A stretch of DNA of 64,000 nucleotides, taken from NCBI RefSeq assembly GCF_011290485.1, contig NZ_CP048029.1, forward strand, positions 806,001-870,000, read 5' to 3'. The notes beneath the pieces are model-generated. The model worked only from the letters and a program-made list of their open reading frames with translations. It was not told the origin of the DNA and did not search any database. Shown piece after piece: positions 1-64,000 of this stretch. A program made the translations under genes and the position numbers. The DNA comes from Caldichromatium japonicum (GTDB lineage: Bacteria > Pseudomonadota > Gammaproteobacteria > Chromatiales > Chromatiaceae). Position 1 is the first letter of the stretch, and each line of letters opens with the position of its first letter.

Positions 1-93
1 TTTCGTGTCTTCGACCGGGTGAGCTTTGGCGTGATCCTGGAAGCAACGCGGGCGCTTCAGGTCGGCAACTGGATCGCCCCCCCATCGGCCTGA
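1..93 (+). CDS. C-terminal end of a LysM-domain-like protein (partial)
   Basis: An open frame enters from the left edge and ends at a TGA seven bases before dprA. The roughly 30 visible residues (FRVFDRVSFGVILEATRALQ, then VGNWIAPPSA) resemble the tail of the LysM peptidoglycan-binding proteins often encoded just upstream of dprA in Gammaproteobacteria. The LysM domain itself lies outside the window, so the assignment rests on the short tail and on gene order. Confidence 0.5.
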   Translation, partial: FRVFDRVSFGVILEATRALQVGNWIAPPSA

Positions 94-99
94 TCCCAG

Positions 100-1218
100 G
101 TGTCGCTACCTCTGATCGAGGACTCGCCACTTGCGGATTGGGTGAGGCTGAGCCTGGTACCTGGTATCGGCTGCCGTACCTATCGGAAATTGATCGAGAC
201 CTTTGGTTCGCCGAGCGCCGTTTTGTCGGCAAGCCAGGCCCAGCTCGGCCAGGCGGGTCTTAAGCCTGCGACCATCGCAGCCCTCCGCGCTCCGGACCCC
301 GCCTTGATCAGTGCAATCCTGGCCTGGGCCAATCAGCCTGATGCCCATCTGGTGACCCTGGCCGATGCGCGTTATCCCACCTTGCTGGCCCAGATCCATG
401 ATCCGCCCCAGATCCTCTATGTGCGCGGGCAGGTTGAGCTTTTGTGCGACCCGCAGATTGCCATCGTCGGCAGCCGCAACCCAACCCCGGCCGGCGTCGA
501 GATCACGCAGTTCTTTGCCCGGCGTCTTGCCGAATTTGGGCTAGTCGTCACCAGCGGGCTGGCCATCGGTATCGACGGAGCGGCCCACGAGGGGGCACTT
601 GAGAGAGGCGAAACCATCGCGGTGCTCGGGACAGGTCCGGATCGGGTCTATCCGGCCAGACACCGCGATCTTGCGCGGCGCATCCTCAAGCAGGGTGCGC
701 TGGTCAGCGAATTCCCCCCTGGCTGCGGCGCGCTGGCCAAGCATTTTCCCCGACGCAACCGCCTGATCAGCGGCATGAGCCTAGGGGTCTTGGTTACGGA
801 AGCGGCCTTGCAAAGCGGTTCACTCATCACGGCGCGCCTGGCACTTGAACAGGGGCGCAAGGTCTTTGCCATCCCCGGTTCCATCCGCAACCCCATGGCG
901 CGCGGCTGCCATGCGCTGATCCGCGAGGGTGCCGAGCTGGTCGAGGACCCTGCCGAGCTCATCGCTGAGCTCGCCCCAGGGTTGCGTGCAGCCCTAAAAC
1001 GAGAGATAGGTGATGTGCCACCTCCCCAAATGGCATCGGGCTTGTCACCCGAGCAGTCGCAACTCCTTGTCGCCATGGGCCATGATCCGGTGACCCTCGA
1101 TGATCTGACCCGGCGCACCGGGCTGCCTGTCGAGCAGATCAACGCCGCGCTCTTGCTCATGGAGCTTGCGGGTCATGTATCATCCCTTCCGGGCGGACGT
1201 TATACCCGTACCACCTGA
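100..1218 (+). CDS. dprA: DNA-processing protein DprA
   Basis: This is a 372-residue DprA/Smf protein. The family binds incoming single-stranded DNA and loads RecA on it during natural transformation, in the cytoplasm. The N-terminal third is the helix-hairpin-helix-like region (LVPGIGCRTYRKL). The central Rossmann-like core follows, with the family signature IVGSRNPTPAG near residue 120 and VVTSGLAIGIDGAAHEGAL near 150. The last 60 residues form the winged-helix region. The start is a GTG seven bases after the preceding stop. Length is normal for the family. It lies in the usual proteobacterial order dprA-smg-topA. Whether this organism is transformable cannot be told from one gene. Confidence 0.95.
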   Translation: MSLPLIEDSPLADWVRLSLVPGIGCRTYRKLIETFGSPSAVLSASQAQLGQAGLKPATIAALRAPDPALISAILAWANQPDAHLVTLADARYPTLLAQIHDPPQILYVRGQVELLCDPQIAIVGSRNPTPAGVEITQFFARRLAEFGLVVTSGLAIGIDGAAHEGALERGETIAVLGTGPDRVYPARHRDLARRILKQGALVSEFPPGCGALAKHFPRRNRLISGMSLGVLVTEAALQSGSLITARLALEQGRKVFAIPGSIRNPMARGCHALIREGAELVEDPAELIAELAPGLRAALKREIGDVPPPQMASGLSPEQSQLLVAMGHDPVTLDDLTRRTGLPVEQINAALLLMELAGHVSSLPGGRYTRTT

Positions 1219-1257
1219 GCGGTCCCGTAGATCCTTGGCCACTACCCGAGAGTGCCG

Positions 1258-1740
1258 ATGAGCGAAACCATGGTCGATGTCCTGATCTATCTTTACGAAA
1301 ACTATATGGGTGGCGAGGATCAACCGCCGGTTGAACCGAGCACCCTCGAGGATGAGCTGACCCAGGCCGGCTTCAGCCCAGGCGAGGTCGCTAAGGCCCT
1401 GCGCTGGCTCGACGAGCTGGCCCAGGTAGTCGGTTCGGTCGTTGAAACCGCGCCTAGCGCGGGGGTGATGCGGATCTATGATGAGCGCGAATGCGCTAAG
1501 CTCGATCGCGAGGTACGGGGGATGCTATTGGCCCTTGAACAGGATGGCATCCTTGATCCTGTCAGCCGCGAGCTGGTCATCGATCGACTCTTAGCCATCG
1601 ATCACCCGCGTGTCCTGGTTGAGGAGGCCCAATGGGTAGCCTTGCTTGTCCTCATGAACTGCCCTGGGCGCGAATCGGCTTTCAGTCAACTCGAGGCCAT
1701 GCTCTACACTGAAGACGCCTGTTCGCCCTATCTCCATTGA
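1258..1740 (+). CDS. smg: Smg family protein (DUF494)
   Basis: This is a 160-residue Smg protein, a conserved family of unknown biochemical role that is almost always found between dprA and topA. The family pattern is visible: VDVLIYLYENY at the N-terminus, LTQAGF near residue 35, then MRIYDERECAKLD and GMLLALEQDGIL, ending in a helical tail with MNCPGRESAFSQLEAML. A GTG two codons earlier (1252) is in frame, but the ATG at 1258 sits better behind a GAGAG Shine-Dalgarno-like stretch. It is followed after 34 bases by topA. Confidence 0.93.
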   Translation: MSETMVDVLIYLYENYMGGEDQPPVEPSTLEDELTQAGFSPGEVAKALRWLDELAQVVGSVVETAPSAGVMRIYDERECAKLDREVRGMLLALEQDGILDPVSRELVIDRLLAIDHPRVLVEEAQWVALLVLMNCPGRESAFSQLEAMLYTEDACSPYLH

Positions 1741-1774
1741 GCCTGTCAGTTCCAGGCTGCAGTAACCGAAGCGC

Positions 1775-4093
1775 ATGAATCTCGTCGTCGTCGAATCACC
1801 GGCCAAGGCCAAGACCATCAAAAAATATCTCGGGCCTGATTTCGAAGTCGTCGCCTCTTATGGCCATGTCCGCGACCTGATCCCCAAGGAAGGGGCGGTC
1901 GATCCTGACAACGGCTTTGCCATGAAATACCAGGTTATCGAGCGCAACGAGCGCCATGTCCAAACCATCGCCAAGAAGCTCAAGGAGGCGAAGGCCCTAT
2001 ATCTTGCCACCGACCCCGACCGCGAGGGTGAGGCCATCTCCTGGCATCTTTATGAGCTACTCAAAGACCGGCATCAGCTCGGCAACAAACCCGTGCATCG
2101 GGTGGTCTTCAATGAGATCACCAAGCGCGCTGTGCAAGAGGCAATCGCTCACCCGCGTGGGATCTCCTATGACCTGGTCAATGCCCAGCAGGCGCGGCGG
2201 GCCCTCGATTATCTGGTCGGCTTTAATCTTTCGCCGCTCCTCTGGAAAAAGATCCGGCGGGGGCTATCGGCCGGGCGGGTGCAAAGCCCAGCGCTGCGCC
2301 TCATCTGCGAGCGCGAGGCTGAGATCGAATCCTTTGTCCAGCGCGAGTACTGGACCATTGAGGCCGATGCCGCCAAAGAGGGGCGCTCATTCGTCGCCCG
2401 GCTCATCCAGTTTGCGGGCGAGAGGCTTGAGCAGTTCAGCATCACCCATAAAGCACGCGCAACCGAGGTCGTGAGCGCACTCGAGACCGCGGCCCAGGGC
2501 GGGCTGATCGTCGAACAGGTCGAGCATAAGCAGCGCAAACGCCATCCGGCGCCGCCCTTCATCACTTCGACCCTGCAACAGGAGGCAGCGCGCAAGCTGG
2601 GTTTCAGCGCCCAGCGCACCATGCGCGTGGCCCAGCAGCTCTATGAGGGGGTGGATATCGGCAGCGGCGCGGTCGGATTGATCACCTATATGCGCACCGA
2701 TTCGGTGAATCTGGCCCAAGAGTCGATCGCTGAGATCAGGGACTATATCGCCGAGCGTTATGGCCAGGCCGCCTTGCCCGAGGGACCCCGCCAATATAAG
2801 ACCAAGGCCAAGAATGCCCAGGAGGCCCATGAAGCGATCCGCCCGACCTCGATCCTCCGCGACCCTGCCCTCCTGAGGGAGCATCTTACGTCCGATCAAT
2901 TCAGGCTTTATGAGCTGATCTGGAAACGGACGCTCGCCTGTCAGATGGCCTCGGCGCTGATCAATCAGGTGATTGTGGATCTAGACGCAGGTGCGGGCAA
3001 TCTCTTGCGGGCGACCGGCTCGGTGATCGCCGACCCGGGATTCATGCGCGTCTATCTCGAGGGGCGGGATGATGCGCAAGATGCCGACGACGACGAGGAA
3101 CGCATGTTACCCGAGATGCAGGTCGGCGAACGCGTGCAGCTCCTGGCCATCCGTCCCGAACAGCATTTCACCGAGCCGCCACCGCGCTATACCGAGGCCA
3201 CCTTGGTCAAGGCGCTCGAAGAATATGGGATCGGGCGGCCCTCGACCTATGCCACCATCATCTCGACACTCCAGGAACGCGAATATGTGGTCTTGGACAA
3301 AAAGCGCTTCGTCCCCACCGATGTTGGGCGGATCGTCAACCGATTCCTGACCGAATACTTCACCAACTATGTGGACTATGACTTCACTGCCCGCCTAGAG
3401 GATGATCTGGATGCCGTCTCGCGCGGTGAGTACGAGTGGATACCGCTGCTGGAGCGTTTCTGGCGGCCATTTAAGGACCTGATCGATCACACCCAGGCCC
3501 ATGTCAAGCGCAGCGAGATCACCCAAGAGCGGATCGATGAACCCTGTCCCAAATGCGGCGGGCAATTGGTCATCCGCTTGGGGCGCAATGGGCGCTTCGT
3601 CGGCTGTTCCAATTATCCGACCTGCGACTATACCCGTAGCCTAGACCCAGAAGGCGCTGACCACCCGTCTGCGGAGGTCGTCGAGGGGCGCACCTGTCCG
3701 CAATGCGGCTCGGCCCTCGAGATCAAAGGTGGGCGCTATGGCAAGTTCATCGGTTGTAGCGCCTATCCCAAATGCAATTACATCGAGCCCTTGGAACGGC
3801 CCGAGGATACGGGTGTCACCTGTCCCCAATGCAGTCAGGGGACCTTGCAGAAACGCCGCTCGCGCCGCGGTAAGGTCTTTTATTCCTGCTCGACCTATCC
3901 CAAATGCAACTATGCGCTCTGGGACGAGCCGATCGCTGGTCCCTGTCCCCAGTGCGGCTGGCCGGTATTGACCCTCAAGGTGACCAAGCGTCAGGGGGCC
4001 CTTCGGGTCTGTCCGCGCAAAGAGTGCGGTTATCGCGCCCCGCTGGAGGCCGATGCACTCGCCCCCGCCCAGCCCGAACCCGACGCCCTATAA
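1775..4093 (+). CDS. topA: DNA topoisomerase I (type IA)
   Basis: This 772-residue enzyme relaxes negatively supercoiled DNA through a transient 5'-phosphotyrosine link. The N-terminal Toprim domain carries VVESPAKAKTIKKYLG and the metal-binding TDPDREGEAISWHLYE. The catalytic tyrosine is in GLITYMRTDSVNLA near residue 310. The C-terminus has three classic four-cysteine zinc ribbons (CPKCGGQ...CSNYPTC, CPQCGSA...CSAYPKC, CPQCSQG...CSTYPKC) and a fourth, more divergent one (CPQCGWP...CPRKEC). Length is slightly below that of E. coli TopA. The gene follows smg as in many gammaproteobacteria. Confidence 0.97.
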   Translation: MNLVVVESPAKAKTIKKYLGPDFEVVASYGHVRDLIPKEGAVDPDNGFAMKYQVIERNERHVQTIAKKLKEAKALYLATDPDREGEAISWHLYELLKDRHQLGNKPVHRVVFNEITKRAVQEAIAHPRGISYDLVNAQQARRALDYLVGFNLSPLLWKKIRRGLSAGRVQSPALRLICEREAEIESFVQREYWTIEADAAKEGRSFVARLIQFAGERLEQFSITHKARATEVVSALETAAQGGLIVEQVEHKQRKRHPAPPFITSTLQQEAARKLGFSAQRTMRVAQQLYEGVDIGSGAVGLITYMRTDSVNLAQESIAEIRDYIAERYGQAALPEGPRQYKTKAKNAQEAHEAIRPTSILRDPALLREHLTSDQFRLYELIWKRTLACQMASALINQVIVDLDAGAGNLLRATGSVIADPGFMRVYLEGRDDAQDADDDEERMLPEMQVGERVQLLAIRPEQHFTEPPPRYTEATLVKALEEYGIGRPSTYATIISTLQEREYVVLDKKRFVPTDVGRIVNRFLTEYFTNYVDYDFTARLEDDLDAVSRGEYEWIPLLERFWRPFKDLIDHTQAHVKRSEITQERIDEPCPKCGGQLVIRLGRNGRFVGCSNYPTCDYTRSLDPEGADHPSAEVVEGRTCPQCGSALEIKGGRYGKFIGCSAYPKCNYIEPLERPEDTGVTCPQCSQGTLQKRRSRRGKVFYSCSTYPKCNYALWDEPIAGPCPQCGWPVLTLKVTKRQGALRVCPRKECGYRAPLEADALAPAQPEPDAL

Positions 4094-4289
4094 GAGTTAA
4101 GGGTCACTGGCTAGGCCCAAGATCCCCCATGCCCCTCCCCGATGCGATTGGGTAGCAGCGGCAGGGAGAGGGGCAAGCCAGGGTACTGGCAAAAGGCTAG
4201 GCGCTAGCCTGGGGAAAGCGGGCGGTGTGTGGATTGCCCTGGCGGGCCCCGCCAAACAAGGACAGGCGGGCTGCCTACAAGGGCCTGGG

Positions 4290-4889
4290 TCAGGGCAGGA
4301 TCTGGATTGGCGTTCCGTCCTTGACCAGGCTCCAGATCTCATCCATCTCGTGGTTTTGGACCGCGATACAGCCCTGGGTCCAATCGCGGTTGGCATAGGC
4401 GCGGCGCATGCCTTCGGATTGGATATAGTTGGGCAGGCCGTGGATCATGATCATGCCCCCTGGGTTGTCATAGCCGAGCTTGCGGCTGAGCTCGCGGTCG
4501 CGCGCGTTGGGATAGGAGATATGGATCGCCTTGTAAAAGTTGCTGTTCGGATTGCGCCAGTTGAGGACATACTGGCCCTCGGGGGTGCGCTGGTCGCCCT
4601 CGCGATATTTATGACCGACAGGTGCCCCGCCGAGCGAGACCCGATATTGGCGGACCACCTTGTCGCCGCTCAAGAGCTGTAATTGGCGCTGCGACTTTCT
4701 GACCACTACCCTATCGATCGGTCCGCTGGGCTGCTGGGCCGATTCAGGGGGCGTAGTCGTTGTGCTGCATCCATTGAGACCGAATATCCCCGTGAGCAGG
4801 CACAGGGCGAGCGTATACCGCGCCAAGACCGGGCGGCTGACAGCAGGCAGTCTGCCTGCTGGGGATCTTGTCAGTGTTAGCACAGACAT
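4290..4889 (-). CDS. L,D-transpeptidase (YkuD fold) lipoprotein
   Basis: This is a predicted outer-envelope lipoprotein of about 200 residues with a YkuD L,D-transpeptidase domain. The family makes 3-3 cross-links in peptidoglycan or attaches proteins to it. The N-terminus has a hydrophobic stretch ending in the lipobox LNGC, followed by a Ser/Thr/Pro linker. The catalytic pattern is clear: MIMIHGLPN holds the histidine, and DWTQGCIAVQN holds the nucleophilic cysteine. I chose the ATG at 4889 because an AAGAGG stretch lies 11 bases upstream; an ATG three codons earlier is possible. The open frame extends further upstream, but that part does not look coding. The partner substrate is unknown. 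Confidence 0.85.
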   Translation of the reverse strand: MSVLTLTRSPAGRLPAVSRPVLARYTLALCLLTGIFGLNGCSTTTTPPESAQQPSGPIDRVVVRKSQRQLQLLSGDKVVRQYRVSLGGAPVGHKYREGDQRTPEGQYVLNWRNPNSNFYKAIHISYPNARDRELSRKLGYDNPGGMIMIHGLPNYIQSEGMRRAYANRDWTQGCIAVQNHEMDEIWSLVKDGTPIQILP

Positions 4890-5023
4890 GGTCCACATAT
4901 CCTCTTGTACGCAAGTCGAAAAACCGCGATAGAGATGCGCCGGCAAGTTTAGGGGCCGTGCGGCGCAAAATCCATCCGAAAATAATGCATATTTCATGCC
5001 AACCTCGAACGCAAGACGCAGAT

Positions 5024-6220
5024 CTAATCCCCTGACCAGGCGCGTACGACCAGGGTCTTGAGATAGGCGGTCTCGGGGATCGCGGGGTGGATCGGGTGGT
5101 CTGGGCCCTGTTGCCCCACCTCCAGGATCTGGATACGCCGTCCGTTACGCTGTGCAGCCTGTTGCACCAGTCGCTGGAAGGTCTCGCGCCCGAGATGGAA
5201 CGAGCACGACGAGGTGATCAGGAGACCATCGGGCCTCAGGAGCTCAAGCCCCAGGCGATTGATCTGGCGATAGGCGGCGAGTCCCTCGGGCTCGTCCTTG
5301 CGACGTTTAATAAAGGCCGGAGGGTCGAGGATCAGGGTGTCGAAGCGCTCCCCCTGTTCGCGCAAGGCGCGCAGGTGTTCAAAGGCATCACCTTGCAGGG
5401 TCTGGATGCGTCCGGCGAGTCCGTTGCGCTCGGCATTGATCATGAGCGCCTGCAGGGCCTCTGTTGAACTGTCGATACAGAGCACCTCTTGGGCGCCGAG
5501 CGCCGCTGCCCGCAGCCCCCAGGCGCCGAGATAACTGAACACATCGAGCACCCGCTGTCCCACGCCGTAGCGGGCCAGTCGTTTGCGGTTTTCGGCCTGA
5601 TCAAAGAACCAGCCTGTCTTCTGACCTCGACCAGGATCGATGGCAAAGACCAATCCCTCCTCGCTGACCCGCACCTCTGTCCGCGGCTCACCCAGCACCC
5701 ATTCGACCCCTTGTTCCAGACCCTCGAGCTCGCGCACCGGGGTGTCATTGCGCAGGACGATCGCCTGTGGGCGCAAGACCTGTTCCAAGGCCGTCAGGAT
5801 CTCGGCGCGGCAATGCTCCATCCCTGCTGTCGTCAACTGGACCGCCAGAAGATCGTCATAACGATCGACGATCAGACCGGGCAGTCCATCGGCTTCGCCG
5901 AAGACCAGGCGATAAAAGGGCCGTTCGTACAGCCGTTCGCGCAGGCTCAGGGCCTGATGTAGGCGCTTGAGCCAAAAGGTGGGGCCTGGCGGCTGGCTGC
6001 GGTCGCGGCTCAACAATCGAGCACAGATCAGCGAGTGTGGATTGACATAGCCATAACCGAGCCAGCGCCCGCGTTGGCTGATGACCTCAACCGGTTGGCC
6101 GGGCTCCAGGCCCTTAAGTGGGGTCTCGTCGGTATCGACCTCATTGCTATAGATCCAGCAGTGTCCGGCAAGCAGGCGGCGTTCCTGGTCCTTGCGCAGG
6201 ATAAGGGGTTGGGGTTGCAT
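5024..6220 (-). CDS. rlmI: Class I SAM-dependent rRNA methyltransferase, RlmI-like
   Basis: This 398-residue protein matches the RlmI/YccW family, which makes 5-methylcytosine in 23S rRNA (C1962 in E. coli). The N-terminal PUA domain starts [20 protein letters not shown]. The middle EEHE-like region contains [18 protein letters not shown]. The Rossmann domain has [20 protein letters not shown] as SAM motif [14 protein letters not shown] as the catalytic loop, and [10 protein letters not shown] with a conserved cysteine near the C-terminus. Length is typical. The gene is divergent from the YyaL-like gene, and the two share a short spacer. The exact nucleotide modified here is inferred from the family. 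Confidence 0.9.
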
Positions 6221-6316
6221 CGTTTTGTTAGGCCGTTTGGTTCGTCAAGGGAAAACTATACCGAAACCCTAGAGATCCCGTGGCTGAAAAAACGGTGGCC
6301 GGGCCCATCTAGACCC

Positions 6317-8431
6317 ATGAACAGCTCCCCGAGGCCACGCCCCATGTCCCGAGCGCAAGACCGATCTGTTTCCCTTGCCAATCGCCTGGCCTCAGCCGCC
6401 AGCCCCTATCTGCAACAGCATGCGACCAACCCCGTCGCTTGGTGGCCCTGGTGCCCGGAGGCCCTGGCCCTCGCCCGCCGGCTCGACCGCCCGATCCTGC
6501 TGTCGATCGGTTATTCGGCCTGTCATTGGTGCCATGTCATGGCCCATGAGTCGTTCGCGGACCCAGAGACCGCGGCGCTGATGAACCGGTTATTCATCAA
6601 TATCAAGGTCGATCGCGAGGAACGACCTGACCTTGATAAGGTCTATCAGACCGCTCACCAGCTCTTGGCCCGGCGACCCGGTGGCTGGCCCCTGACCGTC
6701 TTTCTCACGCCGGATGATCTGGTGCCCTTCTTTGCCGGCACCTATTTCCCGCCCGAGCCACGCTATGGCCTGCCGTCGTTTAAGCAGTTGTTGGTCGGGG
6801 TCGAGCTCGCCTATCGCGAGCAGGGCCGGGACATCCGCGAACAGAACCGGCACCTGCTCGCGGCGCTCGCCAGCCTCGAACCGCGCGGCGGATCGGCGCT
6901 GCCGGATGAGAGCCTATTGGACTCTGCGGTCGAGCAACTCGCCCTCAGCTTCGACCCTGTTTATGGTGGGTTTGGCGGTGCGCCCAGGTTTCCCCATAGC
7001 CAGGATCTGGGTCTCCTGTTGCGCCGCCACGCGCAGCTCTTATCCAAGGGTCGGCCAGACCCGCGTTTGTTGCACATGGCCCGCTTTAGCTTGCAGCGGA
7101 TGATCGGCAGCGGCCTCTTCGATCAGATCGGGGGCGGGTTTTATCGCTATGCGGTCGATGAGCGCTGGCTGATCCCCCATTTCGAAAAGATGCTCTATGA
7201 CAACGGACCCCTGCTTGGTCTGTGCGCAGACCTCTATGCCATCACCGGCGAGGCGCCCTTCCGCGAAGCGGCCCTGGCAACCGCCGATTGGGTCAGGCAC
7301 GAGATGCAGTCCCCAGAGGGCGGCTATTACGCGACTCTGGATGCCGACACTGAGGGACAGGAAGGGGGCCTTTATCTCTGGGACCGCGCTGAGGTCCGCG
7401 ATTGTCTCGATGCCGATGCCTATCGGGTCTTTGCCGCGGTCTATGGTCTGGATCGGCCGCCGAACTTCAAGGGGCGCTGGCATCTCGCCCTCGCCCGCAG
7501 GCCAGAGGAGGTCGCCGCCGACCTGGGGCTGGGGATCCACGAGGTCCAGGGATTGCTCGCCGCAGCGCGCGCTAAACTTTTGGCGGTCCGCGCTCGCCGC
7601 CCGCGGCCACACTGCGACGACAAGGTCTTGACCGCCTGGAACGCCCTGATGATCCAGGGGATGGCGCACGCCGGACGTCTCCTGGAGCGGTTTGAGCTCT
7701 TAGACTCAGCCGAGCGCGCCCTTGAATTCATCCGGCGGACCCTATGGCGCGACGGGCGCTTGATCGCGGTCTGGCGAGAGGGGGTCAGTGGGCCGCCGGG
7801 CTATCTCGACGATCATGTCAATCTGATCGCCGCTCTATTGGAGATGCTCCAGGTGCGCTGGTCGGCATCCGACCTCGAGTGGGCGATCGCGCTCGCCGAG
7901 GTCATGATCGCTGAGTTTCAAGACCCCGAGCGCGGTGGCTTTTGGCTGACTGGCCCCCTCCATGAGACCCTGATCCACCACCACAAGCCCCTGGCCGATG
8001 AGTCATTGCCCGCCGGCAATGGGGTAGCCGCCCAGGTCTTGCAGCGGCTGGGACACCTGGTGGGCGAGGTGCGCTATCTTGAGGCCGCGGAGCGCACGCT
8101 CAAACTCGCTGCTGAGTCTATGCAGCGCCTACCCGAGGCACATGCAAGCCTGTTGATCGCGCTTGCCGAGTGGCAAGAGCCACCCGAACAGCTCGTCATC
8201 CGCGCCGAAGGCGACGGACTTGGATCATGGCAACGCGCCGCCCAGAAGGGCTTCCAGCCCGATCGCCTGGTCTTTGCCATCCCCGCCGATGTGCCTAATC
8301 TACCTGGGGCACTTGCTACGATCCGCCCTGGCGATGGGCCCCTCATCTATCGCTGTCGCGGGACCCGGTGTCTGCCGCCGGTCGCCTCTCTCAATGAGCT
8401 CGAAGCAACAGGGGGTGAGATAAGGCGATAA
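6317..8431 (+). CDS. YyaL-type thioredoxin-fold / six-hairpin protein (DUF255)
   Basis: A protein of about 704 residues of the YyaL/SPATA20 family. The N-terminal domain is thioredoxin-like with the hallmark [14 protein letters not shown] (CxxC-type motif), then [13 protein letters not shown] and [12 protein letters not shown]. The remainder is an alpha/alpha barrel resembling N-acylglucosamine epimerases, with [22 protein letters not shown] and [13 protein letters not shown]. The function is not established; a redox or carbohydrate-related role is usually guessed. The open frame extends 94 codons upstream across the divergent rlmI start. The first ATG outside that overlap is at 6317, and another at 6344 is equally possible. 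Length fits the family. Confidence 0.88.
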
Positions 8432-8480
8432 ATGATCTAGAATCTCGGCCTTATTTACAACCCGCTATAGGTTTTACTCA

Positions 8481-9392
8481 ATGAGCCGAGAGGACGAGCA
8501 TAGATATTGCGAGACCATCCGCCAGGCACCTTCCTTCGGTCGATTCATCGAGATTCATCCGACAGACGAGGATTTGGTCAAAAAATATTCCATCCCCCAT
8601 GAATCGATTACCCTCCCTGCACATCAATACCTGAAGGAACACCCCCTGAGGAGATGGATCAAAAGGGCGCTGGGCAGGCATCGCTCTCTCATCTATACGA
8701 TCGGCAAGAATAGATATTTCAGAAGGTACATGGCACGCGTTAGGGACAATCAGATCCCCTATGTGCATCAATGTACCTATCAGTATTATGCAGACCTCAT
8801 CCATTATCTTGCCGAACAGCGGGGTGAGATCAAGCATCTCTGTGAGGTCGGTGTTTTTCTCGGCGGCGCCTCGGTATTGCTTGCCCAGGCTGCTGTTGAC
8901 TTTGACCTGACCTTGGACCTGATCGACCTCAATCCCAATTATCTGGGATACACCTATGAGCTGATCCTGAGATATATCCCAGAGGCAGCAGCCAGGGTCA
9001 GGGCATTTCACGGAGACTTTCCAACCTATGTCGAGGCCGGTCATATCCAAAGGCAAGAGGGAAGCGTCTTTATCCAGTTCGATGCCTCGCATGAGTTTCG
9101 CTTTGTGCTCAAGGATATGGTCGCCTTGAGGTCGGCCAAGGAATTCATCAAATCATTTGCGATCCAGGATACAAACCTCAGGAGCAAGGAGCCGGAAAAC
9201 GAGATCTTCGTCGATCTAGCGGTCTATGCGATGTTCGGGTTCGATGTACGCTATCGTCCCGTCGGCTATACATGGAGTCGGGACATCTGGATCGGCAGCG
9301 ACTGGGAGCTTTATCTGTCCAAGGATAGACCCGAGGGCTTTCTCATCGAACTGGTTGAGAATCGCTTTGGCTATCCAAGCGATGAGGTCTAG
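8481..9392 (+). CDS. Hypothetical protein with a SAM-methyltransferase-like core
   Basis: I do not recognise this 303-residue protein by name. The central part resembles a class I methyltransferase or cephalosporin-hydroxylase-type Rossmann core: CEVGVFLGGASVLLAQ looks like the glycine-rich SAM loop, and LTLDLIDLNPNYLGYTYELI like the following acidic strand. The N-terminal 110 residues are basic and helical. The C-terminal part has FIQFDASHEFRFVLKDM and an aromatic-rich tail. There is no signal peptide or membrane segment. It stands alone between YyaL and a membrane methyltransferase gene. The substrate is unknown, and the methyltransferase reading is an inference from fold-like motifs only. 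Confidence 0.6.
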   Translation: MSREDEHRYCETIRQAPSFGRFIEIHPTDEDLVKKYSIPHESITLPAHQYLKEHPLRRWIKRALGRHRSLIYTIGKNRYFRRYMARVRDNQIPYVHQCTYQYYADLIHYLAEQRGEIKHLCEVGVFLGGASVLLAQAAVDFDLTLDLIDLNPNYLGYTYELILRYIPEAAARVRAFHGDFPTYVEAGHIQRQEGSVFIQFDASHEFRFVLKDMVALRSAKEFIKSFAIQDTNLRSKEPENEIFVDLAVYAMFGFDVRYRPVGYTWSRDIWIGSDWELYLSKDRPEGFLIELVENRFGYPSDEV

Positions 9393-9398
9393 GCCGGA

Positions 9399-9890
9399 TC
9401 AATAGATCCACGGGATGAATTTACGCACCCGGCGCGCATAGTCGGCGTATTCGGGATGGCGCTCGGTGAGCCAATGTTCTTCCTTGCTGGCTTTATAATC
9501 CAGCAGGATAAATCCAATGATTAAAATCAAAAGATGGCTAAGGCTTAGGGTAAAGCATATCCAACCCAATCCCGCAAATATGAGACTGCTATAAAGTGGA
9601 TGGCGTACCCAGGCGTAGGCACCCTGTTTGACGAGTCGGTTGTGTTCGACGGGATAGGGCAGGGGGGTAAGATAGTCTCGGATATGCAGGACCCCAAGGC
9701 CACTGAATAAAATAGCTATCAGCCAGCAGAGTCCCAGCAGAAGCCAGCGGGGGATCAAAAGGATAGACAGCACCGCTGGCGTTGCCAGCGGATTCCATGC
9801 CGGCGTCAAGACGAAGACAAAGAACAGCACAAACTGTAATACGACCAGATATTCGCCGTGTTCGCCCTTCAATATTTTCAGCATCGACAT
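9399..9890 (-). CDS. Isoprenylcysteine carboxyl methyltransferase-like membrane protein
   Basis: This is a 163-residue protein with about four hydrophobic segments. Its C-terminal signature is typical of the ICMT/PEMT-like bacterial methyltransferases: [19 protein letters not shown] followed by [20 protein letters not shown]. The family methylates small or lipid substrates at the membrane, and the substrate here is unknown. The longest open frame starts at 9956 and would overlap the divergent xth gene. The ATG at 9890 has a GGAGA stretch seven to eight bases upstream and leaves a normal divergent spacer, so I chose it. Confidence 0.82.
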
Positions 9891-9927
9891 CGCAAAGTCT
9901 CCGTTTCGTTCGAGAAGAGGGTGTACT

Positions 9928-10764
9928 GTGCTTAAGATCGTTTCATTCAATATCAATGGCGTTCGCGCCCGCCCGCATCAGATCGAGGCGCTCAAGTCCG
10001 GACTTGATCCAGACATTATCGGCCTGCAGGAGTCCAAGGTAGCCGATACGGAGTTTCCGCTCGACTGGACCCAGTCCCTGGGCTATAACGCCCAAATCCA
10101 TGGAGAAAAGGGGCACTATGGGGTCGCCCTGTTGAGTAAACACCCCCCTGCTGCGGTGACCAAGGGACTGCCCGGCGATGCTGAGACGGCGCAACGTCGG
10201 TTGATCGTTGGCCATTATTGCCTCGCCGATGGCACCGAACTCGTGGTGATCGATGCCTATTGCCCGCAGGGTGAATCGCGCGATCATCCCGTCAAGTTCC
10301 CAGCCAAGGAGCACTTTTATCAGGGGCTTTTAGAATATCTGCGCACTGCATTTAGCCCGACTCAGAATCTTATCCTGATGGGCGATATGAATATCGCGCC
10401 CTTGGATCTGGATATTGGGATTGGTGAAGAGAATGCCAAACGCTGGTTGCGTACCGGCAAATGCGCCTTTCTTCCTGAGGAACGCCAGTGGTTTCAGGCC
10501 TTGCTCGACTGGGGGTTGATCGATGCCTATCGCGCCCTCTATCCTGAGGTCAGCGATAGATTCAGCTGGTTTGATTATCGCTCGAAGGGGTTTGAGCGCG
10601 AGCCTAAACGGGGTCTGCGCATCGATCATATTTTGATCTCGCCCCCCTTGCGCGAACGCCTGCAGGATGCAGGGGTCTCTTATGAGATCCGCGCTTTGGA
10701 AAGGCCCTCGGATCATTGCCCGGTCTGGATCGCCTTGGATCTCCCGCCGCTCAGTGCATCCTGA
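9928..10764 (+). CDS. xthA: Exodeoxyribonuclease III
   Basis: This 278-residue enzyme of the exonuclease-endonuclease-phosphatase family acts as an AP endonuclease and 3'-5' exonuclease in base-excision repair. Diagnostic motifs are [16 protein letters not shown] at the N-terminus, IIGLQESKV with the metal-binding glutamate, [15 protein letters not shown] near the middle, and LRIDHILIS and [10 protein letters not shown] with the catalytic Asp/His near the end. The GTG start at 9928 follows a GAAGAGG stretch. The 3' end overlaps the convergent decarboxylase gene by 14 bases. Length is normal for the family. Confidence 0.96.
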
Positions 10765-13006
10765 CGCAATCGACGAAATAACTGACCTTGCCGTCGATCT
10801 CTTTTTTGACGAGACCGTGGATATCGGTCTCAAAACCCGGAAACCGGGTGTTAAACTCGCGCGCAAATTGGAGATAGCGCACGATGGTGGCATTAAATCG
10901 CTCCCCTGGAATCAGGAGCGGGATCCCGGGTGGGTAGGGGGTAAGCAAGACACTGGTCACCCGTCCATCGAGTTCGTCAATCGGTACGCGATCGATCTCG
11001 CGATGGGCCATCTTGGCAAAGGCGACGGAGGGTTTTAATACAGGGATGATGTCTGAGAGATACATGTCTGTGGTCAGACGCGCGACATCATTGGCCTTAT
11101 AGATCCCGTGGATCTGATCGCAAAGATCGCGCAACCCGATTTTTTCATAACGCGGGTATTGTTGGACGAACTCGGGCAGGACCCGCCATAGCGGCTGATT
11201 GCGATCATAATCATCCTTGAATTGCTGTAATTCGGTCACCAAGGTATTCCACCGGCCCTTGGTGATGCCGATGGTAAACATAATAAAAAACGAATACAGC
11301 CCCGTCTTTTCAACTACGATGCCATGCTCGGCCAAATACTTGGTCACGATCGCCGCGGGGATGCCGGATTCAGCGAACTCGCCATCGACATCGAGGCCCG
11401 GGGTGATGACCGTAGCCTTGATGGGGTCGAGCATATTGAACCCGGGTGCGATCTCGCCAAAGCCATGCCAGCGTTCCCCGGCATGGAGCATCCAATCCTC
11501 GCGGCTGCCGATCCCCTCTTCAGCGAGATAATCCGGCCCCCAGACCTTAAACCACCAATCATCTTCACCGTATTCGTCATCGACCTTGCGCATGGCGCGC
11601 CGAAAATCCAGGGCCTCGAGGATCGATTCGTGCACCAGCGCCGTCCCGCCTGGGGGCTCCATCATCGCCGCCGCCACATCGCAGGAGGCGATGATGGCAT
11701 ATTGCGGACTGGTCGATGAATGCATCAGATAGGCCTCGATGAAACTACCGCGATCGAGTTGGCGGGTTTCGGATTCCTGAACCAGGATCTGCGATGCCTG
11801 GGAGAGGCCCGCTAAAAGCTTGTGCGTCGATTGGGTGGCAAAGACCATGGATTCACGGCAACGTTTGCGGTCCTTGCCGATGGCATGCATCCCGACATAG
11901 AAATCATGAAAGGCGGCATGCGGCAGCCAGGCCTCATCGAATAAGAGGGTATCGATCTCGCCGTCGAGCAGCGATTTGATGGTCTCGACGTTATAGAGGA
12001 TCCCGTCATAGGTGCTCTGGGTGATCGTGAGCAGGCGCGGGCGGGCAGTGCGGTCCTTGGCAAATGGGTTGGCAGCGATCTTGCGCCGGACATTCTCAGG
12101 CCGGAACTCATCCAACGGGATAGGGCCGATGATCCCATAATGGTTGCGGGTCGGCATCAGAAATACCGGGATCGCCCCGGTCATAATGATGGCATGTAAG
12201 ACCGATTTGTGACAATTGCGATCGACCACGACGACATCATCCGGAGCCACGGTGGAATGCCAGACGATCTTATTTGAGGTGGAGGTGCCATTGGTGACGA
12301 AGAACAGATGATCGCAATGAAAGATCCGCGCCGCATTGCGCTCTGAATCGGCTACCGGCCCCGAATGATCGAGCAATTGACCGAGTTCATCCACTGCATT
12401 ACAGACATCGGCGCGTAACATGTTCTCGCCAAAGAATTGATGAAACATCTGGCCGACCGGGCTTTTTAAAAAGGCAACACCACCCGAATGGCCTGGACAA
12501 TGCCAAGAATAGGAGCTATCGGCAGCATAATGGGTGAGTGCCCGAAAGAAGGGCGGAGGAAGGCTGTCGAGATAGGCCCGCGCCTCGCGCGCGACATAGC
12601 GCGCGATAAACTCGGGCGTATCCTCGAACATATGGATAAAGCCATGCAGCTCCTTGAGGATATCGTTTGGAATATGACGCGAGGTGCGGGTCTCGCCATA
12701 GAGAAAGATCGGGATGTCTTCATTGCGCAGCCGTACCTCGCGCACGAACCCACGTAGCTCTGCGAGCGCCGTCTGGACCTCCTCTGGCGAGCCATTGCCG
12801 AACTCCTCGTCGTCGATCGAGAGGATGAAACAAGAGGCGCGGCTTTGCTGCTGGGCAAAGGATGCGAGATCACCATAGCTCGTGACCCCGAGCACTTCTA
12901 GACCCTCGTCCTCGATTGCCTTGGCAAGCGCGCGGATTCCCAGGCCGCTCGCATTCTCGGAGCGGAAGTCCTCGTCGATGATCACGACCGGAAAGCGAAA
13001 ACGCAT
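10751..13006 (-). CDS. Orn/Lys/Arg decarboxylase (PLP, fold type I)
   Basis: This protein of about 751 residues is a bacterial basic-amino-acid decarboxylase. The first 130 residues form the response-regulator-like wing domain. The PLP domain has [41 protein letters not shown] and the Schiff-base lysine in [14 protein letters not shown]. The sequence does not let me tell arginine, lysine or ornithine as substrate. Two polyamine genes follow just downstream in the same orientation, so it probably feeds diamine (putrescine or its precursor) into that route. The ATG at 13006 has AGGG eight bases upstream; an alternative ATG lies five codons earlier. The stop overlaps xthA. Confidence 0.9.
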
Positions 13007-13149
13007 GTTCCAAACCCTCATGAGCGGGACGGGCGGGCCGTTTCATCAAACGGCCAGATGAATGGTCCCTCAGTAGTTGCCAGAGAAAGGACCAATTGCT
13101 GGGGGGGCGAAGACATCAGGGGCCCCAGGCCCGCCCAGCGCGAAGATGT

Positions 13150-14493
13150 TTAAGGTGACTGCTTGGGTCTCACCGCAATCATGGGATCAGCTGCCGAGAC
13201 AGTGACCGTGACCGTGGATTCGGCGATCTCGGTCTCGAGATCGCGCACCGTGCCATTGAATGATGCTGGGCTGTCCGGCTCGATCTCTTTGTAGTCGGTC
13301 GGCAGACCCATCTGATCGAGGAGGGCGATGAACGGATCTGGATCGAGCTCCTCGACATTGACCATGGTCTTGACATCCCAAGCACCATTGGCGATCAGCC
13401 GCGCTGCCGCGACCGGCGGCACACCGGCCGTATAGCTGATCGCTTGCGATTCAACCTCTTCATAGCAGGCCTTGTGGTCCGAGACCTGATAGATAAAGAG
13501 CTCACGGCGCTTGCCGTCCTTCCACCCCTTGACGATGTTACCGATACAGGTCTTACCGGTGTAATTGGGCGCAAGCGTCATGGGATCGGGCAAGAGGGCC
13601 TTGGTCACTTTTAAGGGCACGACCTCCTGACCATTGGCCAGTTTGACCGGTAGATGCGATAAAAAGCCCAGGGTGCGCAGGACAGTGAAGACATTGATGT
13701 AATGATCGCCAAAGCCCATCCAGAAGCGGATGCTATCGGCATCGATGTTTTTCGACAGCGAATGGAGCTCGTCATGGCCGTTGAGATAGATTGGCTGTTG
13801 GCCGACGACAGGGAACTCCCAGACGCGCTTGACGGTATGGGTCGGGTATTCTTTCCACCGCCGATCGATCCAGGTCCATACCTTGATGAATTCGCGGAAG
13901 TTGATCTCGGGATCGAAATTGGTGGCGAAATACTTGCCGTGTCTGCCGGCATTGACATCAAGAATATCGATGGTCTCGATCTTGTCGAAATGGTGCTTGA
14001 CTGCAAGCGCGCAATAGGCGTTGACCACACCCGGATCGAAGCCTGCTCCGAGGATCGCCGTTATGCCCTTTTCCATACAGCGGTCCTTGCGCTTCCATTC
14101 ATAGTTGGCATACCAGGGTGGATTCTCACAGACCTTGTCTGGCTCCTCGTGGATAGCGGTATCGATATAGGCGGCCCCGGTTTCAAGACAGGCCTCGAGG
14201 ACCGACATATTGAGAAAGGCCTGACCCAGATTGATCACGATCTCCGATTGGGTCTCCTTGATGAGATCGACGGTGGCTGGGATGTCGAGGGCATTGATCT
14301 GGCGCGCATAGAGCCTCTTCGCTGGGTCCTTGAGATGACCCTTGCGTTGGATACTCTCGATGATCCCCTCGCATTTAGAGAGGGTGCGCGAGGCGATGCA
14401 GATGTCGCCGAGTTCGTCATTGTACATGGCCGCTTTATGCGCGGCGACATGGGCGACGCCGCCGGCGCCGATGATCAATAGGTTCTTCTTCAT
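13150..14493 (-). CDS. Carboxynorspermidine/carboxyspermidine dehydrogenase
   Basis: This 447-residue protein belongs to the saccharopine-dehydrogenase-like group. The N-terminal Rossmann motif is LLIIGAGGVAHVAAHKAA, followed by INLGQAFLNMSVLEACLE and TAILGAGFDPGVVNAYCA. Known members condense aspartate semialdehyde with a diamine and reduce the imine with NADPH, giving carboxynorspermidine or carboxyspermidine. The neighbouring decarboxylase gene starts the pair 15 bases upstream, which supports this over lysine metabolism. A lysine-pathway saccharopine dehydrogenase is the main alternative. The diamine used is not visible from sequence. Confidence 0.9.
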   Translation of the reverse strand: MKKNLLIIGAGGVAHVAAHKAAMYNDELGDICIASRTLSKCEGIIESIQRKGHLKDPAKRLYARQINALDIPATVDLIKETQSEIVINLGQAFLNMSVLEACLETGAAYIDTAIHEEPDKVCENPPWYANYEWKRKDRCMEKGITAILGAGFDPGVVNAYCALAVKHHFDKIETIDILDVNAGRHGKYFATNFDPEINFREFIKVWTWIDRRWKEYPTHTVKRVWEFPVVGQQPIYLNGHDELHSLSKNIDADSIRFWMGFGDHYINVFTVLRTLGFLSHLPVKLANGQEVVPLKVTKALLPDPMTLAPNYTGKTCIGNIVKGWKDGKRRELFIYQVSDHKACYEEVESQAISYTAGVPPVAAARLIANGAWDVKTMVNVEELDPDPFIALLDQMGLPTDYKEIEPDSPASFNGTVRDLETEIAESTVTVTVSAADPMIAVRPKQSP

Positions 14494-14508
14494 CAGTGTT
14501 TCCCTTTG

Positions 14509-15615
14509 TTAAGACAGACTGCGTTTGAAATCGTCATAGCCAAACGACCGGATGAGCTCAATGCGTCCATCGAGTCGACGCACGGCGATCGCGGGCATGG
14601 CCACCCCGTTGAACCAGTTCATCTTGACCATGCTATAGGCCGCAGCATCAGCGATCCTGACTTCATCTCCGACCTCAAGGGGCCTCTCGAGCATGAAATC
14701 GCCGAAGACATCGCCGGCCAGGCAGGTGCGCCCGGCCACCATTATGCGATAAGGGCCTGGGCCGGGGCTGGCAAGCTTGGGGGTTGTGCGATAGATCAGA
14801 TGATCGAGCAGATGCGCCTCCAGCGAGGCGTCGATGATGGCGATGTCGATCTCGTTATGCACCACATCGAGCACTGTGGTGACGAGCTCGGTGCTTTGGG
14901 TCACCGCTGCCTCTCCCGGTTCGAGATAGACCTGTACCCCGAAGCGCTGGTTGAATGATTTAAGGGCCGCGCATAAGGGCTCGAGCGGATAGCCCTCATG
15001 GGTAAATGAAATCCCGCCGCCGAGGCTCACCCATTCCAGGTGGTGCAGAAGATCGCCATATTCCTGGCCGATGGTGGCGAGTGCGGCGCAGAAGTTCTCG
15101 ACATCGTCGTTTTCGCAGTTGAAGTGAAACATGATCCCCCGAATCCAGGGGAGCACCTCGACGATCGCCTGCTTATCGATGACACCGAGTCGGGAATAGC
15201 GGCGCGCCGGATCTGCCAGGTCATAGCGCGAATAGCTGATCCTAGGGTTGACCCGCAGTCCGAGGTTGAGGCCAGCGACCTCGGGATAGAAGCGTTTGAG
15301 CTGAGAGACCGAGTTGAAGATGATCTTGTCGGCAAACTCCCTGACCGCGAGGATATCGGCGTGTGCAAACCCCACGCTATAGGCATGGACCTCGCCGCCG
15401 AACTGCTCGTAACCGAGGCGCGCCTCGAAAAGCGAGCTGCTGGTGGTCCCGTCCATATACCTGCGCATCAGGGGAAACACGCACCAGGTCGAGAAGCATT
15501 TGAGCGCCAGCACCGACTTGGCCCCCGAGCGCTCGCGCACCTCTTGGATGATCTCGAGATTGCATTTGAGGCGGGTTTCGTCGATCAAGTAATAGGGCGT
15601 GATGAGCTCGGTCAT
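14509..15615 (-). CDS. nspC: Carboxynorspermidine/carboxyspermidine decarboxylase
   Basis: This 368-residue PLP enzyme of fold type III (alanine racemase-like barrel) is in the NspC family. It decarboxylates carboxynorspermidine or carboxyspermidine to norspermidine or spermidine. The Schiff-base lysine is in VLALKCFSTW near residue 40. GLRVNPRISYSRYDLADP and VSLGGGISFTHEGYP supply the phosphate-binding and barrel loops. YLEPGEAAV and FNGVAMPAIAVR are C-terminal family motifs. It is the first gene of a two-gene unit with the dehydrogenase. No S-adenosylmethionine decarboxylase or spermidine synthase is seen in the window. Confidence 0.92.
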   Translation of the reverse strand: MTELITPYYLIDETRLKCNLEIIQEVRERSGAKSVLALKCFSTWCVFPLMRRYMDGTTSSSLFEARLGYEQFGGEVHAYSVGFAHADILAVREFADKIIFNSVSQLKRFYPEVAGLNLGLRVNPRISYSRYDLADPARRYSRLGVIDKQAIVEVLPWIRGIMFHFNCENDDVENFCAALATIGQEYGDLLHHLEWVSLGGGISFTHEGYPLEPLCAALKSFNQRFGVQVYLEPGEAAVTQSTELVTTVLDVVHNEIDIAIIDASLEAHLLDHLIYRTTPKLASPGPGPYRIMVAGRTCLAGDVFGDFMLERPLEVGDEVRIADAAAYSMVKMNWFNGVAMPAIAVRRLDGRIELIRSFGYDDFKRSLS

Positions 15616-15759
15616 GGAGGCAAGATGCGGGTTGCTTAAAACAAGAGATATAAAAGGCTAAGGGTAGCGCATGACCATTTGATGAAGCCTGACTCAGGCT
15701 GCGCCGCCCCGGTATCGAGCGGCATCATGATGGTCAGCGCGAGCGGATGCGTCAAGGAT

Positions 15760-15786
15760 TTAGCACTTCTCTTGACAGAGTGCTAA
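15760..15786 (+). promoter_or_regulatory. CIRCE-type HrcA operator
   Basis: The arms are TTAGCACTT and GAGTGCTAA separated by nine bases. This equals the CIRCE consensus (TTAGCACTC-N9-GAGTGCTAA) with one mismatch in the left arm. HrcA binds such sites and represses heat-shock genes. The site lies about 107 bases before the hsp20 start codon and covers the -35 region of the likely promoter. Confidence 0.9.
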
Positions 15787-15800
15787 TTTGTGTTATATAT
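15772..15800 (+). promoter_or_regulatory. Sigma-70 promoter of hsp20, embedded in CIRCE
   Basis: A perfect TTGACA at 15772-15777 lies within the nine-base spacer of the operator. A TATATA-type -10 element follows 16 bases later at 15794-15799. HrcA bound to the operator would therefore block polymerase directly. The leader to the start codon is about 85 bases. Confidence 0.75.
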
Positions 15801-15892
15801 GACAATGCGGTCGCCCACTGGGGGCCGCGCAACCGGCGGTTCGTAAAGAACGCCACAATATCAACATATTGCTCTGGAAGGAGGATATGCAG

Positions 15893-16369
15893 ATGACGAC
15901 CATCGACTTTTCACCCCTGTTTCGCTCGATGATCGGCTTTGATCGGCTGGCCAATGCGCTGGAGATGGCCTATCGCAGCGAGCCAGGCGGCTATCCGCCC
16001 TACAATGTCGAGCTCTTGGACGAAAACCGCTATCGCATCACCCTGGCGGTCGCGGGCTTTACTGAATCTGACCTGAACATCGAGGTCAAAGACAATCTGC
16101 TCACGATCTCGGGTCAGCGGCAGACGACCGAAAGCGAGGGTAACTTCCTCTATCGCGGGATTGCGAACCGGGCATTCGAGCGCAAGTTCCAGCTTGCTGA
16201 CTATGTGAAGGTCGTTGAGGCGCGTCTAGCGAACGGCCTGCTGCATATCGACCTGGTGCGCGAGGTGCCGGAGGCGATGAAACCGCGGCGCATTGAGATC
16301 AAGGCGGGAGGGGCGGCAAGCCCTGTCATTGAGCATGTGCCGGCTGAGGAACAGCCCAAGGCGGCCTAA
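15893..16369 (+). CDS. Small heat-shock protein, Hsp20 / IbpA-like
   Basis: This is a protein of about 158 residues with a central alpha-crystallin domain; it holds unfolding proteins in a refoldable state. Family motifs are [20 protein letters not shown], then [10 protein letters not shown] and [20 protein letters not shown], and the beta-9 strand near [20 protein letters not shown]. The C-terminal anchor motif appears as RRIEIKAG. I chose the ATG at 15893 because GGAGG lies eight bases upstream; the ATG at 15887 is only two bases from it. The CIRCE site in front implies heat induction through HrcA. A strong terminator follows the stop. Confidence 0.93.
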
Positions 16370-16400
16370 CTAAGAAGCGGCACACAGGCGTCGTCAATGA

Positions 16401-16427
16401 AGCCGGGGCTATCTCCCGGCTTTTTTA
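16401..16427 (+). terminator. Rho-independent terminator after hsp20
   Basis: A seven-base-pair stem (AGCCGGG with CCCGGCT) with a seven-base loop is followed by a run of six T. It lies 32 bases after the hsp20 stop. It also overlaps the end of the convergent rnhB gene at 16425. Confidence 0.88.
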
Positions 16428-17024
16428 TTGGTCGGTTTTTACGTGCAGGCGAAAGCTGAGGCGGTGATAAGGGCTGGGACCCAGACGTTCGATCGCCGCC
16501 CGATGTTCGGCCGTAGGATAGCCTTTATGCTTGGCAAAACCGTAACCAGGGCATTGAGCATCGAGCTCGACCATGAATCGATCCCGCGCGACCTTGGCAA
16601 GGATGGAGGCCGCGCTGATCGCTGGGACCAACCGATCGCCGCCCACAACCGCCTCGACAGGCAGAGGCAGGGCAGGGCAGTGGTTGCCGTCGATCAGGAC
16701 CTGTGTTGGGCTCAGCTTAAGGCCGGCCACCGCCCGCTGCATGGCGAGTAGGCTGGCCCGGAGTATATTGAGGCGATCGATCTCTTCGACGCTGGCCCAG
16801 GCGATCGACCAGGCAAGGGCCTGGTCTCGTATCAAAGCGGCAAGCTGCTCGCGGCGAACGGCGCTGAGTGTCTTGGAATCGGCGATCCCTGCGATGGGAT
16901 GCCGGGGGTTAAGGATTACAGCCGCGGCGCAGACCGGCCCCGCCAAGGGCCCGCGTCCGGCCTCATCGACCCCAGCAGTCAGGCCCTGGAGTCCGGTGTC
17001 TGGGGGATGGACCCCGAGATTCAT
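16425..17024 (-). CDS. rnhB: Ribonuclease HII
   Basis: This 199-residue enzyme cleaves RNA in RNA-DNA hybrids and removes single ribonucleotides from DNA. The start region has [20 protein letters not shown] with the Asp-Glu catalytic pair. The later [12 protein letters not shown] and [16 protein letters not shown] carry the remaining acidic residues, and [17 protein letters not shown] is the C-terminal signature. The ATG at 17024 overlaps the lpxB stop as ATGA, which points to translational coupling; the longer open frame upstream lies inside lpxB. It is the last gene of the envelope operon here. The usual next gene, dnaE, is not adjacent. Confidence 0.95.
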
Positions 17025-18184
17025 GTCCCAACCAGTTCTAGGATGCGCTGCGCCGCTGTCGCTGCGGCATCGCACCTGAGCCTCTCGTGGACCCGTCGAT
17101 ATTCGGCTTGGATCGCGCCAACCTGTTCAGGGTGATCCAGATAGGCGAGCAGGGCAGGGGCCATTCGCTCGGGCCGACAATCCTCCTGGAGAAACTCAGG
17201 TGCCAAGGCTTTGCCGACCAGCAGATTGGCCATGGCCACATAGGGGATCTTGATCAGCCGCAGCCATTTGACCAGATAGTAGGAGAGGGGATGCAGGCGA
17301 TAGGCCACCACCATCGGGCGTTTGAGCAAGAGGGTCTCCAGGGTCGCGGTCCCTGAGGCGGTGAGCACGGCATCGGCGGCGGCGATCGCGGTATGGCTTT
17401 GGCCATCGAGAAGGGTCACCGGTAGTCGTGGATCGAGGCGCTGAAGCTCGGCTGCAAAATAATCGCGCAATCGGGCATTGACCAGAGGGACGACGAACCG
17501 CAGTTCAGGGCGGCTAGCAAGGCACAACCGCGCGGTCTCAATGAAGGGCTGCGCCAGGCGGCTCAACTCGCTGAGACGACTGCCAGGCAATAAAGCGATG
17601 ACCGGTGTATCGGGCGGCAGCCCCAGCTCTGCGCGGGCCTGGGTTTGCTCGACCTCGAGGGGGATCACATCAGCCAAGGGGTGGCCGACATAGAACGCTG
17701 GCACACCATGTTGGCGCAAGAAATCCTCTTCAAAGGGAAACAGGCAGAGCAGCCGATCGGCCGCCTGGCGGATCTTGTTGATCCGACCAGCTCGCCAGGC
17801 CCAGACGGTGGGGCTGACTAGATGTACCGTCTTGATGCCGCGGGCGCGCAGCCACGTCTCAAGCCCGAGATTAAAATCCGGCGCATCGATCCCGATGAAG
17901 ACCGCTGGCGGATGGGCAGCGAAATACTCCGCAATCTGCCGGCGCAGCCGCAAGAGCTCTGGCAAGTGACCCAAGACCTCGGTCAGACCCATCACCGATA
18001 GATGCTCCATGTCGAATAGGGTCTGGCAGCCCGCCGCCTGCATCCTGGAGCCGGCAATACCGATACAGCGGACATCGGGGCGTAGGGCGCGGATGGCGCG
18101 GATCAGCATAGCGCCGAGCTGGTCGCCCGAGGGCTCATTGGCCACCAGACCGATGACAAGCGGTGTTTCGACCGGCTGGCCCAT
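17021..18184 (-). CDS. lpxB: Lipid-A-disaccharide synthase
   Basis: This 387-residue glycosyltransferase (family GT19) joins UDP-2,3-diacylglucosamine and lipid X to form the lipid A disaccharide at the inner-membrane face. The N-terminus has [17 protein letters not shown], the middle [12 protein letters not shown], and the C-terminal half [19 protein letters not shown] and [22 protein letters not shown]. Its ATG overlaps the lpxA stop as TGATG, and its own stop overlaps rnhB. Confidence 0.96.
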
Positions 18185-18954
18185 CAGCGGATCAGTCCAC
18201 GGCCTTCCTGCTGGATAAACTCGACCAATACCTGCAACTCGGGGGTGTTTTCGACCATCGCCTGGAGCCGCACCAGCGCCTCTTCCAGCCTGAGGTTGGC
18301 ATGATAAAGGGTGCGATAGGCGCGCTTGATCGCCTGGATGGTCTCGGCAGTGAAACCCCGCCGCCGCAGTCCCTCAGTATTGATCCCATGCGGTTGGGCA
18401 GGGTGCCCGGCGACCCTGACATAGGGCGGAACGTCCTGGGTGATCACCGCGCCCATGGCGCAAAAGGCATGAGTCCCGATGCGACAAAACTGGTGGACGA
18501 TGGCAAACCCACCCAAGATCGCCCAATCTTGGACCTCGACATGTCCACCCAGGGATGCCGCGTTTGCAAGGATCACCTGGCTGCCGATACGACAATCATG
18601 GGCGACATGGGTATAGGCCATGAAGAGATTATCGTCGCCGATGCGGGTTACCCCCTGGTCCTGGACGGTGCCGCGATGGATGGTGGCGAACTCGCGTATC
18701 TGATTGCGGTTGCCCATGATCAACCAGGTCGGCTCACCGCCGTATTTCTTGTCCTGGGGGTCCTCGCCCACCGAGGCGAACTGAAAGATGCGGTTGTCGC
18801 GCCCGATCCGCGTCGGGCCCTTAAGTACCGCATGTGGTCCGACCCAGGTCCCCGCATCGATCTGGACTGCTGGCCCGATCACGGCATAGGGACCGACCTG
18901 GACGGTTGAATCAAGCTCAGCCCCCGGATCGACCAGGGCGGTAGGGTGGATCAA
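18184..18954 (-). CDS. lpxA: UDP-N-acetylglucosamine acyltransferase
   Basis: This left-handed beta-helix acyltransferase performs the first step of lipid A synthesis using a 3-hydroxyacyl-ACP. Hexapeptide repeats fill the first 190 residues (for example [13 protein letters not shown] and [13 protein letters not shown]). The catalytic histidine lies in [13 protein letters not shown]. The C-terminal helical part includes [20 protein letters not shown]. The annotated ATG would be at 18978. However, a TTG at 18954 overlaps the fabZ stop as TTGA and gives the canonical start IHPTA, so I prefer it (256 residues, close to the E. coli length). Confidence 0.94.
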
Positions 18955-19460
18955 GCCTCGAAATCCCGCGCCGTACACATGATCTCAGCGGTGGCGACGA
19001 CCTTATCATCGACGCGCGCCTCGCCGTCGAACTTCCAGATGCCGCGGCGTACCGGTCCCAGTCGCACCTCCATGATGAGCTGATCGCCCGGCTCGACTGG
19101 ACGCTTGAAACGCGCCTTGTCGATGCCGACGAAATAATAGAGCGATCTTTCACCGACCAGGTCCGGACGCGAGGCCATCGCCAAGAGCCCTGTCGCCTGG
19201 GCCATGGCCTCGACGATTAGCACCCCTGGCATCACTGGACGGACCGGGAAATGGCCGGTGAAAAATGGTTCATTGAAGGTGATATTCTTGAGTGCGATCA
19301 GATAGTCATTGACCTGATAATCGATGACTCGATCCACCAGCAAAAAGGGATAACGGTGGGGCAGCAGTCTAAGGATGCGATGGATATCCATCGGACTGGC
19401 TGTCGCCAGATGATCGAGATGGCCTATGGCATCCGCCGATTTCAGCTCGGGTCCATCCAT
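18951..19460 (-). CDS. fabZ: 3-hydroxyacyl-ACP dehydratase FabZ
   Basis: This 169-residue hotdog-fold enzyme dehydrates 3-hydroxyacyl-ACP in fatty acid elongation and competes with LpxA/LpxD for the same substrates. The signature [19 protein letters not shown] holds the active-site histidine, and [20 protein letters not shown] holds the catalytic Glu region. The ATG at 19460 overlaps the lpxD stop as TGATG. An internal ATG at 19391 matches the shorter length of other FabZ proteins, so the first 23 residues may be extra. Confidence 0.95.
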
Positions 19461-20533
19461 CAGGACCCCCTTTGGGTATGTGTTGCATTCATAGCGGCAA
19501 GCGAGAGCTCAAGTTGCTTGATCCGGCGCGCTAGCTCATCAAGCTGTTTGATGCGCGCCACGGTGCGCCGCCAGTCCCTGTTTGGCATTGCGGGTATTCC
19601 ACTGCTATAGACACCCGCTTCTTTAAATGAGCGGGTGACCATAGCCATCCCTGTAAAATGGACATTGTCACCGATCTCCAGATGCCCGGCCATGCCGACG
19701 GCACCAGCGAGGGTACAGTTGCGCCCGATGTGGGTCGAACCCGAGATACCGGTATTGGCGGCCATGGCAGTATGGTCGCCGATGACGACGTTATGCCCGA
19801 TCTGGATGTGATTGTCGAGTTTGACCCCATTGCCGATAACCGTGTCCCCAATGGTGCCACGATCGACCGTGGTATTGGCGCCGATCTCGACATCGTCCCC
19901 GAGCACCGCGCGTCCAATCTGCGGGATGCGCACCCAGCGCTCACCATCCTTGGCGAAGCCGAAGCCCGCTCGCCCAATCACCGCCCCAGGATGGATGAGG
20001 GCGCGCTGACCGACCTGGGTGCGGGCACAGAGGGTTACGCGCGCCACCAATCGGCTATCAGCACCAACCGAAACACCCTCACCAAGGATGCAGGCCGGAC
20101 CAACGAAGACGCGCGGGCCGATGAGTACACCAGCCTCGATCACCGTCAGGGGGCCAATCCAGGCGCTTGGATCGATGCGGGCAGATGGATCGATGACCGC
20201 CGAAGGATGAATCCCGCCGGTCACCTCGGGGTCGGGATGCAATAATTGGGCGGCGCGGGCGAAGGCGAGATAGGGATTGTCGCTGATCAAGACGGATACA
20301 GGTGCATCGGCGGCATCGGTCTCGCGCAGGATGACGGCTGTAGCCCCGGTCTTAGCCAGGTGCACGCGATAGCTGGGGTCGCCTAGGAAGCTCAGGCTTT
20401 CAGGTCCGGCTTGATCAAGCTGGGCGATATGGCTAACCACGGCCTGCGGATCGCCGTGCAGCCTAACCCCCAGCCGGACAGCGAGCTCACCGAGCTGGAT
20501 GGGCATGCGGGCGTTTTCGGGGGACAAGGGCAT
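19460..20533 (-). CDS. lpxD: UDP-3-O-acylglucosamine N-acyltransferase
   Basis: This 357-residue enzyme adds the N-linked hydroxyacyl chain in lipid A synthesis. An N-terminal uridine-binding domain ([20 protein letters not shown]) is followed by long hexapeptide repeats. [20 protein letters not shown] contains the catalytic histidine. A C-terminal helix with [20 protein letters not shown] matches the ACP-binding extension. The ATG at 20533 overlaps the skp stop as TGATG; an ATG nine codons later is also plausible. Confidence 0.96.
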
Positions 20534-21078
20534 CAGCGAGCGCCTTCTGCCCGCTGTCCGCCGTGTTTCTCGAATTCCTGTCTGAGGCGTTCGATCACCA
20601 GGTCCGAGATATCGATGCGTGGATTCGCATAGACTAGGCCGTCGCTGAGGATTAGGTCAATCTGTTGCTCCTTGGCCAGTTCGACCACCACCTCTTGCAC
20701 CTGCCGGCTTAAACGGGTCCGCAGCTCGCTTTGGCGCAAGGCAAAATCGTCCTGGAACTCGTCGCGGGCATATTTGATCTTGCGGGTACGGCTGCGGATG
20801 TCGTTTTGCAGACGTTGCAGTTCGCTTTCGCTCATCAATGAGCCGTCGCGTTCAAGCTGACGCTGTAAGGCTGCAACCTGTTCCTGCTGTTCGCGCAGAC
20901 TTCGCTCGCGTTCCTCGATCTCGCGTTGGAGCGCTTCGCGCGCTGCCTCATATTGCGGTGATTGTTCGACGATTCGGTTGGGATCGACTACGGCGATGCG
21001 ATATTCACCCGCCTGGATTAAGGATGCCGAACCGCCGAGGAATCCAGCCAGAAGACATGGCAGGACAATTGGTCTCAC
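20533..21078 (-). CDS. skp: Periplasmic chaperone Skp / OmpH
   Basis: This is a periplasmic holdase that carries unfolded outer-membrane proteins to the Bam complex. An N-terminal signal peptide (hydrophobic run with SLIQAGEY at the likely cleavage point) precedes YRIAVVDPNRIVEQSPQYEA. A long coiled coil rich in Glu, Arg and Gln follows, then IDLILSDGLVYANPRIDISD. The largest open frame starts at a TTG at 21096. A GTG at 21078 has GGGAG six bases upstream and gives a cleaner signal peptide, so I chose it. It lies directly after bamA. Confidence 0.9.
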   Translation of the reverse strand: MRPIVLPCLLAGFLGGSASLIQAGEYRIAVVDPNRIVEQSPQYEAAREALQREIEERERSLREQQEQVAALQRQLERDGSLMSESELQRLQNDIRSRTRKIKYARDEFQDDFALRQSELRTRLSRQVQEVVVELAKEQQIDLILSDGLVYANPRIDISDLVIERLRQEFEKHGGQRAEGAR

Positions 21079-21092
21079 GCACATCTCCCGAT

Positions 21093-23426
21093 TCAAAAGG
21101 TCTGACCGATGCCAAATTGGAATACTTGGGTCTTGTCCCCATCCTTTTCATTCAGCGGCACGGCCAGGCTGACCGACAATGCCCCAATCGGCGAGAGCCA
21201 AGTCAAGGACAGGCCAGTGGAATAGCGCAGTTCACCCAGATCGAACCCGGTCGGGGCCAAGAGGTCGGAATCATAGGTAGCCCAGACGTTACCGAAATCC
21301 AAGAAGGTGCCCAGGCGCAGGGTCTTTTCGAACTCGCCGCCCACGGGGGCGGGCGCAAAGAGTTCGATGCTGCCGGTAAGCTTGAGGTTGCCGCCTACGG
21401 GATCGTTGCTCTCGATCTCGCACGGCCCCAAGGTATTGGCCTTGAAGCCGCGTACCGATCTCGGCCCGCCGGCATAGAAGTTTTCAAAAAAGGGCAACTC
21501 TTTCAAGTCCCCATAGACATCGCCATAACCTAGATTGGCGCTGAGGGCGAGAATGAAGCGTGAGGTCAGCGGAATATAGAGCTGCTCGTCATAACGGACC
21601 TTGTAATATTGGAGATCGCTCCCCGGCACGGCCAACTCGGTCTGAAAGGTGCGCAGCGAGCCGCGGGTGGGAAAGATCGCCTTATCGCGCGTATCCCGCG
21701 TATAGCTGGCGGTCAAGACGAAATCATGAAAGGTATGACCATTTGCGGCGACGAAATCCTGGGCGATCGCCGAATCACCGGCGGTGAAGTCGGTGTATTG
21801 ATAGCTGATCCCCAGTCCCGCGCGGCTGGTATCTGTGATCGGCAAGCCAAAATTCAGCCCTGCACTTCCGAGATCGGCGGCATAATCCGCGCCCACGAGC
21901 TCGTCATAATCGACCTCGCGATATGAGAAATTAAAGCCGCGGCTGATGCCATCGACGGTATAGTAGGGATTCGTATAGCCGAATTGGTATAGAGTCGTTG
22001 ATTGACTGTTGTTGAAGGCCACTGCGACCCGCTTACCAGTTCCCAGGAAATTATTCTGGGTGACGCTGGCATTGAGCAGGATACCGTCGGATTGCGAAAA
22101 ACCGATACCTGCAGACAGACTGCCGGCAGGCTTTTCCTTGACCTTGACCTTGACATCCACCTGGTCGGCGACCCCAGCGACTGATGGGGTTTCGATATTG
22201 ACCTCTTCGAAATAGCCGAGGCGTTGCAAACGTTCGCGCGATTGGCGCACGAGATCGGTCGAAAACCAGGCGGTCTCGAGTTGGCGCATCTCGCGTCTGA
22301 GGACCTCGTCACGGGTGCGGGTATTGCCTTCCATCTCGATACGCCGTAAATAGACCCGCCGTCCTACGTCGATGAAAAAGGTCAGGGCAACCTCCTGTTT
22401 GTCTTCATTGACATCGGGGACGGTGTTGACATTGGCGAAGGCATAGCCCTCTTCGCCAAGCAAGGCAGAGATCCGCTCAGCGCTTTCGGTGACCCGTTTA
22501 CGCGAGAAGGGCTCGCCGCGTTTGAGCTGGATCAGGGGAAATAGACGCTCGGGCGCGACGGGCGGATTGCCAGCGAGCTTGATGTCGCTGAGGGTAAAGG
22601 GTTTGCCCTCATCGATCACGACGGTGATATAGATGTCTTTACGGTCAGGGCTGATCGAGACCTGGGTCGATTTGACCTCGAACTTGATATAGCCGCGGTC
22701 GAGATAAAACGAACGCAATGATTCGAGATCAGCGGCGAGCTTTTGTTTGGAATACTGGTCGTTCTTGGTATAAAACGAGTTCCAACGGCTCGCACCCAGT
22801 TTGAATTGTTTGAGCAGGGTTTTGGTGGTAAAGGCCCGATTACCGAGGATATTGATCTGTTTGATCCGTGCGGTCAGCCCCTCGACGATCTGGATATCGA
22901 TGGCGATCCGATTGCGCTCCAGGGGCGAGACGGTCGATTGGACCACTACCCCATATTTGCCGCGTGCGAAATACTGCCGCTCCAGCTCATATTCGATGCG
23001 GTCGAGCACCGAACGGTTGAAGACCCGGCCCTCCTTTAGACCAATATCGGCCAGGGCCGATTGCAGGGCCTTTGTCTCGATGTCCTTATTGCCGCTGATC
23101 CGGATCTCGGCGATCGCTGGGCGTTCGCGCACCCGAATGACCAGGATGTCGCGGTCGCGCTCGACCCGCACATCATCGAAAAACCCTGTCTGATACAGGG
23201 CTCGGATGATGCCACCTGTAACCTCGTCGCTGACTGTATTGCCGACCTGAACCGGTAGATAGTTAAAAACGGTCCCTGGGGCGATGCGCCGCAGTCCCTC
23301 GACCCGAATGTCGGCGATCTTGAAGACCTCAGCCTCGGCCAGGCCAGGGCTGATCATCAGCAGGAAGAGCGCGAGTATAAGCGAGCGCTGGGGGTCGCGG
23401 CAGGATGGTTGGGCCTTCGCGCGCAA
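21093..23426 (-). CDS. bamA: Outer-membrane protein assembly factor BamA
   Basis: This 777-residue Omp85 protein inserts beta-barrel proteins into the outer membrane. A signal peptide ends near GLAEAEVF. Five POTRA domains follow in the first 420 residues (for example IRVEGLRRIAPGTVFNYLP). The C-terminal half is the barrel, with GGPRSVRGFKANTLGP as the conserved loop-6 region (VRGF) and a final aromatic residue after QFGIGQTF as the Bam recognition signal. The start is a TTG at 23426 preceded by GAAGAGG. It sits between rseP and skp, as usual. Confidence 0.96.
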   Translation of the reverse strand: MRAKAQPSCRDPQRSLILALFLLMISPGLAEAEVFKIADIRVEGLRRIAPGTVFNYLPVQVGNTVSDEVTGGIIRALYQTGFFDDVRVERDRDILVIRVRERPAIAEIRISGNKDIETKALQSALADIGLKEGRVFNRSVLDRIEYELERQYFARGKYGVVVQSTVSPLERNRIAIDIQIVEGLTARIKQINILGNRAFTTKTLLKQFKLGASRWNSFYTKNDQYSKQKLAADLESLRSFYLDRGYIKFEVKSTQVSISPDRKDIYITVVIDEGKPFTLSDIKLAGNPPVAPERLFPLIQLKRGEPFSRKRVTESAERISALLGEEGYAFANVNTVPDVNEDKQEVALTFFIDVGRRVYLRRIEMEGNTRTRDEVLRREMRQLETAWFSTDLVRQSRERLQRLGYFEEVNIETPSVAGVADQVDVKVKVKEKPAGSLSAGIGFSQSDGILLNASVTQNNFLGTGKRVAVAFNNSQSTTLYQFGYTNPYYTVDGISRGFNFSYREVDYDELVGADYAADLGSAGLNFGLPITDTSRAGLGISYQYTDFTAGDSAIAQDFVAANGHTFHDFVLTASYTRDTRDKAIFPTRGSLRTFQTELAVPGSDLQYYKVRYDEQLYIPLTSRFILALSANLGYGDVYGDLKELPFFENFYAGGPRSVRGFKANTLGPCEIESNDPVGGNLKLTGSIELFAPAPVGGEFEKTLRLGTFLDFGNVWATYDSDLLAPTGFDLGELRYSTGLSLTWLSPIGALSVSLAVPLNEKDGDKTQVFQFGIGQTF

Positions 23427-23503
23427 GACGGTTAAACCTCTTCAATCCGGTTTGGCTGGACCGCTTCTGTCAAGGGAGTTTTAGTATAAGGGATGGTCAT
23501 GGC

Positions 23504-24874
23504 CTAGCCCAAGAGCCGCGCGAGATCGACATAAAAGGCAAAGGTCATCAGGGTCGCCAGCAGCAGGACGCCGATCTGCTGACTGCGTAGCATCGCCTCC
23601 TCAGAAACTGGGCTGCCCCTGATCCATTCGATCAGATTAAAGAGGAGATGCCCACCGTCAAGGACGGGGATGGGCAAGAGATTTAAGACCCCCAGGCTGA
23701 TACTGATCACCGCGAGAAACTTGATGAAGGCATCCAGGCCATAGGCCGCGGTCCGTCCAGCGGTCTCGGCGATGCCGATCGGGCCGCTGAGATGCTTGAG
23801 CGAACCCTCTCCGATCAGCATCCGCCCCAAGACCTTCAGCAACAAGGCGCTGGTTTCATAGGTCTTGCTCAAGGCTAGACCCAGCGATTCGACTGGACCA
23901 TGCTCGATACGCACTCGGTAGGCATCTAGGAGATCAGGGCGTGGTTCGACCCCGGCGCCGATACGCCCGATCCGCTGTCCATCGCGTTCTGCGGTCTGCG
24001 TGATCAACTCGAGTGTTTGGCTGCCGACGCCAGGGCGTTCGATGGTCAGCACAAGACGCATATCAGGGCGCCGGCGGACCTCCTCGACCAGGTCTTGCCA
24101 GGCATTGATCGGTCGGCCATCGACGGCCAGGATGCGATCCCCGACCTGCAACCCCGCCCGCTCCGCTGGTTCGCCCGGGACGATCTCGCCGATCACCGCC
24201 GGGATGAGCAGGCGATAGGGCTTGATCCCCAGCTCGGCGAAGATGTCCGCCGACTCATCGAGTCCCTTGAGGTCCTCGCGCAGGAGCAGCCGGTCGCGCA
24301 GCGTTTGCGAGCGATCGCGCACCTGTACCTTCAAGTCTTCTCGGGTCAAGGCCGACACCGTCAGCGCCTGGATGACCTCCTCCCAGGTGCGGGTTGGGCG
24401 CGCGCTGATCGCCAAGAACTCATCGCCTGCCTCGAAGCCAGCGCGCGCAGCAATCGAATCGGGCGCCACCTCACCGATGATGGGTTTGAGACCCGTCTCA
24501 CCCATCATGAACACCAGCCAATAGGCAAACACCGCGAACAATAGGTTGAACAGCGGCCCAGCGATGACGATCGCCGAACGTTTCCATAGTGCCTGGCGAT
24601 TGAAGGCGCGGGGGAGCTCGGATTCAGGGATGGGGTCCTCGGCTTCGCGCTCGTCGAGCATCTTGACATAGCCACCGAACGGGATCAGAGCGATGACATA
24701 TTCGGTCTGATCGCGTCCCAGCCGCCGGCTCCACAGCGGGCGGCCAAAGCCGATGGAGAAACGCAACACCTTGACAGCCAGGCGCTGCGCCACCCAGAAA
24801 TGGCCAAACTCATGTACGGTAATGAGGATCGCCAGTGTCAGCAGAAAGGCGGCGAGGGTCCAGAGTGTATTCAT
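23504..24874 (-). CDS. rseP: Site-2 protease RseP
   Basis: This 456-residue inner-membrane zinc protease cleaves anti-sigma factor RseA in the envelope stress response. The zinc motif HEFGH is in ILITVHEFGHFWVAQRL. Two PDZ domains fill the periplasmic part (PAVIGEIVPGEPAERAGLQ is the second). The third zinc ligand is in LLPIPVLDGGHLLFNLIEW near the C-terminus. Four membrane segments are evident. It lies between dxr and bamA; a 77-base spacer separates it from bamA. Confidence 0.95.
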   Translation of the reverse strand: MNTLWTLAAFLLTLAILITVHEFGHFWVAQRLAVKVLRFSIGFGRPLWSRRLGRDQTEYVIALIPFGGYVKMLDEREAEDPIPESELPRAFNRQALWKRSAIVIAGPLFNLLFAVFAYWLVFMMGETGLKPIIGEVAPDSIAARAGFEAGDEFLAISARPTRTWEEVIQALTVSALTREDLKVQVRDRSQTLRDRLLLREDLKGLDESADIFAELGIKPYRLLIPAVIGEIVPGEPAERAGLQVGDRILAVDGRPINAWQDLVEEVRRRPDMRLVLTIERPGVGSQTLELITQTAERDGQRIGRIGAGVEPRPDLLDAYRVRIEHGPVESLGLALSKTYETSALLLKVLGRMLIGEGSLKHLSGPIGIAETAGRTAAYGLDAFIKFLAVISISLGVLNLLPIPVLDGGHLLFNLIEWIRGSPVSEEAMLRSQQIGVLLLATLMTFAFYVDLARLLG

Positions 24875-24990
24875 TGGGTGCGTCCGGACTCAGGGTCGAA
24901 TGATCTCGGGAAGATGAGGGATCGGAGTGCCGTCCCCAAGGGGGCAATCAGGTGATGCAGGGGCTAAGGGTAGCTGGTGGGCTCATCCCC

Positions 24991-26178
24991 TCAATGTACC
25001 TGGAGTTGTACCAGGCGTTCGGCCTGCGCCCGGGCACGCCGATCGACCTCAAGCAGGAACTCAAGCCCCTGTCTATCCATGGTTTCGGACGGCAAGGCAT
25101 CTAGGGTCCCAGCGACCACCTCCGCGATGCGGGTGAAGGGGATACGCCGCTCCAGGAAGGAGGCTACGGCGATCTCATTGGCGGCATTGAGCACCGCCGG
25201 CGCTGTGCCGCCGGCGCGCGCCGCCTCATAGGCCAGGCGCAGACAGGGAAAACGATCCAGGTCAGGTTCATGGAAATCGAGGCGGGCGATGGCAAAGAGG
25301 TCGAGCGGGGTCACGCCCGAGGCGATGCGCTCTGGCCAACCCATTGCATGGGCGATGGGGGTGCGCATGTCGGGATTGCCGAGCTGGGCCAGGACCGAGC
25401 CGTCTTCGTATTGCACCAGGGAATGGATGACGCTCTGCGGATGGATCACGACCTGGATGTGGTCGGTGTCGGTGCCGAACAGCCAACAGGCCTCGATGAC
25501 CTCAAGGCCCTTATTCATCATGGTGGCCGAATCGACCGAGATCTTGCGCCCCATGTCCCAGGTTGGATGGGCGCAGGCCTGCTCGGGGGTGACCAAAGCG
25601 AGTTGGTCGATCGGCCAGGTGCGGAAGGGTCCGCCCGAGGCGGTCAGCAGAATGCGCCGCACGCCGACCTGGGCCAGGCCGTCGCTGAAGTTTGGCGGCA
25701 GACACTGAAAGATGGCGTTGTGCTCGCTGTCGATAGGCAACAGTTGTGCCCCGCTATCTGCAACGGCCCGCATCAACAGCTCGCCGGCAACTACCAAGGA
25801 TTCCTTGTTGGCCAATAGAACCCGCTTGCCGGCCAGCGCTGCGGCAAGGGTTGGACGCAGGCCCGCTGCGCCGACGATGGCCGCCATCACATAATCGACC
25901 TCGGGGAGGGCGGCGACCTGTTCGAGACCCTCCACACCGCAGAGAATCTCGGGGGGATCGGGTAGGTCGGCAAGTAACTCGCCTAGACGCGCCGCGGCCT
26001 GGGGATCGGCCATCACGGCATAGTGCGGACGATGCCGGCGGCACTGTTCGGCCAGGCGCTCGGCATCGCGGTTGGCGGTCAGGGCCACCGCGCGGAAGCG
26101 GTCAGGATGACGCGCTAGCACATCGAGCGTGCTAACGCCGATGGAACCCGTGGCTCCTAATACGGTCACGCCAATCAC
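24991..26178 (-). CDS. dxr: 1-deoxy-D-xylulose 5-phosphate reductoisomerase
   Basis: This 395-residue NADPH-dependent enzyme is the second step of the MEP isoprenoid pathway. The N-terminal Rossmann motif is [33 protein letters not shown] and [14 protein letters not shown] supply metal and substrate ligands, and [20 protein letters not shown] is the flexible-loop signature. The GTG start at 26178 follows the cdsA stop by four bases. Length is normal. Confidence 0.97.
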
Positions 26179-26182
26179 GCTT

Positions 26183-27037
26183 TCAACTCCAGTCAGTCAA
26201 GACCCAGGACATCCCCAAGGCATAGAGCGGGGCGGCGGCAGTCAGGCTATCGATCCGGTCCAAGAGCCCCCCGTGGCCGGGGAGGATCTGGCTTGAATCC
26301 TTGAGATGACGACGGCGTTTGAGCAGGCTCTCGTAGAGGTCGCCGATGACCGAGAGCATGACCGCCAAGAGACAAATCAGCAAGATTATGAACGCCTTCA
26401 CAAGGGGAAGCCCCAGCCACAGGTTGGTACCCAGGCCGATCAGGGCCGAACCTGCCAGGGCTCCGTAAAATCCTGCCCAAGTCTTACCCGGGCTGATCGC
26501 TGGGGCGAGCTTGACCCGCCCCCAGCGCCGCCCGACGAAATAGGCCGCCGAATCGGCACCTGCGATCAAGAACAGAAAGGATATGACCAATGCTGGGCCA
26601 ACCGTCGGGAGGCGGTGTAGGCTAAGGATCGCCGCCCAGGTCGCGCTGAGGATCAGCAGCCCCTTCAACAACAGGGCGGGCTGGACACCCAAGGCGGGGT
26701 CGATGGTGCGGGTACGTAAGATGTGCGGGATCTGGAAGGCCCAGACAACCAGGCTCGCCGCCAACAGCGGGGTCCAGGTCAAGGCTGGCCAATGCCACAG
26801 AAGTAACAGGAGCGCGACCACTAAGATCAGATAAAAGGTGCGCGCGACTGGGTCGCCGACCCCGGCCAGCGCACACCACTCCCAGGCGGCGATGAGCATG
26901 AAGACGCCAAAAAAGACCGCTAGTCCAGCAGTCGGCAGGCCGAGTACAGCACCGACCACTAAGGGCACCAGCCATAACGCGGTCAGGGTGCGCAGACGCA
27001 GGTTGTTCGCTGCGGAGGTTTCAGCCGACACAGACAT
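26183..27037 (-). CDS. cdsA: Phosphatidate cytidylyltransferase
   Basis: This multi-pass inner-membrane protein of about 284 residues makes CDP-diacylglycerol from phosphatidate and CTP. At least seven hydrophobic segments are visible. The C-terminal signature includes [20 protein letters not shown], then [15 protein letters not shown], and [20 protein letters not shown]. The open frame reaches 27181, but the ATG at 27037 gives the usual N-terminus and overlaps the uppS end by 17 bases. It shares the order uppS-cdsA-dxr with E. coli. Confidence 0.95.
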
Positions 27038-27806
27038 CGGGCAATGACCAGAGACCAGCTTGGATCTGCTCACCCGTATGTCCAAAGCGACGCTGGCGCC
27101 GAGCATAGTCATCCAGCGCCTGGCCATAGGCCGCGGCATCAAAATCCGGCCAGAGTATCTCGGTAAAATACAGCTCGGCATAGGCCGCTTGCCAGAGCAC
27201 GAAGTTGCTCAGGCGCTGCTCACCACCGGTGCGGATGAAAAGGTCCGGCTCGGGGAGATCAGGAAAGGAAAGATGATGGGCGAACAGCCGTTCGTCGATC
27301 GCACTAGGGTCAAGCCGCCCCGCATGGACCTCGGCAGCCACTCGGCGCACGGCCTGGGTGATATCCCAACGTCCGCCGTAGTTGGCCGCGATCTGGAGGT
27401 GAAGCCGGGTATTGCCGGCTGTGAGGTCTTCAGCCTCGGCGATCCGCCGCTGGAGTTTGTCGGGTAGGGCGCTGCGCTCACCGATCACCCGCAGCTGCAC
27501 CTGATGCTCGTGGAGCCGGCGGGTCTCGCTGCGTAACGCGCTCATAAAAAGCTCCATCAAGACATTGACCTCGGAAGGCGGGCGCCGCCAGTTCTCGCTG
27601 CTGAAGGCAAAGAGGGTCAGGATCTCGACCCTGCGGCGGATACTTTCCTCGACCACGGCGCGCACGCTCTTGACCCCCTCGCGGTGCCCGACAGTGCGCG
27701 GCAGTCCGCGCTGACGCGCCCAACGCCCGTTGCCATCCATGATGATGGCGACGTGCCTGGGGATACGCGGGTCACACAAGCGCGTGACGTCTGGATCGGT
27801 GTTCAC
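27021..27806 (-). CDS. uppS: Undecaprenyl diphosphate synthase
   Basis: This 261-residue cis-prenyltransferase makes the C55 carrier for peptidoglycan and O-antigen. Signatures are HVAIIMDGNGRWARQRGLPR with the catalytic Asp, LTLFAFSSENWRRPPSEVN, and DLFIRTGGEQRLSNFVLWQA near the C-terminus. The start is a GTG at 27806. It lies 25 bases downstream of frr. Confidence 0.97.
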   Translation of the reverse strand: MNTDPDVTRLCDPRIPRHVAIIMDGNGRWARQRGLPRTVGHREGVKSVRAVVEESIRRRVEILTLFAFSSENWRRPPSEVNVLMELFMSALRSETRRLHEHQVQLRVIGERSALPDKLQRRIAEAEDLTAGNTRLHLQIAANYGGRWDITQAVRRVAAEVHAGRLDPSAIDERLFAHHLSFPDLPEPDLFIRTGGEQRLSNFVLWQAAYAELYFTEILWPDFDAAAYGQALDDYARRQRRFGHTGEQIQAGLWSLPDVCVG

Positions 27807-27831
27807 GTGGAATCGGTTGGAGGCTTGCGTT

Positions 27832-28389
27832 TTAGATCGACATCAGGTCCTGCTCTTTCTCGGCGAGTACGGTATCGATCTCCTTGATGTATTGGTCGGT
27901 GAGCTTTTGGATCAACTCTTGGGCACGCCGCTCGTCGTCCTCCGAGATGAGCTTGTCCTTGACCAGTTCCTTGAGATGATGATTGGCATCGCGGCGAATG
28001 TTACGGATGGCGACCCGCGCCTGCTCGGCCTCGTTGCGCGCGACCTTGATAAGGTCTCGCCGCCTTTCCTCGGTTAGGGGCGGCATGGGGACGCGGATGG
28101 CGGTCCCTGCGGTATTGGGGTTCAGCCCTAGGTCGGATTGCATGATCGCCTTTTCCACCGCCTGGACCATGTTACGGTCCCAAGGAGTGACCAGCAGGGT
28201 GCGCGCATCCTCGGCGCTGATGTTGGCGACCTGGCGGAGGGGGACCTCTGAGCCGTAATAAGACACCGTGAGATGGTCGAGGAGGGAAGGGTGGGCGCGG
28301 CCGGTGCGGATCTTGGCTAGCTCATGGGTCAGCGCCTCAACACTCTTGGCCATGCGATCGGCAGCGTCCTTTTTGATGTCTTCGATCAT
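27832..28389 (-). CDS. frr: Ribosome recycling factor
   Basis: This 185-residue factor splits post-termination ribosomes together with EF-G. The family pattern is visible: [26 protein letters not shown]-like segment [17 protein letters not shown], and [16 protein letters not shown] long three-helix bundle makes up most of the protein. The longest frame starts with a TTG four codons earlier. The ATG at 28389 is preferred and lies one base after the pyrH stop. Confidence 0.97.
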
Positions 28390-28390
28390 G

Positions 28391-29113
28391 TCAACATCCA
28401 ACCGTGACTAGTGAACCGACCGCCTCGCCGCGCATCAGACGTGCCAAGGCACCCGGCTCGTTGATATTCATGACCCACAGCGGCATGGCATGGTCCCGAC
28501 ACAACACCAAGGCGGTGGCATCCATCACCTGTAATCCCTCGCGCAGTGCCTGATCATAGCTCAGCCGCGGGTAAAAGACGGCAGCGGGATCGGTCAGAGG
28601 ATCTGAGGAATAGACCCCATCGACCTTGGTGGCCTTGATCAACAGATCGGCACCGATCTCGATGGCGCGCAGGCTGGCGGCAGAATCGGTGGTGAATAGA
28701 GGATTGCCCGTGCCGGCGGCGAAGATCACGATCCGCCCAGCCTCGAGATGACGGATGGCACGGCGGCGTTCATAAGGTTCGCAGACCTGCTCGATAGCAA
28801 TCGCCGACATGACCCGCGCCGCGAGCCCCTGGCGATCCAGGGCATCCTGCATCGCCAGGGCATTCATCACCGTGGCCAGCATGCCCATCTGATCGCCGAC
28901 GATCCGGTCCATGCCGTGCGCTGCAAGTCCGGCACCACGAAAGAGATTGCCCCCGCCGATCACCAGGGCCACCTGGGTACCGGCGCGGGCCAGCCCGCGC
29001 ACCTCGGCGGCCAGGCGCTCCAAGATCTCTGGGTCGATGCCGCAGGGACCTGTGCCCATGAGCGCCTCACCGCTGAGTTTGAGCAGGATGCGTCGATAGG
29101 CGGATGCGGCCAT
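28391..29113 (-). CDS. pyrH: Uridylate kinase
   Basis: This 240-residue amino-acid-kinase-fold enzyme phosphorylates UMP to UDP. Motifs include [13 protein letters not shown] at the N-terminus, [16 protein letters not shown], then [20 protein letters not shown] and [16 protein letters not shown]. The gene follows tsf after 27 bases and precedes frr by one base, the standard order. Confidence 0.97.
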
Positions 29114-29140
29114 AACTCTAGAACTCGCCTCGGGGGATGA

Positions 29141-30028
29141 TCAGCTCGCCCGAACCTGGGCCATGACCTCTTCGGCGAAGTTCTCGACCTTCTTTTCGAT
29201 CCCCTCGCCGACCTCGAGACGGGCAAAACGGCGCACGCTGGCGCCTGCCTGCTTGAGCAGATCACCGACGCTCTGCTCTGGATTTTTGACAAATGGCTGG
29301 CCGACCAGGGTGACCTCCTCGAAGAACTTGCGCACCCGGCCCTCGACCATCTTGTCAGCGATGGCGTTGGGTTTGCCGCTGGCCAGTGCCTGCGCCTTGA
29401 AGATCTCGCGTTCCTTGGCCAGGGTCTCGGGCGGGACCTCATCGGCGGTGACGTACAGCGGGTTGCTGGCAGCGATGTGCATGGCCAAATCTCGTCCCAG
29501 GGTTTCATGCCCGCCGACAAGTTCGATCAATACCCCGATGCGGGTCCCATGCCGGTAGCTATAGATCTGGCCGACGGCCGCATCAAAGCGGATTAACCTC
29601 CGCACCTGGATGTTTTCGCCGATCTTGGCGATCAGGGCCTCGCGCGCGGACTCTACGGTCATACCTGCGTCCGGCAGAGACTCAGCCGCCAGGGCAGCGG
29701 CATCCTTGGCACTGCCGGCAAGTGCGGCAGCAGCCACGGCATCGGCAAAGGCCAGGAAATTGGTGTCCTTGGCCACAAAGTCGGTCTCACAATTGACCTC
29801 GACCATGACAGCCTTTTTGCCGTCTGCCGCGACCCGGATCACGATCACGCCCTCTGCGGCGGTCCGTCCGGAGCGCTTGGCGGCCTTGGCCTGGCCTGAT
29901 TTGCGCATTGCCTCGATCGCGGCCTCGATGTCCCCATTGGCCTCCGTGAGCGCGGCCTTGCATTCCATCATGCCGGCGCCGGTGCGCTCACGCAGCTCCT
30001 TCACTAATGCGGCTGAGATCGTCGCCAT
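29141..30028 (-). CDS. tsf: Translation elongation factor Ts
   Basis: This 295-residue factor releases GDP from EF-Tu. The N-terminal UBA-like domain has [34 protein letters not shown] is the core signature that contacts EF-Tu. The C-terminal dimerisation region ends with EVMAQVRAS. An ATG at 30037 is in frame, but a GAGGT stretch sits nine bases before the ATG at 30028, so that start is preferred. The spacer to rpsB holds a long homopolymer tract. Confidence 0.97.
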
Positions 30029-30057
30029 GTTCAACATACCTCAAGGGTCTGGATTCT

Positions 30058-30076
30058 GGGGGGGGGGGGAGGGGGG
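30058..30076. repeat. Homopolymer tract between rpsB and tsf
   Basis: On the plus strand there are 12 consecutive G, one A and then six more G; on the sense mRNA this is a C-rich run. It lies about 30 bases upstream of the tsf start codon. Such a run is prone to slippage, both in the cell and in sequencing. Confidence 0.9.
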
Positions 30077-30138
30077 AACGCCGCTCGGCAGCAGCGCAGA
30101 TCATTAAGCATGCCCCGTGCGGCGCATGAATGAATGCC

Positions 30139-30870
30139 TTAGGCCTCCTCGCGAATCAGTTCGGCCTCGCGCCCGACCTGAGCTGCGGCCAGGTCTCGTC
30201 CCGCAAGGATGGCATCGGCAGCCCCGGCGATATACAGGCGCACGGCGCGGATGGCGTCATCGTTGCCTGGAATGACATAATCAACATTGCTGGGATCGTT
30301 ATTGGTGTCAACGACCCCGATCACCGGGATACCCATCTTGTTGGCTTCGGTGACGGCGATCTTTTCATGGCCAACATCGATCACAAACAGGGCATCGGGG
30401 AGGCGTTCCATCTCCTTGATTCCGCCGAGGCTTTGCTGAAGCTTATTGAGTTCGCGCTCTAGCATCAGCGCCTCTTTTTTATTGAAACGCTCGATGCTGC
30501 CGTCTTGGAACATCGCCTCCAGGTCTTTGAGGCGTTTAACCGATTGGCGGATCGTCTTGAAATTGGTCAGCATGCCGCCAAGCCAACGGTGATTGACATA
30601 GGGCATACTACAGCGCTCGGCCTCTTCGCGGATCGCATCGCGCGCTGCGCGCTTGGTACCGACGAAGAGGATCTTGCCGCCCTCAGCGGCCAGCCGGTTC
30701 ATGAATTGGAGCGACTCGCGATACAGCGGCAGGGTCTTTTCTAGGTTGATGATATGGATCTTGTTGCGCTGACCGAAGATATAGGCACCCATCTTTGGGT
30801 TCCAGTAACGGGTCTGGTGGCCGAAATGGACGCCGGCCTCCAGCATATCGCGCATGGTGACTTCGCTCAC
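30139..30870 (-). CDS. rpsB: 30S ribosomal protein S2
   Basis: This 243-residue ribosomal protein S2 has the diagnostic [20 protein letters not shown] near the start, [39 protein letters not shown] and [20 protein letters not shown]. The longest frame begins at 30984. The GTG at 30870 gives the start expected for the family; an ATG at 30888 is the other realistic choice. It is the first gene of the minus-strand block and is divergent from map. Confidence 0.95.
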
Positions 30871-31125
30871 GGTCTTTAAAGCTTCCATCAGGGTTGGGTT
30901 GAGCCTCCACGCACCCCAGGCGGCGACCCGAGTGGGCACCCCGCCGTCTGTGACGGTGCGTGTGTGGATAAATGCCGATGACAAGGGGATTTAGGATAGA
31001 CGCGGCCATATTGTCATAGCCGAATCGAAAGTAGTGATGCCTTTGCTGCCGCCGTCCTGCTTCCCCTATAGCTCGATTGCGACGGCATAGCTCCTTTTAT
31101 ACCATAACTGCTTACACATGGGCAA

Positions 31126-31962
31126 ATGCCCCACCTCAGCCTGAGCACAACAATCATCGTGGATGCCGCAAATCGTAGGCCAAGGGTCCAGATCAAAGGC
31201 CCTGAGGCGATCGAGAAGATGCGCGTTGCCGGACGCCTGGCCGCCGATGTGCTCGACATGATCGAGCCCTATGTCCAGCCCGGTGTCACCACCGAGGAAC
31301 TGGATCGGATCTGTCACGACTATATCGTCCATCAGCAACAGGCCGTCCCGGCCCCTTTGAATTATCGAGGTTTCCCTAAGTCCATCTGCACCTCGGTCAA
31401 CCATCAGGTCTGCCATGGTATCCCGAATCACAAACGGCTTAAGAAAGGCGACATCGTCAATATCGACGTCACTGTGATCAAGGATGGCTATCACGGCGAT
31501 ACCAGCCGGATGTATTTTGTCGGCGAGCCCTCCATCCTGGCGCGACGTCTGGTCAGCGTGACGCGGGAAGCGATGCTGCGCGGTATCAGTGTCGTGCGTC
31601 CTGGCGCGACGCTCGGCGATATTGGGCACGCCATCCAAAGTCATGTCGAGGCACACGGTTACTCTATAGTCCGCGAATACTGCGGGCATGGGATCGGCGA
31701 GGCGTTTCATGAGGAGCCCCAAATCCTGCACTACGGCAGGCCAGGGGAAGGTATGAGCCTGGTGCCCGGGATGTGTTTTACCATCGAGCCCATGGTCAAT
31801 GCTGGCAAGCGTTTCATCAAGGTCTTGCCCGATGGCTGGACCGTGGTCACCAAGGACCATAGCCTTTCGGCCCAATGGGAACATACGATCCTGGTCACCG
31901 AAAACGGATACGAGATCCTAACCCTGGGGGCTGCCGAGCGTGCTGTTCGTGCCGCATCATGA
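31126..31962 (+). CDS. map: Methionine aminopeptidase type I
   Basis: This enzyme of about 278 residues removes the N-terminal methionine from new proteins. The metal ligands are in VNIDVTVIKDGYHGDTSRMY (two Asp), GHGIGEAFHEEPQI (His), and CFTIEPMVNAG and QWEHTILVT (two Glu). The start is the ATG at 31126; the first 15 residues are not family-like, so a GTG at 31159 could be used instead. It is divergent from rpsB, as in many gammaproteobacteria, and followed by glnD. Confidence 0.94.
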   Translation: MPHLSLSTTIIVDAANRRPRVQIKGPEAIEKMRVAGRLAADVLDMIEPYVQPGVTTEELDRICHDYIVHQQQAVPAPLNYRGFPKSICTSVNHQVCHGIPNHKRLKKGDIVNIDVTVIKDGYHGDTSRMYFVGEPSILARRLVSVTREAMLRGISVVRPGATLGDIGHAIQSHVEAHGYSIVREYCGHGIGEAFHEEPQILHYGRPGEGMSLVPGMCFTIEPMVNAGKRFIKVLPDGWTVVTKDHSLSAQWEHTILVTENGYEILTLGAAERAVRAAS

Positions 31963-32100
31963 CCCTAAAAAAGATCTGTCTCACCCCATTGGTGCCGGCC
32001 ATGCACCAGCGGGGCGATCTATCCGTCTCGATCCATCATGAGGGGGTAGCAGGGGATTGCCTCCTGGAGCACAGGTCCCACTCAGGCATACGCCTCAATA

Positions 32101-34683
32101 ATGGAAATAAGGTCCGCCTTTAAGGAGCGGCTGCGTATTGGCAAGGAAGTGCTTTATCGCGCCTTTGAACAAGGCATGCCGGTCCGCGTCTTGGTGCAGC
32201 GGCTCAGTGCGCTCATTGACTCGATCTTGGGCGACGCTTGGAGGCTTTATCTGGATGAGGACCCCAGAGCCGCATTGGTGGCAGTCGGCGGCTATGGGCG
32301 CAGCGAGTTGCATCCGGCCTCCGATGTCGATCTTCTGATCCTGATTGAGGACGCCGTTCAGGATGAGCTGACGGCGGCACTCGAGCAATTCATCACCCTG
32401 CTGTGGGACATCGGATTGGCGGTCGGCCACAGCGTCCGCACCGTCGCAGATTGTGTTCGCGCCGCGGGGTCCGATATCCAATTCATGACCAGCCTGCTCG
32501 ATGCACGCCACCTGGCAGGCTCCCAAGTGCTCTTTGCCCGGATGCAGGCGGCGACCGGCCCCGACCGGATCTGGGACAGCGCCCGGTTTTTCGCCGCCAA
32601 GCTCGAGGAGCAGCGTGCCCGCTGGCAAAAATATGGCGACACCGCCTATAACCTCGAGCCCAACATCAAGGAGAATCCCGGCGGACTGCGCGACATCCAG
32701 ATGATCGGCTGGGTGACGCGGCGGCACTTCGGCGCCAAGGACCTCCATGAGCTGGTGGCGCAGGGATTTTTGACTGCCTCTGAACATCAGACCCTGATCG
32801 GTGGCGAGACCCTGCTGTGGCGCATCCGCTTCGCCCTCCATCGGTTGGCAGGACGGCATGAGGATCGCCTGCTGTTCGATTATCAGCGCACCCTGGCCTT
32901 GCAGTTCGGCTTTCGCGACGGCGACAACAACCTCGCCGTCGAGCAGTTCATGCAGCAGTACTATCGCACTGTCCAGGAGCTCAACCAGCTCAACGAGATG
33001 CTGTTGCAGCTCTTCGCCGAGGCGATCCTCTTACCCGATGACCAGCCGCCGGTCCCGATCAACCGCCGTTTCCAGGCGCGCAACGGCTATCTTGAGGTAA
33101 TCAGTCCGGAGGTCTTTCGGCGCACGCCGCTTGCCTTGCTCGAGGCCTGCCATCTGCTTCAACTCCATCCTGAGCTCAAGGGCATCCGCGCAAGCACCAT
33201 TCGCCTGATCCGCGAAAACCGCCACCGCATCGATGACGTCTTTCGCGCCGACATCCGCGCGCGCAGCCTGTTCATGGAAATCCTGCGCGAGCCCCAGGGC
33301 CTCACCCGCGCCATGCTTGCCATGAATCGCTATGGGGTCCTCGCGGCCTATATCCCCGCCTTCGCCAATATCGTCGGACGGATGCAATACGACCTCTTCC
33401 ACGTCTATACGGTCGACGAGCATACCCTGATGCTCTTGCGCAACCTGCGACGGTTTGTGCTCCCTGAATACGGCGAGGAGTTTCCGCTCTGTACCGCCGT
33501 GGCCAAGCATATCCCCAAGCTTGAGCTCCTGTATCTCGCGGGTCTCTTTCACGACATCGCCAAGGGGCGGGGCGGGGATCATTCGCTCCTGGGCGCAGAG
33601 GAGGCCTTGGCCTTTTGCTGGTTGCATGGTTTGAGCGACTATGACAGCGCCCTGGTCGCCTGGTTGGTCGAGCATCACCTGGTCATGTCCATGACCGCCC
33701 AACGCAAGGACATCAGCGACCCCGAGGTCATCCAGTCCTTTGCCGCACTTGTCGGCGACCCCGTCCGGCTCGATTATCTATATCTGTTGACCGTGGCCGA
33801 TGCGCGGGCGACCAACCCAGCGCGCTGGAACAGTTGGCTCGATGCCCTCTTACGCGAGCTTTATTACAACGCCCGCCGCGCCCTCTTGCGCGGGCTCGAT
33901 CACCCAGAGGCCCAAGAGGAGCTCATCGCCCAGAAACAGGATGAGGGTCGGCGCCTGCTGTTGCGACATGGTATCGATCTAGAGTCTTGCCACAGGCTTT
34001 GGCAGCGCTTTAATCGAGATTTCTTTCTCTATAACTCGCCGGACGAGATCGCCTGGCAGACGCAGCGCATCCTGAAGGCCGACTCCGATGCCCCCTTTCT
34101 GGTCGAGGTCCGAGCGCTTACCCCCCGCGGCAGCAGCGAGATCCTGATCTATGCCAAAGACCGCGATCACCTCTTCGCCCAGACCACGGCGGCGCTTGAC
34201 CAGATGGGGCTCAATATTATGGATGCCCGTATCATGACCACCGCCGACAGCTGGGTGGTGAACAGCTATCATGTCCTCGAACATGAAGGGATCACCTTGA
34301 GTACGCAGCGGCTCGAAGAGGTGCGTGGGACCTTGAGGGATCTGCTTGCTGATCCATCCTCGAGACAGATCCAGGTCTCGCGCGCCCTCTCGCGCCGGCA
34401 TCGCCATTTTCCGGTCCAGACCCAGGTCGATTTCGCCCTAGACCTGCCTAACCAGCGGACCATCATGCGCCTGACCACCCGCGACCGGCCGGGCCTTTTG
34501 GCTGAGGTCGGTGCCATCTTCGAGCATTGCGGCATCCGGCTCCAGAACGCCAAGATCACCACTATCGGCGCCGAGGTCGATGACGTGTTTTTCATCACTA
34601 CCCGCGAGGATACGCCGGTCACCTGCGAGCAGGTCTTGGAGTGCGTGAGGCACGCGATCCATGAGCGTCTTGAAGTGGCTTGA
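32101..34683 (+). CDS. glnD: Bifunctional uridylyltransferase / uridylyl-removing enzyme GlnD
   Basis: This 860-residue sensor of glutamine adds or removes UMP on PII proteins and so governs nitrogen control. The nucleotidyltransferase domain has AVGGYGRSELHPASDVDLLI near residue 65. The HD domain (uridylyl removal) has LAGLFHDIAKGRGGDHS near 480. Two C-terminal ACT domains are visible (VRALTPRGSSEILIYAKDRD and RLTTRDRPGLLAEVGAIFEH). It lies 138 bases after map. Confidence 0.96.
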   Translation: MEIRSAFKERLRIGKEVLYRAFEQGMPVRVLVQRLSALIDSILGDAWRLYLDEDPRAALVAVGGYGRSELHPASDVDLLILIEDAVQDELTAALEQFITLLWDIGLAVGHSVRTVADCVRAAGSDIQFMTSLLDARHLAGSQVLFARMQAATGPDRIWDSARFFAAKLEEQRARWQKYGDTAYNLEPNIKENPGGLRDIQMIGWVTRRHFGAKDLHELVAQGFLTASEHQTLIGGETLLWRIRFALHRLAGRHEDRLLFDYQRTLALQFGFRDGDNNLAVEQFMQQYYRTVQELNQLNEMLLQLFAEAILLPDDQPPVPINRRFQARNGYLEVISPEVFRRTPLALLEACHLLQLHPELKGIRASTIRLIRENRHRIDDVFRADIRARSLFMEILREPQGLTRAMLAMNRYGVLAAYIPAFANIVGRMQYDLFHVYTVDEHTLMLLRNLRRFVLPEYGEEFPLCTAVAKHIPKLELLYLAGLFHDIAKGRGGDHSLLGAEEALAFCWLHGLSDYDSALVAWLVEHHLVMSMTAQRKDISDPEVIQSFAALVGDPVRLDYLYLLTVADARATNPARWNSWLDALLRELYYNARRALLRGLDHPEAQEELIAQKQDEGRRLLLRHGIDLESCHRLWQRFNRDFFLYNSPDEIAWQTQRILKADSDAPFLVEVRALTPRGSSEILIYAKDRDHLFAQTTAALDQMGLNIMDARIMTTADSWVVNSYHVLEHEGITLSTQRLEEVRGTLRDLLADPSSRQIQVSRALSRRHRHFPVQTQVDFALDLPNQRTIMRLTTRDRPGLLAEVGAIFEHCGIRLQNAKITTIGAEVDDVFFITTREDTPVTCEQVLECVRHAIHERLEVA

Positions 34684-35059
34684 AAGATACATTTGGTGTC
34701 TCCTGGGCGCCTGCGTCTGGCTGGGTCTCTCGGTCTGGCCTGCATCCGCCCAGACCGAGCCGCCCCTGCTCACCGACCCCGGTGGTCGCCTGCCTCACCC
34801 CGAGCAGGTTCTCCCTTGGCTCGATGAGGTCCGCGCCCAGCGCCGCGCCTGGGAGGAGGATCTCAGGCAGCGGCGTGCCGAGCGTCAGGAACGCATCGAA
34901 CAGGAGCGCGCCGCCTTTCGTCGCCTCGGCCCAGAACCCTGGAGCGGCTGGAGCTTTGCCACCCCTTGGCTCCCCTCTTCCGAACCGACTGCCCCCCCTG
35001 GGCATCTGCCCTTGCATCCCCCAGACTGGGACAATCTGTGGTATTTCCGCGGCTATTGA
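34661..35059 (+). CDS. Small secreted hypothetical protein
   Basis: I do not recognise this 132-residue protein. It has a clear signal peptide: a hydrophobic run followed by a likely cleavage site in VWPASAQTEP. The mature part is Arg/Glu-rich and probably helical (RQRRAERQERIEQERAAFRR), and the tail is rich in proline and tryptophan. Its start overlaps the glnD end by 23 bases, which suggests co-expression. Periplasmic location is inferred from the signal only. Confidence 0.6.
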   Translation: MSVLKWLERYIWCLLGACVWLGLSVWPASAQTEPPLLTDPGGRLPHPEQVLPWLDEVRAQRRAWEEDLRQRRAERQERIEQERAAFRRLGPEPWSGWSFATPWLPSSEPTAPPGHLPLHPPDWDNLWYFRGY

Positions 35060-35197
35060 AGGCCCAGGAGACACCCCAGGCTCCTCGGTATCCGCGCAAA
35101 AGGCGCCGTTCGGTCGTCTAGAAGGTACCTGCCTGGATCATCGGGGCCCCTTGGTCAACCTAACGACCCTAGGCAAAGGCCCGCAGTCCTGATCGGT

Positions 35198-35227
35198 CAT
35201 TTCAGTCCCTCATAACATGCTGAAATG
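35198..35227. promoter_or_regulatory. Inverted repeat upstream of the hydrogenase operon
   Basis: CATTTCAG and CTGAAATG form a perfect 8-bp inverted repeat with a 14-base spacer, about 75 bases before the accessory gene start. It has no T-run and could be an operator for a dimeric regulator. No known consensus is matched. The rest of the 240-base gap (35060-35300) shows nothing else I can support. Confidence 0.35.
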
Positions 35228-35300
35228 CTGAGCGAGATCAAAACAGCCACCCTTGAACTCGCCTAAAATGACATCAGGTTTTTCAGAAGGGGGGGTAGCG

Positions 35301-35711
35301 ATGGTTGGGTCTTGCCCGACTGAACGTCCGATGCAGGTGGAGGAGCCAAGCGCCCTGGCATTATCACTCCTCCAAGAGATTCGCCATGCCCTGGGGCGCC
35401 TGATCGCCCAAAGGGAGGAGACGCGCATCGAGCTTCAGGCCCTTCTGCTCGGTCCTGCCGAGATACAGATGCTTGAGTCGGTGCTCGGACGGGGTGAGGT
35501 CGAAGCGCGCGTCGAGGCCCTCGGGCCGACCCTGGTGTGCGAGACCGCCATCCCCGGGGTCTGGTGGCTGAGCCATCAGGATACCGAGGGCCGAGTATTG
35601 AGCCGCCAGATCGAGGTCGCGGCAGTCCCTGCCATCCTTCAGCCAAGTCCGGATGACCTCGCCGAATCACTCGCCCGCTTGGATAATCGTTTGCACGCCT
35701 ATCGCGCATGA
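35301..35711 (+). CDS. Hydrogenase accessory protein, HupH/HyaF C-terminal-domain type
   Basis: This is a protein of about 136 residues. The C-terminal part resembles the HupH/HyaF hydrogenase maturation domain: LVCETAIPGVWWLSHQDTEG followed by LSRQIEVAAVPAILQ. The usual N-terminal half of HupH is missing, so this is a short version. HupH-family proteins assist Fe-S cluster insertion into the small subunit, which is encoded 35 bases downstream. The ATG at 35301 follows a run of G (AAGGGGGGG) acting as Shine-Dalgarno; the longest frame begins at 35253. Confidence 0.7.
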   Translation: MVGSCPTERPMQVEEPSALALSLLQEIRHALGRLIAQREETRIELQALLLGPAEIQMLESVLGRGEVEARVEALGPTLVCETAIPGVWWLSHQDTEGRVLSRQIEVAAVPAILQPSPDDLAESLARLDNRLHAYRA

Positions 35712-35746
35712 TTTTCATGCCGCCTAAATCCTATTGAGGAGAGACC

Positions 35747-36847
35747 ATGCGCCGATCCCAGCCGACCCTAGGCGAGCTTTTGAGCCGACATCAGGTCTCG
35801 CGCCGCGGTTTTTTGCGGTTTTGTACCGCTGCCGCCTCGCTTTTGGCCCTACCGCCGAGGCTCGTCCCTGCATTTGCCGAGTCGCTGGCCAAAGCGTCCC
35901 GCCCCTCGGTCATCTGGCTATCGTTTCAAGAGTGCACCGGTTGTACAGAATCCCTGACCCGCAGCCATGCCCCGACCCTCGAGGACCTGATCCTCAACCT
36001 GATCTCGCTTGAGTATCACCACACCTTGCAGGCGGCATCGGGCGAGGCAGCAGAGGCGGCGCGCCTCCAGGCGATCGAGGAGCACAAGGGGCAATATCTA
36101 GTGATCGTCGATGGTTCGCTCCCTGGGCCGGATGCAGAGGCCGGCTATTCGACCATCGCCGGACAGAGCAACCATGAGATCCTGCGGGAGACGGTCGGGC
36201 ATGCCGCAGCGGTGATCGCGGTCGGTACCTGCGCCGCCTTCGGTGGGCTTCCCGAGGCCGACCCCAATCCGACCGGCGCGCGCCCGATCATGGACCTGGT
36301 GCGAGACAAGCCGCTGGTTAATGTCCCGGGTTGCCCGCCGATGCCGCTGGCGATCGCTGGGGTCGTCGCCCATTATCTCGCCTTTAGGCGGCTGCCTGAG
36401 TTGGACGCCTATCTGCGCCCGCTCGCCTTTTACGGTCAATCGATCCATGACCGTTGCTACCGTCGGCCTTTCTATGACAAGGGACTGTTTGCCGAGGGGT
36501 TCGACGACGAAGGGGCGAGGAAGGGCTGGTGTCTGTATCGGCTCGGCTGCAAGGGCCCGACCACCTATAACGCCTGCGCCGTCATGAAATGGAACGACGG
36601 TACCAGTTGGCCAGTGGAGTCCGGACACCCCTGTCTGGGCTGCTCTGAGCCCAGGTTCTGGGACGCCGGCGGTTTTTATCGCGCTGTCTCTGTGCCCCTG
36701 ACCCTTGGGCCAACGACCCTGGTCGGGGCGGGTGCTGCGGGGGTCGCCGCAGGCGCGGTCGCCGGGGCGCTGGCGCGCCGACGCGCGCGCGAGGCTGAAC
36801 GCACCCTACAACCGGTCAGCATCGAAGAACTGGAGGCCAAGCAATGA
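35747..36847 (+). CDS. hydS: [NiFe] hydrogenase small subunit (membrane-bound)
   Basis: This 366-residue small subunit carries three Fe-S clusters that pass electrons from the active site. A Tat signal (SRRGFLRF) begins the protein, so the folded heterodimer is exported to the periplasm. The proximal-cluster motif is ECTGCTES. Later cysteines sit in LGCKGPTTYNACA and HPCLGCSEPRFWD, which hold the medial and distal clusters. A hydrophobic Gly/Ala-rich C-terminal segment with an RRRAREAE tail can anchor it. The gene names hydS and hynS are used for this type in Allochromatium and Thiocapsa. Its stop overlaps isp1 as ATGA. Confidence 0.93.
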   Translation: MRRSQPTLGELLSRHQVSRRGFLRFCTAAASLLALPPRLVPAFAESLAKASRPSVIWLSFQECTGCTESLTRSHAPTLEDLILNLISLEYHHTLQAASGEAAEAARLQAIEEHKGQYLVIVDGSLPGPDAEAGYSTIAGQSNHEILRETVGHAAAVIAVGTCAAFGGLPEADPNPTGARPIMDLVRDKPLVNVPGCPPMPLAIAGVVAHYLAFRRLPELDAYLRPLAFYGQSIHDRCYRRPFYDKGLFAEGFDDEGARKGWCLYRLGCKGPTTYNACAVMKWNDGTSWPVESGHPCLGCSEPRFWDAGGFYRAVSVPLTLGPTTLVGAGAAGVAAGAVAGALARRRAREAERTLQPVSIEELEAKQ

Positions 36848-37506
36848 ACGGTGCGATGGAGTTCCTGCTCTGGACCAAGGGGCCGATGTTGAATCTGGCC
36901 TTAGGCGTCTTTGCCCTGGGTGTGGGCGTGCGTCTGATTGAGATCCTGATCCTCGGGCGCGCCAAGAATTATGCCGACCCGCGTGCGCCCGAATGGATCG
37001 GCGGCGCAAGGACCGTATTGAGCCGCACCCTGCCGGACCCTGGGACCTTCCAGCGCGCCCCGTTCGACGTCCTGGTCGGCTGGATCTGGCATATCGGTTT
37101 TATCCTGGTCCTTCTCTTTTTCGTGCCCCATGTTGAGCTCATCCGCGGGATATTGGGCTTTGCCTGGCCGGCGCTTCCGACACCTGTGGTCGATTTTCTG
37201 ACCGCCATCACCATCCTCGGGTTGATCGCCGCGCTGGTGCATCGGCTGACCCATCCGGTCAAGCGCTATCTCAGCACCGCCGAGGACTATCTTGTCTGGG
37301 CGGTGGTCTTCATGGTGGCCCTGACCGGCTATCTCTCTTACCACCGCCTGATCTCGCCCTATCCATTGGCGCTCGGCATGCACATCTTAAGCGCCGAGAT
37401 CTTTTTGATCCTGATCCCCTTTACCCGGCTCAGCCATCTCTTTACGGCATTCATCGCCCGCTGGTATACGGGCACCCATTTTGGACGCAAGGGGGTTGAG
37501 GCATGA
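36844..37506 (+). CDS. isp1: Isp1, membrane cytochrome b-like subunit
   Basis: This 220-residue protein has about five hydrophobic segments and resembles the haem-b-binding gamma subunits of respiratory nitrate reductase and DsrM. Histidines in transmembrane segments (DVLVGWIWHIGFIL, FVPHVELI and LGMHILSAEI) are candidate haem ligands. In Thiocapsa and Allochromatium, isp1 and isp2 lie between the two hydrogenase subunit genes and are thought to link hydrogen oxidation to the quinone or sulfur pathway. It overlaps both neighbours by four bases. Confidence 0.88.
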   Translation: MNGAMEFLLWTKGPMLNLALGVFALGVGVRLIEILILGRAKNYADPRAPEWIGGARTVLSRTLPDPGTFQRAPFDVLVGWIWHIGFILVLLFFVPHVELIRGILGFAWPALPTPVVDFLTAITILGLIAALVHRLTHPVKRYLSTAEDYLVWAVVFMVALTGYLSYHRLISPYPLALGMHILSAEIFLILIPFTRLSHLFTAFIARWYTGTHFGRKGVEA

Positions 37507-38807
37507 ACGAGCTTATACTCGATGATCGCACCGCGGTCCAAGAGACCTCCCAGGGCCTCTCCTTGGCGCGGGGGTTGGCTGCCTTGCGCGCCGAGATGGA
37601 CGCTCCGATCGCCGCCTTTTTTGCAAGCTGTGTCCATTGCGGGCTATGCGCCCAGGCCTGTCCGTTTTATCTCGAGACCGGGAATCCCAAATACACCCCG
37701 ATACACAAGCTCGAACCCCTGCGCCAGATCTGGGAGAGCGAGTTCACCCTCTGGGGGCGGGTCAAGTCCTGGCTCGGTCTCACCCAGCTGGTGACCGATG
37801 AGCTGCTCGCCAAATGGGAGGAGTTGCTCTATGACTCCTGCACCATGTGCGGGCGTTGCTCGCTGGTCTGTCCAGTCGGCAATGACATCGCCTATATGAT
37901 CCGTAAGACGCGCGAGGGCATGGTCCAGGCGGGCCATGCACCCGATGGCCTGATCGCCGCCGCAAGCCGCGCCATCCGTACCGGCAGCCCCATGGGGTTG
38001 CAATGGAAGACGCTCGAGGTCCAGGTCCGGCATGTCGAGGCGAGCAGCGGCCTCAAGGTCCCCATCGATCAGGAGGGGGTCGAATACATGGTCCTGCTCT
38101 CCTCGATGGAGGTGATCAACTTCCCTGAATATCTCGAGGCGATCACCCGTATCTTTGCCCATGCCGGCATCTCCTGGACCCTCTCGACCCAGTGCTTCGA
38201 GGCGACCAACGCCGGGGTGCAGATCGGAAGCTCAGACATCGCCCGCGCCCTGGTCGAGCGGGTGGTGGCTGCAGCCGAGAAGCTGAAGGTCTCCAAGGTC
38301 ATCAGTCCAGAGTGCGGCCATGCCTATACCGCCATCCGCTGGGAGGGCCCCAATCTGATCGGTCGGCCCTATCCGTTCAAGGTCTTTCATATCATCGAGG
38401 TCCTAGACGAGCTGCGTGCGACCGGTCGCCTCAGGCTCGAAGGCAAGGAGACGGATCGGCTGTCGCTGCACGATCCTTGTAACCTTGCGCGCAAGAGCGG
38501 TGTGATCCAACAGCAACGCCGTCTGGTCGATCTCGTCACCGAGCAGTTCGTCGATCTTAAGGAGCACGGGCGCTATCAATGGTGCTGCGGGGCAGGCGGT
38601 GGGGTAAGCTCGAACGAGCGCGCCGAGGAGCTGAGGCTGAAGGCATTCAAACGCAAAAAGGCCCAGATCGAGGAGGTTGCACCGGCGCGCATGGTCACCA
38701 TGTGCGCCACCTGCCGCACCCAGCTCGAGGAGGGCATCGAGACCTATAACCTGAACATCCCGGTCGTGGGCCTCACTGAGCTCATCGCCGAACACCTGGT
38801 CGATTAA
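37503..38807 (+). CDS. isp2: Isp2, HdrD/DsrK-like iron-sulfur protein
   Basis: This 434-residue protein has two [4Fe-4S] motifs at the N-terminus (CVHCGLCAQACP near residue 42 and CTMCGRCSLVCP near 115). Two CCG-type regions follow: LHDPCNLARKSG with QWCCGAGGG, and a CATC motif in MVTMCATCRTQLEEG. The same architecture is seen in HdrD of methanogens and DsrK of sulfur oxidisers, which handle thiol/disulfide chemistry on the cytoplasmic side. With Isp1 it probably forms the electron-transfer partner of the hydrogenase. Its start overlaps isp1 as ATGA. Confidence 0.9.
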   Translation: MNELILDDRTAVQETSQGLSLARGLAALRAEMDAPIAAFFASCVHCGLCAQACPFYLETGNPKYTPIHKLEPLRQIWESEFTLWGRVKSWLGLTQLVTDELLAKWEELLYDSCTMCGRCSLVCPVGNDIAYMIRKTREGMVQAGHAPDGLIAAASRAIRTGSPMGLQWKTLEVQVRHVEASSGLKVPIDQEGVEYMVLLSSMEVINFPEYLEAITRIFAHAGISWTLSTQCFEATNAGVQIGSSDIARALVERVVAAAEKLKVSKVISPECGHAYTAIRWEGPNLIGRPYPFKVFHIIEVLDELRATGRLRLEGKETDRLSLHDPCNLARKSGVIQQQRRLVDLVTEQFVDLKEHGRYQWCCGAGGGVSSNERAEELRLKAFKRKKAQIEEVAPARMVTMCATCRTQLEEGIETYNLNIPVVGLTELIAEHLVD

Positions 38808-38816
38808 GGAGTCCGC

Positions 38817-40544
38817 ATGAGCCGTATCGTCGTCGATCCGATCACCCGCATCGAGGGCCATCTGCGCATCGAGGTCGAGCTTGCAGGAGACCGCATCGCC
38901 CAGGCCTATAGCTCAGGGACCATGGTGCGCGGCATCGAGATCATTCTTAAAGGACGTGATCCGCGCGATGCCTGGGCCTTCGTTCAGCGAATCTGTGGGG
39001 TCTGCACCCTGGTCCATGGGATCGCCTCGGTGCGCGCGGTCGAGGATGCCTTGGGGATCGCGCTTCCGCTCAATGCCCAGTTGATCCGCAACCTCATGAT
39101 CGGGGCCCAGTATATCCACGATCATGTGATGCACTTTTATCACCTGCATGCCCTCGACTGGGTAGATGTGGTGAACGCCTTGAAGGCCGACCCCAAAGCC
39201 ACCGCCGAGCTCGCCCAATCCTTAAGCTCCTGGCCCAAGTCCTCCCCTGGCTATTTTGCTGATATCCAAAACCGGCTGAAGACATTCGTCGAATCCGGTC
39301 AGCTTGGCATCTTTGCCAACGGCTACTGGGGACATCCGGCCTATCGGCTACCGCCCGAGGCCAATCTCGTGGCGGTCGCCCATTATCTCGAGGCGCTCGC
39401 CTGGCAGCGCGAGGTCGCACGTCTGCATGCCATCTTCGGCGGCAAGAATCCACACCCCAATTTCCTAGTCGGCGGCGTCCCCTCACCGATCGATCCGGAG
39501 TCTGACTCGGCCATCAACGCCAAGCGCCTTGCCGAGGTCAAGGGCCTGATCGAGCAGATGCAGACCTTTGTCGAGCAGGTCTATCTCCCCGACACACTGG
39601 CGATCGCTAGTTTCTACAAGGATTGGGCAAGCCGCGGTGAGGGTCTAGGTAACTTCTTGTGCTATGGAGACCTCCCAGCAGGCGCTGCCATGGACCCCGA
39701 GACCTTCTTCTTTCCGCGCGGTGTGATCCTCAACCGCGACCTGTCGGTGGTCCATCCGGTGGACGTCGGGGCGCCGGATGAGATCCAGGAGTTCGTGGCC
39801 CATGCCTGGTATGACTATAGTGCCGGTAATGAGCAGGGCCTGCATCCATACCTGGGCGAGACCCGGCTTAATTACCGAGGGCGCGGCGGCCCCAAGCCGC
39901 CCTTTAGTCAGCTCGATGTGAGCAAGGGCTATTCATGGCTCAAGGCCCCGCGCTGGAAGGGGCAGGCGGTGGAGGTCGGGCCCTTGGCGCGGGTGCTGAT
40001 GCTCTATGCCAAGGGTCATGAGCAAACCCAGGAGCTGGTCAAAAAGACGCTCACTGACCTCGATCTACCCATCAACGCTCTCTATTCGACCCTAGGGCGT
40101 ACCGCGGCCCGCACCCTAGAGACCAAGCTCTTGGCCGACGCCATGCTGGTCTGGTATCGGGCGCTCATCGACAACATCCGCTTGGGCGACACCCGCACCT
40201 GGAACGGCGAACGCTGGGATCCGGCGACCTGGCCCAAGACCGCGCGCGGCGCGGGCCTCATGGAGGCCCCGCGCGGTGCCCTTGCCCATTGGATCGTCAT
40301 CGAAGACGGCAAGATCGCCAATTATCAGGCTGTGGTCCCCTCGACCTGGAATGCCGGGCCGCGCGACGCCAATGAGCAGCCTGGGGCCTATGAGTCGGCA
40401 CTTCAGGATAACCACCAGCTCATCGACCCCAAGCAGCCAGTCGAGATCCTGCGCACTATCCATAGCTTTGACCCTTGTATCGCCTGCGCCGTGCACTTGA
40501 TTGAGCCCCGGTCGGGTGAAGTGCTGGAGGTGCGTGTCTTCTGA
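38817..40544 (+). CDS. hydL: [NiFe] hydrogenase large subunit
   Basis: This 575-residue subunit holds the Ni-Fe active site. The N-terminal ligand pair is in RICGVCTLVHG, and the C-terminal pair is in DPCIACAVHL. After the last histidine come 15 residues that a maturation protease should remove. ITRIEGHLRIEVELAG is the N-terminal signature. A Shine-Dalgarno AAGGAG lies six bases upstream, nine bases after isp2. No hydrogenase protease (HyaD/HydD type) is found in the window. Confidence 0.97.
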   Translation: MSRIVVDPITRIEGHLRIEVELAGDRIAQAYSSGTMVRGIEIILKGRDPRDAWAFVQRICGVCTLVHGIASVRAVEDALGIALPLNAQLIRNLMIGAQYIHDHVMHFYHLHALDWVDVVNALKADPKATAELAQSLSSWPKSSPGYFADIQNRLKTFVESGQLGIFANGYWGHPAYRLPPEANLVAVAHYLEALAWQREVARLHAIFGGKNPHPNFLVGGVPSPIDPESDSAINAKRLAEVKGLIEQMQTFVEQVYLPDTLAIASFYKDWASRGEGLGNFLCYGDLPAGAAMDPETFFFPRGVILNRDLSVVHPVDVGAPDEIQEFVAHAWYDYSAGNEQGLHPYLGETRLNYRGRGGPKPPFSQLDVSKGYSWLKAPRWKGQAVEVGPLARVLMLYAKGHEQTQELVKKTLTDLDLPINALYSTLGRTAARTLETKLLADAMLVWYRALIDNIRLGDTRTWNGERWDPATWPKTARGAGLMEAPRGALAHWIVIEDGKIANYQAVVPSTWNAGPRDANEQPGAYESALQDNHQLIDPKQPVEILRTIHSFDPCIACAVHLIEPRSGEVLEVRVF

Positions 40545-40611
40545 TGGAGGCGCATGCCAACGACTGCGTCCTGCGAGAGGTCTTAATGCGGGCGGTCCCT
40601 CGCCCGCCATT

Positions 40612-41987
40612 TCACCAGCTCAGATTGAGCTCAGCGCGGACGAATAGGCCGTCGTTCTGGCGGTTGACGGCGTAATAATCGCCCGGGATCAGATATTCGG
40701 CGACCAGGTGCCCCGAGAGGTTGGGATTGAACTTGGCCTTGAGCCAGGCGGTGAACAGATGCCCGCGGAAATCGCCATTGCCGAGATTGGCCATCTGGGC
40801 AGGGGTGCGGGTGCTGTGTTGGTCGGCCCAGAGCGCATGATAATCGAGCAAGACCTGCGCTTTGGGATGGACCTGGGCGCTCCAGCCGAGATTGAGACGC
40901 TTGAGGTTGGTCGCCTTCACCGAGCCGTGACTCCAGCGGCCATTGATAGATCATGAGCTCGCTCCATTGCGGCCAGCGACCCCATAGGGGATCGAATGCC
41001 TGGTCATCGGCGCTGCCCGGATCATCGCCCGAGAGATATTCAAGATCCAGATGGATCTGATTCTTGAGCGGGTCGTTGAGGCTATAGGCCAGACGCCCGT
41101 TCAACCCAAAGGCGCTGAAATCTCGTTCGTTGCGCGTCCCCTATTCATAGGCCCCCTCGGTGCGCCAGGACTAATTAGGGTTGAGCTTGACATCGGCGCT
41201 CAGCCCCAGGGCATAGATATCGCCTGAATCGCTCGGCGAGGTGAAGGGCGCACTGTTGTTGATGCGGATGTTGCGCGGTGTCAACTGCGGACGGTCGTGC
41301 TTATATGATGAGATAGGCATCCAGGTCGCCGGGCAACAGCGACTGGTTGCGTCCATAGAGGATCACGCTGGTCTCGTTTTGTTCGGTCTGGTCCTCAACC
41401 TCGCCGTTGAGTGACTGCGGGAAGCGCCCGGTATCGGCGCTCTGATCGATATAGATGAGGTCCAGGGTGCTCTTGAAGGTATCGAGTCTATATGTCGCGC
41501 GCGCCGCATCGAAATAGATCGTGCGCGATCCATCCAGGGGTGTGCCATCCAAGACCAGCCAGCCGTGCCCGAGCATGATGTCCTGGCACCCGAGTTTGAG
41601 CGCGAGCGGCACCCCGGCGACCTGTTTGAGATTGACCGCGAGCTGATCGAACAGGAGCCCGCCGCTATACCAGTCCTCGAATCCGGGCAGGGGCCAAGCC
41701 GAACGCGGCGGGTCCTGATAATGTCGGCCTTCCCGCATCAGGCGGGCGCTGGCCTCGATCTGCTCCGTCGGCGCATAGCTGCCCAACAGCCGCGCGCGGT
41801 AGCGCTGGAGGGTGCGGTCAGCGGTGGGGCTGTCGGCATTGAGCACTACATTGTCGATCCATTTCTGCCGCAGGCGCAGGTCAGCGCCCCATTTGAAAGG
41901 TCCTAAGGTCTGGTCGGCGAATGCGCCAGAACAGGCGAGTGCCGCACTCAGGCCAGTTGCTAGGATCTTGTTGTATTTAGCGTTCAT
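40612..41987 (-). pseudogene. Outer-membrane porin, alginate-export-like (broken)
   Basis: The start codes for MNAKYNKILATGLSAAL and a signal peptide ending SGAFADQT. The barrel pattern that follows (ADLRLRQKWIDNV, YRARLLGSYAPTEQIEASA, RTIYFDAARATYRLDTFKS) resembles alginate-export/DUF1302-like porins. It is interrupted by a frameshift near 41310, two in-frame TAG stops near 41171 and 41143, and another frameshift near 40945. It then ends with LFVRAELNLSW. Four separate lesions argue for real decay, not one sequencing slip. It overlaps the accessory gene upstream and was probably co-transcribed with the symporter. Confidence 0.8.
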
Positions 41988-42150
41988 CGTCCACCTGTTG
42001 TTCTTCAAGCGCCCATTGGTGATCTTCTTCGGTGATCTCATCGGGGGCGGCATGACGCCGCAGGGTCCCATAGATGATGCTAAACGCGGCCAAGGCGAGG
42101 ATAGAGAGATAGGCCATCGCCACGAAGGGGTCATCGAGACCGAGGATCAT
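41977..42150 (-). CDS. Symporter small accessory protein
   Basis: This 57-residue protein has one membrane segment (MAYLSILALAAFSIIYGTL) after MILGLDDPFV and an acidic tail (ITEEDHQWALEE). Such small proteins are encoded right after sodium:solute symporters. Its ATG overlaps the symporter stop as ATGA. It is intact, although both its neighbours are broken. It is too short to be certain, but the context is strong. Confidence 0.7.
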   Translation of the reverse strand: MILGLDDPFVAMAYLSILALAAFSIIYGTLRRHAAPDEITEEDHQWALEEQQVDDER

Positions 42151-43833
42151 GCGGCCCTCCGTTCGGGAAAACAGCGGTTGAGATGTTCGGCAGATGGCGG
42201 GCGGGTGAAGGCGCTGACCAAGAGCAGGGTCAAGGCTGAGGCCGGCAGTGCCACTATGATCGGATCGACCGAGGGCCAATTGGGATAGTCGGCAAAGATG
42301 CTGATCTTGTCGCCCGTCAGAATCTGCACCAGCCCGATGGCGCCGGCCTCCTTGGACTTCAGCAAGAGCAGCCAAAAGAGCGAGACCACAAAGCCCACTG
42401 CCATCGAGGCCAGTGCGCCCGCCTTGGTGACCCGGCGCGAAAAGAGTCCGCAGATATAGGCCGGCAGGAAGGTCGCCGCACACAGGCCGAAAAAGATGGC
42501 GGTAAAGCGGGCGATGATATAGTCCTGGCGGATGCTATAGCTGATGGTCACGGCAATGAACAGCCCGACCACCACCGCCAGGCGCATGACCAAGATATTG
42601 GGCTCGCGGTGGACACCGCGCCCGGCGATCTGTTCATAGAGGTCGCGCCCTGCGGCGGTGCCGATGGTGTGGAACTGGCTGGACATGGTGCTCATGGCCA
42701 CTGCGAGCAGCGCCAGGAAAAAGATCGCGCCAAACCAATGGGAGAGGACGGTCGAGATGAAGGTCGGGATGATCTTATCGGCATCGCCCTTGACCGCGGT
42801 CACGCTCGATGAGCGGTCGCTGACCAGCTCGAGGGCATTGACCGCAGGGTCCTGGGCCTGTATCTCGCCGTCGACCACCAAGGCAGCGGTCGCCGGCTTT
42901 TGGGTCTTGGGGTTGATGATCGGGGTCCAGGCCTCTGCCGCATCCTTTTGCATCAGCTCGACCAAGACATGGCCCTTGTCGGCATCCAAGGTCTGCACCG
43001 GATTGCCGTGATAGATCGGGCCGTGCTGGGCAAACCAGGCGGAGGATGATAGCCGTGATCACCGTCCACCAGAGGTCATAGCTAGGTGCACCCCAACCAA
43101 AGGCGGGCATCGCTGTCCAGCCCTGGTGCCCGATCTGGGCGAGCGGTGCCGGCACCGTGTCCTTCATCTCGGAAAGGTCACGATGGGCTTCGCTGATCTC
43201 CCCAGACTGCTGTAGGTGAAGACCAAGAGAAAGATCATGGCGAGGACCATGATGAAGCCCTGGAAGGTATCCGTATACATCACCGCCTTGATCCTGCCGG
43301 GGATCACATAGGCCGCGGTGATCAAGGCAAAGATCAAGAGTGCGACCTCGAAGTCCAGGCCGAACTGGGTTGCAGCAAAGACGCTGCCCCCCGTCATAAC
43401 CGCGGCGGCATAGAGCGGCATGAAGAAAGATCAGGCTGCCGGCAAAGATCTGGATCGCGGGGCTCTGATAGCGCAACACCAAGAGCTCGGGAAAGGTATG
43501 TGCCCCGAGATGGTGCCCAAGGCGGCGGGTCGGCTCGCCGAGCAGGATGAAGGCGATCAGGATACCGACCCCGATGTTCAATACCGTGAGCCATAACAGG
43601 CTCATCCTGAAGAGACCTGCGACCCCGCCGAAACCGACGATGGCCGCGGTCGAGATGAAGGTGGCCCCGTAGGAGACCGCCATGATGATCGAATGCGCCG
43701 AGCGCCCGCCGACCAAAAAATCGGCCGCTGAGCGCGTACCGTGGTAGCCGAGCCAGCCGAGATAGGCCGTGACAAAGAGGTAGGCGAGGATGACGACAAT
43801 ATCGATCCAGCCGACCGTTGAATGATCGGGCAT
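42147..43833 (-). pseudogene. Sodium:solute symporter (broken)
   Basis: The N-terminus (MPDHSTVGWIDIVVILAYLF, VGGRSAHSIIMAVSYGATFI, STAAIVGFGGVAGLF) is typical of the SSS/SLC5 family. A frameshift near 43425 joins two frames. The frame then shifts again near 43200. At about 43045 a segment that should carry roughly 80-100 residues of transmembrane helices is missing: the text goes from TVITAIIL directly to FAQHGPIYHGNPVQTL. The C-terminal 280 residues (FARFTAIFFGLCAATFLPAY) are in yet another frame. It was probably an organic-acid transporter, but the substrate is unknown. Confidence 0.82.
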
Positions 43834-43919
43834 ACTGTTCCCCCTGTTGATCGAGGTGGTCTTAATTGATAAGAAACACATGCTTTTGAAATTGAGTGAG
43901 CTGTCCAGATGTCGTGGGC

Positions 43920-44814
43920 ATGGAAAGACGAGACATGAGATTGCTGTCGTTTGCGGCGCGCGAAGGGGCCCAAGGACAAGGGGGGTGGGCGCAAGGTGGG
44001 TGAGAAGCGGGCGCTGTTGGCGGAGCAGGACGCCCAGATACGCAAGCTCATGTGCGACGGGACACCGGATGAGCTGAAGCTGCCGTTTGCGCTGTGGAGC
44101 CGGCAGGCGGTGCGGCAGTTGATCCTCGGCTGTTTTGGCATCGAGCTCAGGCCGCAGGGGGAGGGCAAGTACATGGCGCGCTGGGGATTGACGCCCCAGA
44201 AACCGATTCGGCGCGCCTATGAGCAAAGCCCGCCGGCGGGCAAGACGTGGCTTGAGGAGACCTACCCGGACATTGCCCGGCGCGCCAAGGCCGAGGGCGC
44301 CGAAATCCACTGGGGCGATGAAACGGGGCTGCGCTCGGACGAGGTGCGCGGGCGCTCTTATGCGCCGGCGATCAAGACGTCCGAGATTCGCGTCACGCAC
44401 CGTCGCGAAGGCCTGTCGGTGATCTCGACGCTGACCAACCGCGGCAAGGTGCGTCGGAAGGCGTTCGCGGGGGCGATGAACGCCGACATCCTGATCGACT
44501 TCATGAAGCGGCTCGTCAAGGACGCCAGGGGCAAGAAGATCTTCCTCATCCTCGACAACCTGCGCGTGCATCACACCAAGCCAGTCAAGGCCTGGCTGGC
44601 TGCATGCGCCAATCAAATCGAGGCCTCCTCCCTCCCCTATAGCCCGGCACTGAACCCCAACGAGATGCTCAAGGCCACCATCACCGCGCAGGCGCCCTCC
44701 CGCGCCAAGGGCGATCTGAAGAAGGCGACCGTCAGCCACCTGCGCCGCCTTCTCAATTCCCCCCAACGCATCATGCGCTACTTCCAGCATCCCAAGCTCC
44801 ATGATGCCGCGTAA
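43920..44814 (+). pseudogene. IS630-family transposase, N-terminal region damaged
   Basis: The DDE catalytic core is present: IHWGDETGLRSD, LILDNLRVHHTKP and LPYSPALNPNE. The likely original start at 43920 (MERRDMRLLSFAARE) is in a different frame from the rest. The helix-turn-helix part is missing, so about 70-90 residues were deleted with a frameshift near 43965. The downstream frame starts at 43951 and is open to 44814. The damaged element lies directly upstream of the decayed symporter. Terminal inverted repeats could not be found by eye. Confidence 0.85.
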
Positions 44815-44980
44815 TACAAGTTCATTGGCTTCGGATTAATAACGCCACGTGTGCCGCGCCTGACCCAAAGGGATATGAGACGCGGAGAAAAAACGATAAC
44901 CGGATTTATGACCCGGTGCACGGCAAGCCCCGTCGTTGAGGGCGGGGATGGATAGCGCCCGCTGTCGTCGCGTTTTCCGC

Positions 44981-45343
44981 TTAGGTTGGCGTCTGCTGCT
45001 GTTCGATGTATTGGCGCACGATGGAAATTGGTGCGCCGCCACAACTTGAGGCGAAGTAGGACGGCGACCACAGCACGCCCTTCCAGTAGTGTTTCTGGAT
45101 GTCGGGTTGTTCCTTGCGCAGCAGGCGGCTGGATGCGCCTTTGAGGCTGTTCACGAGGCTGGAGACGGCAACCTTGGGCGGGTACTCTACCAACAGGTGG
45201 ACATGATCGTCCTCGCCGTCCATCTTGATCAGTTGTGCTTCAAAATCCGTGCAGACGTTGGTGAAGATCGTTCGCAGTTGTGCGATGGCATCGCCGTTGA
45301 ACACATTGCGGCGATGGTCATCGACCAAGAGACTGATTGAGCT
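44981..45343 (-). pseudogene. tnpA: IS200/IS605 transposase TnpA, N-terminally truncated
   Basis: This Y1 HUH single-strand transposase keeps its metal-binding HVH motif (GEDDHVHLLVEYPP) and the catalytic tyrosine in ISIVRQYIEQQ. The usual first 20-25 residues with the LVFVTKYRR-type strand are replaced by a stretch that runs into the tnpB start region; HRRNVFNGDA is the first family-like part. No good start codon is evident, so the 5' end is uncertain. A deletion between the divergent genes probably removed the spacer and the N-terminus. It may be inactive. Confidence 0.7.
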
Positions 45344-46498
45344 ATGCAACGGCTTCAAGCCTTCAAATTTGAGTTGAAGCCCAACGGCGATCAGGCGCGC
45401 GACCTGCGCCGCTTCGCGGGGTCGTGCCGCTTCGTCTACAACCGGGCGCTGGCGTTGCAACAGGAGCGGTACGCGACCGGCGAAAAGAAGCTTGGCTATT
45501 TTGGACTGAGCAAGCTACTTACCGAGTGGCGCAACAGCACGGAGACGGCGTGGCTGGCTGATGTCCCGGTTCATCCCTTGCGGCAGTCTCTCAAGGATCT
45601 GGACCAGGCCTACGCCAACTTTTTCGCCAAGCGCGCGGACGCGCCGCGCTTCAAGAAGAAAGGGCAATCCGACAGTTTCCGTTACTCCGATTCGGAAAAA
45701 ATCAAACTCGACCAGGCCAACAGCCGTATCTTCCTGCCGAAACTTGGCTGGCTGAGGTATCGCAACAGCCGTGAGGTGCTTGGCGTGGTGAAGAACGTCA
45801 CCGTGAGCCAGTCCGGCGGCAAGTGGTTCGTGAGTATCCAGACCGAGCGCGAGGTAGAGCGGCCCATCCCGCAGGGTGGCGCAGTTGGCATCGACATGGG
45901 CATTGTCCGCTTCGCCACCTTGAGCGACGGGACGGTCTACGCCCCGCTCAATAGTTTCAAGCGGCATGAGACGCGCTTGCGCAAGGCGCAACAGGCGCTC
46001 TCCCGCAAGGTGAAATTCAGCAACAACTGGAAGAAGGCGAAAGCCAGAGTCCAGCGCATTCATTCCCGCATCCGTAATGCCCGCCGCGACTTCCTACATA
46101 AGACCTCGACCGCGATCAGCAAAAACCACGCGATGGTGTGTATCGAGGACTTGCAGGTAGGGAACATGACCAAGTCGGCGGCTGGGACAATCGCACAGCC
46201 GGGCAGAAACGTTCGGGGCAAGTCTGGCCTAAACAAGTCCATTCTCGACCAGGGCTGGTTTGAGTTTCGCCGGCAACTGGACTACAAGCTGGCATGGCGG
46301 GGTGGCTGGCTCATTGCCGTGCCGCCGCAAAACACAAGCCGCACCTGCCCGTGCTGCGGCCATGTGTCGGCGGACAACCGCCAGACGCAAGATCGGTTCG
46401 AGTGCGTGGAATGCGGTTTTGAGGAAAACGCCGATGTGGTCGGCGCGATCAATGTGCTAAGGGCGGGACACGGCAGACGCTTCTGTCGGGATGTGTGA
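45344..46498 (+). CDS. tnpB: RNA-guided nuclease TnpB of IS605 type
   Basis: This 384-residue TnpB appears intact. The RuvC active-site residues are in GIDMGIVRFATL (Asp), VCIEDLQVGNM (Glu) and NADVVGAINV (Asp). The zinc ribbon has CPCCGH and CVECGF. TnpB proteins are ancestors of Cas12 and cut DNA using an omega-RNA made from the element's right end. The N-terminal wedge-like region (FKFELKPNGDQARDLRRFAG) is normal. Length is typical. It is divergent from the damaged tnpA, so it may act as a stand-alone nuclease. Confidence 0.92.
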   Translation: MQRLQAFKFELKPNGDQARDLRRFAGSCRFVYNRALALQQERYATGEKKLGYFGLSKLLTEWRNSTETAWLADVPVHPLRQSLKDLDQAYANFFAKRADAPRFKKKGQSDSFRYSDSEKIKLDQANSRIFLPKLGWLRYRNSREVLGVVKNVTVSQSGGKWFVSIQTEREVERPIPQGGAVGIDMGIVRFATLSDGTVYAPLNSFKRHETRLRKAQQALSRKVKFSNNWKKAKARVQRIHSRIRNARRDFLHKTSTAISKNHAMVCIEDLQVGNMTKSAAGTIAQPGRNVRGKSGLNKSILDQGWFEFRRQLDYKLAWRGGWLIAVPPQNTSRTCPCCGHVSADNRQTQDRFECVECGFEENADVVGAINVLRAGHGRRFCRDV

Positions 46499-46645
46499 TG
46501 AGCATGTCAGCCCGGATGGCCTGTGGATCGAGCCGCGCTGGCGGCCGGAAGCAGGAACCCACCGAAGCGGTTCAGGAGCGCTTCAATACCACTCCTGAGC
46601 GCCGTAGGAATCCTCGACCTTCAGGCCGGGGAGGATGTCAAGCGG
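46400..46645 (+). ncRNA. Putative omega-RNA of TnpB
   Basis: In characterised IS605 elements the guide RNA overlaps the tnpB 3' end and runs to the right end of the element, with the guide taken from the flanking DNA. Here that interval contains paired segments such as GAAGCGGTTCAGGAGCGCTTC (46564-46584) and the ATCCTC/GAGGAT hairpin at 46610-46636. The call rests on position and hairpins only. Confidence 0.45.
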
Positions 46646-46782
46646 GCGAGTATAGAGGGGGAGCAGCCATTGTCCGAGCGAGAGGGTTTCTCAGACCTCG
46701 ATCAGGGTCGGCTATAGGGCGATCCTGTAGAGAGGGCGTGTACCCAAGTTTTTTGGTTCGTCGATTAAGCGAAAAAAATTGC

Positions 46783-47460
46783 ATGAGCCTGATAAATCAC
46801 CGCTATCCTGACCCAGAGATCGCCGCCATCGAGCGCGTCATCCGCGAGCGGCGCGACATGCGCCATTTTCTGTCCGACCCCTTGCCTGAAGGTTTGCTTG
46901 CGCGTTTGCTCGAGGCGGCGCATCTCGGCCCCTCGGTCGGTTATATGCAGCCATGGCGTTTTATCCGGATCACAGACCCCAATCTGCGTCAGCGCATCCA
47001 TGACCTGGTCGAGGCCGAGCGTCAGGCGACCGCCCGCGCTCTGCCCAGCCGGAATGCTGAGTTTCTGGAGGTCAAGATCGAAGGGATTGGCGAATGCGCC
47101 GAGCTTCTGGTCGTCGCCCTGATGCCTGGGCGCGAGCGACACCTGATCGGGCGGCGCACCCTGCCGGAGATGGACGTCGCCTCGGTCGGCTGCGCCATCC
47201 AGAACATGTGGCTGTTGGCGCGGGCTGAGGGGGTGGGGCTGGGGTGGGTCTCGTTCTTCGATCCAGACGCCCTGGCCGAGCTCTTGCAGATGCCCGCTGG
47301 CGCGCGCCCGCTCGCGATCCTCTGTCTCGGCTATGTGCCGGACTTCTATCCCCGCCCGATGTTCGAGGACGCAGGCTGGGGCAGACGGCTGCCGCTTGCC
47401 GAGGTTCTATTCGAGAATGCCTGGCCGCCCGAGGCGGGCGGTACACCGACGAGCTATTGA
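46783..47460 (+). CDS. bluB: 5,6-dimethylbenzimidazole synthase BluB
   Basis: This protein of about 225 residues in the nitroreductase fold breaks down FMNH2 with oxygen to make the lower ligand of vitamin B12. BluB traits are [20 protein letters not shown] near the start, [16 protein letters not shown], and [17 protein letters not shown] with the [13 protein letters not shown] tail. The ATG at 46783 gives the family start, although the frame is open further upstream into the IS right end. It converges with creA, overlapping by seven bases. Confidence 0.9.
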
Positions 47461-47930
47461 GCCGGAGTAGCCCAGGGCCGGATGACCACGGCGGAGACGC
47501 TGTTCTTGGGTGAACCCTCGATCAGCCGGTCGCTGTAGGTGAGATAAACCAAGGCATTACGCGGGGCGTCATAAAAACGCACCACCTGCAAGGTCTTGAA
47601 CAGAAGGGAGGTGCGTTTCTTGAAGACCTCCTCGCCATTGCGCTTGCCCGAGCGGATGTCTTCGGGCAGGGCGATCGGGCCGGTCTGGGTACAGTCGATC
47701 GAGGCATCGGATGTATCCTCGGCGACCCCGACTGCACCCGAAACCCCTCCGGTCTTGGCACGGCTCAGATAACAGACCACACCGGGGAGATCCTCGTCCT
47801 GAAAGACCTCGACCACGATCTTGTCGTTGGGTCCTACCCATTTGAATTTGGTCGAGACGCTGCCGATCTGCTCTGCCCAGACATGGCCAAGCGGCAGGGC
47901 AAGCAGCGCGAGTATCAAGGTTTGCCGCAT
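47454..47930 (-). CDS. creA: CreA family protein
   Basis: This 158-residue secreted protein has a signal peptide ending near GHVWAEQIG. CreA-family motifs are visible: [31 protein letters not shown] and [18 protein letters not shown]. The family is widespread but has no known function. I chose the second ATG (47930), which has a GAAGG stretch eight bases upstream. It lies 11 bases after the FAD oxidoreductase gene on the same strand. Confidence 0.88.
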
Positions 47931-47941
47931 GCACATCGCCT

Positions 47942-49141
47942 TCAGCCCCCAAATAGACGCCGATGCTCTAACCGGCTGCGTGTCAAGGCATCCTCCATCG
48001 AGATCCCGATGAACCAGTTGCCGGTCATCCCCAGGCGCTCTCCAGCGAGCGCTCGGTCGATCTGTTCAACCAGGCCGAGATGTCCGGCGCGCAGCGCAGG
48101 CAGGCGGTTGTGGACCCTTTGCTTAGCGATGACCTGCTCAGGCCCAACCCCTAGGGCGGCACAGGCAACCTGTAGCTGTTCCTCGAGTGTCAAGGCCACG
48201 GGCCGGAAATGGAAGGCCAGGCCGCGATAGCCCCCATCCGGCAGAAAATCGCGCGAGACCGCCGAATAGAAGGGTGCCTCCACCCCGATCAGTCCGGCGA
48301 AGGGCTTGAGAGCTTTGAGGTCTTCGCGGCGAAAGACCAGGACCAGGGTCTCAAGTTCAGACATCGGGATGCGTGCGACGAGATCGCGCAGCGCTTCAAA
48401 ACCGCGAGGCAGCAACTGGGCAGCGGCATCGGGCGGGACGGCCAGGGTCAGATAGGCGGCATCGAGTATTTGTCCGTCCGCAAGCTCGACTTGAAAGCCT
48501 GCAGCGTGCCGCTCGATCCGCTCGATCCGCTGACCGGTACGCACCTCGAGTCCATTTTGCGCAGCGATGGCCTCGGGGATGGTCGAGATCCCGCGGTCAA
48601 AGGTGAACGCCTTGACTACATCCTTGCGCCGCGGCTTGCGCCGAAACAAGACCTCGGCGGGATAATCATCCGCCGGCTGGCAGATGACCGCCTGAAAGGC
48701 ATGGCGTAGCAGGTCCTGATAATTGCGCGACCCAAGGATCGCGCTGTAATAATCGCGCACATTACGCCCTGCCTTGGGCTCCTTAAAGATCCGCGGCAAG
48801 GACCCGAGCGCCTCCAGCGGATGCAGGGCAGAGAGGATCGAGCAGCGCTGGCCGTCCCTCCAAAGCTTGTAGCTCAAGCTCGGTTTGGGTTTGACTTCCT
48901 GGGTGAGCCCTAGGTCATCGAGGATCGAAAGCAGATTGCCGTAGCTGTTGAAGCAGGTGTGCCCCCCTGCCTCGACCCAAAAGCCGCCGAGCGCAGCGAA
49001 ACTCAGGCTGTGGATACAGCCGCCGATCCGTTCGCTGGCCTCGAGCACCAGGGTCTTGAATCCCTTGCGGGCCGAAAGGTGGGCGGCGCCCAGACCGCTG
49101 ATGCCGGCGCCGATGACAATATGATCGAATGCTTGGCTCAT
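47942..49141 (-). CDS. FAD-dependent oxidoreductase, protoporphyrinogen-oxidase-like
   Basis: This 399-residue flavoprotein has a dinucleotide-binding motif at the N-terminus ([20 protein letters not shown]) and a second FAD segment in [38 protein letters not shown] near the C-terminus fits amine-oxidase or protoporphyrinogen-oxidase-like enzymes. The substrate is not certain: tetrapyrrole, carotenoid and sterol-type oxidases share this shape. Its start overlaps the upstream hypothetical gene by four bases. Confidence 0.8.
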
Positions 49142-49707
49142 GGTTTAAGGGTATCGCTGGTGGGATCATCCTCTGGAGGAGAGGGTTCAGAGTCAGCAAG
49201 TCTCAGGTGGCTGGTATCTGGGACCGGGGTGGTTGGCGGCGGTGGGGTGCAATCGCTCAGATCCCAATCCGTGCCGGAGACCAGACTGAGATGGCTGAGA
49301 TCAAGTGCTGGCGCCTTGACCGGCGGCGGCTCCTCGAGCTGATCGAAGTCGGCGCTGGTTGAAAAATCCGGCACCTCGGGGCGCGGGGGGGTAGCGGAGG
49401 GATTCGCTTGCCCAGGTTGCATCCGCGCCGCCTCAGCAGTGTCTGCCGCGGGGGGTTGGGGGCTGGCCTCGCCGCCAAGCGCCCTGAGCCTGACTACAGC
49501 GCCTGCCTCAGCAAAGACCTGTCGATAGCGCTCGGCGGTAGCGGCATCGGCGTCGCGTTTGACGATTACAGCCTTGCCGCAAAAGAGCCGTTCCACCCCT
49601 GCGGCATCGAGCTTGAAGGCCGCGCCCAGACGGGTGCGTACCTGCATCGGGTCGGCCTCTGGTAACAGGGCGCCGTCGAATAGGATATCGAAACGTGGTT
49701 CGGACAT
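49138..49707 (-). CDS. Hypothetical protein with conserved N-terminal domain
   Basis: This 189-residue protein has a small conserved N-terminal domain (FDILFDGALLPEADPMQVRT, then LFCGKAVIVKRDADAATAER and FAEAGAVVRL) that is seen in many gammaproteobacterial proteins of unknown role. The rest is a proline-rich, low-complexity tail with SHLSLVSGTDWDLSD and DTSHLRLAD, two similar short motifs. There is no signal peptide or membrane segment. Its stop overlaps the FAD oxidoreductase start as ATGA. Confidence 0.65.
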   Translation of the reverse strand: MSEPRFDILFDGALLPEADPMQVRTRLGAAFKLDAAGVERLFCGKAVIVKRDADAATAERYRQVFAEAGAVVRLRALGGEASPQPPAADTAEAARMQPGQANPSATPPRPEVPDFSTSADFDQLEEPPPVKAPALDLSHLSLVSGTDWDLSDCTPPPPTTPVPDTSHLRLADSEPSPPEDDPTSDTLKP

Positions 49708-49765
49708 CTTTGCACCCTCGCCGGGCGTTCGCTGGGATATCGTGCCGATGACCTGCTCGCTGGGA

Positions 49766-50350
49766 TCACTCGGCTAGGGGTTTGGCGAGGCTAAAGGCAC
49801 CGCGGATATCCCCGGCTTTAAACCCGCGCGCCTGATCCTGGGGATAATACTCAGCGAGCGCCTTGAGCACCGGCTCGCTCACATGGTCGCCGTGGCAGGC
49901 CAGGCAGAGGTCCTGGGTGGGGATCGCCTTCATCAAGCGAAACACCCCCCCATCCTCGCCTTGGATGATCTCGGCAAAGCTGAGCTGTTCGACGGGCTCA
50001 CCTGCTGCTTTCCGCTCTTCAAACGACTGTAAAACCTGGATTTCCCAGTCATCTGGACTGTTGAGTGCGGCATTGCGCACCTTCAGGCTCGTACGTCCAA
50101 TCTCCCAACCGCTGGATTCAGAGAGCTCAGCCGCAATAGCTGGGGCACGTTCCTTACAGACCGCGATCGCCTGGACCGGACCATTGGCCTGGATCGCTGA
50201 TTTGAGCTCGGACTGAAGCTGACCCGCAAACTCCTTGATCAGCGCCTTGGCCTCTTCGATCAGCGGGTCATCGGCTGAGGCCAAGGCCGGCATCTGGCTG
50301 GCTGAAAGGGATAGGGCAGCGGTGATCAGGAACGGACGGATGGATGGCAT
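49766..50350 (-). CDS. DUF3365 haem-domain protein
   Basis: This protein of about 194 residues has a signal peptide ending near PALASADD and one haem-c motif, CLACHG. The rest matches the DUF3365/Tll0287-like sensor or electron-transfer domain: AIQANGPVQAIAVCKERAPA, GRTSLKVRNAALNSPDDWE and EYYPQDQARGFKAGDIRGAF. It is expected to be periplasmic with one covalently bound haem. The ATG at 50350 has a GGGGAGGAC stretch upstream. Role unknown; redox sensing is a guess. Confidence 0.85.
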   Translation of the reverse strand: MPSIRPFLITAALSLSASQMPALASADDPLIEEAKALIKEFAGQLQSELKSAIQANGPVQAIAVCKERAPAIAAELSESSGWEIGRTSLKVRNAALNSPDDWEIQVLQSFEERKAAGEPVEQLSFAEIIQGEDGGVFRLMKAIPTQDLCLACHGDHVSEPVLKALAEYYPQDQARGFKAGDIRGAFSLAKPLAE

Positions 50351-50370
50351 GGCATTCAAGTCCTCCCCAG

Positions 50371-50670
50371 TCAAACATGGTTTTGATTGGTCCAAGAGAC
50401 AGCAGGATCGGTCAGCAGCTCCAACTTACTAAGATAGTTTAAGGCGTACGCGGGTTCCGTGCCGCACATCTCCTGGCTAGGTCGAAAGGCGGTACAGATC
50501 CCTGGGCGCTCGGGCCGACCGAATAGACGGCATCTGAGATAGGCGTTCAACTGGACGCAGGCCACACCCGCTGGTTTACCCTGCGGCATGCCAGGGATAG
50601 GGCTGGCGATCGACGGGGCGATACAGCAGGCCGCACAACCGGGGCGACACTCTGGGGAAGCAGCGCTCAT
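50371..50670 (-). CDS. YkgJ family cysteine-cluster protein
   Basis: This 99-residue protein has the cysteine-rich pattern of the YkgJ (CxxCC) family: CRPGCAACC near the start, then CVQLNAYLRCRLFG and GICTAFRPSQEMCG. Zinc or Fe-S binding is suspected for the family, but the function is unknown. The ATG at 50670 overlaps the psd stop as ATGA. Length is typical. Confidence 0.85.
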   Translation of the reverse strand: MSAASPECRPGCAACCIAPSIASPIPGMPQGKPAGVACVQLNAYLRCRLFGRPERPGICTAFRPSQEMCGTEPAYALNYLSKLELLTDPAVSWTNQNHV

Positions 50671-51560
50671 CGGCTTATTGCCCCCGCAGGGCGCCACAGG
50701 CCGAGTCGCTGCCCGACCCGCACCTGGCTGCCGGCCAGCCACCCCGAGTCCAAGTCAGCGGACTGAGCCGGCAGGAGCAGGATCACTGTCGAGCCGAGAT
50801 GAAAACGCCCAAGCTCCTGGCCGCGCGCAAGCTGGATGCTCTGGGCCTCGGACGGATAGTCCCAACGCTCGGGTTCTGGACCACGGTGGGGCGGGGTAAT
50901 CTCGCCGGCCCAGACGGTCTCAAGACCCCCGACGATCAGGGCTCCCACCAGGATCACCGCCATGGGACCAGCCTCGGTCACAAAGCGACAGATCAGGCGT
51001 TCATTGCGCGCGAAGAGATTGGGGACCAGGGCCGCCGTCGCCCTATTGACGCTGAACAACCGCCCGGGGGCATAGACCATCTGTTCGAGACGCCCCGCAA
51101 GCGGCATGTGGATACGATGATAATCGCGTGGCGAGAGATAGAGGGTTACAAAGCGTCCGCCTAAGAAGGGATGCGGCTCACCCGGGGCAAGTGCAAGTAG
51201 CTCCTCGACCCGATAGGTACGCCCCTTGGCCTGGAGCAGGCACCCTTCCTCGATCGTCCCGATCTGGCTGATCACTCCATCGACCGGGCACAAGATCGCC
51301 TGGGGATCGGGATCGAGCGGGCGGGCATCGGCCTTAAGAGCGCGGGTGAAGAAGGCGTTGAAATGGGTATAGGCGCGCGGGTCAGGCTCCAGGGCCTCGC
51401 TCAGATCGACGCGATAGTGCCGGATGAAGGCCCGGATCATCAGGTCCTTCAGGGGCGGCCAGGTCAGACGCGCCAGCCGATAGATGCGCGCCGAAAACCA
51501 GTGTTGCGGGATGACAGATTGCAGTGCGACGAATAATCGGTCGGCGAGGGTCGGCGACAT
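50667..51560 (-). CDS. psd: Phosphatidylserine decarboxylase
   Basis: This 297-residue enzyme makes phosphatidylethanolamine at the inner membrane. The auto-cleavage site that forms the pyruvoyl group is LGST in GRFHLGSTVILLLP. LCPVDGVISQIG and YLSPRDYHRIHMPLAGRL are the other signatures. The ATG at 51560 gives the family start; the frame extends further upstream. The 278 bases between psd and the helicase gene show no gene I can support. Confidence 0.95.
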   Translation of the reverse strand: MSPTLADRLFVALQSVIPQHWFSARIYRLARLTWPPLKDLMIRAFIRHYRVDLSEALEPDPRAYTHFNAFFTRALKADARPLDPDPQAILCPVDGVISQIGTIEEGCLLQAKGRTYRVEELLALAPGEPHPFLGGRFVTLYLSPRDYHRIHMPLAGRLEQMVYAPGRLFSVNRATAALVPNLFARNERLICRFVTEAGPMAVILVGALIVGGLETVWAGEITPPHRGPEPERWDYPSEAQSIQLARGQELGRFHLGSTVILLLPAQSADLDSGWLAGSQVRVGQRLGLWRPAGAISR

Positions 51561-51838
51561 GGGTTCATCCAGTCTCAAGTTGGCTTGCAAATCTATCCAG
51601 TAAACCCCGAATATGCCAATTGTGTCATGAAGCATGCGGGTCTGCGATGGCGCTTTATGGAGACCTAACAGTTTAGGCTGCCATGGCCTAGGCAAGCTGA
51701 AGGCGCTGCTGCCGCAGGCGGGCTCGCAGCCTTCAGAACCAAACCTGGCGGGAACGAAGGTAGCTGGACATGCAGGCGACTTGACTCGCAGAGGATACAG
51801 ATCGCCTGAAGGGGAGAACTCTGAAAGGGAGAATAAGC

Positions 51839-53542
51839 GTGCTAAAGGTCGAATAGATCCAGAAGAACGCGGCCATCTCAGGCCTAGAGCCCGGGCAGGT
51901 GGTGCGCATCGTCACCACTGAGCCGGTCGATCCTGATGCGCTTACCGTTTACTACAAAATCGCCGACGGTGGTTTGCGCGAGCGGATGCTGTTTCGCACC
52001 GATGAGGCCAAGCTGTCGTTGGCCGAGTCTGGCCGCCCCTGGGCTTTCGATGCGCCCGGCGACGAGTTCAAGCTCGCCGCCGAGGCCTGCCGCATCAACC
52101 TGGCCTACCTGTTCGATCCGATGATGGCGGTGCACACCTCGAACGTGGAGCCGCTGCCACACCAGATCACCGCGGTCTACGAGTCCATGCTGCCGCGCCA
52201 GCCGTTGCGTTTCGTGCTGGCCGACGACCCCGGCGCCGGCAAGACCATCATGGCCGGTCTCTTCATCCGGGAGTTGCTGATGCGCGCCGATGCCAGGCGC
52301 GTGCTCATCGTCGCCCCAGGCAGCCTGGTGGAACAATGGCAGGACGAAATGTTCGAGAAGTTCGGCTTGTCGTTCTCGCTGTTTTCGCGCGAGCAGGTCG
52401 AGCAGTCTAAGAGCGGCAACCCCTTCGACGACCACGACTTGCTGGTTGCCTGCGTCGATCAACTGGCCCGCGCGGAAGACCTCCAGGAGAAGTTACGCCT
52501 GTCGCGCTGGGACCTGGTGGTCGTGGACGAAGCGCACAAGCTCTCGGCCAGCTACTTCGGCAACAAGGTCAACAAAACCAAGCGCTTCCAGCTTGGCGAG
52601 CTGCTGGGCTCGATTACGCGGCACTTCCTGTTGATGACGGCCACGCCGCACAACGGGAAGGAAGAAGACTTCCAGCTGTTCATGTCGCTGCTGGATGCCG
52701 ACCGCTTCTACGGAAAGTTTCGCGACGGCGCGCACAAGGTGGACGTGTCCGACCTCATGCACCGCATGGTCAAGGAGGAATTGCTCAAGTTCGACGGTAC
52801 CCCGCTGTTCCCCGAGCGTCGGGCCTACACCGTCAACTACAAGCTCTCCGACCCGAAGGCTGCGCTCTATCAGGCGGTCACCGAGTACGTCAAGGAGCAA
52901 TTCAACAAGGCCGATCAACTTGCCGACAACGCCCGCAAGGGGAACGTCGGCTTTGCGCTGGCCAGCCTTCAGCGCCGCTTGGCTTCCAGCCCCGAGGCCA
53001 TCTACCAGTCGCTCAAACGGCATCGCAACAAGCTCAAGCGCCGCGTCGAGGAGGAGAAGCTGCGACAGCGCGGCCAGTCACTGGCGGAGACGCTGAACGG
53101 CAACAACGGCCTGCCCGACGATGTGTGGGAAGCTGCCGACGCCCTGTCGCCCGCTGTCGCCCGAAGACTACGAGAACTTCGAGGAAGCCGTCGTTGACCA
53201 GGCCACGGCGGCCCAGACCATTCAGGAGCTAGAAGCCGAGATCTTCATCCTCGAAGCCTTGGAGGAACAGGCCCGCCAGGTGGTGCATTCCGGGCAGGAT
53301 CGCAAGTGGGACGAGCTCTCCCGCCTGCTGCAGGACACGCCCGAGATGCACGATGCGGCGGGTCAGCAGCGCAAGCTGATCCTCTTCACCGAGCACCGCG
53401 ACACGCTCAACTACCTGGCTACCAAGATTCGCGGCCTGCTCGGCCAGCCCGACGCCGTGGTGGTGATCCACGGCGGCATCAAGCGCGAAGAGCGCCGCAA
53501 GGTGCAGGAGCTATTCCGCAACGACCGTTCCGTCAGACTTAC
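51839..53542 (+). pseudogene. SNF2-type helicase, three-way broken and truncated
   Basis: The ATPase domain is clear: Walker A as [39 protein letters not shown], Walker B DEAH in [15 protein letters not shown], and [15 protein letters not shown]. The C-terminal helicase domain begins with [20 protein letters not shown] and [20 protein letters not shown]. The gene has a TAG at codon 6 from the GTG at 51839, a frameshift at about 53150 (tandem duplication), and is cut off by IS607 near 53540. The part after FRNDRS (the final helicase motifs) is absent. A frame starting at 51899 is open to the frameshift. A defence or modification role is inferred from the linked methyltransferase. Confidence 0.85.
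53144..53163. repeat. 10-bp tandem duplication causing a frameshift
   Basis: CTGTCGCCCG is present twice in direct tandem. Removing one copy restores the helicase frame, giving [15 protein letters not shown]. It lies in the helicase pseudogene. Confidence 0.85.
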
Positions 53543-53546
53543 TTAA

Positions 53547-54679
53547 TCATGCGCAAACATGATTAAAGCTGACTTCCTGCTTCATTGAGGCGGTTTCACG
53601 CACCAAGCACAAGCTTGGTGCGCCAGAGCCTTCCTTTCCACAGGCTGACACGGTGGAACTCACCGCCATGTTCTTCAAGTTGATCGCTGCATTGATGTCG
53701 CGGTCGTGATGCGTGCCGCAGGCCGGACACGTCCACTCGCGTACAGAAAGCGGCAGCGCATCCAGCACATGACTGCACGCTAAGCACGTTTTACTGGACG
53801 GCAACCAGCGGTCCGCCACGACTACCACGCCGTCTCGCATCGCCGCCTTGTACTGCAGTTGCCGGCGAAACTCAAAGAAACCCATGTCGGCAATGGAGCG
53901 GGCTAGATGCCGGTTCTTTGCCATGCCACGCACATTCAAATCCTCGATGGCGATTGTGTGAAACCGCCGTGTGAGACCGGACGTGAGCTTATGCAGGGCA
54001 TCGCGCCGGATGTTGGCGATGCGTGCGTGCAGCCGCGCCAGCTTGGTTTTCGCTTTGGCGCGGTTGCGCGATCCTTTGCGCTTACGTGAGAGGCTGCGCG
54101 AGAGCCGCTGCACTCTGGATAGCAACGCCTTGTGCGGCTTGGGGCCTGCAACCTTTTCTCCCGTTGAGAGCGTGGCCAGCGCCGACACACCTAAGTCCAC
54201 TCCCGCCACGCCTTGGTTTTCGGCTTGCGGCAGATGCAGACTAGGCGGAATATCAACGGTGATGCTGACAAACCAGCGGTCAGCCACACGGGAGACAGTA
54301 GTTGACATGATCTTACCAGCAAAGCGCAACGGCTCACGCATGCGCACCCAGCCTAGGCAGGGGATGCGAATGCGGCAGCCGTCGATGCTGAACTGCTCGT
54401 TGGTGAGGGTGAATCGGTCGTGCACGCCTTTCTTGCGGAACTGCGGATAGCAAGCACGACCCTCAAAGAAATTCTGGAACGCCCTTCCCAACTGGATGAT
54501 CGCCATCTGTGGCGCGCATTTGGTGACTTCCAGCATCCACGGAAATTGCTCGCGCTGTACTGCCGCTTCCACTCAGCCAGCGCCCAGTTGTAGGAAAAAC
54601 GCGCAACGCCTGCAGCCTTGGCAAAGTAAGTAGCCTGTTTGTTGTTCGGGTTAAGCGCGATTTTGTGGGCGGTAATCAT
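53547..54679 (-). pseudogene. tnpB: TnpB of IS607 type, frameshifted near its N-terminus
   Basis: The N-terminus (MITAHKIALNPNNKQATYFA, then FSYNWALAEWKRQY) is in one frame. The rest begins at REQFPWMLEVTKCAPQMAII in another frame. About 25 residues that normally lie between are missing, so a deletion near 54575 changed the frame. The RuvC residues are otherwise intact (GVDLGVSALATL, IAIEDLNVRGM and DRDINAAINL), as is the zinc ribbon (CLACSH, CPACGTHH). A frame from 54572 could make a shortened protein. It partly overlaps the recombinase gene. Confidence 0.85.
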
Positions 54680-55308
54680 GCCTGCGCTTCCTCTGCTGCG
54701 CGTTTTACGCTATCGAGCAGTTTCTGGTTCTTGCGTGATCGCGAGCCATACAGCCGGGCACTGAATACGGTAATGATTTCGAGCACGTCCTTTGCTAAGT
54801 CTTCCTCGAAGGTCGTGTCCTCGCCTTGGTTGAGGATGACCACTTCGACCTGTTTCGCCTCGCAGATCGCAAACACCAGCTCAGCGCCGAAGCGCAGCAG
54901 CCGGTCTTTGTGCGTGATGACCAAGCGTCCGGCGCGCCCGTCGATGATCTCATTGAGCAAGCGCTTGAGACCATTCTTGTGGTAGTTCATGCCAGAGCCT
55001 ACGTCAGCAATGACCTCGAACGTCCAGCCCTGGCAGGCGCAATACAGTTCCAACACCTGTTTTTGCCGCTCCAAGCTGTCCTTCTGATCGCAACTTGCGA
55101 CCCGGGCATAGGCAATTGTCTTGCGTGCGGTTTCAGCCTGTGACCGATACATCTCTGGCTTGAGCCGAGCAAGGTCGTAGCGCCTGCGGCCGCCTGCCGT
55201 TCGCTCGTCTGGCACAAGACGCCCTTCGCGCTCCCATCGACGCAGGGTTTGCGGCGAGACACCAAGCGCTTTAGCAGCTTCGCGGATCGGTACGAGCTTG
55301 CGAGACAT
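54676..55308 (-). CDS. tnpA: IS607 serine recombinase TnpA, nucleophile apparently altered
   Basis: This 210-residue protein has a MerR-like HTH (REAAKALGVSPQTLRRWERE) followed by a serine-recombinase domain (LVITHKDRLLRFGAELVFAI, GEDTTFEEDLAKDVLEIITV). Family members read YARVSS at the catalytic serine; here the text is AYARVASCDQK, so the first serine is alanine and the next residue is serine. If the alignment is right, the enzyme lacks its nucleophile. The ATG at 55308 gives MSRKLVPIREAA; a frame is open a few codons upstream. Confidence 0.85.
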   Translation of the reverse strand: MSRKLVPIREAAKALGVSPQTLRRWEREGRLVPDERTAGGRRRYDLARLKPEMYRSQAETARKTIAYARVASCDQKDSLERQKQVLELYCACQGWTFEVIADVGSGMNYHKNGLKRLLNEIIDGRAGRLVITHKDRLLRFGAELVFAICEAKQVEVVILNQGEDTTFEEDLAKDVLEIITVFSARLYGSRSRKNQKLLDSVKRAAEEAQA

Positions 55309-55349
55309 GCCTATATTGTGTATCAATGAGCAACTATGCGCAATTTGTT

Positions 55350-55663
55350 AACAAACAGTTAGAGCCCGGGAGCAGGAAGCCCGGTCGACCGCACAGGACA
55401 CCGCGTTGATGCGGGCGCTCGGACTGGCGCACCACTGGCAACGCCTTCTGGATGAGCAGTGGGCGGCATCAGTAGCCGAGATCGCCGAGGCCGAAGGCAT
55501 GGACGTGACACAGGTGCGCCGGGTCATGCAGCTGACGCTCCTGGCCCCGGAGGTCGTGGAACGGCTGGTTGGCTCGCCCGATGCTGTGCTGGAGAAGGTG
55601 ATGCGCCGCTCCTGCCCCAACGCCTGGAGCGACAAGATGCGCGTGCTCGCGCCACCCGGGTGA
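55350..55663 (+). pseudogene. HTH-type protein fragment next to IS607
   Basis: The frame contains AREQEARSTAQDT, then ALGLAHHWQRLLDEQWAASV and AEAEGMDVTQVRRVMQLTLL. This is the HTH tail common in phage or integrative-element proteins near recombinases. Its beginning is missing at the IS607 junction, and ATG 55406 is only the first Met. A palindromic terminator follows. I cannot name the family with confidence. Confidence 0.55.
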
Positions 55664-55686
55664 GCGCGTCGCACCCAGCGCCAGCA

Positions 55687-55708
55687 ACCGCCTGCAGGCG
55701 GTTTTTTA
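55687..55708 (+). terminator. Terminator after the HTH fragment
   Basis: The palindrome CCGCCTGCAGGCGG is followed by a run of six T at 55702-55707. It lies about 25 bases after the stop. Confidence 0.75.
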
Positions 55709-56069
55709 TGGCCGCTTGGCACTCGGTCGCCACCGCTACAGGAGTTGCCAACCACAACCGACAGCCTCTAAACCCGCGCCAGCAAAGGAAATGGCCTCGA
55801 GAACGCTCGCGTGGCCACCAGAGAAAACGGAGAACAGAGAGGCGTCGGCGGGGCCGAAAGCGCCTACTTCGCAGGGGTGGCGCTCGCGAGGCCAGGCCCG
55901 AAAGCCGCGCCAACACTGGGGGAACGGGCAAAAAATCCCAACCGATGAGGGTTGGGATTTTGGGTAGGGCGGCGTCAACTACACTGAAGTCGCAACCGCT
56001 TGAGTCCATTGGAATGGGCTTGATCTTGTTGGAGTTGTTGCACCCAATGTTGCCCCCGCGTCCTTCTGC
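55709..56069. other. Gap with an imperfect inverted repeat and a minus-strand terminator
   Basis: No convincing gene is seen. A segment with GGCCTCG near 55790 and a complementary GCGAGGCC near 55888 forms a long imperfect inverted repeat. At 55932-55961 a 12-bp perfect stem (AAAATCCCAACC with GGTTGGGATTTT, loop GATGAG) is followed on the minus strand by six T, so it likely ends the minus-strand unit starting at 56706. Short open frames here have no family-like sequence. Confidence 0.55.
55930..55961 (-). terminator. Terminator of the minus-strand phage-remnant unit
   Basis: A perfect 12-bp stem with a six-base loop is followed by six U in the minus-strand transcript. It could work more weakly in the other direction, because the plus side has only four T. 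Confidence 0.7.
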
Positions 56070-56706
56070 TCACTCCGATAGTACACGATCGAGAAAACCG
56101 AACTTCAGTGCGACGGCATACATGGAGCGGTTCACCAGCCGGTCGTGCTCCTCGATCAGGCGATAGAACGTCCGCCAGCGCATCCATTTCGGCTTGTCGC
56201 CGTGGCCGTTGAGGATGCCCGGCTCCCATCCCAGGCGCGCCCGGATGCGGTCTGCGCGTCGCGTAGCGCGGTCGCCGGCGTTCTCGCGCGCGCTGGCGTA
56301 GGCGAGCTGATAGCAATGCCGGCAGGCGAAGATGCCGCCGCCATAGAGGATCGCCATGCGCCGGCCGCAGCCGAGCGCGGGGCAGATGAACCAGGGTCTC
56401 GTGCCGCCGAGATTGCACGGTGTTCGCACGATGCGCACCGGATACTCCTCGTCCTTCCAGTCCTCCCCGCCGCTGCGATGCCGGTACATGAGGATCACGC
56501 GGTCCGCTTCGGCGCGCATGCGGATCGAGGCGACCACCTCGTCGTCGCGCGTCCATTGCCAGCCGCCCCAATAGCCGGGCCTCAGCATTCCCTCGCGCGC
56601 CCAGCGCCGCACGTCGCGGGTGCGGTAGTCGTCCGTGCAGGACTTGGCGCCGTAGCGCCGACTTGGCGCCGTAGCGCCAGCGGTTTCCGCTACCCGGTCC
56701 GCCCAT
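56070..56706 (-). pseudogene. Phage/ICE-type hypothetical zinc-ribbon protein, frameshifted
   Basis: The original start is MGGPGSGNRWRYGAKS at 56706. A 19-bp tandem duplication then shifts the frame; the rest (CTDDYRTRDVRRWAREGMLR, GYWGGWQWTRDDEVVASI, YRHRSGGEDWKDEEYPVRIV) is in the other frame and ends at 56070. A zinc-ribbon-like CPALGCGRR ... CRHCYQLAYASA follows. The family is common in prophages and integrative elements, and its role is unknown. Confidence 0.75.
56641..56678. repeat. 19-bp tandem duplication causing a frameshift
   Basis: Two identical 19-base copies (GACTTGGCGCCGTAGCGCC) lie side by side. Removing one copy restores a single open frame from 56706 to 56070. Confidence 0.9.
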
Positions 56707-56742
56707 TCGATTTTCCCGTAATCATTTGGCGAATTGACACGC

Positions 56743-57195
56743 TCACGAGGGCGTCGAATCAACCGATTGCGTTGATTTATCGGCGTATTCATTCGTCTCC
56801 GGCGCTGTAGATTTCTGCGCTTCCAGCGCCTGCAATTCCGCCGCTACCTGGGCCTTCAGTGCGTCCTTGATGTCGTCATCGGCATGCAGCAAGGGATACT
56901 CCACACGGTCGATATGCGGCTGCGCCAGCTTCTCCGCGAGCGGGTCGCGCCCCGACAACTGCTGCACCACCACGGTGAGCGGGGTCGGCGCAGTCGTTCC
57001 CGGCTTTCCAACCAGATACTGTGCGAGCCACGCACGCGCTCCAGCGTCGCCGGCTTTCGCCGCTGCCACGGTTGCCGTTATCACGGCGCGCCAGTCCTCC
57101 AGCGGTACGGCATCGAGTAGCGCGGCCATGTAGTCGGCCTCTGTGCGCCGGTGCGTGAAGGTGCCCTTGATGTAGTTCTGCTTGTTGCGTGCCAT
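56743..57195 (-). CDS. Phage-remnant hypothetical protein
   Basis: This 150-residue protein has no motif I can name. The first half reads NKQNYIKGTFTHRRTEADYM and WRAVITATVAAAKAGDAGAR, and the end is Ser/Thr/Glu-rich. It lies in the minus-strand unit 28 bases downstream of the 94-residue gene. There is no signal peptide or membrane segment. DNA-packaging or regulatory roles are possible but unsupported. Confidence 0.5.
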   Translation of the reverse strand: MARNKQNYIKGTFTHRRTEADYMAALLDAVPLEDWRAVITATVAAAKAGDAGARAWLAQYLVGKPGTTAPTPLTVVVQQLSGRDPLAEKLAQPHIDRVEYPLLHADDDIKDALKAQVAAELQALEAQKSTAPETNEYADKSTQSVDSTPS

Positions 57196-57223
57196 ACCGT
57201 GATCCTCAATGCAGCCTTCGCGC

Positions 57224-57508
57224 CTACAGGACGAGCGCCCACGCGGCGCGCTCGGCGTCCTCGCGGCTCATGCCGCCGTCGAACTCCATGATTGCGGCGC
57301 GCTCCTCGAAGGCTTCGCGCAGGGCTTCGGAATCGAGCCATTGCCAGGGCGGGGCACTGCCGTTACTGCCGTTGGAAGCGTCGTGTTTGGCCGGGGCGGC
57401 GTCATACAACACCGCCATTACTGCTATTGGATTTCCATCGGCACTATTGGCAGTAGTGCCGGGGGACGTTCCGCCGATTTCGCGGCGCGCGCGTTCCAGC
57501 CAGTTCAT
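57224..57508 (-). CDS. Small hypothetical protein after the DUF3987 gene
   Basis: This 94-residue protein starts MNWLERARREIGG and ends REAFEERAAIMEFDGGMSRE then DAERAAWALVL. Its ATG overlaps the DUF3987 stop as ATGA. Similar small proteins follow DUF3987 primase genes in integrative elements. The acidic C-terminal helix is the only notable feature. Function unknown. Confidence 0.55.
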   Translation of the reverse strand: MNWLERARREIGGTSPGTTANSADGNPIAVMAVLYDAAPAKHDASNGSNGSAPPWQWLDSEALREAFEERAAIMEFDGGMSREDAERAAWALVL

Positions 57509-58690
57509 GCGCCGACCTCCTTGCGCCTGGCTTTCACGGCGGGGTTGATCCGGTAGCGCACGGTGCGCCTGCCGCTTCCCGGCCCGGTGCCGCCGCTCGC
57601 TTCGCCCCGCAGCCAGTCCTCGTCCTCCAGCCAGTCGAGCGCGGCCTGGATCGCCTCGTCGGCGGTCAGGTTGCGCCATTGATTGCGGCGCACGTCGCGC
57701 AGCGTGAAGCCGTCTTCCAGCGCGCCGCGCTCCAGCGTCGAACACGACCTTCGCGGTTTCGTAGTCGGCGAGCGCGGCGCGGTGCTCCTCCAGCGCCTTG
57801 GCGATCAGCCTGTCGAGCGGCTTCAGCGCGGCCCCCCAGGCCGGCGATTTCTTCGCCGACGGATCGCCCACGATGCCGCCCCACAGGTTGGGCACGATCA
57901 GCCACGAATCGCGCGCCTTCGGTTTGATGGCGCAGCGTGCGCCGATGATCGAGCCGAGCGCGACCAGGGCCGCGGCCGCGATGAACTCGGGCGGGCAGGG
58001 CATGCGTTCGGCCTCGTCCATCACCCACCGTCGCAGCGCCGCCGGCAGAAGTGTTCCGGCGTCGAACGCGGGCACGGGCTTCAGTTCCGCGATGATGGGC
58101 TTCGGTTGCGGCCAGCCATCGGGGCTCGCGCTCGATCGGTGCGCGCCACCGCCGCAGGGCCGGCGTGCCGGTGAAGGTCGTTGAAGTCGGTCGCGCCTCC
58201 GGGCCGCTGCGCGCCGAAGTCCGGCACGGCGAGCAGCCCGCCCACTGCCTGCGACGCTTCATGCGCCTTGGTCAGCCCCGGATTGCCGTCCGTCATGGCG
58301 TCGTCGTCGGCGCAGACGATCAGGTACAGACCGGGAAACTTCGCCCGCAGCGCCCGTGCTACCGGCAGCAGGTTGCCGGCATTGAAGGCCACGGCGACGG
58401 CGAGTCCGGTCGCCTCGTGAATGCTCGCGCCGGTAGCCTAGCCCTCTGCAATGCACAGCGTGCCGTCCGGCTGGCCGATGGAAAAGTAGCAACCGCTCAC
58501 GCGCCCGCCGGAGAGGAATCTCTTCTCGCCTTTGGCGTCGATGAACTGAAGGCTGTGCAGTTCCGCGCCGTCGCGCATCGGCACAACGAGTGCCCCTTCG
58601 TGCAGCCGAAGACCATGCGCCTTGACCCGTTTGCTGACCAGATACGGATGGTCATTCGCCGCCGGCGGAGCCGATTGCCAGCTCGATGCG
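57505..58690 (-). pseudogene. Toprim / DUF3987 primase-helicase remnant
   Basis: Segments of one large replication protein are scattered over three frames. A Toprim-type region (HPYLVSKRVKAHG, FIDAKGEKRFLSGGRVSGCY) is cut by a TAG at 58438-58440. It continues with ASIHEATGLAVAVAFNAGNL, LYLIVCADDDAMTDGNPG and DFNDLHRHAG, then a frameshift. The DUF3987 start (FDAGTLLPAALRRWVMDEAE, NLWGGIVGDPSAKKSPAW) breaks off near 57735. The C-terminal tail (LRDVRRNQWRNLTADEAIQA) follows in another frame, with the ATPase core deleted. Its own N-terminus is also gone, fused near alpA. Confidence 0.75.
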
Positions 58691-58855
58691 CCGCTCCAGC
58701 CAGTGCTGGATTTCTTCCTCGATCCAGCCAACAGCGCGCCCGCCCAGGCTCACCGGCTTGGGGAACGTGCCTTCGGAGACGCGCAGGTAGATCGTGCTAC
58801 GGGAAAGGCCCGTGCTGGCCTTGACGGTGGGAAGTCTGAGAATCGCGGTAGCCAT
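58652..58855 (-). CDS. AlpA-family regulator / excisionase-like
   Basis: This 67-residue protein starts ILRLPTVKASTGLSRSTIYL and continues GTFPKPVSLGGRAVGWIEEE, the AlpA/phage-CP4-57 winged-HTH signature. Such proteins control excision of P4-like satellites. The ATG at 58855 has AGGAGG seven bases upstream. The end (HWLERRIELAIGSAGGE) may be altered, because the primase remnant begins within the same stretch in another frame. No integrase is visible in the window. Confidence 0.8.
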   Translation of the reverse strand: MATAILRLPTVKASTGLSRSTIYLRVSEGTFPKPVSLGGRAVGWIEEEIQHWLERRIELAIGSAGGE

Positions 58856-58928
58856 GCTTGCGCCTCCTGGGGCGACGTTGAACATGGCTACGAATTGTTA
58901 TGACGCGAAACCGGTTTGGCAGCTATCG

Positions 58929-58960
58929 GTATGCGGAAACTTCCGGATTCTTCCGCATAC
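58929..58960. repeat. 10-bp inverted repeat upstream of alpA
   Basis: GTATGCGGAA and TTCCGCATAC form a perfect inverted repeat with a 12-base loop. It lies between alpA and the convergent-side end of the two-gene unit. It has no T-run on either strand, so it may be a protein-binding or recombination site, not a terminator. Confidence 0.5.
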
Positions 58961-58980
58961 GGCGGTCCGAACCGGGCCTG

Positions 58981-59526
58981 TCAGCGGCCTTTCACGATGT
59001 CCCGAATCCTCCTGTCGGAGAGCGAGTTCGCGCCGGGGACCGTTCGCTGAATCTCTTTCACGAAGTTTCGCCGGCCAAGCCGCCTGAGTTCAGCGTATTT
59101 CGCCTTGATCGCTGCGTTCCGATCAGATTGCCGTGGCAGGCGCTCGGCCAGCTCGGGCGGGATCGGGCACCCCAGCGCCTGCGCCATGGACGCGGGCGAC
59201 GCATCGCGGTTCACCTTCCATTGCTCTAGGTGGGCGATGGGTACGTTCACGCGGTTGATGTCGTCTCGTTTGTCGCAGACCACGAACGCGCGTGCTGCGC
59301 TGGCTTGCGCGGGGATCACTTGCACCGGCATCACGCATTGCCGCTCGCAGCCCGGACACACCACGCTGGCGGCCGGCCGCGCCGGTACGAGCAGCTTCTG
59401 CTTTTTCAGCGCCGCGACCGCCGCGGCGGGCCATTCGCTCAGTTCCTGCGCGCCGATGAACACGGCTTGCCCCTTGCTCGCGTCCACTCGCGCGAGCAGC
59501 TCGGCGAGCACGTCCGCAGGCGTCAT
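58981..59526 (-). CDS. Unknown protein with cysteine pairs, second gene of a conserved-looking pair
   Basis: This 181-residue protein has VLAELLARVDASKGQAVFIG at the start, a zinc-ribbon-like VVCPGCERQCVMPV, and a helical basic C-terminus (KYAELRRLGRRNFVKEIQRT). FVVCDKRDDINRVNVPIAHL lies between them. I cannot name it. It overlaps the upstream gene by four bases (ATGA), so they are translated together. It may be a DNA-binding partner. Confidence 0.6.
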   Translation of the reverse strand: MTPADVLAELLARVDASKGQAVFIGAQELSEWPAAAVAALKKQKLLVPARPAASVVCPGCERQCVMPVQVIPAQASAARAFVVCDKRDDINRVNVPIAHLEQWKVNRDASPASMAQALGCPIPPELAERLPRQSDRNAAIKAKYAELRRLGRRNFVKEIQRTVPGANSLSDRRIRDIVKGR

Positions 59527-60758
59527 GCCTGGGCAGGCTCCGCTGCTTCGTTTGCGGGTTCGGCCGCATCGGCCGGCGCCTTGGGCTCGATGCCGGAGGC
59601 ATGCAGCATGTCGCGGAGCTTGAGGTCCATCTCGTCGTACTTGAGCGAGCAGGAATTGGGATGCGTGATGCGTGATGCGGATCGTCACCGCCTTGGGCGG
59701 CTTGCCGGCGTCGATTCCGACCGTCGCCGCCAGTGCCACCTGCGTGACGTTGTAGAGGGCGAGCGGCAGCGACTTGCCGACCTGCGCGAGCAGCTCGTAC
59801 ACCGCATCGGGGTTGTGCGTCGCATCCGCTTCCAGCGTGATGCGGTCGCCCTTCTTCACCTTCGACGACAGGCGCAGCTTCTTCACCACGCCGCCCTGAA
59901 TGCCGCTGCCCGCATCGAACACGAAGCCGAAGTCTTTCTGACGCAGCGGATTGAGGTCGTACACGCGCCCGTCCTTCGGATCGGGCGGCAGCTCGGGCAG
60001 CTTCAGGATGGCCTGCGCGAACATCTCTTGCGGCGGCTCGATGGCCTTGTGCGCGCCGCGGAAGTTGAGGTCGAGCGTGCCTTCCTTCTGCGAATAGACG
60101 TAGATCACCTCGAAGGCCGGGTTGTGCGGGCGGCGGCCGAATTGATCGTCCACCCATTCGATGGCCTGCTGCGAATAGTCCTCGGGGTAGGCGAAGAAGT
60201 AATCCAGCTCGCTGGCCGGAACGGCTCCACCACGCAGTTTTTGCCCCGGCCCTCGGTGTGGTGGAAGTAATTGCGGATGAGGCCGGCCAGCTCGCGCAGG
60301 CTAGAGTCATCCAGCGCCGCCGGGACGTGCGGGAGGTTCTTGCGCTTGCGCCAGTAGGGCAGGGAATCGGCGTGATAGAACAGGCTCGCGCCCTTCCAGT
60401 ACGGCTTGTGGTCGAGGAAGGTGAGCATCGCCCGCTCGTAGTAGTTCGAGAGCACCGCGAGCTTTTCGACGAAGGCCGTGCGCGCCGCCGGGTCGTGCAG
60501 GCGCCATTCCGCCTCGTCGAGGATCGCGCGGAAGCCCTTCTCGCAGGCGAGATCGAAAATCTCGCGGAACTCCGCGTCCATCTCGTTGCGCTGCGCATCG
60601 GGCAGGGCGAGCCACGCATTGAACAACTCGTCCGGCTGCGTTTCCTTCATCGCGGCGAAATCCAGGTCGCCGAACAGCCCCTGCGCCTGAAAGTAGCGCG
60701 CGAGCAGCGCATTCGGCATCTGCCGGAAGAAGTCCCGCGTCGAGTAGTACCGGGCCAT
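59523..60758 (-). pseudogene. Unknown large protein, first gene of the pair, twice frameshifted
   Basis: A strong Shine-Dalgarno (AAGGAGGGACAGC) precedes MARYYSTRDFFRQMPNALLA. The first frame covers about 180 residues (for example TQPDELFNAWLALPDAQRNE, LRELAGLIRNYFHHTEGRGK). A one-base loss near 60220 moves to the next frame (ELDYFFAYPEDYSQQAIEWV, VIYVYSQKEGTLDLNFRGAH). A 7-bp duplication near 59668 then shifts to NSCSLKYDEMDLKLRDML. Without these lesions it would be about 410 residues. I do not recognise a catalytic motif. It is divergent from the RHH regulator and methyltransferase. Confidence 0.65.
59661..59674. repeat. 7-bp tandem duplication causing a frameshift
   Basis: ATGCGTG is present twice in tandem. 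Removing one copy gives a continuous frame through RITHPNSCSLKYDE in the unknown gene. Confidence 0.85.
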
Positions 60759-60792
60759 GCTGTCCCTCCTTGCCGAAAAGGGGGCCGCGCTA

Positions 60793-60821
60793 TTGGTCGT
60801 TGTAGGATGATACTGTATATT
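60793..60821 (+). promoter_or_regulatory. Promoter of the RHH-methyltransferase unit
   Basis: TTGGTC and TATATT are separated by 17 bases. The -10 element lies in the spacer and arm region of the palindrome at 60809-60829, so the bound regulator could shut the promoter. Confidence 0.55.
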
Positions 60822-60829
60822 GCAGTATC
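60809..60829. promoter_or_regulatory. Palindromic operator between the divergent units
   Basis: GATACTG and CAGTATC form a perfect 7-7-7 inverted repeat with spacer TATATTG. It lies 33 bases before the RHH gene and about 50 bases before the divergent unknown gene, which suits control of both by the RHH protein. Confidence 0.7.
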
Positions 60830-60861
60830 TTCGCAGTACAACCGCCGCAACGAGGGCACCC

Positions 60862-61095
60862 ATGGCCAAGGGCAAGACCAGCACGCTGACCTTCCGCATC
60901 GAACCGGCGCTGAAGGAGGCGCTGCGCGCCGCCGCCGAGCGTGAGCACCGATCGATTGCCAACATGGTGGAAGTGCTGATCCGCGACTGGTGCGGGCGGA
61001 ACGGCATCGCGATTCCCGAGCAGGGCGCGCTGTTCGCGGAGGAGCGTCAGCCGTCGGCGCATGAATCGGCGACGAAGAAGGGGAGGAAGGGCTGA
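60862..61095 (+). CDS. Ribbon-helix-helix (CopG/Arc-type) regulator
   Basis: This 77-residue protein starts KGKTSTLTFRIEPALKEALR, a beta-strand then helix, followed by EREHRSIANMVEVLIRDWCG, the second helix of the RHH fold. The tail is basic. RHH dimers bind short palindromes, and one lies directly upstream. Its stop overlaps the methyltransferase start as TGATG, which points to co-translation. It may regulate the modification genes. Confidence 0.85.
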   Translation: MAKGKTSTLTFRIEPALKEALRAAAEREHRSIANMVEVLIRDWCGRNGIAIPEQGALFAEERQPSAHESATKKGRKG

Positions 61096-64000
61096 TGGCG
61101 ACGAAGAAGGAAGCCGCGCGTGGCAAGAAGCCCGCTGCGCCGCGCATAACGCGCGCGAAGACCAACAACAAGCGCCCAATCGAATCCTACGAACATCGGG
61201 ACAAGCAGCGCGTCAACAACCCGCCCGTGGGGCTGGTGACGCCGGAGACCGACCCGGACGCGGGCGCGAAGAAGACCTACGCCTACGACCCGCACCTCGA
61301 CCCGCAACTGGTCTGGGCGGGCAAGGCCGAGCATACCTCCTTCGAGGTGCCCACCGTATCGCTCCACGTCCACGAGCGCATCGACCCCAAGACCATCATC
61401 GAGGCGGTGCGGAAGAACGCCCTCACCCCCAGCCCCTCTCCCGGTGGGAGAGGGGAGCGCGAAGCGCCGGGTGAGGGCTATCAACTCCCCCTGTTCGAAG
61501 AAGAGCGCAAAGAGCCGCTGCGCGAGGCCGTCGAGTTCTACCGGCACAAGCACGGCTGGAGCAATCGCCTCATCGCCGGCGATAGCCTGCTGGTGATGAA
61601 CTCGCTCCTGGAAAAAGAGGGCCTGGCCGGCAAGGTGCAGATGATCTACATCGACCCGCCCTACGGCATCAAGTACGGCTCCAACTTCCAGCCCTTCGTC
61701 AACAAGCGCGACGTTAAGGACGGCAAGGACGAGGACCTGACCGCCGAGCCGGAGCAGATCCGCGCCTTCCGCGACACCTGGGAACTGGGCATCCATTCCT
61801 ACCTCACCTACCTGCGCGACCGCTTGCTTTTGGCGCGCGAACTCCTCACCGAGAGCGGCAGCATCTTTGTGCAGATCAGCGACGAGAACGTGCACCACGT
61901 GCGGGAGTTGATGGATGAGGTGTTTGGGGCGGGCCACTTCATCGCCTGCATTGCGTTTAAGACTTCCATTGGTCTCGGTTCCCAGCATCTCGACCGAGTA
62001 TACGACCATATTGCGTGGTACGCGAAAGACAAGGATAAGGTGAAATACCGACAATTGTACTTGTCACTAGAAAGAGGCGAAGAAGGCGCAACTCGTTACA
62101 CCTATGTTAGGCTGCCCAATGGTGAGGAGAGGTTATTGACGGGAGAGGAGAGGGAGAAGGCAGATCGTCTCCCTGGGGGGGCAAGGTTCTTTACAGATCA
62201 AGGTCTCACGTCGCGCACCGGTTCTGATACCACAAGAAAAGCATTTGTCTTTGAAGGTAAGGAATATGTTCCCACAGTCGGCGGTTGGAGAACCAGCATC
62301 GAAGGATTAGCGCGCTTGGCTCAGGCTGGGCGAGTACTAAAGGCAGGAGCAACGCTGCGTTTCAAGAAGTTCTTTGATGATTTCGGTGCGATTGCACTTA
62401 CAAACTTCTGGGCAGATGTTGGGGGCGGGATTCAAAGCCGATCAGATCCAAAAATCTACGCAGTTCAAACGAACACAGCTGTCATCGAGCGCTGCCTCCT
62501 GATGACCACCGACCCGGGCGACCTGGTCTTCGACCCCACCTGCGGCAGCGGCACCACGGCCTATGTGGCCGAGCAGTGGGGGCGGCGCTGGATCACCTGC
62601 GACACCTCGCGCGTGGCGCTCACGCTCGCCCGCCAGCGCCTGATGACCGCCGTCTTCGACTACTACGAACTGGCCTATCCCTCACCCCAGCCCTCTCCCT
62701 CCGGGAGAGGAAGCGGAGAGAGTGTCCGCCATCCCGGAGAGAGAGGGAGTGATGGAAACCCTCTCCCAGCGGGAGAGGGTGGCCGAAGGCCGGGTGAGGG
62801 CATACAAGGCGTCTGGAACGGCTTCAAGTACAAGACCGTCCCGCACGTCACGCTCAAGTCCATCGCCAACAACCCGGAGATTGACGGCATCCACGCCCGC
62901 TGGCAGGCGCGCCTCGAACCCATCCGCGAGCAGTTGAATAAACTGCTCAAGAAAAAATGGCAGGAGTGGGAAATACCGCGTGAGACGGAAGATGCTTGGC
63001 CGAAAGAAGCCAAGAAACTGCTCGCCGACTGGTGGCAGTTGCGCCGCAAGCGCCAGGAGGAGATAGACGCCGCCATCGCTCGCCATGCGCCGCAGGAGAC
63101 GCTCTACGACCAGCCCTTTGTGGACCGCAAGAAGGTGCGCGTGACCGGGCCGTTCACGGTGGAGGCCGTGCCTGCTCCAGCGGTGAAATCAGTGGATGAT
63201 TTACTCCCCTCTCCCTTTGGGAGAGGGGCCGGGGGTGAGGGAGTTAGGGGTGAGGGCAAAAAGCCGCTGCCTCAGGACCTACTGGAATTTGCCCGTCAGT
63301 TGCGGAAAGAGCAAACGGATGCCGAACGCTTAATGTGGTCGCTGTTGCGCGATCGACGTTTGGCAGGATTCAAGTTCCGCCGGCAACATCCCGTTGAACC
63401 GTACGTCCTCGATTTCTATTGCCACGAAGCGCGACTTGCGGTTGAGCTTGACGGCGGCCAGCACAACGAACCCGATGCGCGGGCGCGGGATGAACAGCGC
63501 ACAACGTTCCTCGAATCTCAGAGTATTCGCGTGTTGAGGTTCTGGAATAACGATGTTCTGAAAAACACAGAGGGTGTATTGCAGGCGATCTATGATGCTC
63601 TCACCCAGGGGGAGAGCCTCACCCCAACCCTCTCCCAGGGGGAGACCCTCACCCCAACCCTCTCCCAGAGGGAGGCCCTCACCCCAACCCTCTCCCAGAG
63701 GGAGGCCCTCACCCCAACCCTCTCCCAGAGGGAGGCCCTCACCCCAGCCCTCTCCCAAAGGGAGGCCCTCACCCCAGCCCTCTCCCAAAGGGAGAGGGAG
63801 TTTGTGGCCGATGCTTCCATCGCCCGCTCCGGCGAGACCCTGCGCCAGGCTGAATGGCGCGACGAACTCCTGCGCGCCGGCATTCGCGGCAAGGCCGGGC
63901 AATACATCCGCTTCGCCCGCCTGGAGCCGCTCCCCGGCTGCCGCTTCCTGCACGCCGAAGGCGAGACCCGCCCCTCCGCCGAAGGCGCCGATTCGGTGCG
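61095..64000 (+). CDS. Beta-class adenine DNA methyltransferase with embedded repeats and DUF559 domain (partial)
   Basis: This open frame of at least 968 codons runs off the right edge. The N-terminus is basic (KKEAARGKKPAAPRITRAKT). The catalytic motif DPPYGIKYG is at residues 187-195, and the SAM motif FDPTCGSGTT is at about 479-488, the beta-class order (as in type III Mod and similar enzymes). VFGAGHFIACIAFKTSIGLG lies between them. After about residue 570 come VWNGFKYKTVPHVTLKSIAN and a helical region. REP-like insertions occupy residues 109-130, 528-571, 704-721 and 835-901 approximately, with a DUF559 domain at 722-835. The methyltransferase part resumes at FVADASIARSGETLRQAEWR. Start overlaps the RHH stop. 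Whether the insertions abolish activity is unknown. Confidence 0.85.
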   Translation, partial: MATKKEAARGKKPAAPRITRAKTNNKRPIESYEHRDKQRVNNPPVGLVTPETDPDAGAKKTYAYDPHLDPQLVWAGKAEHTSFEVPTVSLHVHERIDPKTIIEAVRKNALTPSPSPGGRGEREAPGEGYQLPLFEEERKEPLREAVEFYRHKHGWSNRLIAGDSLLVMNSLLEKEGLAGKVQMIYIDPPYGIKYGSNFQPFVNKRDVKDGKDEDLTAEPEQIRAFRDTWELGIHSYLTYLRDRLLLARELLTESGSIFVQISDENVHHVRELMDEVFGAGHFIACIAFKTSIGLGSQHLDRVYDHIAWYAKDKDKVKYRQLYLSLERGEEGATRYTYVRLPNGEERLLTGEEREKADRLPGGARFFTDQGLTSRTGSDTTRKAFVFEGKEYVPTVGGWRTSIEGLARLAQAGRVLKAGATLRFKKFFDDFGAIALTNFWADVGGGIQSRSDPKIYAVQTNTAVIERCLLMTTDPGDLVFDPTCGSGTTAYVAEQWGRRWITCDTSRVALTLARQRLMTAVFDYYELAYPSPQPSPSGRGSGESVRHPGERGSDGNPLPAGEGGRRPGEGIQGVWNGFKYKTVPHVTLKSIANNPEIDGIHARWQARLEPIREQLNKLLKKKWQEWEIPRETEDAWPKEAKKLLADWWQLRRKRQEEIDAAIARHAPQETLYDQPFVDRKKVRVTGPFTVEAVPAPAVKSVDDLLPSPFGRGAGGEGVRGEGKKPLPQDLLEFARQLRKEQTDAERLMWSLLRDRRLAGFKFRRQHPVEPYVLDFYCHEARLAVELDGGQHNEPDARARDEQRTTFLESQSIRVLRFWNNDVLKNTEGVLQAIYDALTQGESLTPTLSQGETLTPTLSQREALTPTLSQREALTPTLSQREALTPALSQREALTPALSQREREFVADASIARSGETLRQAEWRDELLRAGIRGKAGQYIRFARLEPLPGCRFLHAEGETRPSAEGADSV
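61419..61485. repeat. REP-like palindromic repeat inside the methyltransferase gene (copy 1)
   Basis: The stretch encodes LTPSPSPGGRGEREAPGEG and holds the hairpin CCCCTCTCCCGGTGGGAGAGGGG. It is of a class of palindromic repeats that normally lie between genes. It adds whole codons, so the frame is kept. It lies before the catalytic domain. Confidence 0.85.
62676..62806. repeat. REP-like palindromic repeat cluster (copy 2)
   Basis: About 130 bases with several CCCTCTCCC and GGGAGAGG arms encode PSPQPSPSGRGSGESVRHPG and NPLPAGEGGRRPGEG. It sits between YYELAY and the FKYKTVPHVTLK segment and keeps the frame. Confidence 0.8.
63204..63257. repeat. REP-like palindromic repeat before the DUF559 domain (copy 3)
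   Basis: The hairpin CCCCTCTCCC-TTTG-GGAGAGGGG is in this stretch, which encodes LPSPFGRGAGGEGVRGEG. It marks the left boundary of the DUF559 insertion. Confidence 0.85.
63258..63599 (+). other. DUF559 (Vsr-like nuclease) domain inserted in the methyltransferase frame
   Basis: About 114 residues start KKPLPQDLLEFARQLRKEQT and include FKFRRQHPVEPYVLDFYCHE and LAVELDGGQHNEPDARARDE. This is the DUF559 family, related to the very-short-patch-repair endonuclease fold, with an acidic DxE-like core in DFY...ELDGGQH. It ends VLRFWNNDVLKNTEGVLQAI. It is flanked on both sides by REP-like repeats and is in the methyltransferase frame. Free-standing DUF559 genes are common, so it may be an inserted gene captured in frame. 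Confidence 0.85.
63597..63795. repeat. 30-bp tandem repeats, six units, on the right of DUF559
   Basis: Six near-identical 30-bp units (starts at 63616, 63646, 63676, 63706, 63736 and 63766) follow a partial unit. Each encodes ten residues of the type LTPTLSQREA and contains a CTCCC...GGGAG hairpin. As 30 is a multiple of three, copy number can change without a frameshift. Confidence 0.92.

What the first reader, a model, noticed from the sequence alone, without database searches (positions are those of the whole stretch)
63204..63795. A nuclease-like DUF559 domain sits in frame inside a DNA methyltransferase, bracketed by REP-like repeats
The methyltransferase frame stays open from 61095 to the edge of the window, yet it contains a complete DUF559 (Vsr-like) domain between two blocks of palindromic repeats. 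The methyltransferase sequence resumes after it at FVADASIARSGETLRQ. The repeat/DUF559/repeat unit looks like a movable cassette that keeps the host frame. It could make a methyltransferase-nuclease fusion, or a passenger that uses repeats as landing sites. I do not know of a described transposition mechanism for such a unit.
Basis: partly seen in the sequence, partly recalled or inferred. Interest (0 to 1): 0.82.

Follow-up and report, generated by a model that had tools for sequence, protein, structure and literature searches.

The report
Mobile nuclease cassette inside host genes
A small DNA-cutting enzyme gene, bounded by its own pair of mirror-image hairpin repeats, behaves like a jumping element that inserts in frame inside working bacterial genes, here a DNA methyltransferase, apparently without breaking them.

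Summary
A complete DUF559 (Vsr-fold nuclease) domain lies in frame inside a 1340-aa N6/N4 methyltransferase, bracketed by inverted hairpin+tail repeats (63206-63241, 63766-63798), the right one expanded into 6.5 tandem 30-bp units. Three relatives have this gene without the insert. The unit is not peculiar to this gene: of 74 DUF559 loci from many phyla, 59 have palindromes within 200 nt on both sides. In-frame copies sit in unrelated genes (ValRS, LeuRS, MetRS, MetH, HrpA, HsdM, HsdS, MmeI-like and others); MetRS, MetH and HrpA also show empty alleles. Within single genomes DUF559 copies tend to have their own matched repeat pair (permutation 0 of 20,000), and repeat similarity tracks nuclease similarity across phyla and classes. 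In one genome, DUF559-less mini-elements with such ends are dispersed. RAYT transposases do not account for the repeats. Best reading: a palindrome-bounded mobile element whose only protein is a Vsr/EDxHD-type nuclease, working like RAYT/REPIN systems with an unrelated enzyme, often kept as in-frame inserts. That the nuclease drives movement is inferred, not shown. I found no description in the papers searched; preprints were not covered.

The parts
61095..64000 (+). Host gene: N6/N4 DNA methyltransferase (continues to coordinate 65117, 1340 aa); next gene in the genome is a ResIII-domain protein
61419..61482 (.). Solo palindromic element in frame in the same gene: tail-hairpin-small hairpin-tail
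   Evidence: (DNA fold -27 kcal/mol, z -6.16)
62676..62800 (.). Palindrome doublet in frame in the same gene
   Evidence: z -6.75
63206..63241 (+). Left end of the cassette: hairpin CCCCTCTCCC-TTT-GGGAGAGGGG plus inward tail ending GGGTGAGGG
   Evidence: (I2)
63264..63602 (+). DUF559 nuclease domain, conserved positions of the family kept (numbered from 63264: D50, E61, D63, H67, D76, R79)
63600..63794 (+). Tandem expansion of the right repeat, 6.5 copies of 30 bp, read in frame as LTPTLSQREA-like units
63766..63798 (-). Right end of the cassette: inward tail CCCTCACCCC plus hairpin CCCTCTCCC-AAA-GGGAGAGGG, inverted copy of the left end
   Evidence: 21 of 21 nt complementary to 63207-63227
63801..64000 (+). 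Methyltransferase sequence resumes; an empty allele reads ...VKSVDEILEPRPEPANASIARSGETLRQ
   Evidence: L175; similar in L176, L177

Best explanation
The unit is a mobile element: [hairpin-tail] - DUF559 nuclease - [tail-hairpin]. The two inverted palindromic repeats are its ends and the Vsr-fold nuclease is its only protein. Shown by sequence comparison: it recurs in unrelated genes and phyla, is present or absent at defined sites, tends to be matched copy by copy to its own repeat pair, and (in the one genome examined for this) has nuclease-less mini-versions with the same kind of ends. Inferred: the nuclease nicks or cuts the hairpins or tails of its own ends, probably as single strands during replication, and copying or joining by host replication and repair puts the unit elsewhere in REPIN-like fashion; no target duplication is seen. 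Inserts inside genes survive only where they fall in a tolerant loop in a stop-free frame; the nuclease is then made as part of the host protein and the element gains expression and shelter from loss. In the window an older insertion of this kind sits in the linker of a methyltransferase that lies near an integrase gene and was probably spread horizontally with its cassette.
For: Palindromes crowd at DUF559: 78 in the nearest 200 nt left (76 loci) and 106 right (78 loci), against 0-5 per 200-nt bin (63-73 loci) at 1-3 kb; 59 of 74 loci have them on both sides. Own left versus inverted right flank scores 18 or more in 48 of 74, against 0 of 65 pairs 900 nt further out. Flank similarity follows DUF559 similarity, rho 0.485, and 0.478 between different phyla or proteobacterial classes, 0 of 500 permutations each. 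Within four genomes, 20 copies: own median 33, cross 10, 0 of 20,000 permutations. In-frame host domains in 25 of 27 frames scanned. HrpA site: 18 empty, 5 cassettes (related to each other), 4 palindromic inserts without DUF559, 1 GTAG-type doublet, of 28 read; MetH 2 cassettes, 21 empty, of 23 read; MTase empty in 3 of 3 relatives where the site could be read. G067: 12 dispersed copies of one end type, 9 of 12 with an inverted partner downstream, about 122-141 bp long. E61, D63, H67, D76, R79 invariant in 75 of 75. Of 100 Pseudomonadota genomes 22 hold DUF559 (21 of 99 without the centre G015); the repeat pattern reaches 3 copies in 17 of those 22 and in 6 of the other 78.
Against: No movement was observed and I found no biochemistry on these ends. 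No target duplication beyond chance (5 of 48 with 4 nt or more, 2.3 expected). 15 of 74 loci lack a palindrome within 200 nt on one or both sides by my pattern. Because the ends are palindromes, direct left-right matches also reach 18 in 23 of 74. In 6 of 20 multi-copy cases the own right end is not the single best match. Host labels cluster on the DUF559 tree (24 changes, shuffled mean 41.5), so many inserts are old and inherited, and the tree is poorly resolved (9 of 78 inner branches starred). Six of 78 genomes without a strong DUF559 match still reach 3 repeat copies, and 5 of 22 with DUF559 do not. The only DUF559 protein I found studied in vivo, Caulobacter VsrA, is proposed to be a repair enzyme (PMC12907096, passages).
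Confidence: 0.7

Rival explanations
1. The repeats are ordinary REPs spread by RAYT (Y1) transposases, and DUF559 genes merely ride between them.
For: REP-like hairpins inside ORFs and RAYT-REP units are known (PMC3733652, passages). A GTAG-type doublet occupies the same HrpA loop in L200.
Against: Y1_Tnp occurs in 13 of 23 repeat-rich and 50 of 77 other genomes (Fisher p 0.47), and 9 of 17 genomes with both repeats and DUF559 have no Y1_Tnp match. DUF559 copies of one genome tend to have different, self-matched ends.
Confidence: 0.08
2. DUF559 is a homing-type nuclease that cuts repeats already present, and the cassette is copied into them by recombination, so repeats are landing sites.
For: Relatives hold palindromic inserts without DUF559 at the very HrpA site used by cassettes (L193, L194, L203, L210). 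The nearest solved folds are NGO0050 and the EDxHD homing endonuclease I-Bth0305I.
Against: Left and right ends of one copy match each other better than most others. Most empty alleles read have no repeat (18 in HrpA, 21 in MetH, 3 in the MTase). G000 has only about six repeat places outside this gene at up to 2 mismatches.
Confidence: 0.15
3. Ordinary ancient fusion: the nuclease gives the methyltransferase or R-M system a function, and the repeats are incidental.
For: Many hosts are DNA-modification genes (HsdM, HsdS, MmeI-like, N6/N4 MTase), and the same MTase insert occurs in L025, L026, L028 and L074.
Against: Other hosts are tRNA synthetases, MetH, HrpA and lipoyl ligase. Relatives lack the insert. 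Repeats were present in all five MTase copies seen.
Confidence: 0.05
4. A small defence or repair gene (Vsr-like) that is spread by other means, the palindromes being terminators or recombination hot spots.
For: DUF559 is named Vsr-like; Caulobacter VsrA affects SOS and is proposed as a repair enzyme (PMC12907096, passages).
Against: Palindromes are read through in frame inside essential genes. Nuclease-less copies with such ends are dispersed in G067. Self-matched ends.
Confidence: 0.05

Closest known systems
RAYT / REPIN (REPtron) systems with Y1 HUH transposase
   Same: Gene flanked by inverted palindromic repeats; dispersed doublets without the gene in the same genome; enzyme and repeat co-diverge
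   Different: Enzyme is a Vsr/PD-(D/E)XK-type nuclease, not a Y1 HUH transposase; tail GTGAGGG-like in the window, not GTAG; frequent in-frame carriage inside host proteins
EDxHD homing endonucleases (I-Bth0305I), free-standing homing nucleases
   Same: Related catalytic fold (3r3p) and invasion of conserved genes
   Different: No intron or intein detected; only the ~110-aa catalytic domain in the window copy; sits in many non-homologous sites; own palindromic ends
Rickettsia palindromic elements and other in-frame MITEs
   Same: Palindromic elements inserted in frame in unrelated genes
   Different: As reviewed in PMC10969869 (passages) RPEs are about 150 bp and encode a conserved peptide; here the autonomous form carries a nuclease
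Caulobacter VsrA and E. coli YcjD (DUF559 proteins)
   Same: Same domain; the ycjD-type gene of E. coli KE47 (sapF-ycjD-fabI) has related repeats downstream
   Different: Free-standing genes; VsrA is proposed as a repair nuclease

Membership tests
DUF559 (PF04480), Vsr-fold nuclease | Domain over the curated cut-off with conserved core residues | tested here: met
   134.5 bits against 20.6; E61, D63, H67, D76, R79 in 75 of 75, D50 in 73 of 75
DUF559 (PF04480), Vsr-fold nuclease | Fold like solved Vsr/EDxHD nucleases | tested here: met
   Model pLDDT 91.9; 3hrl E 4.7e-8, 3r3p E 1.6e-4, 1vsr only E 0.053
DUF559 (PF04480), Vsr-fold nuclease | Endonuclease activity | not testable with these tools
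   needs protein
RAYT / REPtron | Y1 HUH transposase encoded between the repeats | tested here: not met
   No Y1_Tnp match in the gene; encoded domain is DUF559
RAYT / REPtron | GTAG or CGTC tag at the repeat | tested here: not met
   Tail of the window copy is GGGTGAGGG
RAYT / REPtron | Dispersed gene-less copies with the same ends | tested here: met
   G067: 9 of 12 dispersed copies have an inverted partner downstream; tested in detail in this one genome, not for the window's own element
Intein | Hint splicing domain | tested here: not met
   No such Pfam match in the MTase
Group I/II intron with homing endonuclease | Intron RNA around the nuclease gene | tested here: not met
   No Rfam match at gathering score in 61000-64000; frame open throughout
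DDE transposon / IS | Target-site duplication | tested here: not met
   5 of 48 elements with 4 nt or more, 2.3 expected; the window copy itself was not among the 48
E. coli box C repeats (name recalled) | Published box C consensus | not tested
   Name recalled only; brought no consensus

The most novel reading that the evidence does not exclude
A class of transposable element whose only protein is a Vsr/EDxHD-fold nuclease that recognises its own hairpin ends: an independent counterpart of the RAYT/REPIN system. It disperses nuclease-less mini-elements and a share of bacterial REP families, and persists by inserting in frame in loops of essential and R-M proteins, so that the host protein itself carries and expresses the nuclease.
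Probability: 0.5. Interest if true: 0.92.

Novelty: new variant of a known kind. Interest (0 to 1): 0.86.

Why it matters
DUF559 is a widespread 'unknown function' domain (strong matches in 21 of 99 drawn Pseudomonadota genomes), and many palindromic repeats in bacteria have no known mobiliser (recalled). If the link holds, one domain accounts for the spread of a set of repeats, gives DUF559 a function, and shows a route by which nuclease domains become inserted into essential proteins without splicing. It is directly testable in E. coli K-12, whose ycjD gene (presence in K-12 recalled; an O16:H48 strain and BL21) is a member. It also warns that annotated 'fusion proteins' with peptides like LTPTLSQRERG or PSPSGRGAGGEG may be insertions, not functional fusions.

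Tried and rejected
Assembly artefact: rejected (single contig, same structure in independent records). RAYT as mobiliser: tested with PF01797 on the same 100 genomes and not supported. Intein and intron: no Hint domain, no Rfam match. Target-site duplication: none beyond chance. E. coli ycjD as an empty-site case: 3333 of 5426 genomes hold at least 80% of the sapF-ycjD-fabI query, but the three strains read without ycjD had an efflux operon in its place, so there was no clean empty site. S. meliloti and Azospirillum plasmid searches gave no empty site in the rows shown. The host-gene tree is too poorly resolved to prove jumps: host labels cluster, and the clearest mixed pairs are one LeuRS insert with a small free-standing copy (L065/L086, starred), HsdM insert L048 with L035 (starred) and one PglX-like with one HsdS insert (L041/L064, 91). 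misread minus-strand loci and its DNA alignment was useless; the sites were redone with orientation. Low-scoring hits of the DUF559 profile to enterotoxin B subunits (E 0.004 and worse, partial length) were taken as chance and not followed. An earlier count gave 20 empty HrpA and 22 empty MetH sites; recounted, one search shows 18 of 28 and one search shows 21 of 23.
Full report
What is in the window. The methyltransferase frame opens at 61095 and continues to 65117 in the genome: 1340 aa with N6_N4_Mtase at aa 181-512 and DUF559 at aa 729-836. The next gene has a ResIII domain, and a tyrosine integrase of the Arm-DNA-bind_3/Phage_integrase type lies in L002:10888-12171, so the R-M locus is probably on an island (inference). 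The DUF559 domain is bounded by a hairpin plus inward tail on the left (63206-63241) and its inverted copy on the right (63766-63798), 21 of 21 nt complementary. Two more palindromic blocks sit in the same gene (61419-61482 and 62676-62800). All 9 matches of the repeat pattern in the window lie in this gene, and a genome-wide search for the hairpin with up to 2 mismatches gave 22 strand-hits, 11 of them in this gene and 11 at about six other places. G000 has one PF04480 match only.

Empty alleles of the window gene. Of 55 genomes searched, 6 (own included) matched the methyltransferase C-terminus. The site could be read in three relatives and lacks DUF559 and repeats in all three: same genus L175 and L177, same family L176, each with 9-11 residues between the VK(S/A)(V/I/L)D and (A/T/D)(S/A)(I/V)AR(S/T)GE blocks. 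The other matches (L178, L179, L185) were deleted or too distant here. DUF559 at the same site with palindromes occurs in L025, L026, L028 and L074, so the insert is older than this genome and has probably travelled with the gene; in L028 the frame closes soon after the right repeat.

The cassette elsewhere. A scan of GTDB genomes kept the best 80 of 193 DUF559 relatives. Of 74 with both flanks held, 62 have a palindrome within 200 nt left, 68 right, 59 both; counts fall from 78 and 106 in the nearest 200-nt bins to 14 and 13 in the next and 0-5 at 1-3 kb. Of the 48 frames with at least 90 aa of extra sequence on one side, I scanned 27 with Pfam; 25 hold a host domain, of 14 kinds: ValRS, LeuRS, MetRS, MetH (twice, at different places: L044, L059), HrpA, HsdM, HsdS, MmeI/Eco57I-like, N6_N4 MTase, FtsJ, class III aminotransferase, Mur ligase-like, lipoyl ligase, glycogen debranching enzyme (L034 and L069 showed none). 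Some inserts lie near a protein end or a contig edge (L032, L045, L061, L068). Further HsdM, MmeI-like and HrpA cases came from one family (L256, L257, L260, L251).

Site states. HrpA, best 30 of 56 matching genomes, 28 readable: 18 empty, 5 full cassettes, 4 palindromic inserts without DUF559, 1 GTAG-type doublet, all in the same loop after SATLDAERF-like sequence. The five cassettes hold related DUF559 copies and need not be five events. In G163 that loop is empty and a related DUF559 (73%) sits further on in the same gene. MetH, 30 loci, 23 readable: 2 cassettes, 21 empty; the seven unread include the query's own locus. MetG, 30 loci, 15 read (the others were on the minus strand and not turned): 2 cassettes, 13 without.

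The repeats belong to the nuclease. Left versus inverted right flank of the same copy scores 18 or more in 48 of 74 loci, against 0 of 65 for flanks 900 nt further out and 15% of mismatched pairs; direct (not inverted) matches reach 18 in 23 of 74, as expected of palindromes. Flank similarity rises with DUF559 similarity: Spearman 0.485 over 2657 pairs (44 pairs with shared context dropped), 0.478 over 2250 pairs from different phyla or proteobacterial classes, 0 of 500 permutations each (group labels from record titles). The strongest test removes the genome background: 20 copies in four genomes (8 of 10 matches in G067, 4 of 8 in G114, 4 of 4 in G063 and in G133; matches listed, stretches fetched) have own end-to-end scores of median 33 against 10 between copies of the same genome; own is the single best in 14 of 20 rows and the sum was reached in 0 of 20,000 permutations. 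In G067 different copies have quite different ends, each matched within the copy (alignments).

Mini-elements. In G067 one end type occurs 16 times: 4 are the ends of two DUF559 cassettes and 12 are elsewhere. Of the 12, 9 have an inverted partner downstream at score 15 or more, 2 have one upstream (one of them both), and 0 of 12 at 500 nt distance; those nine elements are about 122-141 bp with tails inward as in the cassette. This resembles the autonomous/non-autonomous relation proposed for RAYTs and REPINs (PMC3116915, passages). The same pattern was searched in three further genomes and found in one (G063, 3 sites).

Genome-level test. The 100 Pseudomonadota genomes are the centre G015, known beforehand to hold DUF559, and 99 drawn by the tool. 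32 match PF04480 at E up to 0.001; I counted as real the 22 with best E below 1e-10 (21 of 99 without G015) and set aside 10 weak ones, 6 of them in frames over 1500 aa. The repeat pattern reaches 3 copies in 17 of these 22 and in 6 of the other 78 (Fisher 2.8e-10; threshold set after seeing the table; genomes are not independent); at 1 copy or more it is 17 of 22 and 13 of 78. The 5 DUF559 genomes without it are G015, G054, G098, G130 and G138; a relaxed palindrome pattern matched somewhere in 21 of the 22 loci looked at, L105 being the miss (no chance rate was computed for it). Y1_Tnp is in 13 of 23 repeat-rich and 50 of 77 other genomes (p 0.47), and absent from 9 of the 17 with both DUF559 and repeats.

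The protein. In 75 aligned domains (window and 74 loci) W25, F38, R40, Q41, F51, E61, D63, G64, H67, D76 and R79 are invariant and D50 is in 73, in copies inside housekeeping proteins too. The model (39-row alignment, pLDDT 91.9) matches NGO0050 (3hrl) and the homing endonuclease I-Bth0305I (3r3p) best; E. coli Vsr is weaker. EDxHD and PD-(D/E)xK homing endonucleases are described as having similar active sites (PMC3943268, passages). In Caulobacter a DNA damage response in a part of cells lacking the methylase ScmA depends on VsrA, a DUF559 protein (PMC12907096, passages); this fits DNA cutting in vivo but is read by its authors as repair gone wrong.

How it probably works. Shown: in-frame insertion in unrelated genes, presence and absence at defined sites, self-matched ends, nuclease-less derivatives in one genome, no target duplication beyond chance. 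Inferred: the nuclease acts on its own hairpin ends, and host replication or repair completes the move. The in-frame habit needs no special mechanism: of the three frames through the left end (63206-63241) only one meets a stop, the TGA in GGTGAGG (read directly from the sequence), so loops that tolerate an insert can keep it.

Literature. 14 papers in the library hold 'DUF559'; I saw the listing for all and passages of one. None of the titles or abstract starts shown concerns REPs; the 7 papers with both 'DUF559' and 'REP' were seen as a listing. Other searches: seen as listings. PMC3733652 (passages) describes REPs inside ORFs and RAYT units but, in what I read, no DUF559. Preprints and most subscription papers are not held, so an earlier description cannot be excluded.

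Noticed in passing
63600-63794: The right repeat has expanded into a 6.5-copy 30-bp tandem array that stays in frame; L026 shows a similar in-frame expansion of another unit.
   Followed up: partly
L002:10888-12171 (beyond the window, about 68887-70170): Tyrosine integrase with an arm-binding domain downstream of the MTase-ResIII pair, suggesting a genomic island.
   Followed up: partly
L200 (HrpA loop): A GTAG-type REP doublet (GTAGGAGCGAGC...GCTCGCTCCTAC) is inserted in frame in the same HrpA loop that DUF559 cassettes use: one loop is a refuge for two unrelated element types.
   Followed up: no
L166, match at 3001-3276: Klebsiella DUF559 stretch between cysP and a Dyp-type peroxidase gene, without annotation, with a stop near the end of the domain and related repeats downstream; looks like a decaying copy.
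   Followed up: no
L169-L173: The sapF-ycjD-fabI stretch is held to at least 80% in 3333 of 5426 E. coli genomes; three strains read without ycjD carry an efflux operon in its place; strain 4/2-1 keeps ycjD with IS421 next to it.
   Followed up: partly
window 60820-61095: Small ribbon-helix-helix protein gene just upstream of the methyltransferase, possibly its regulator.
   Followed up: no
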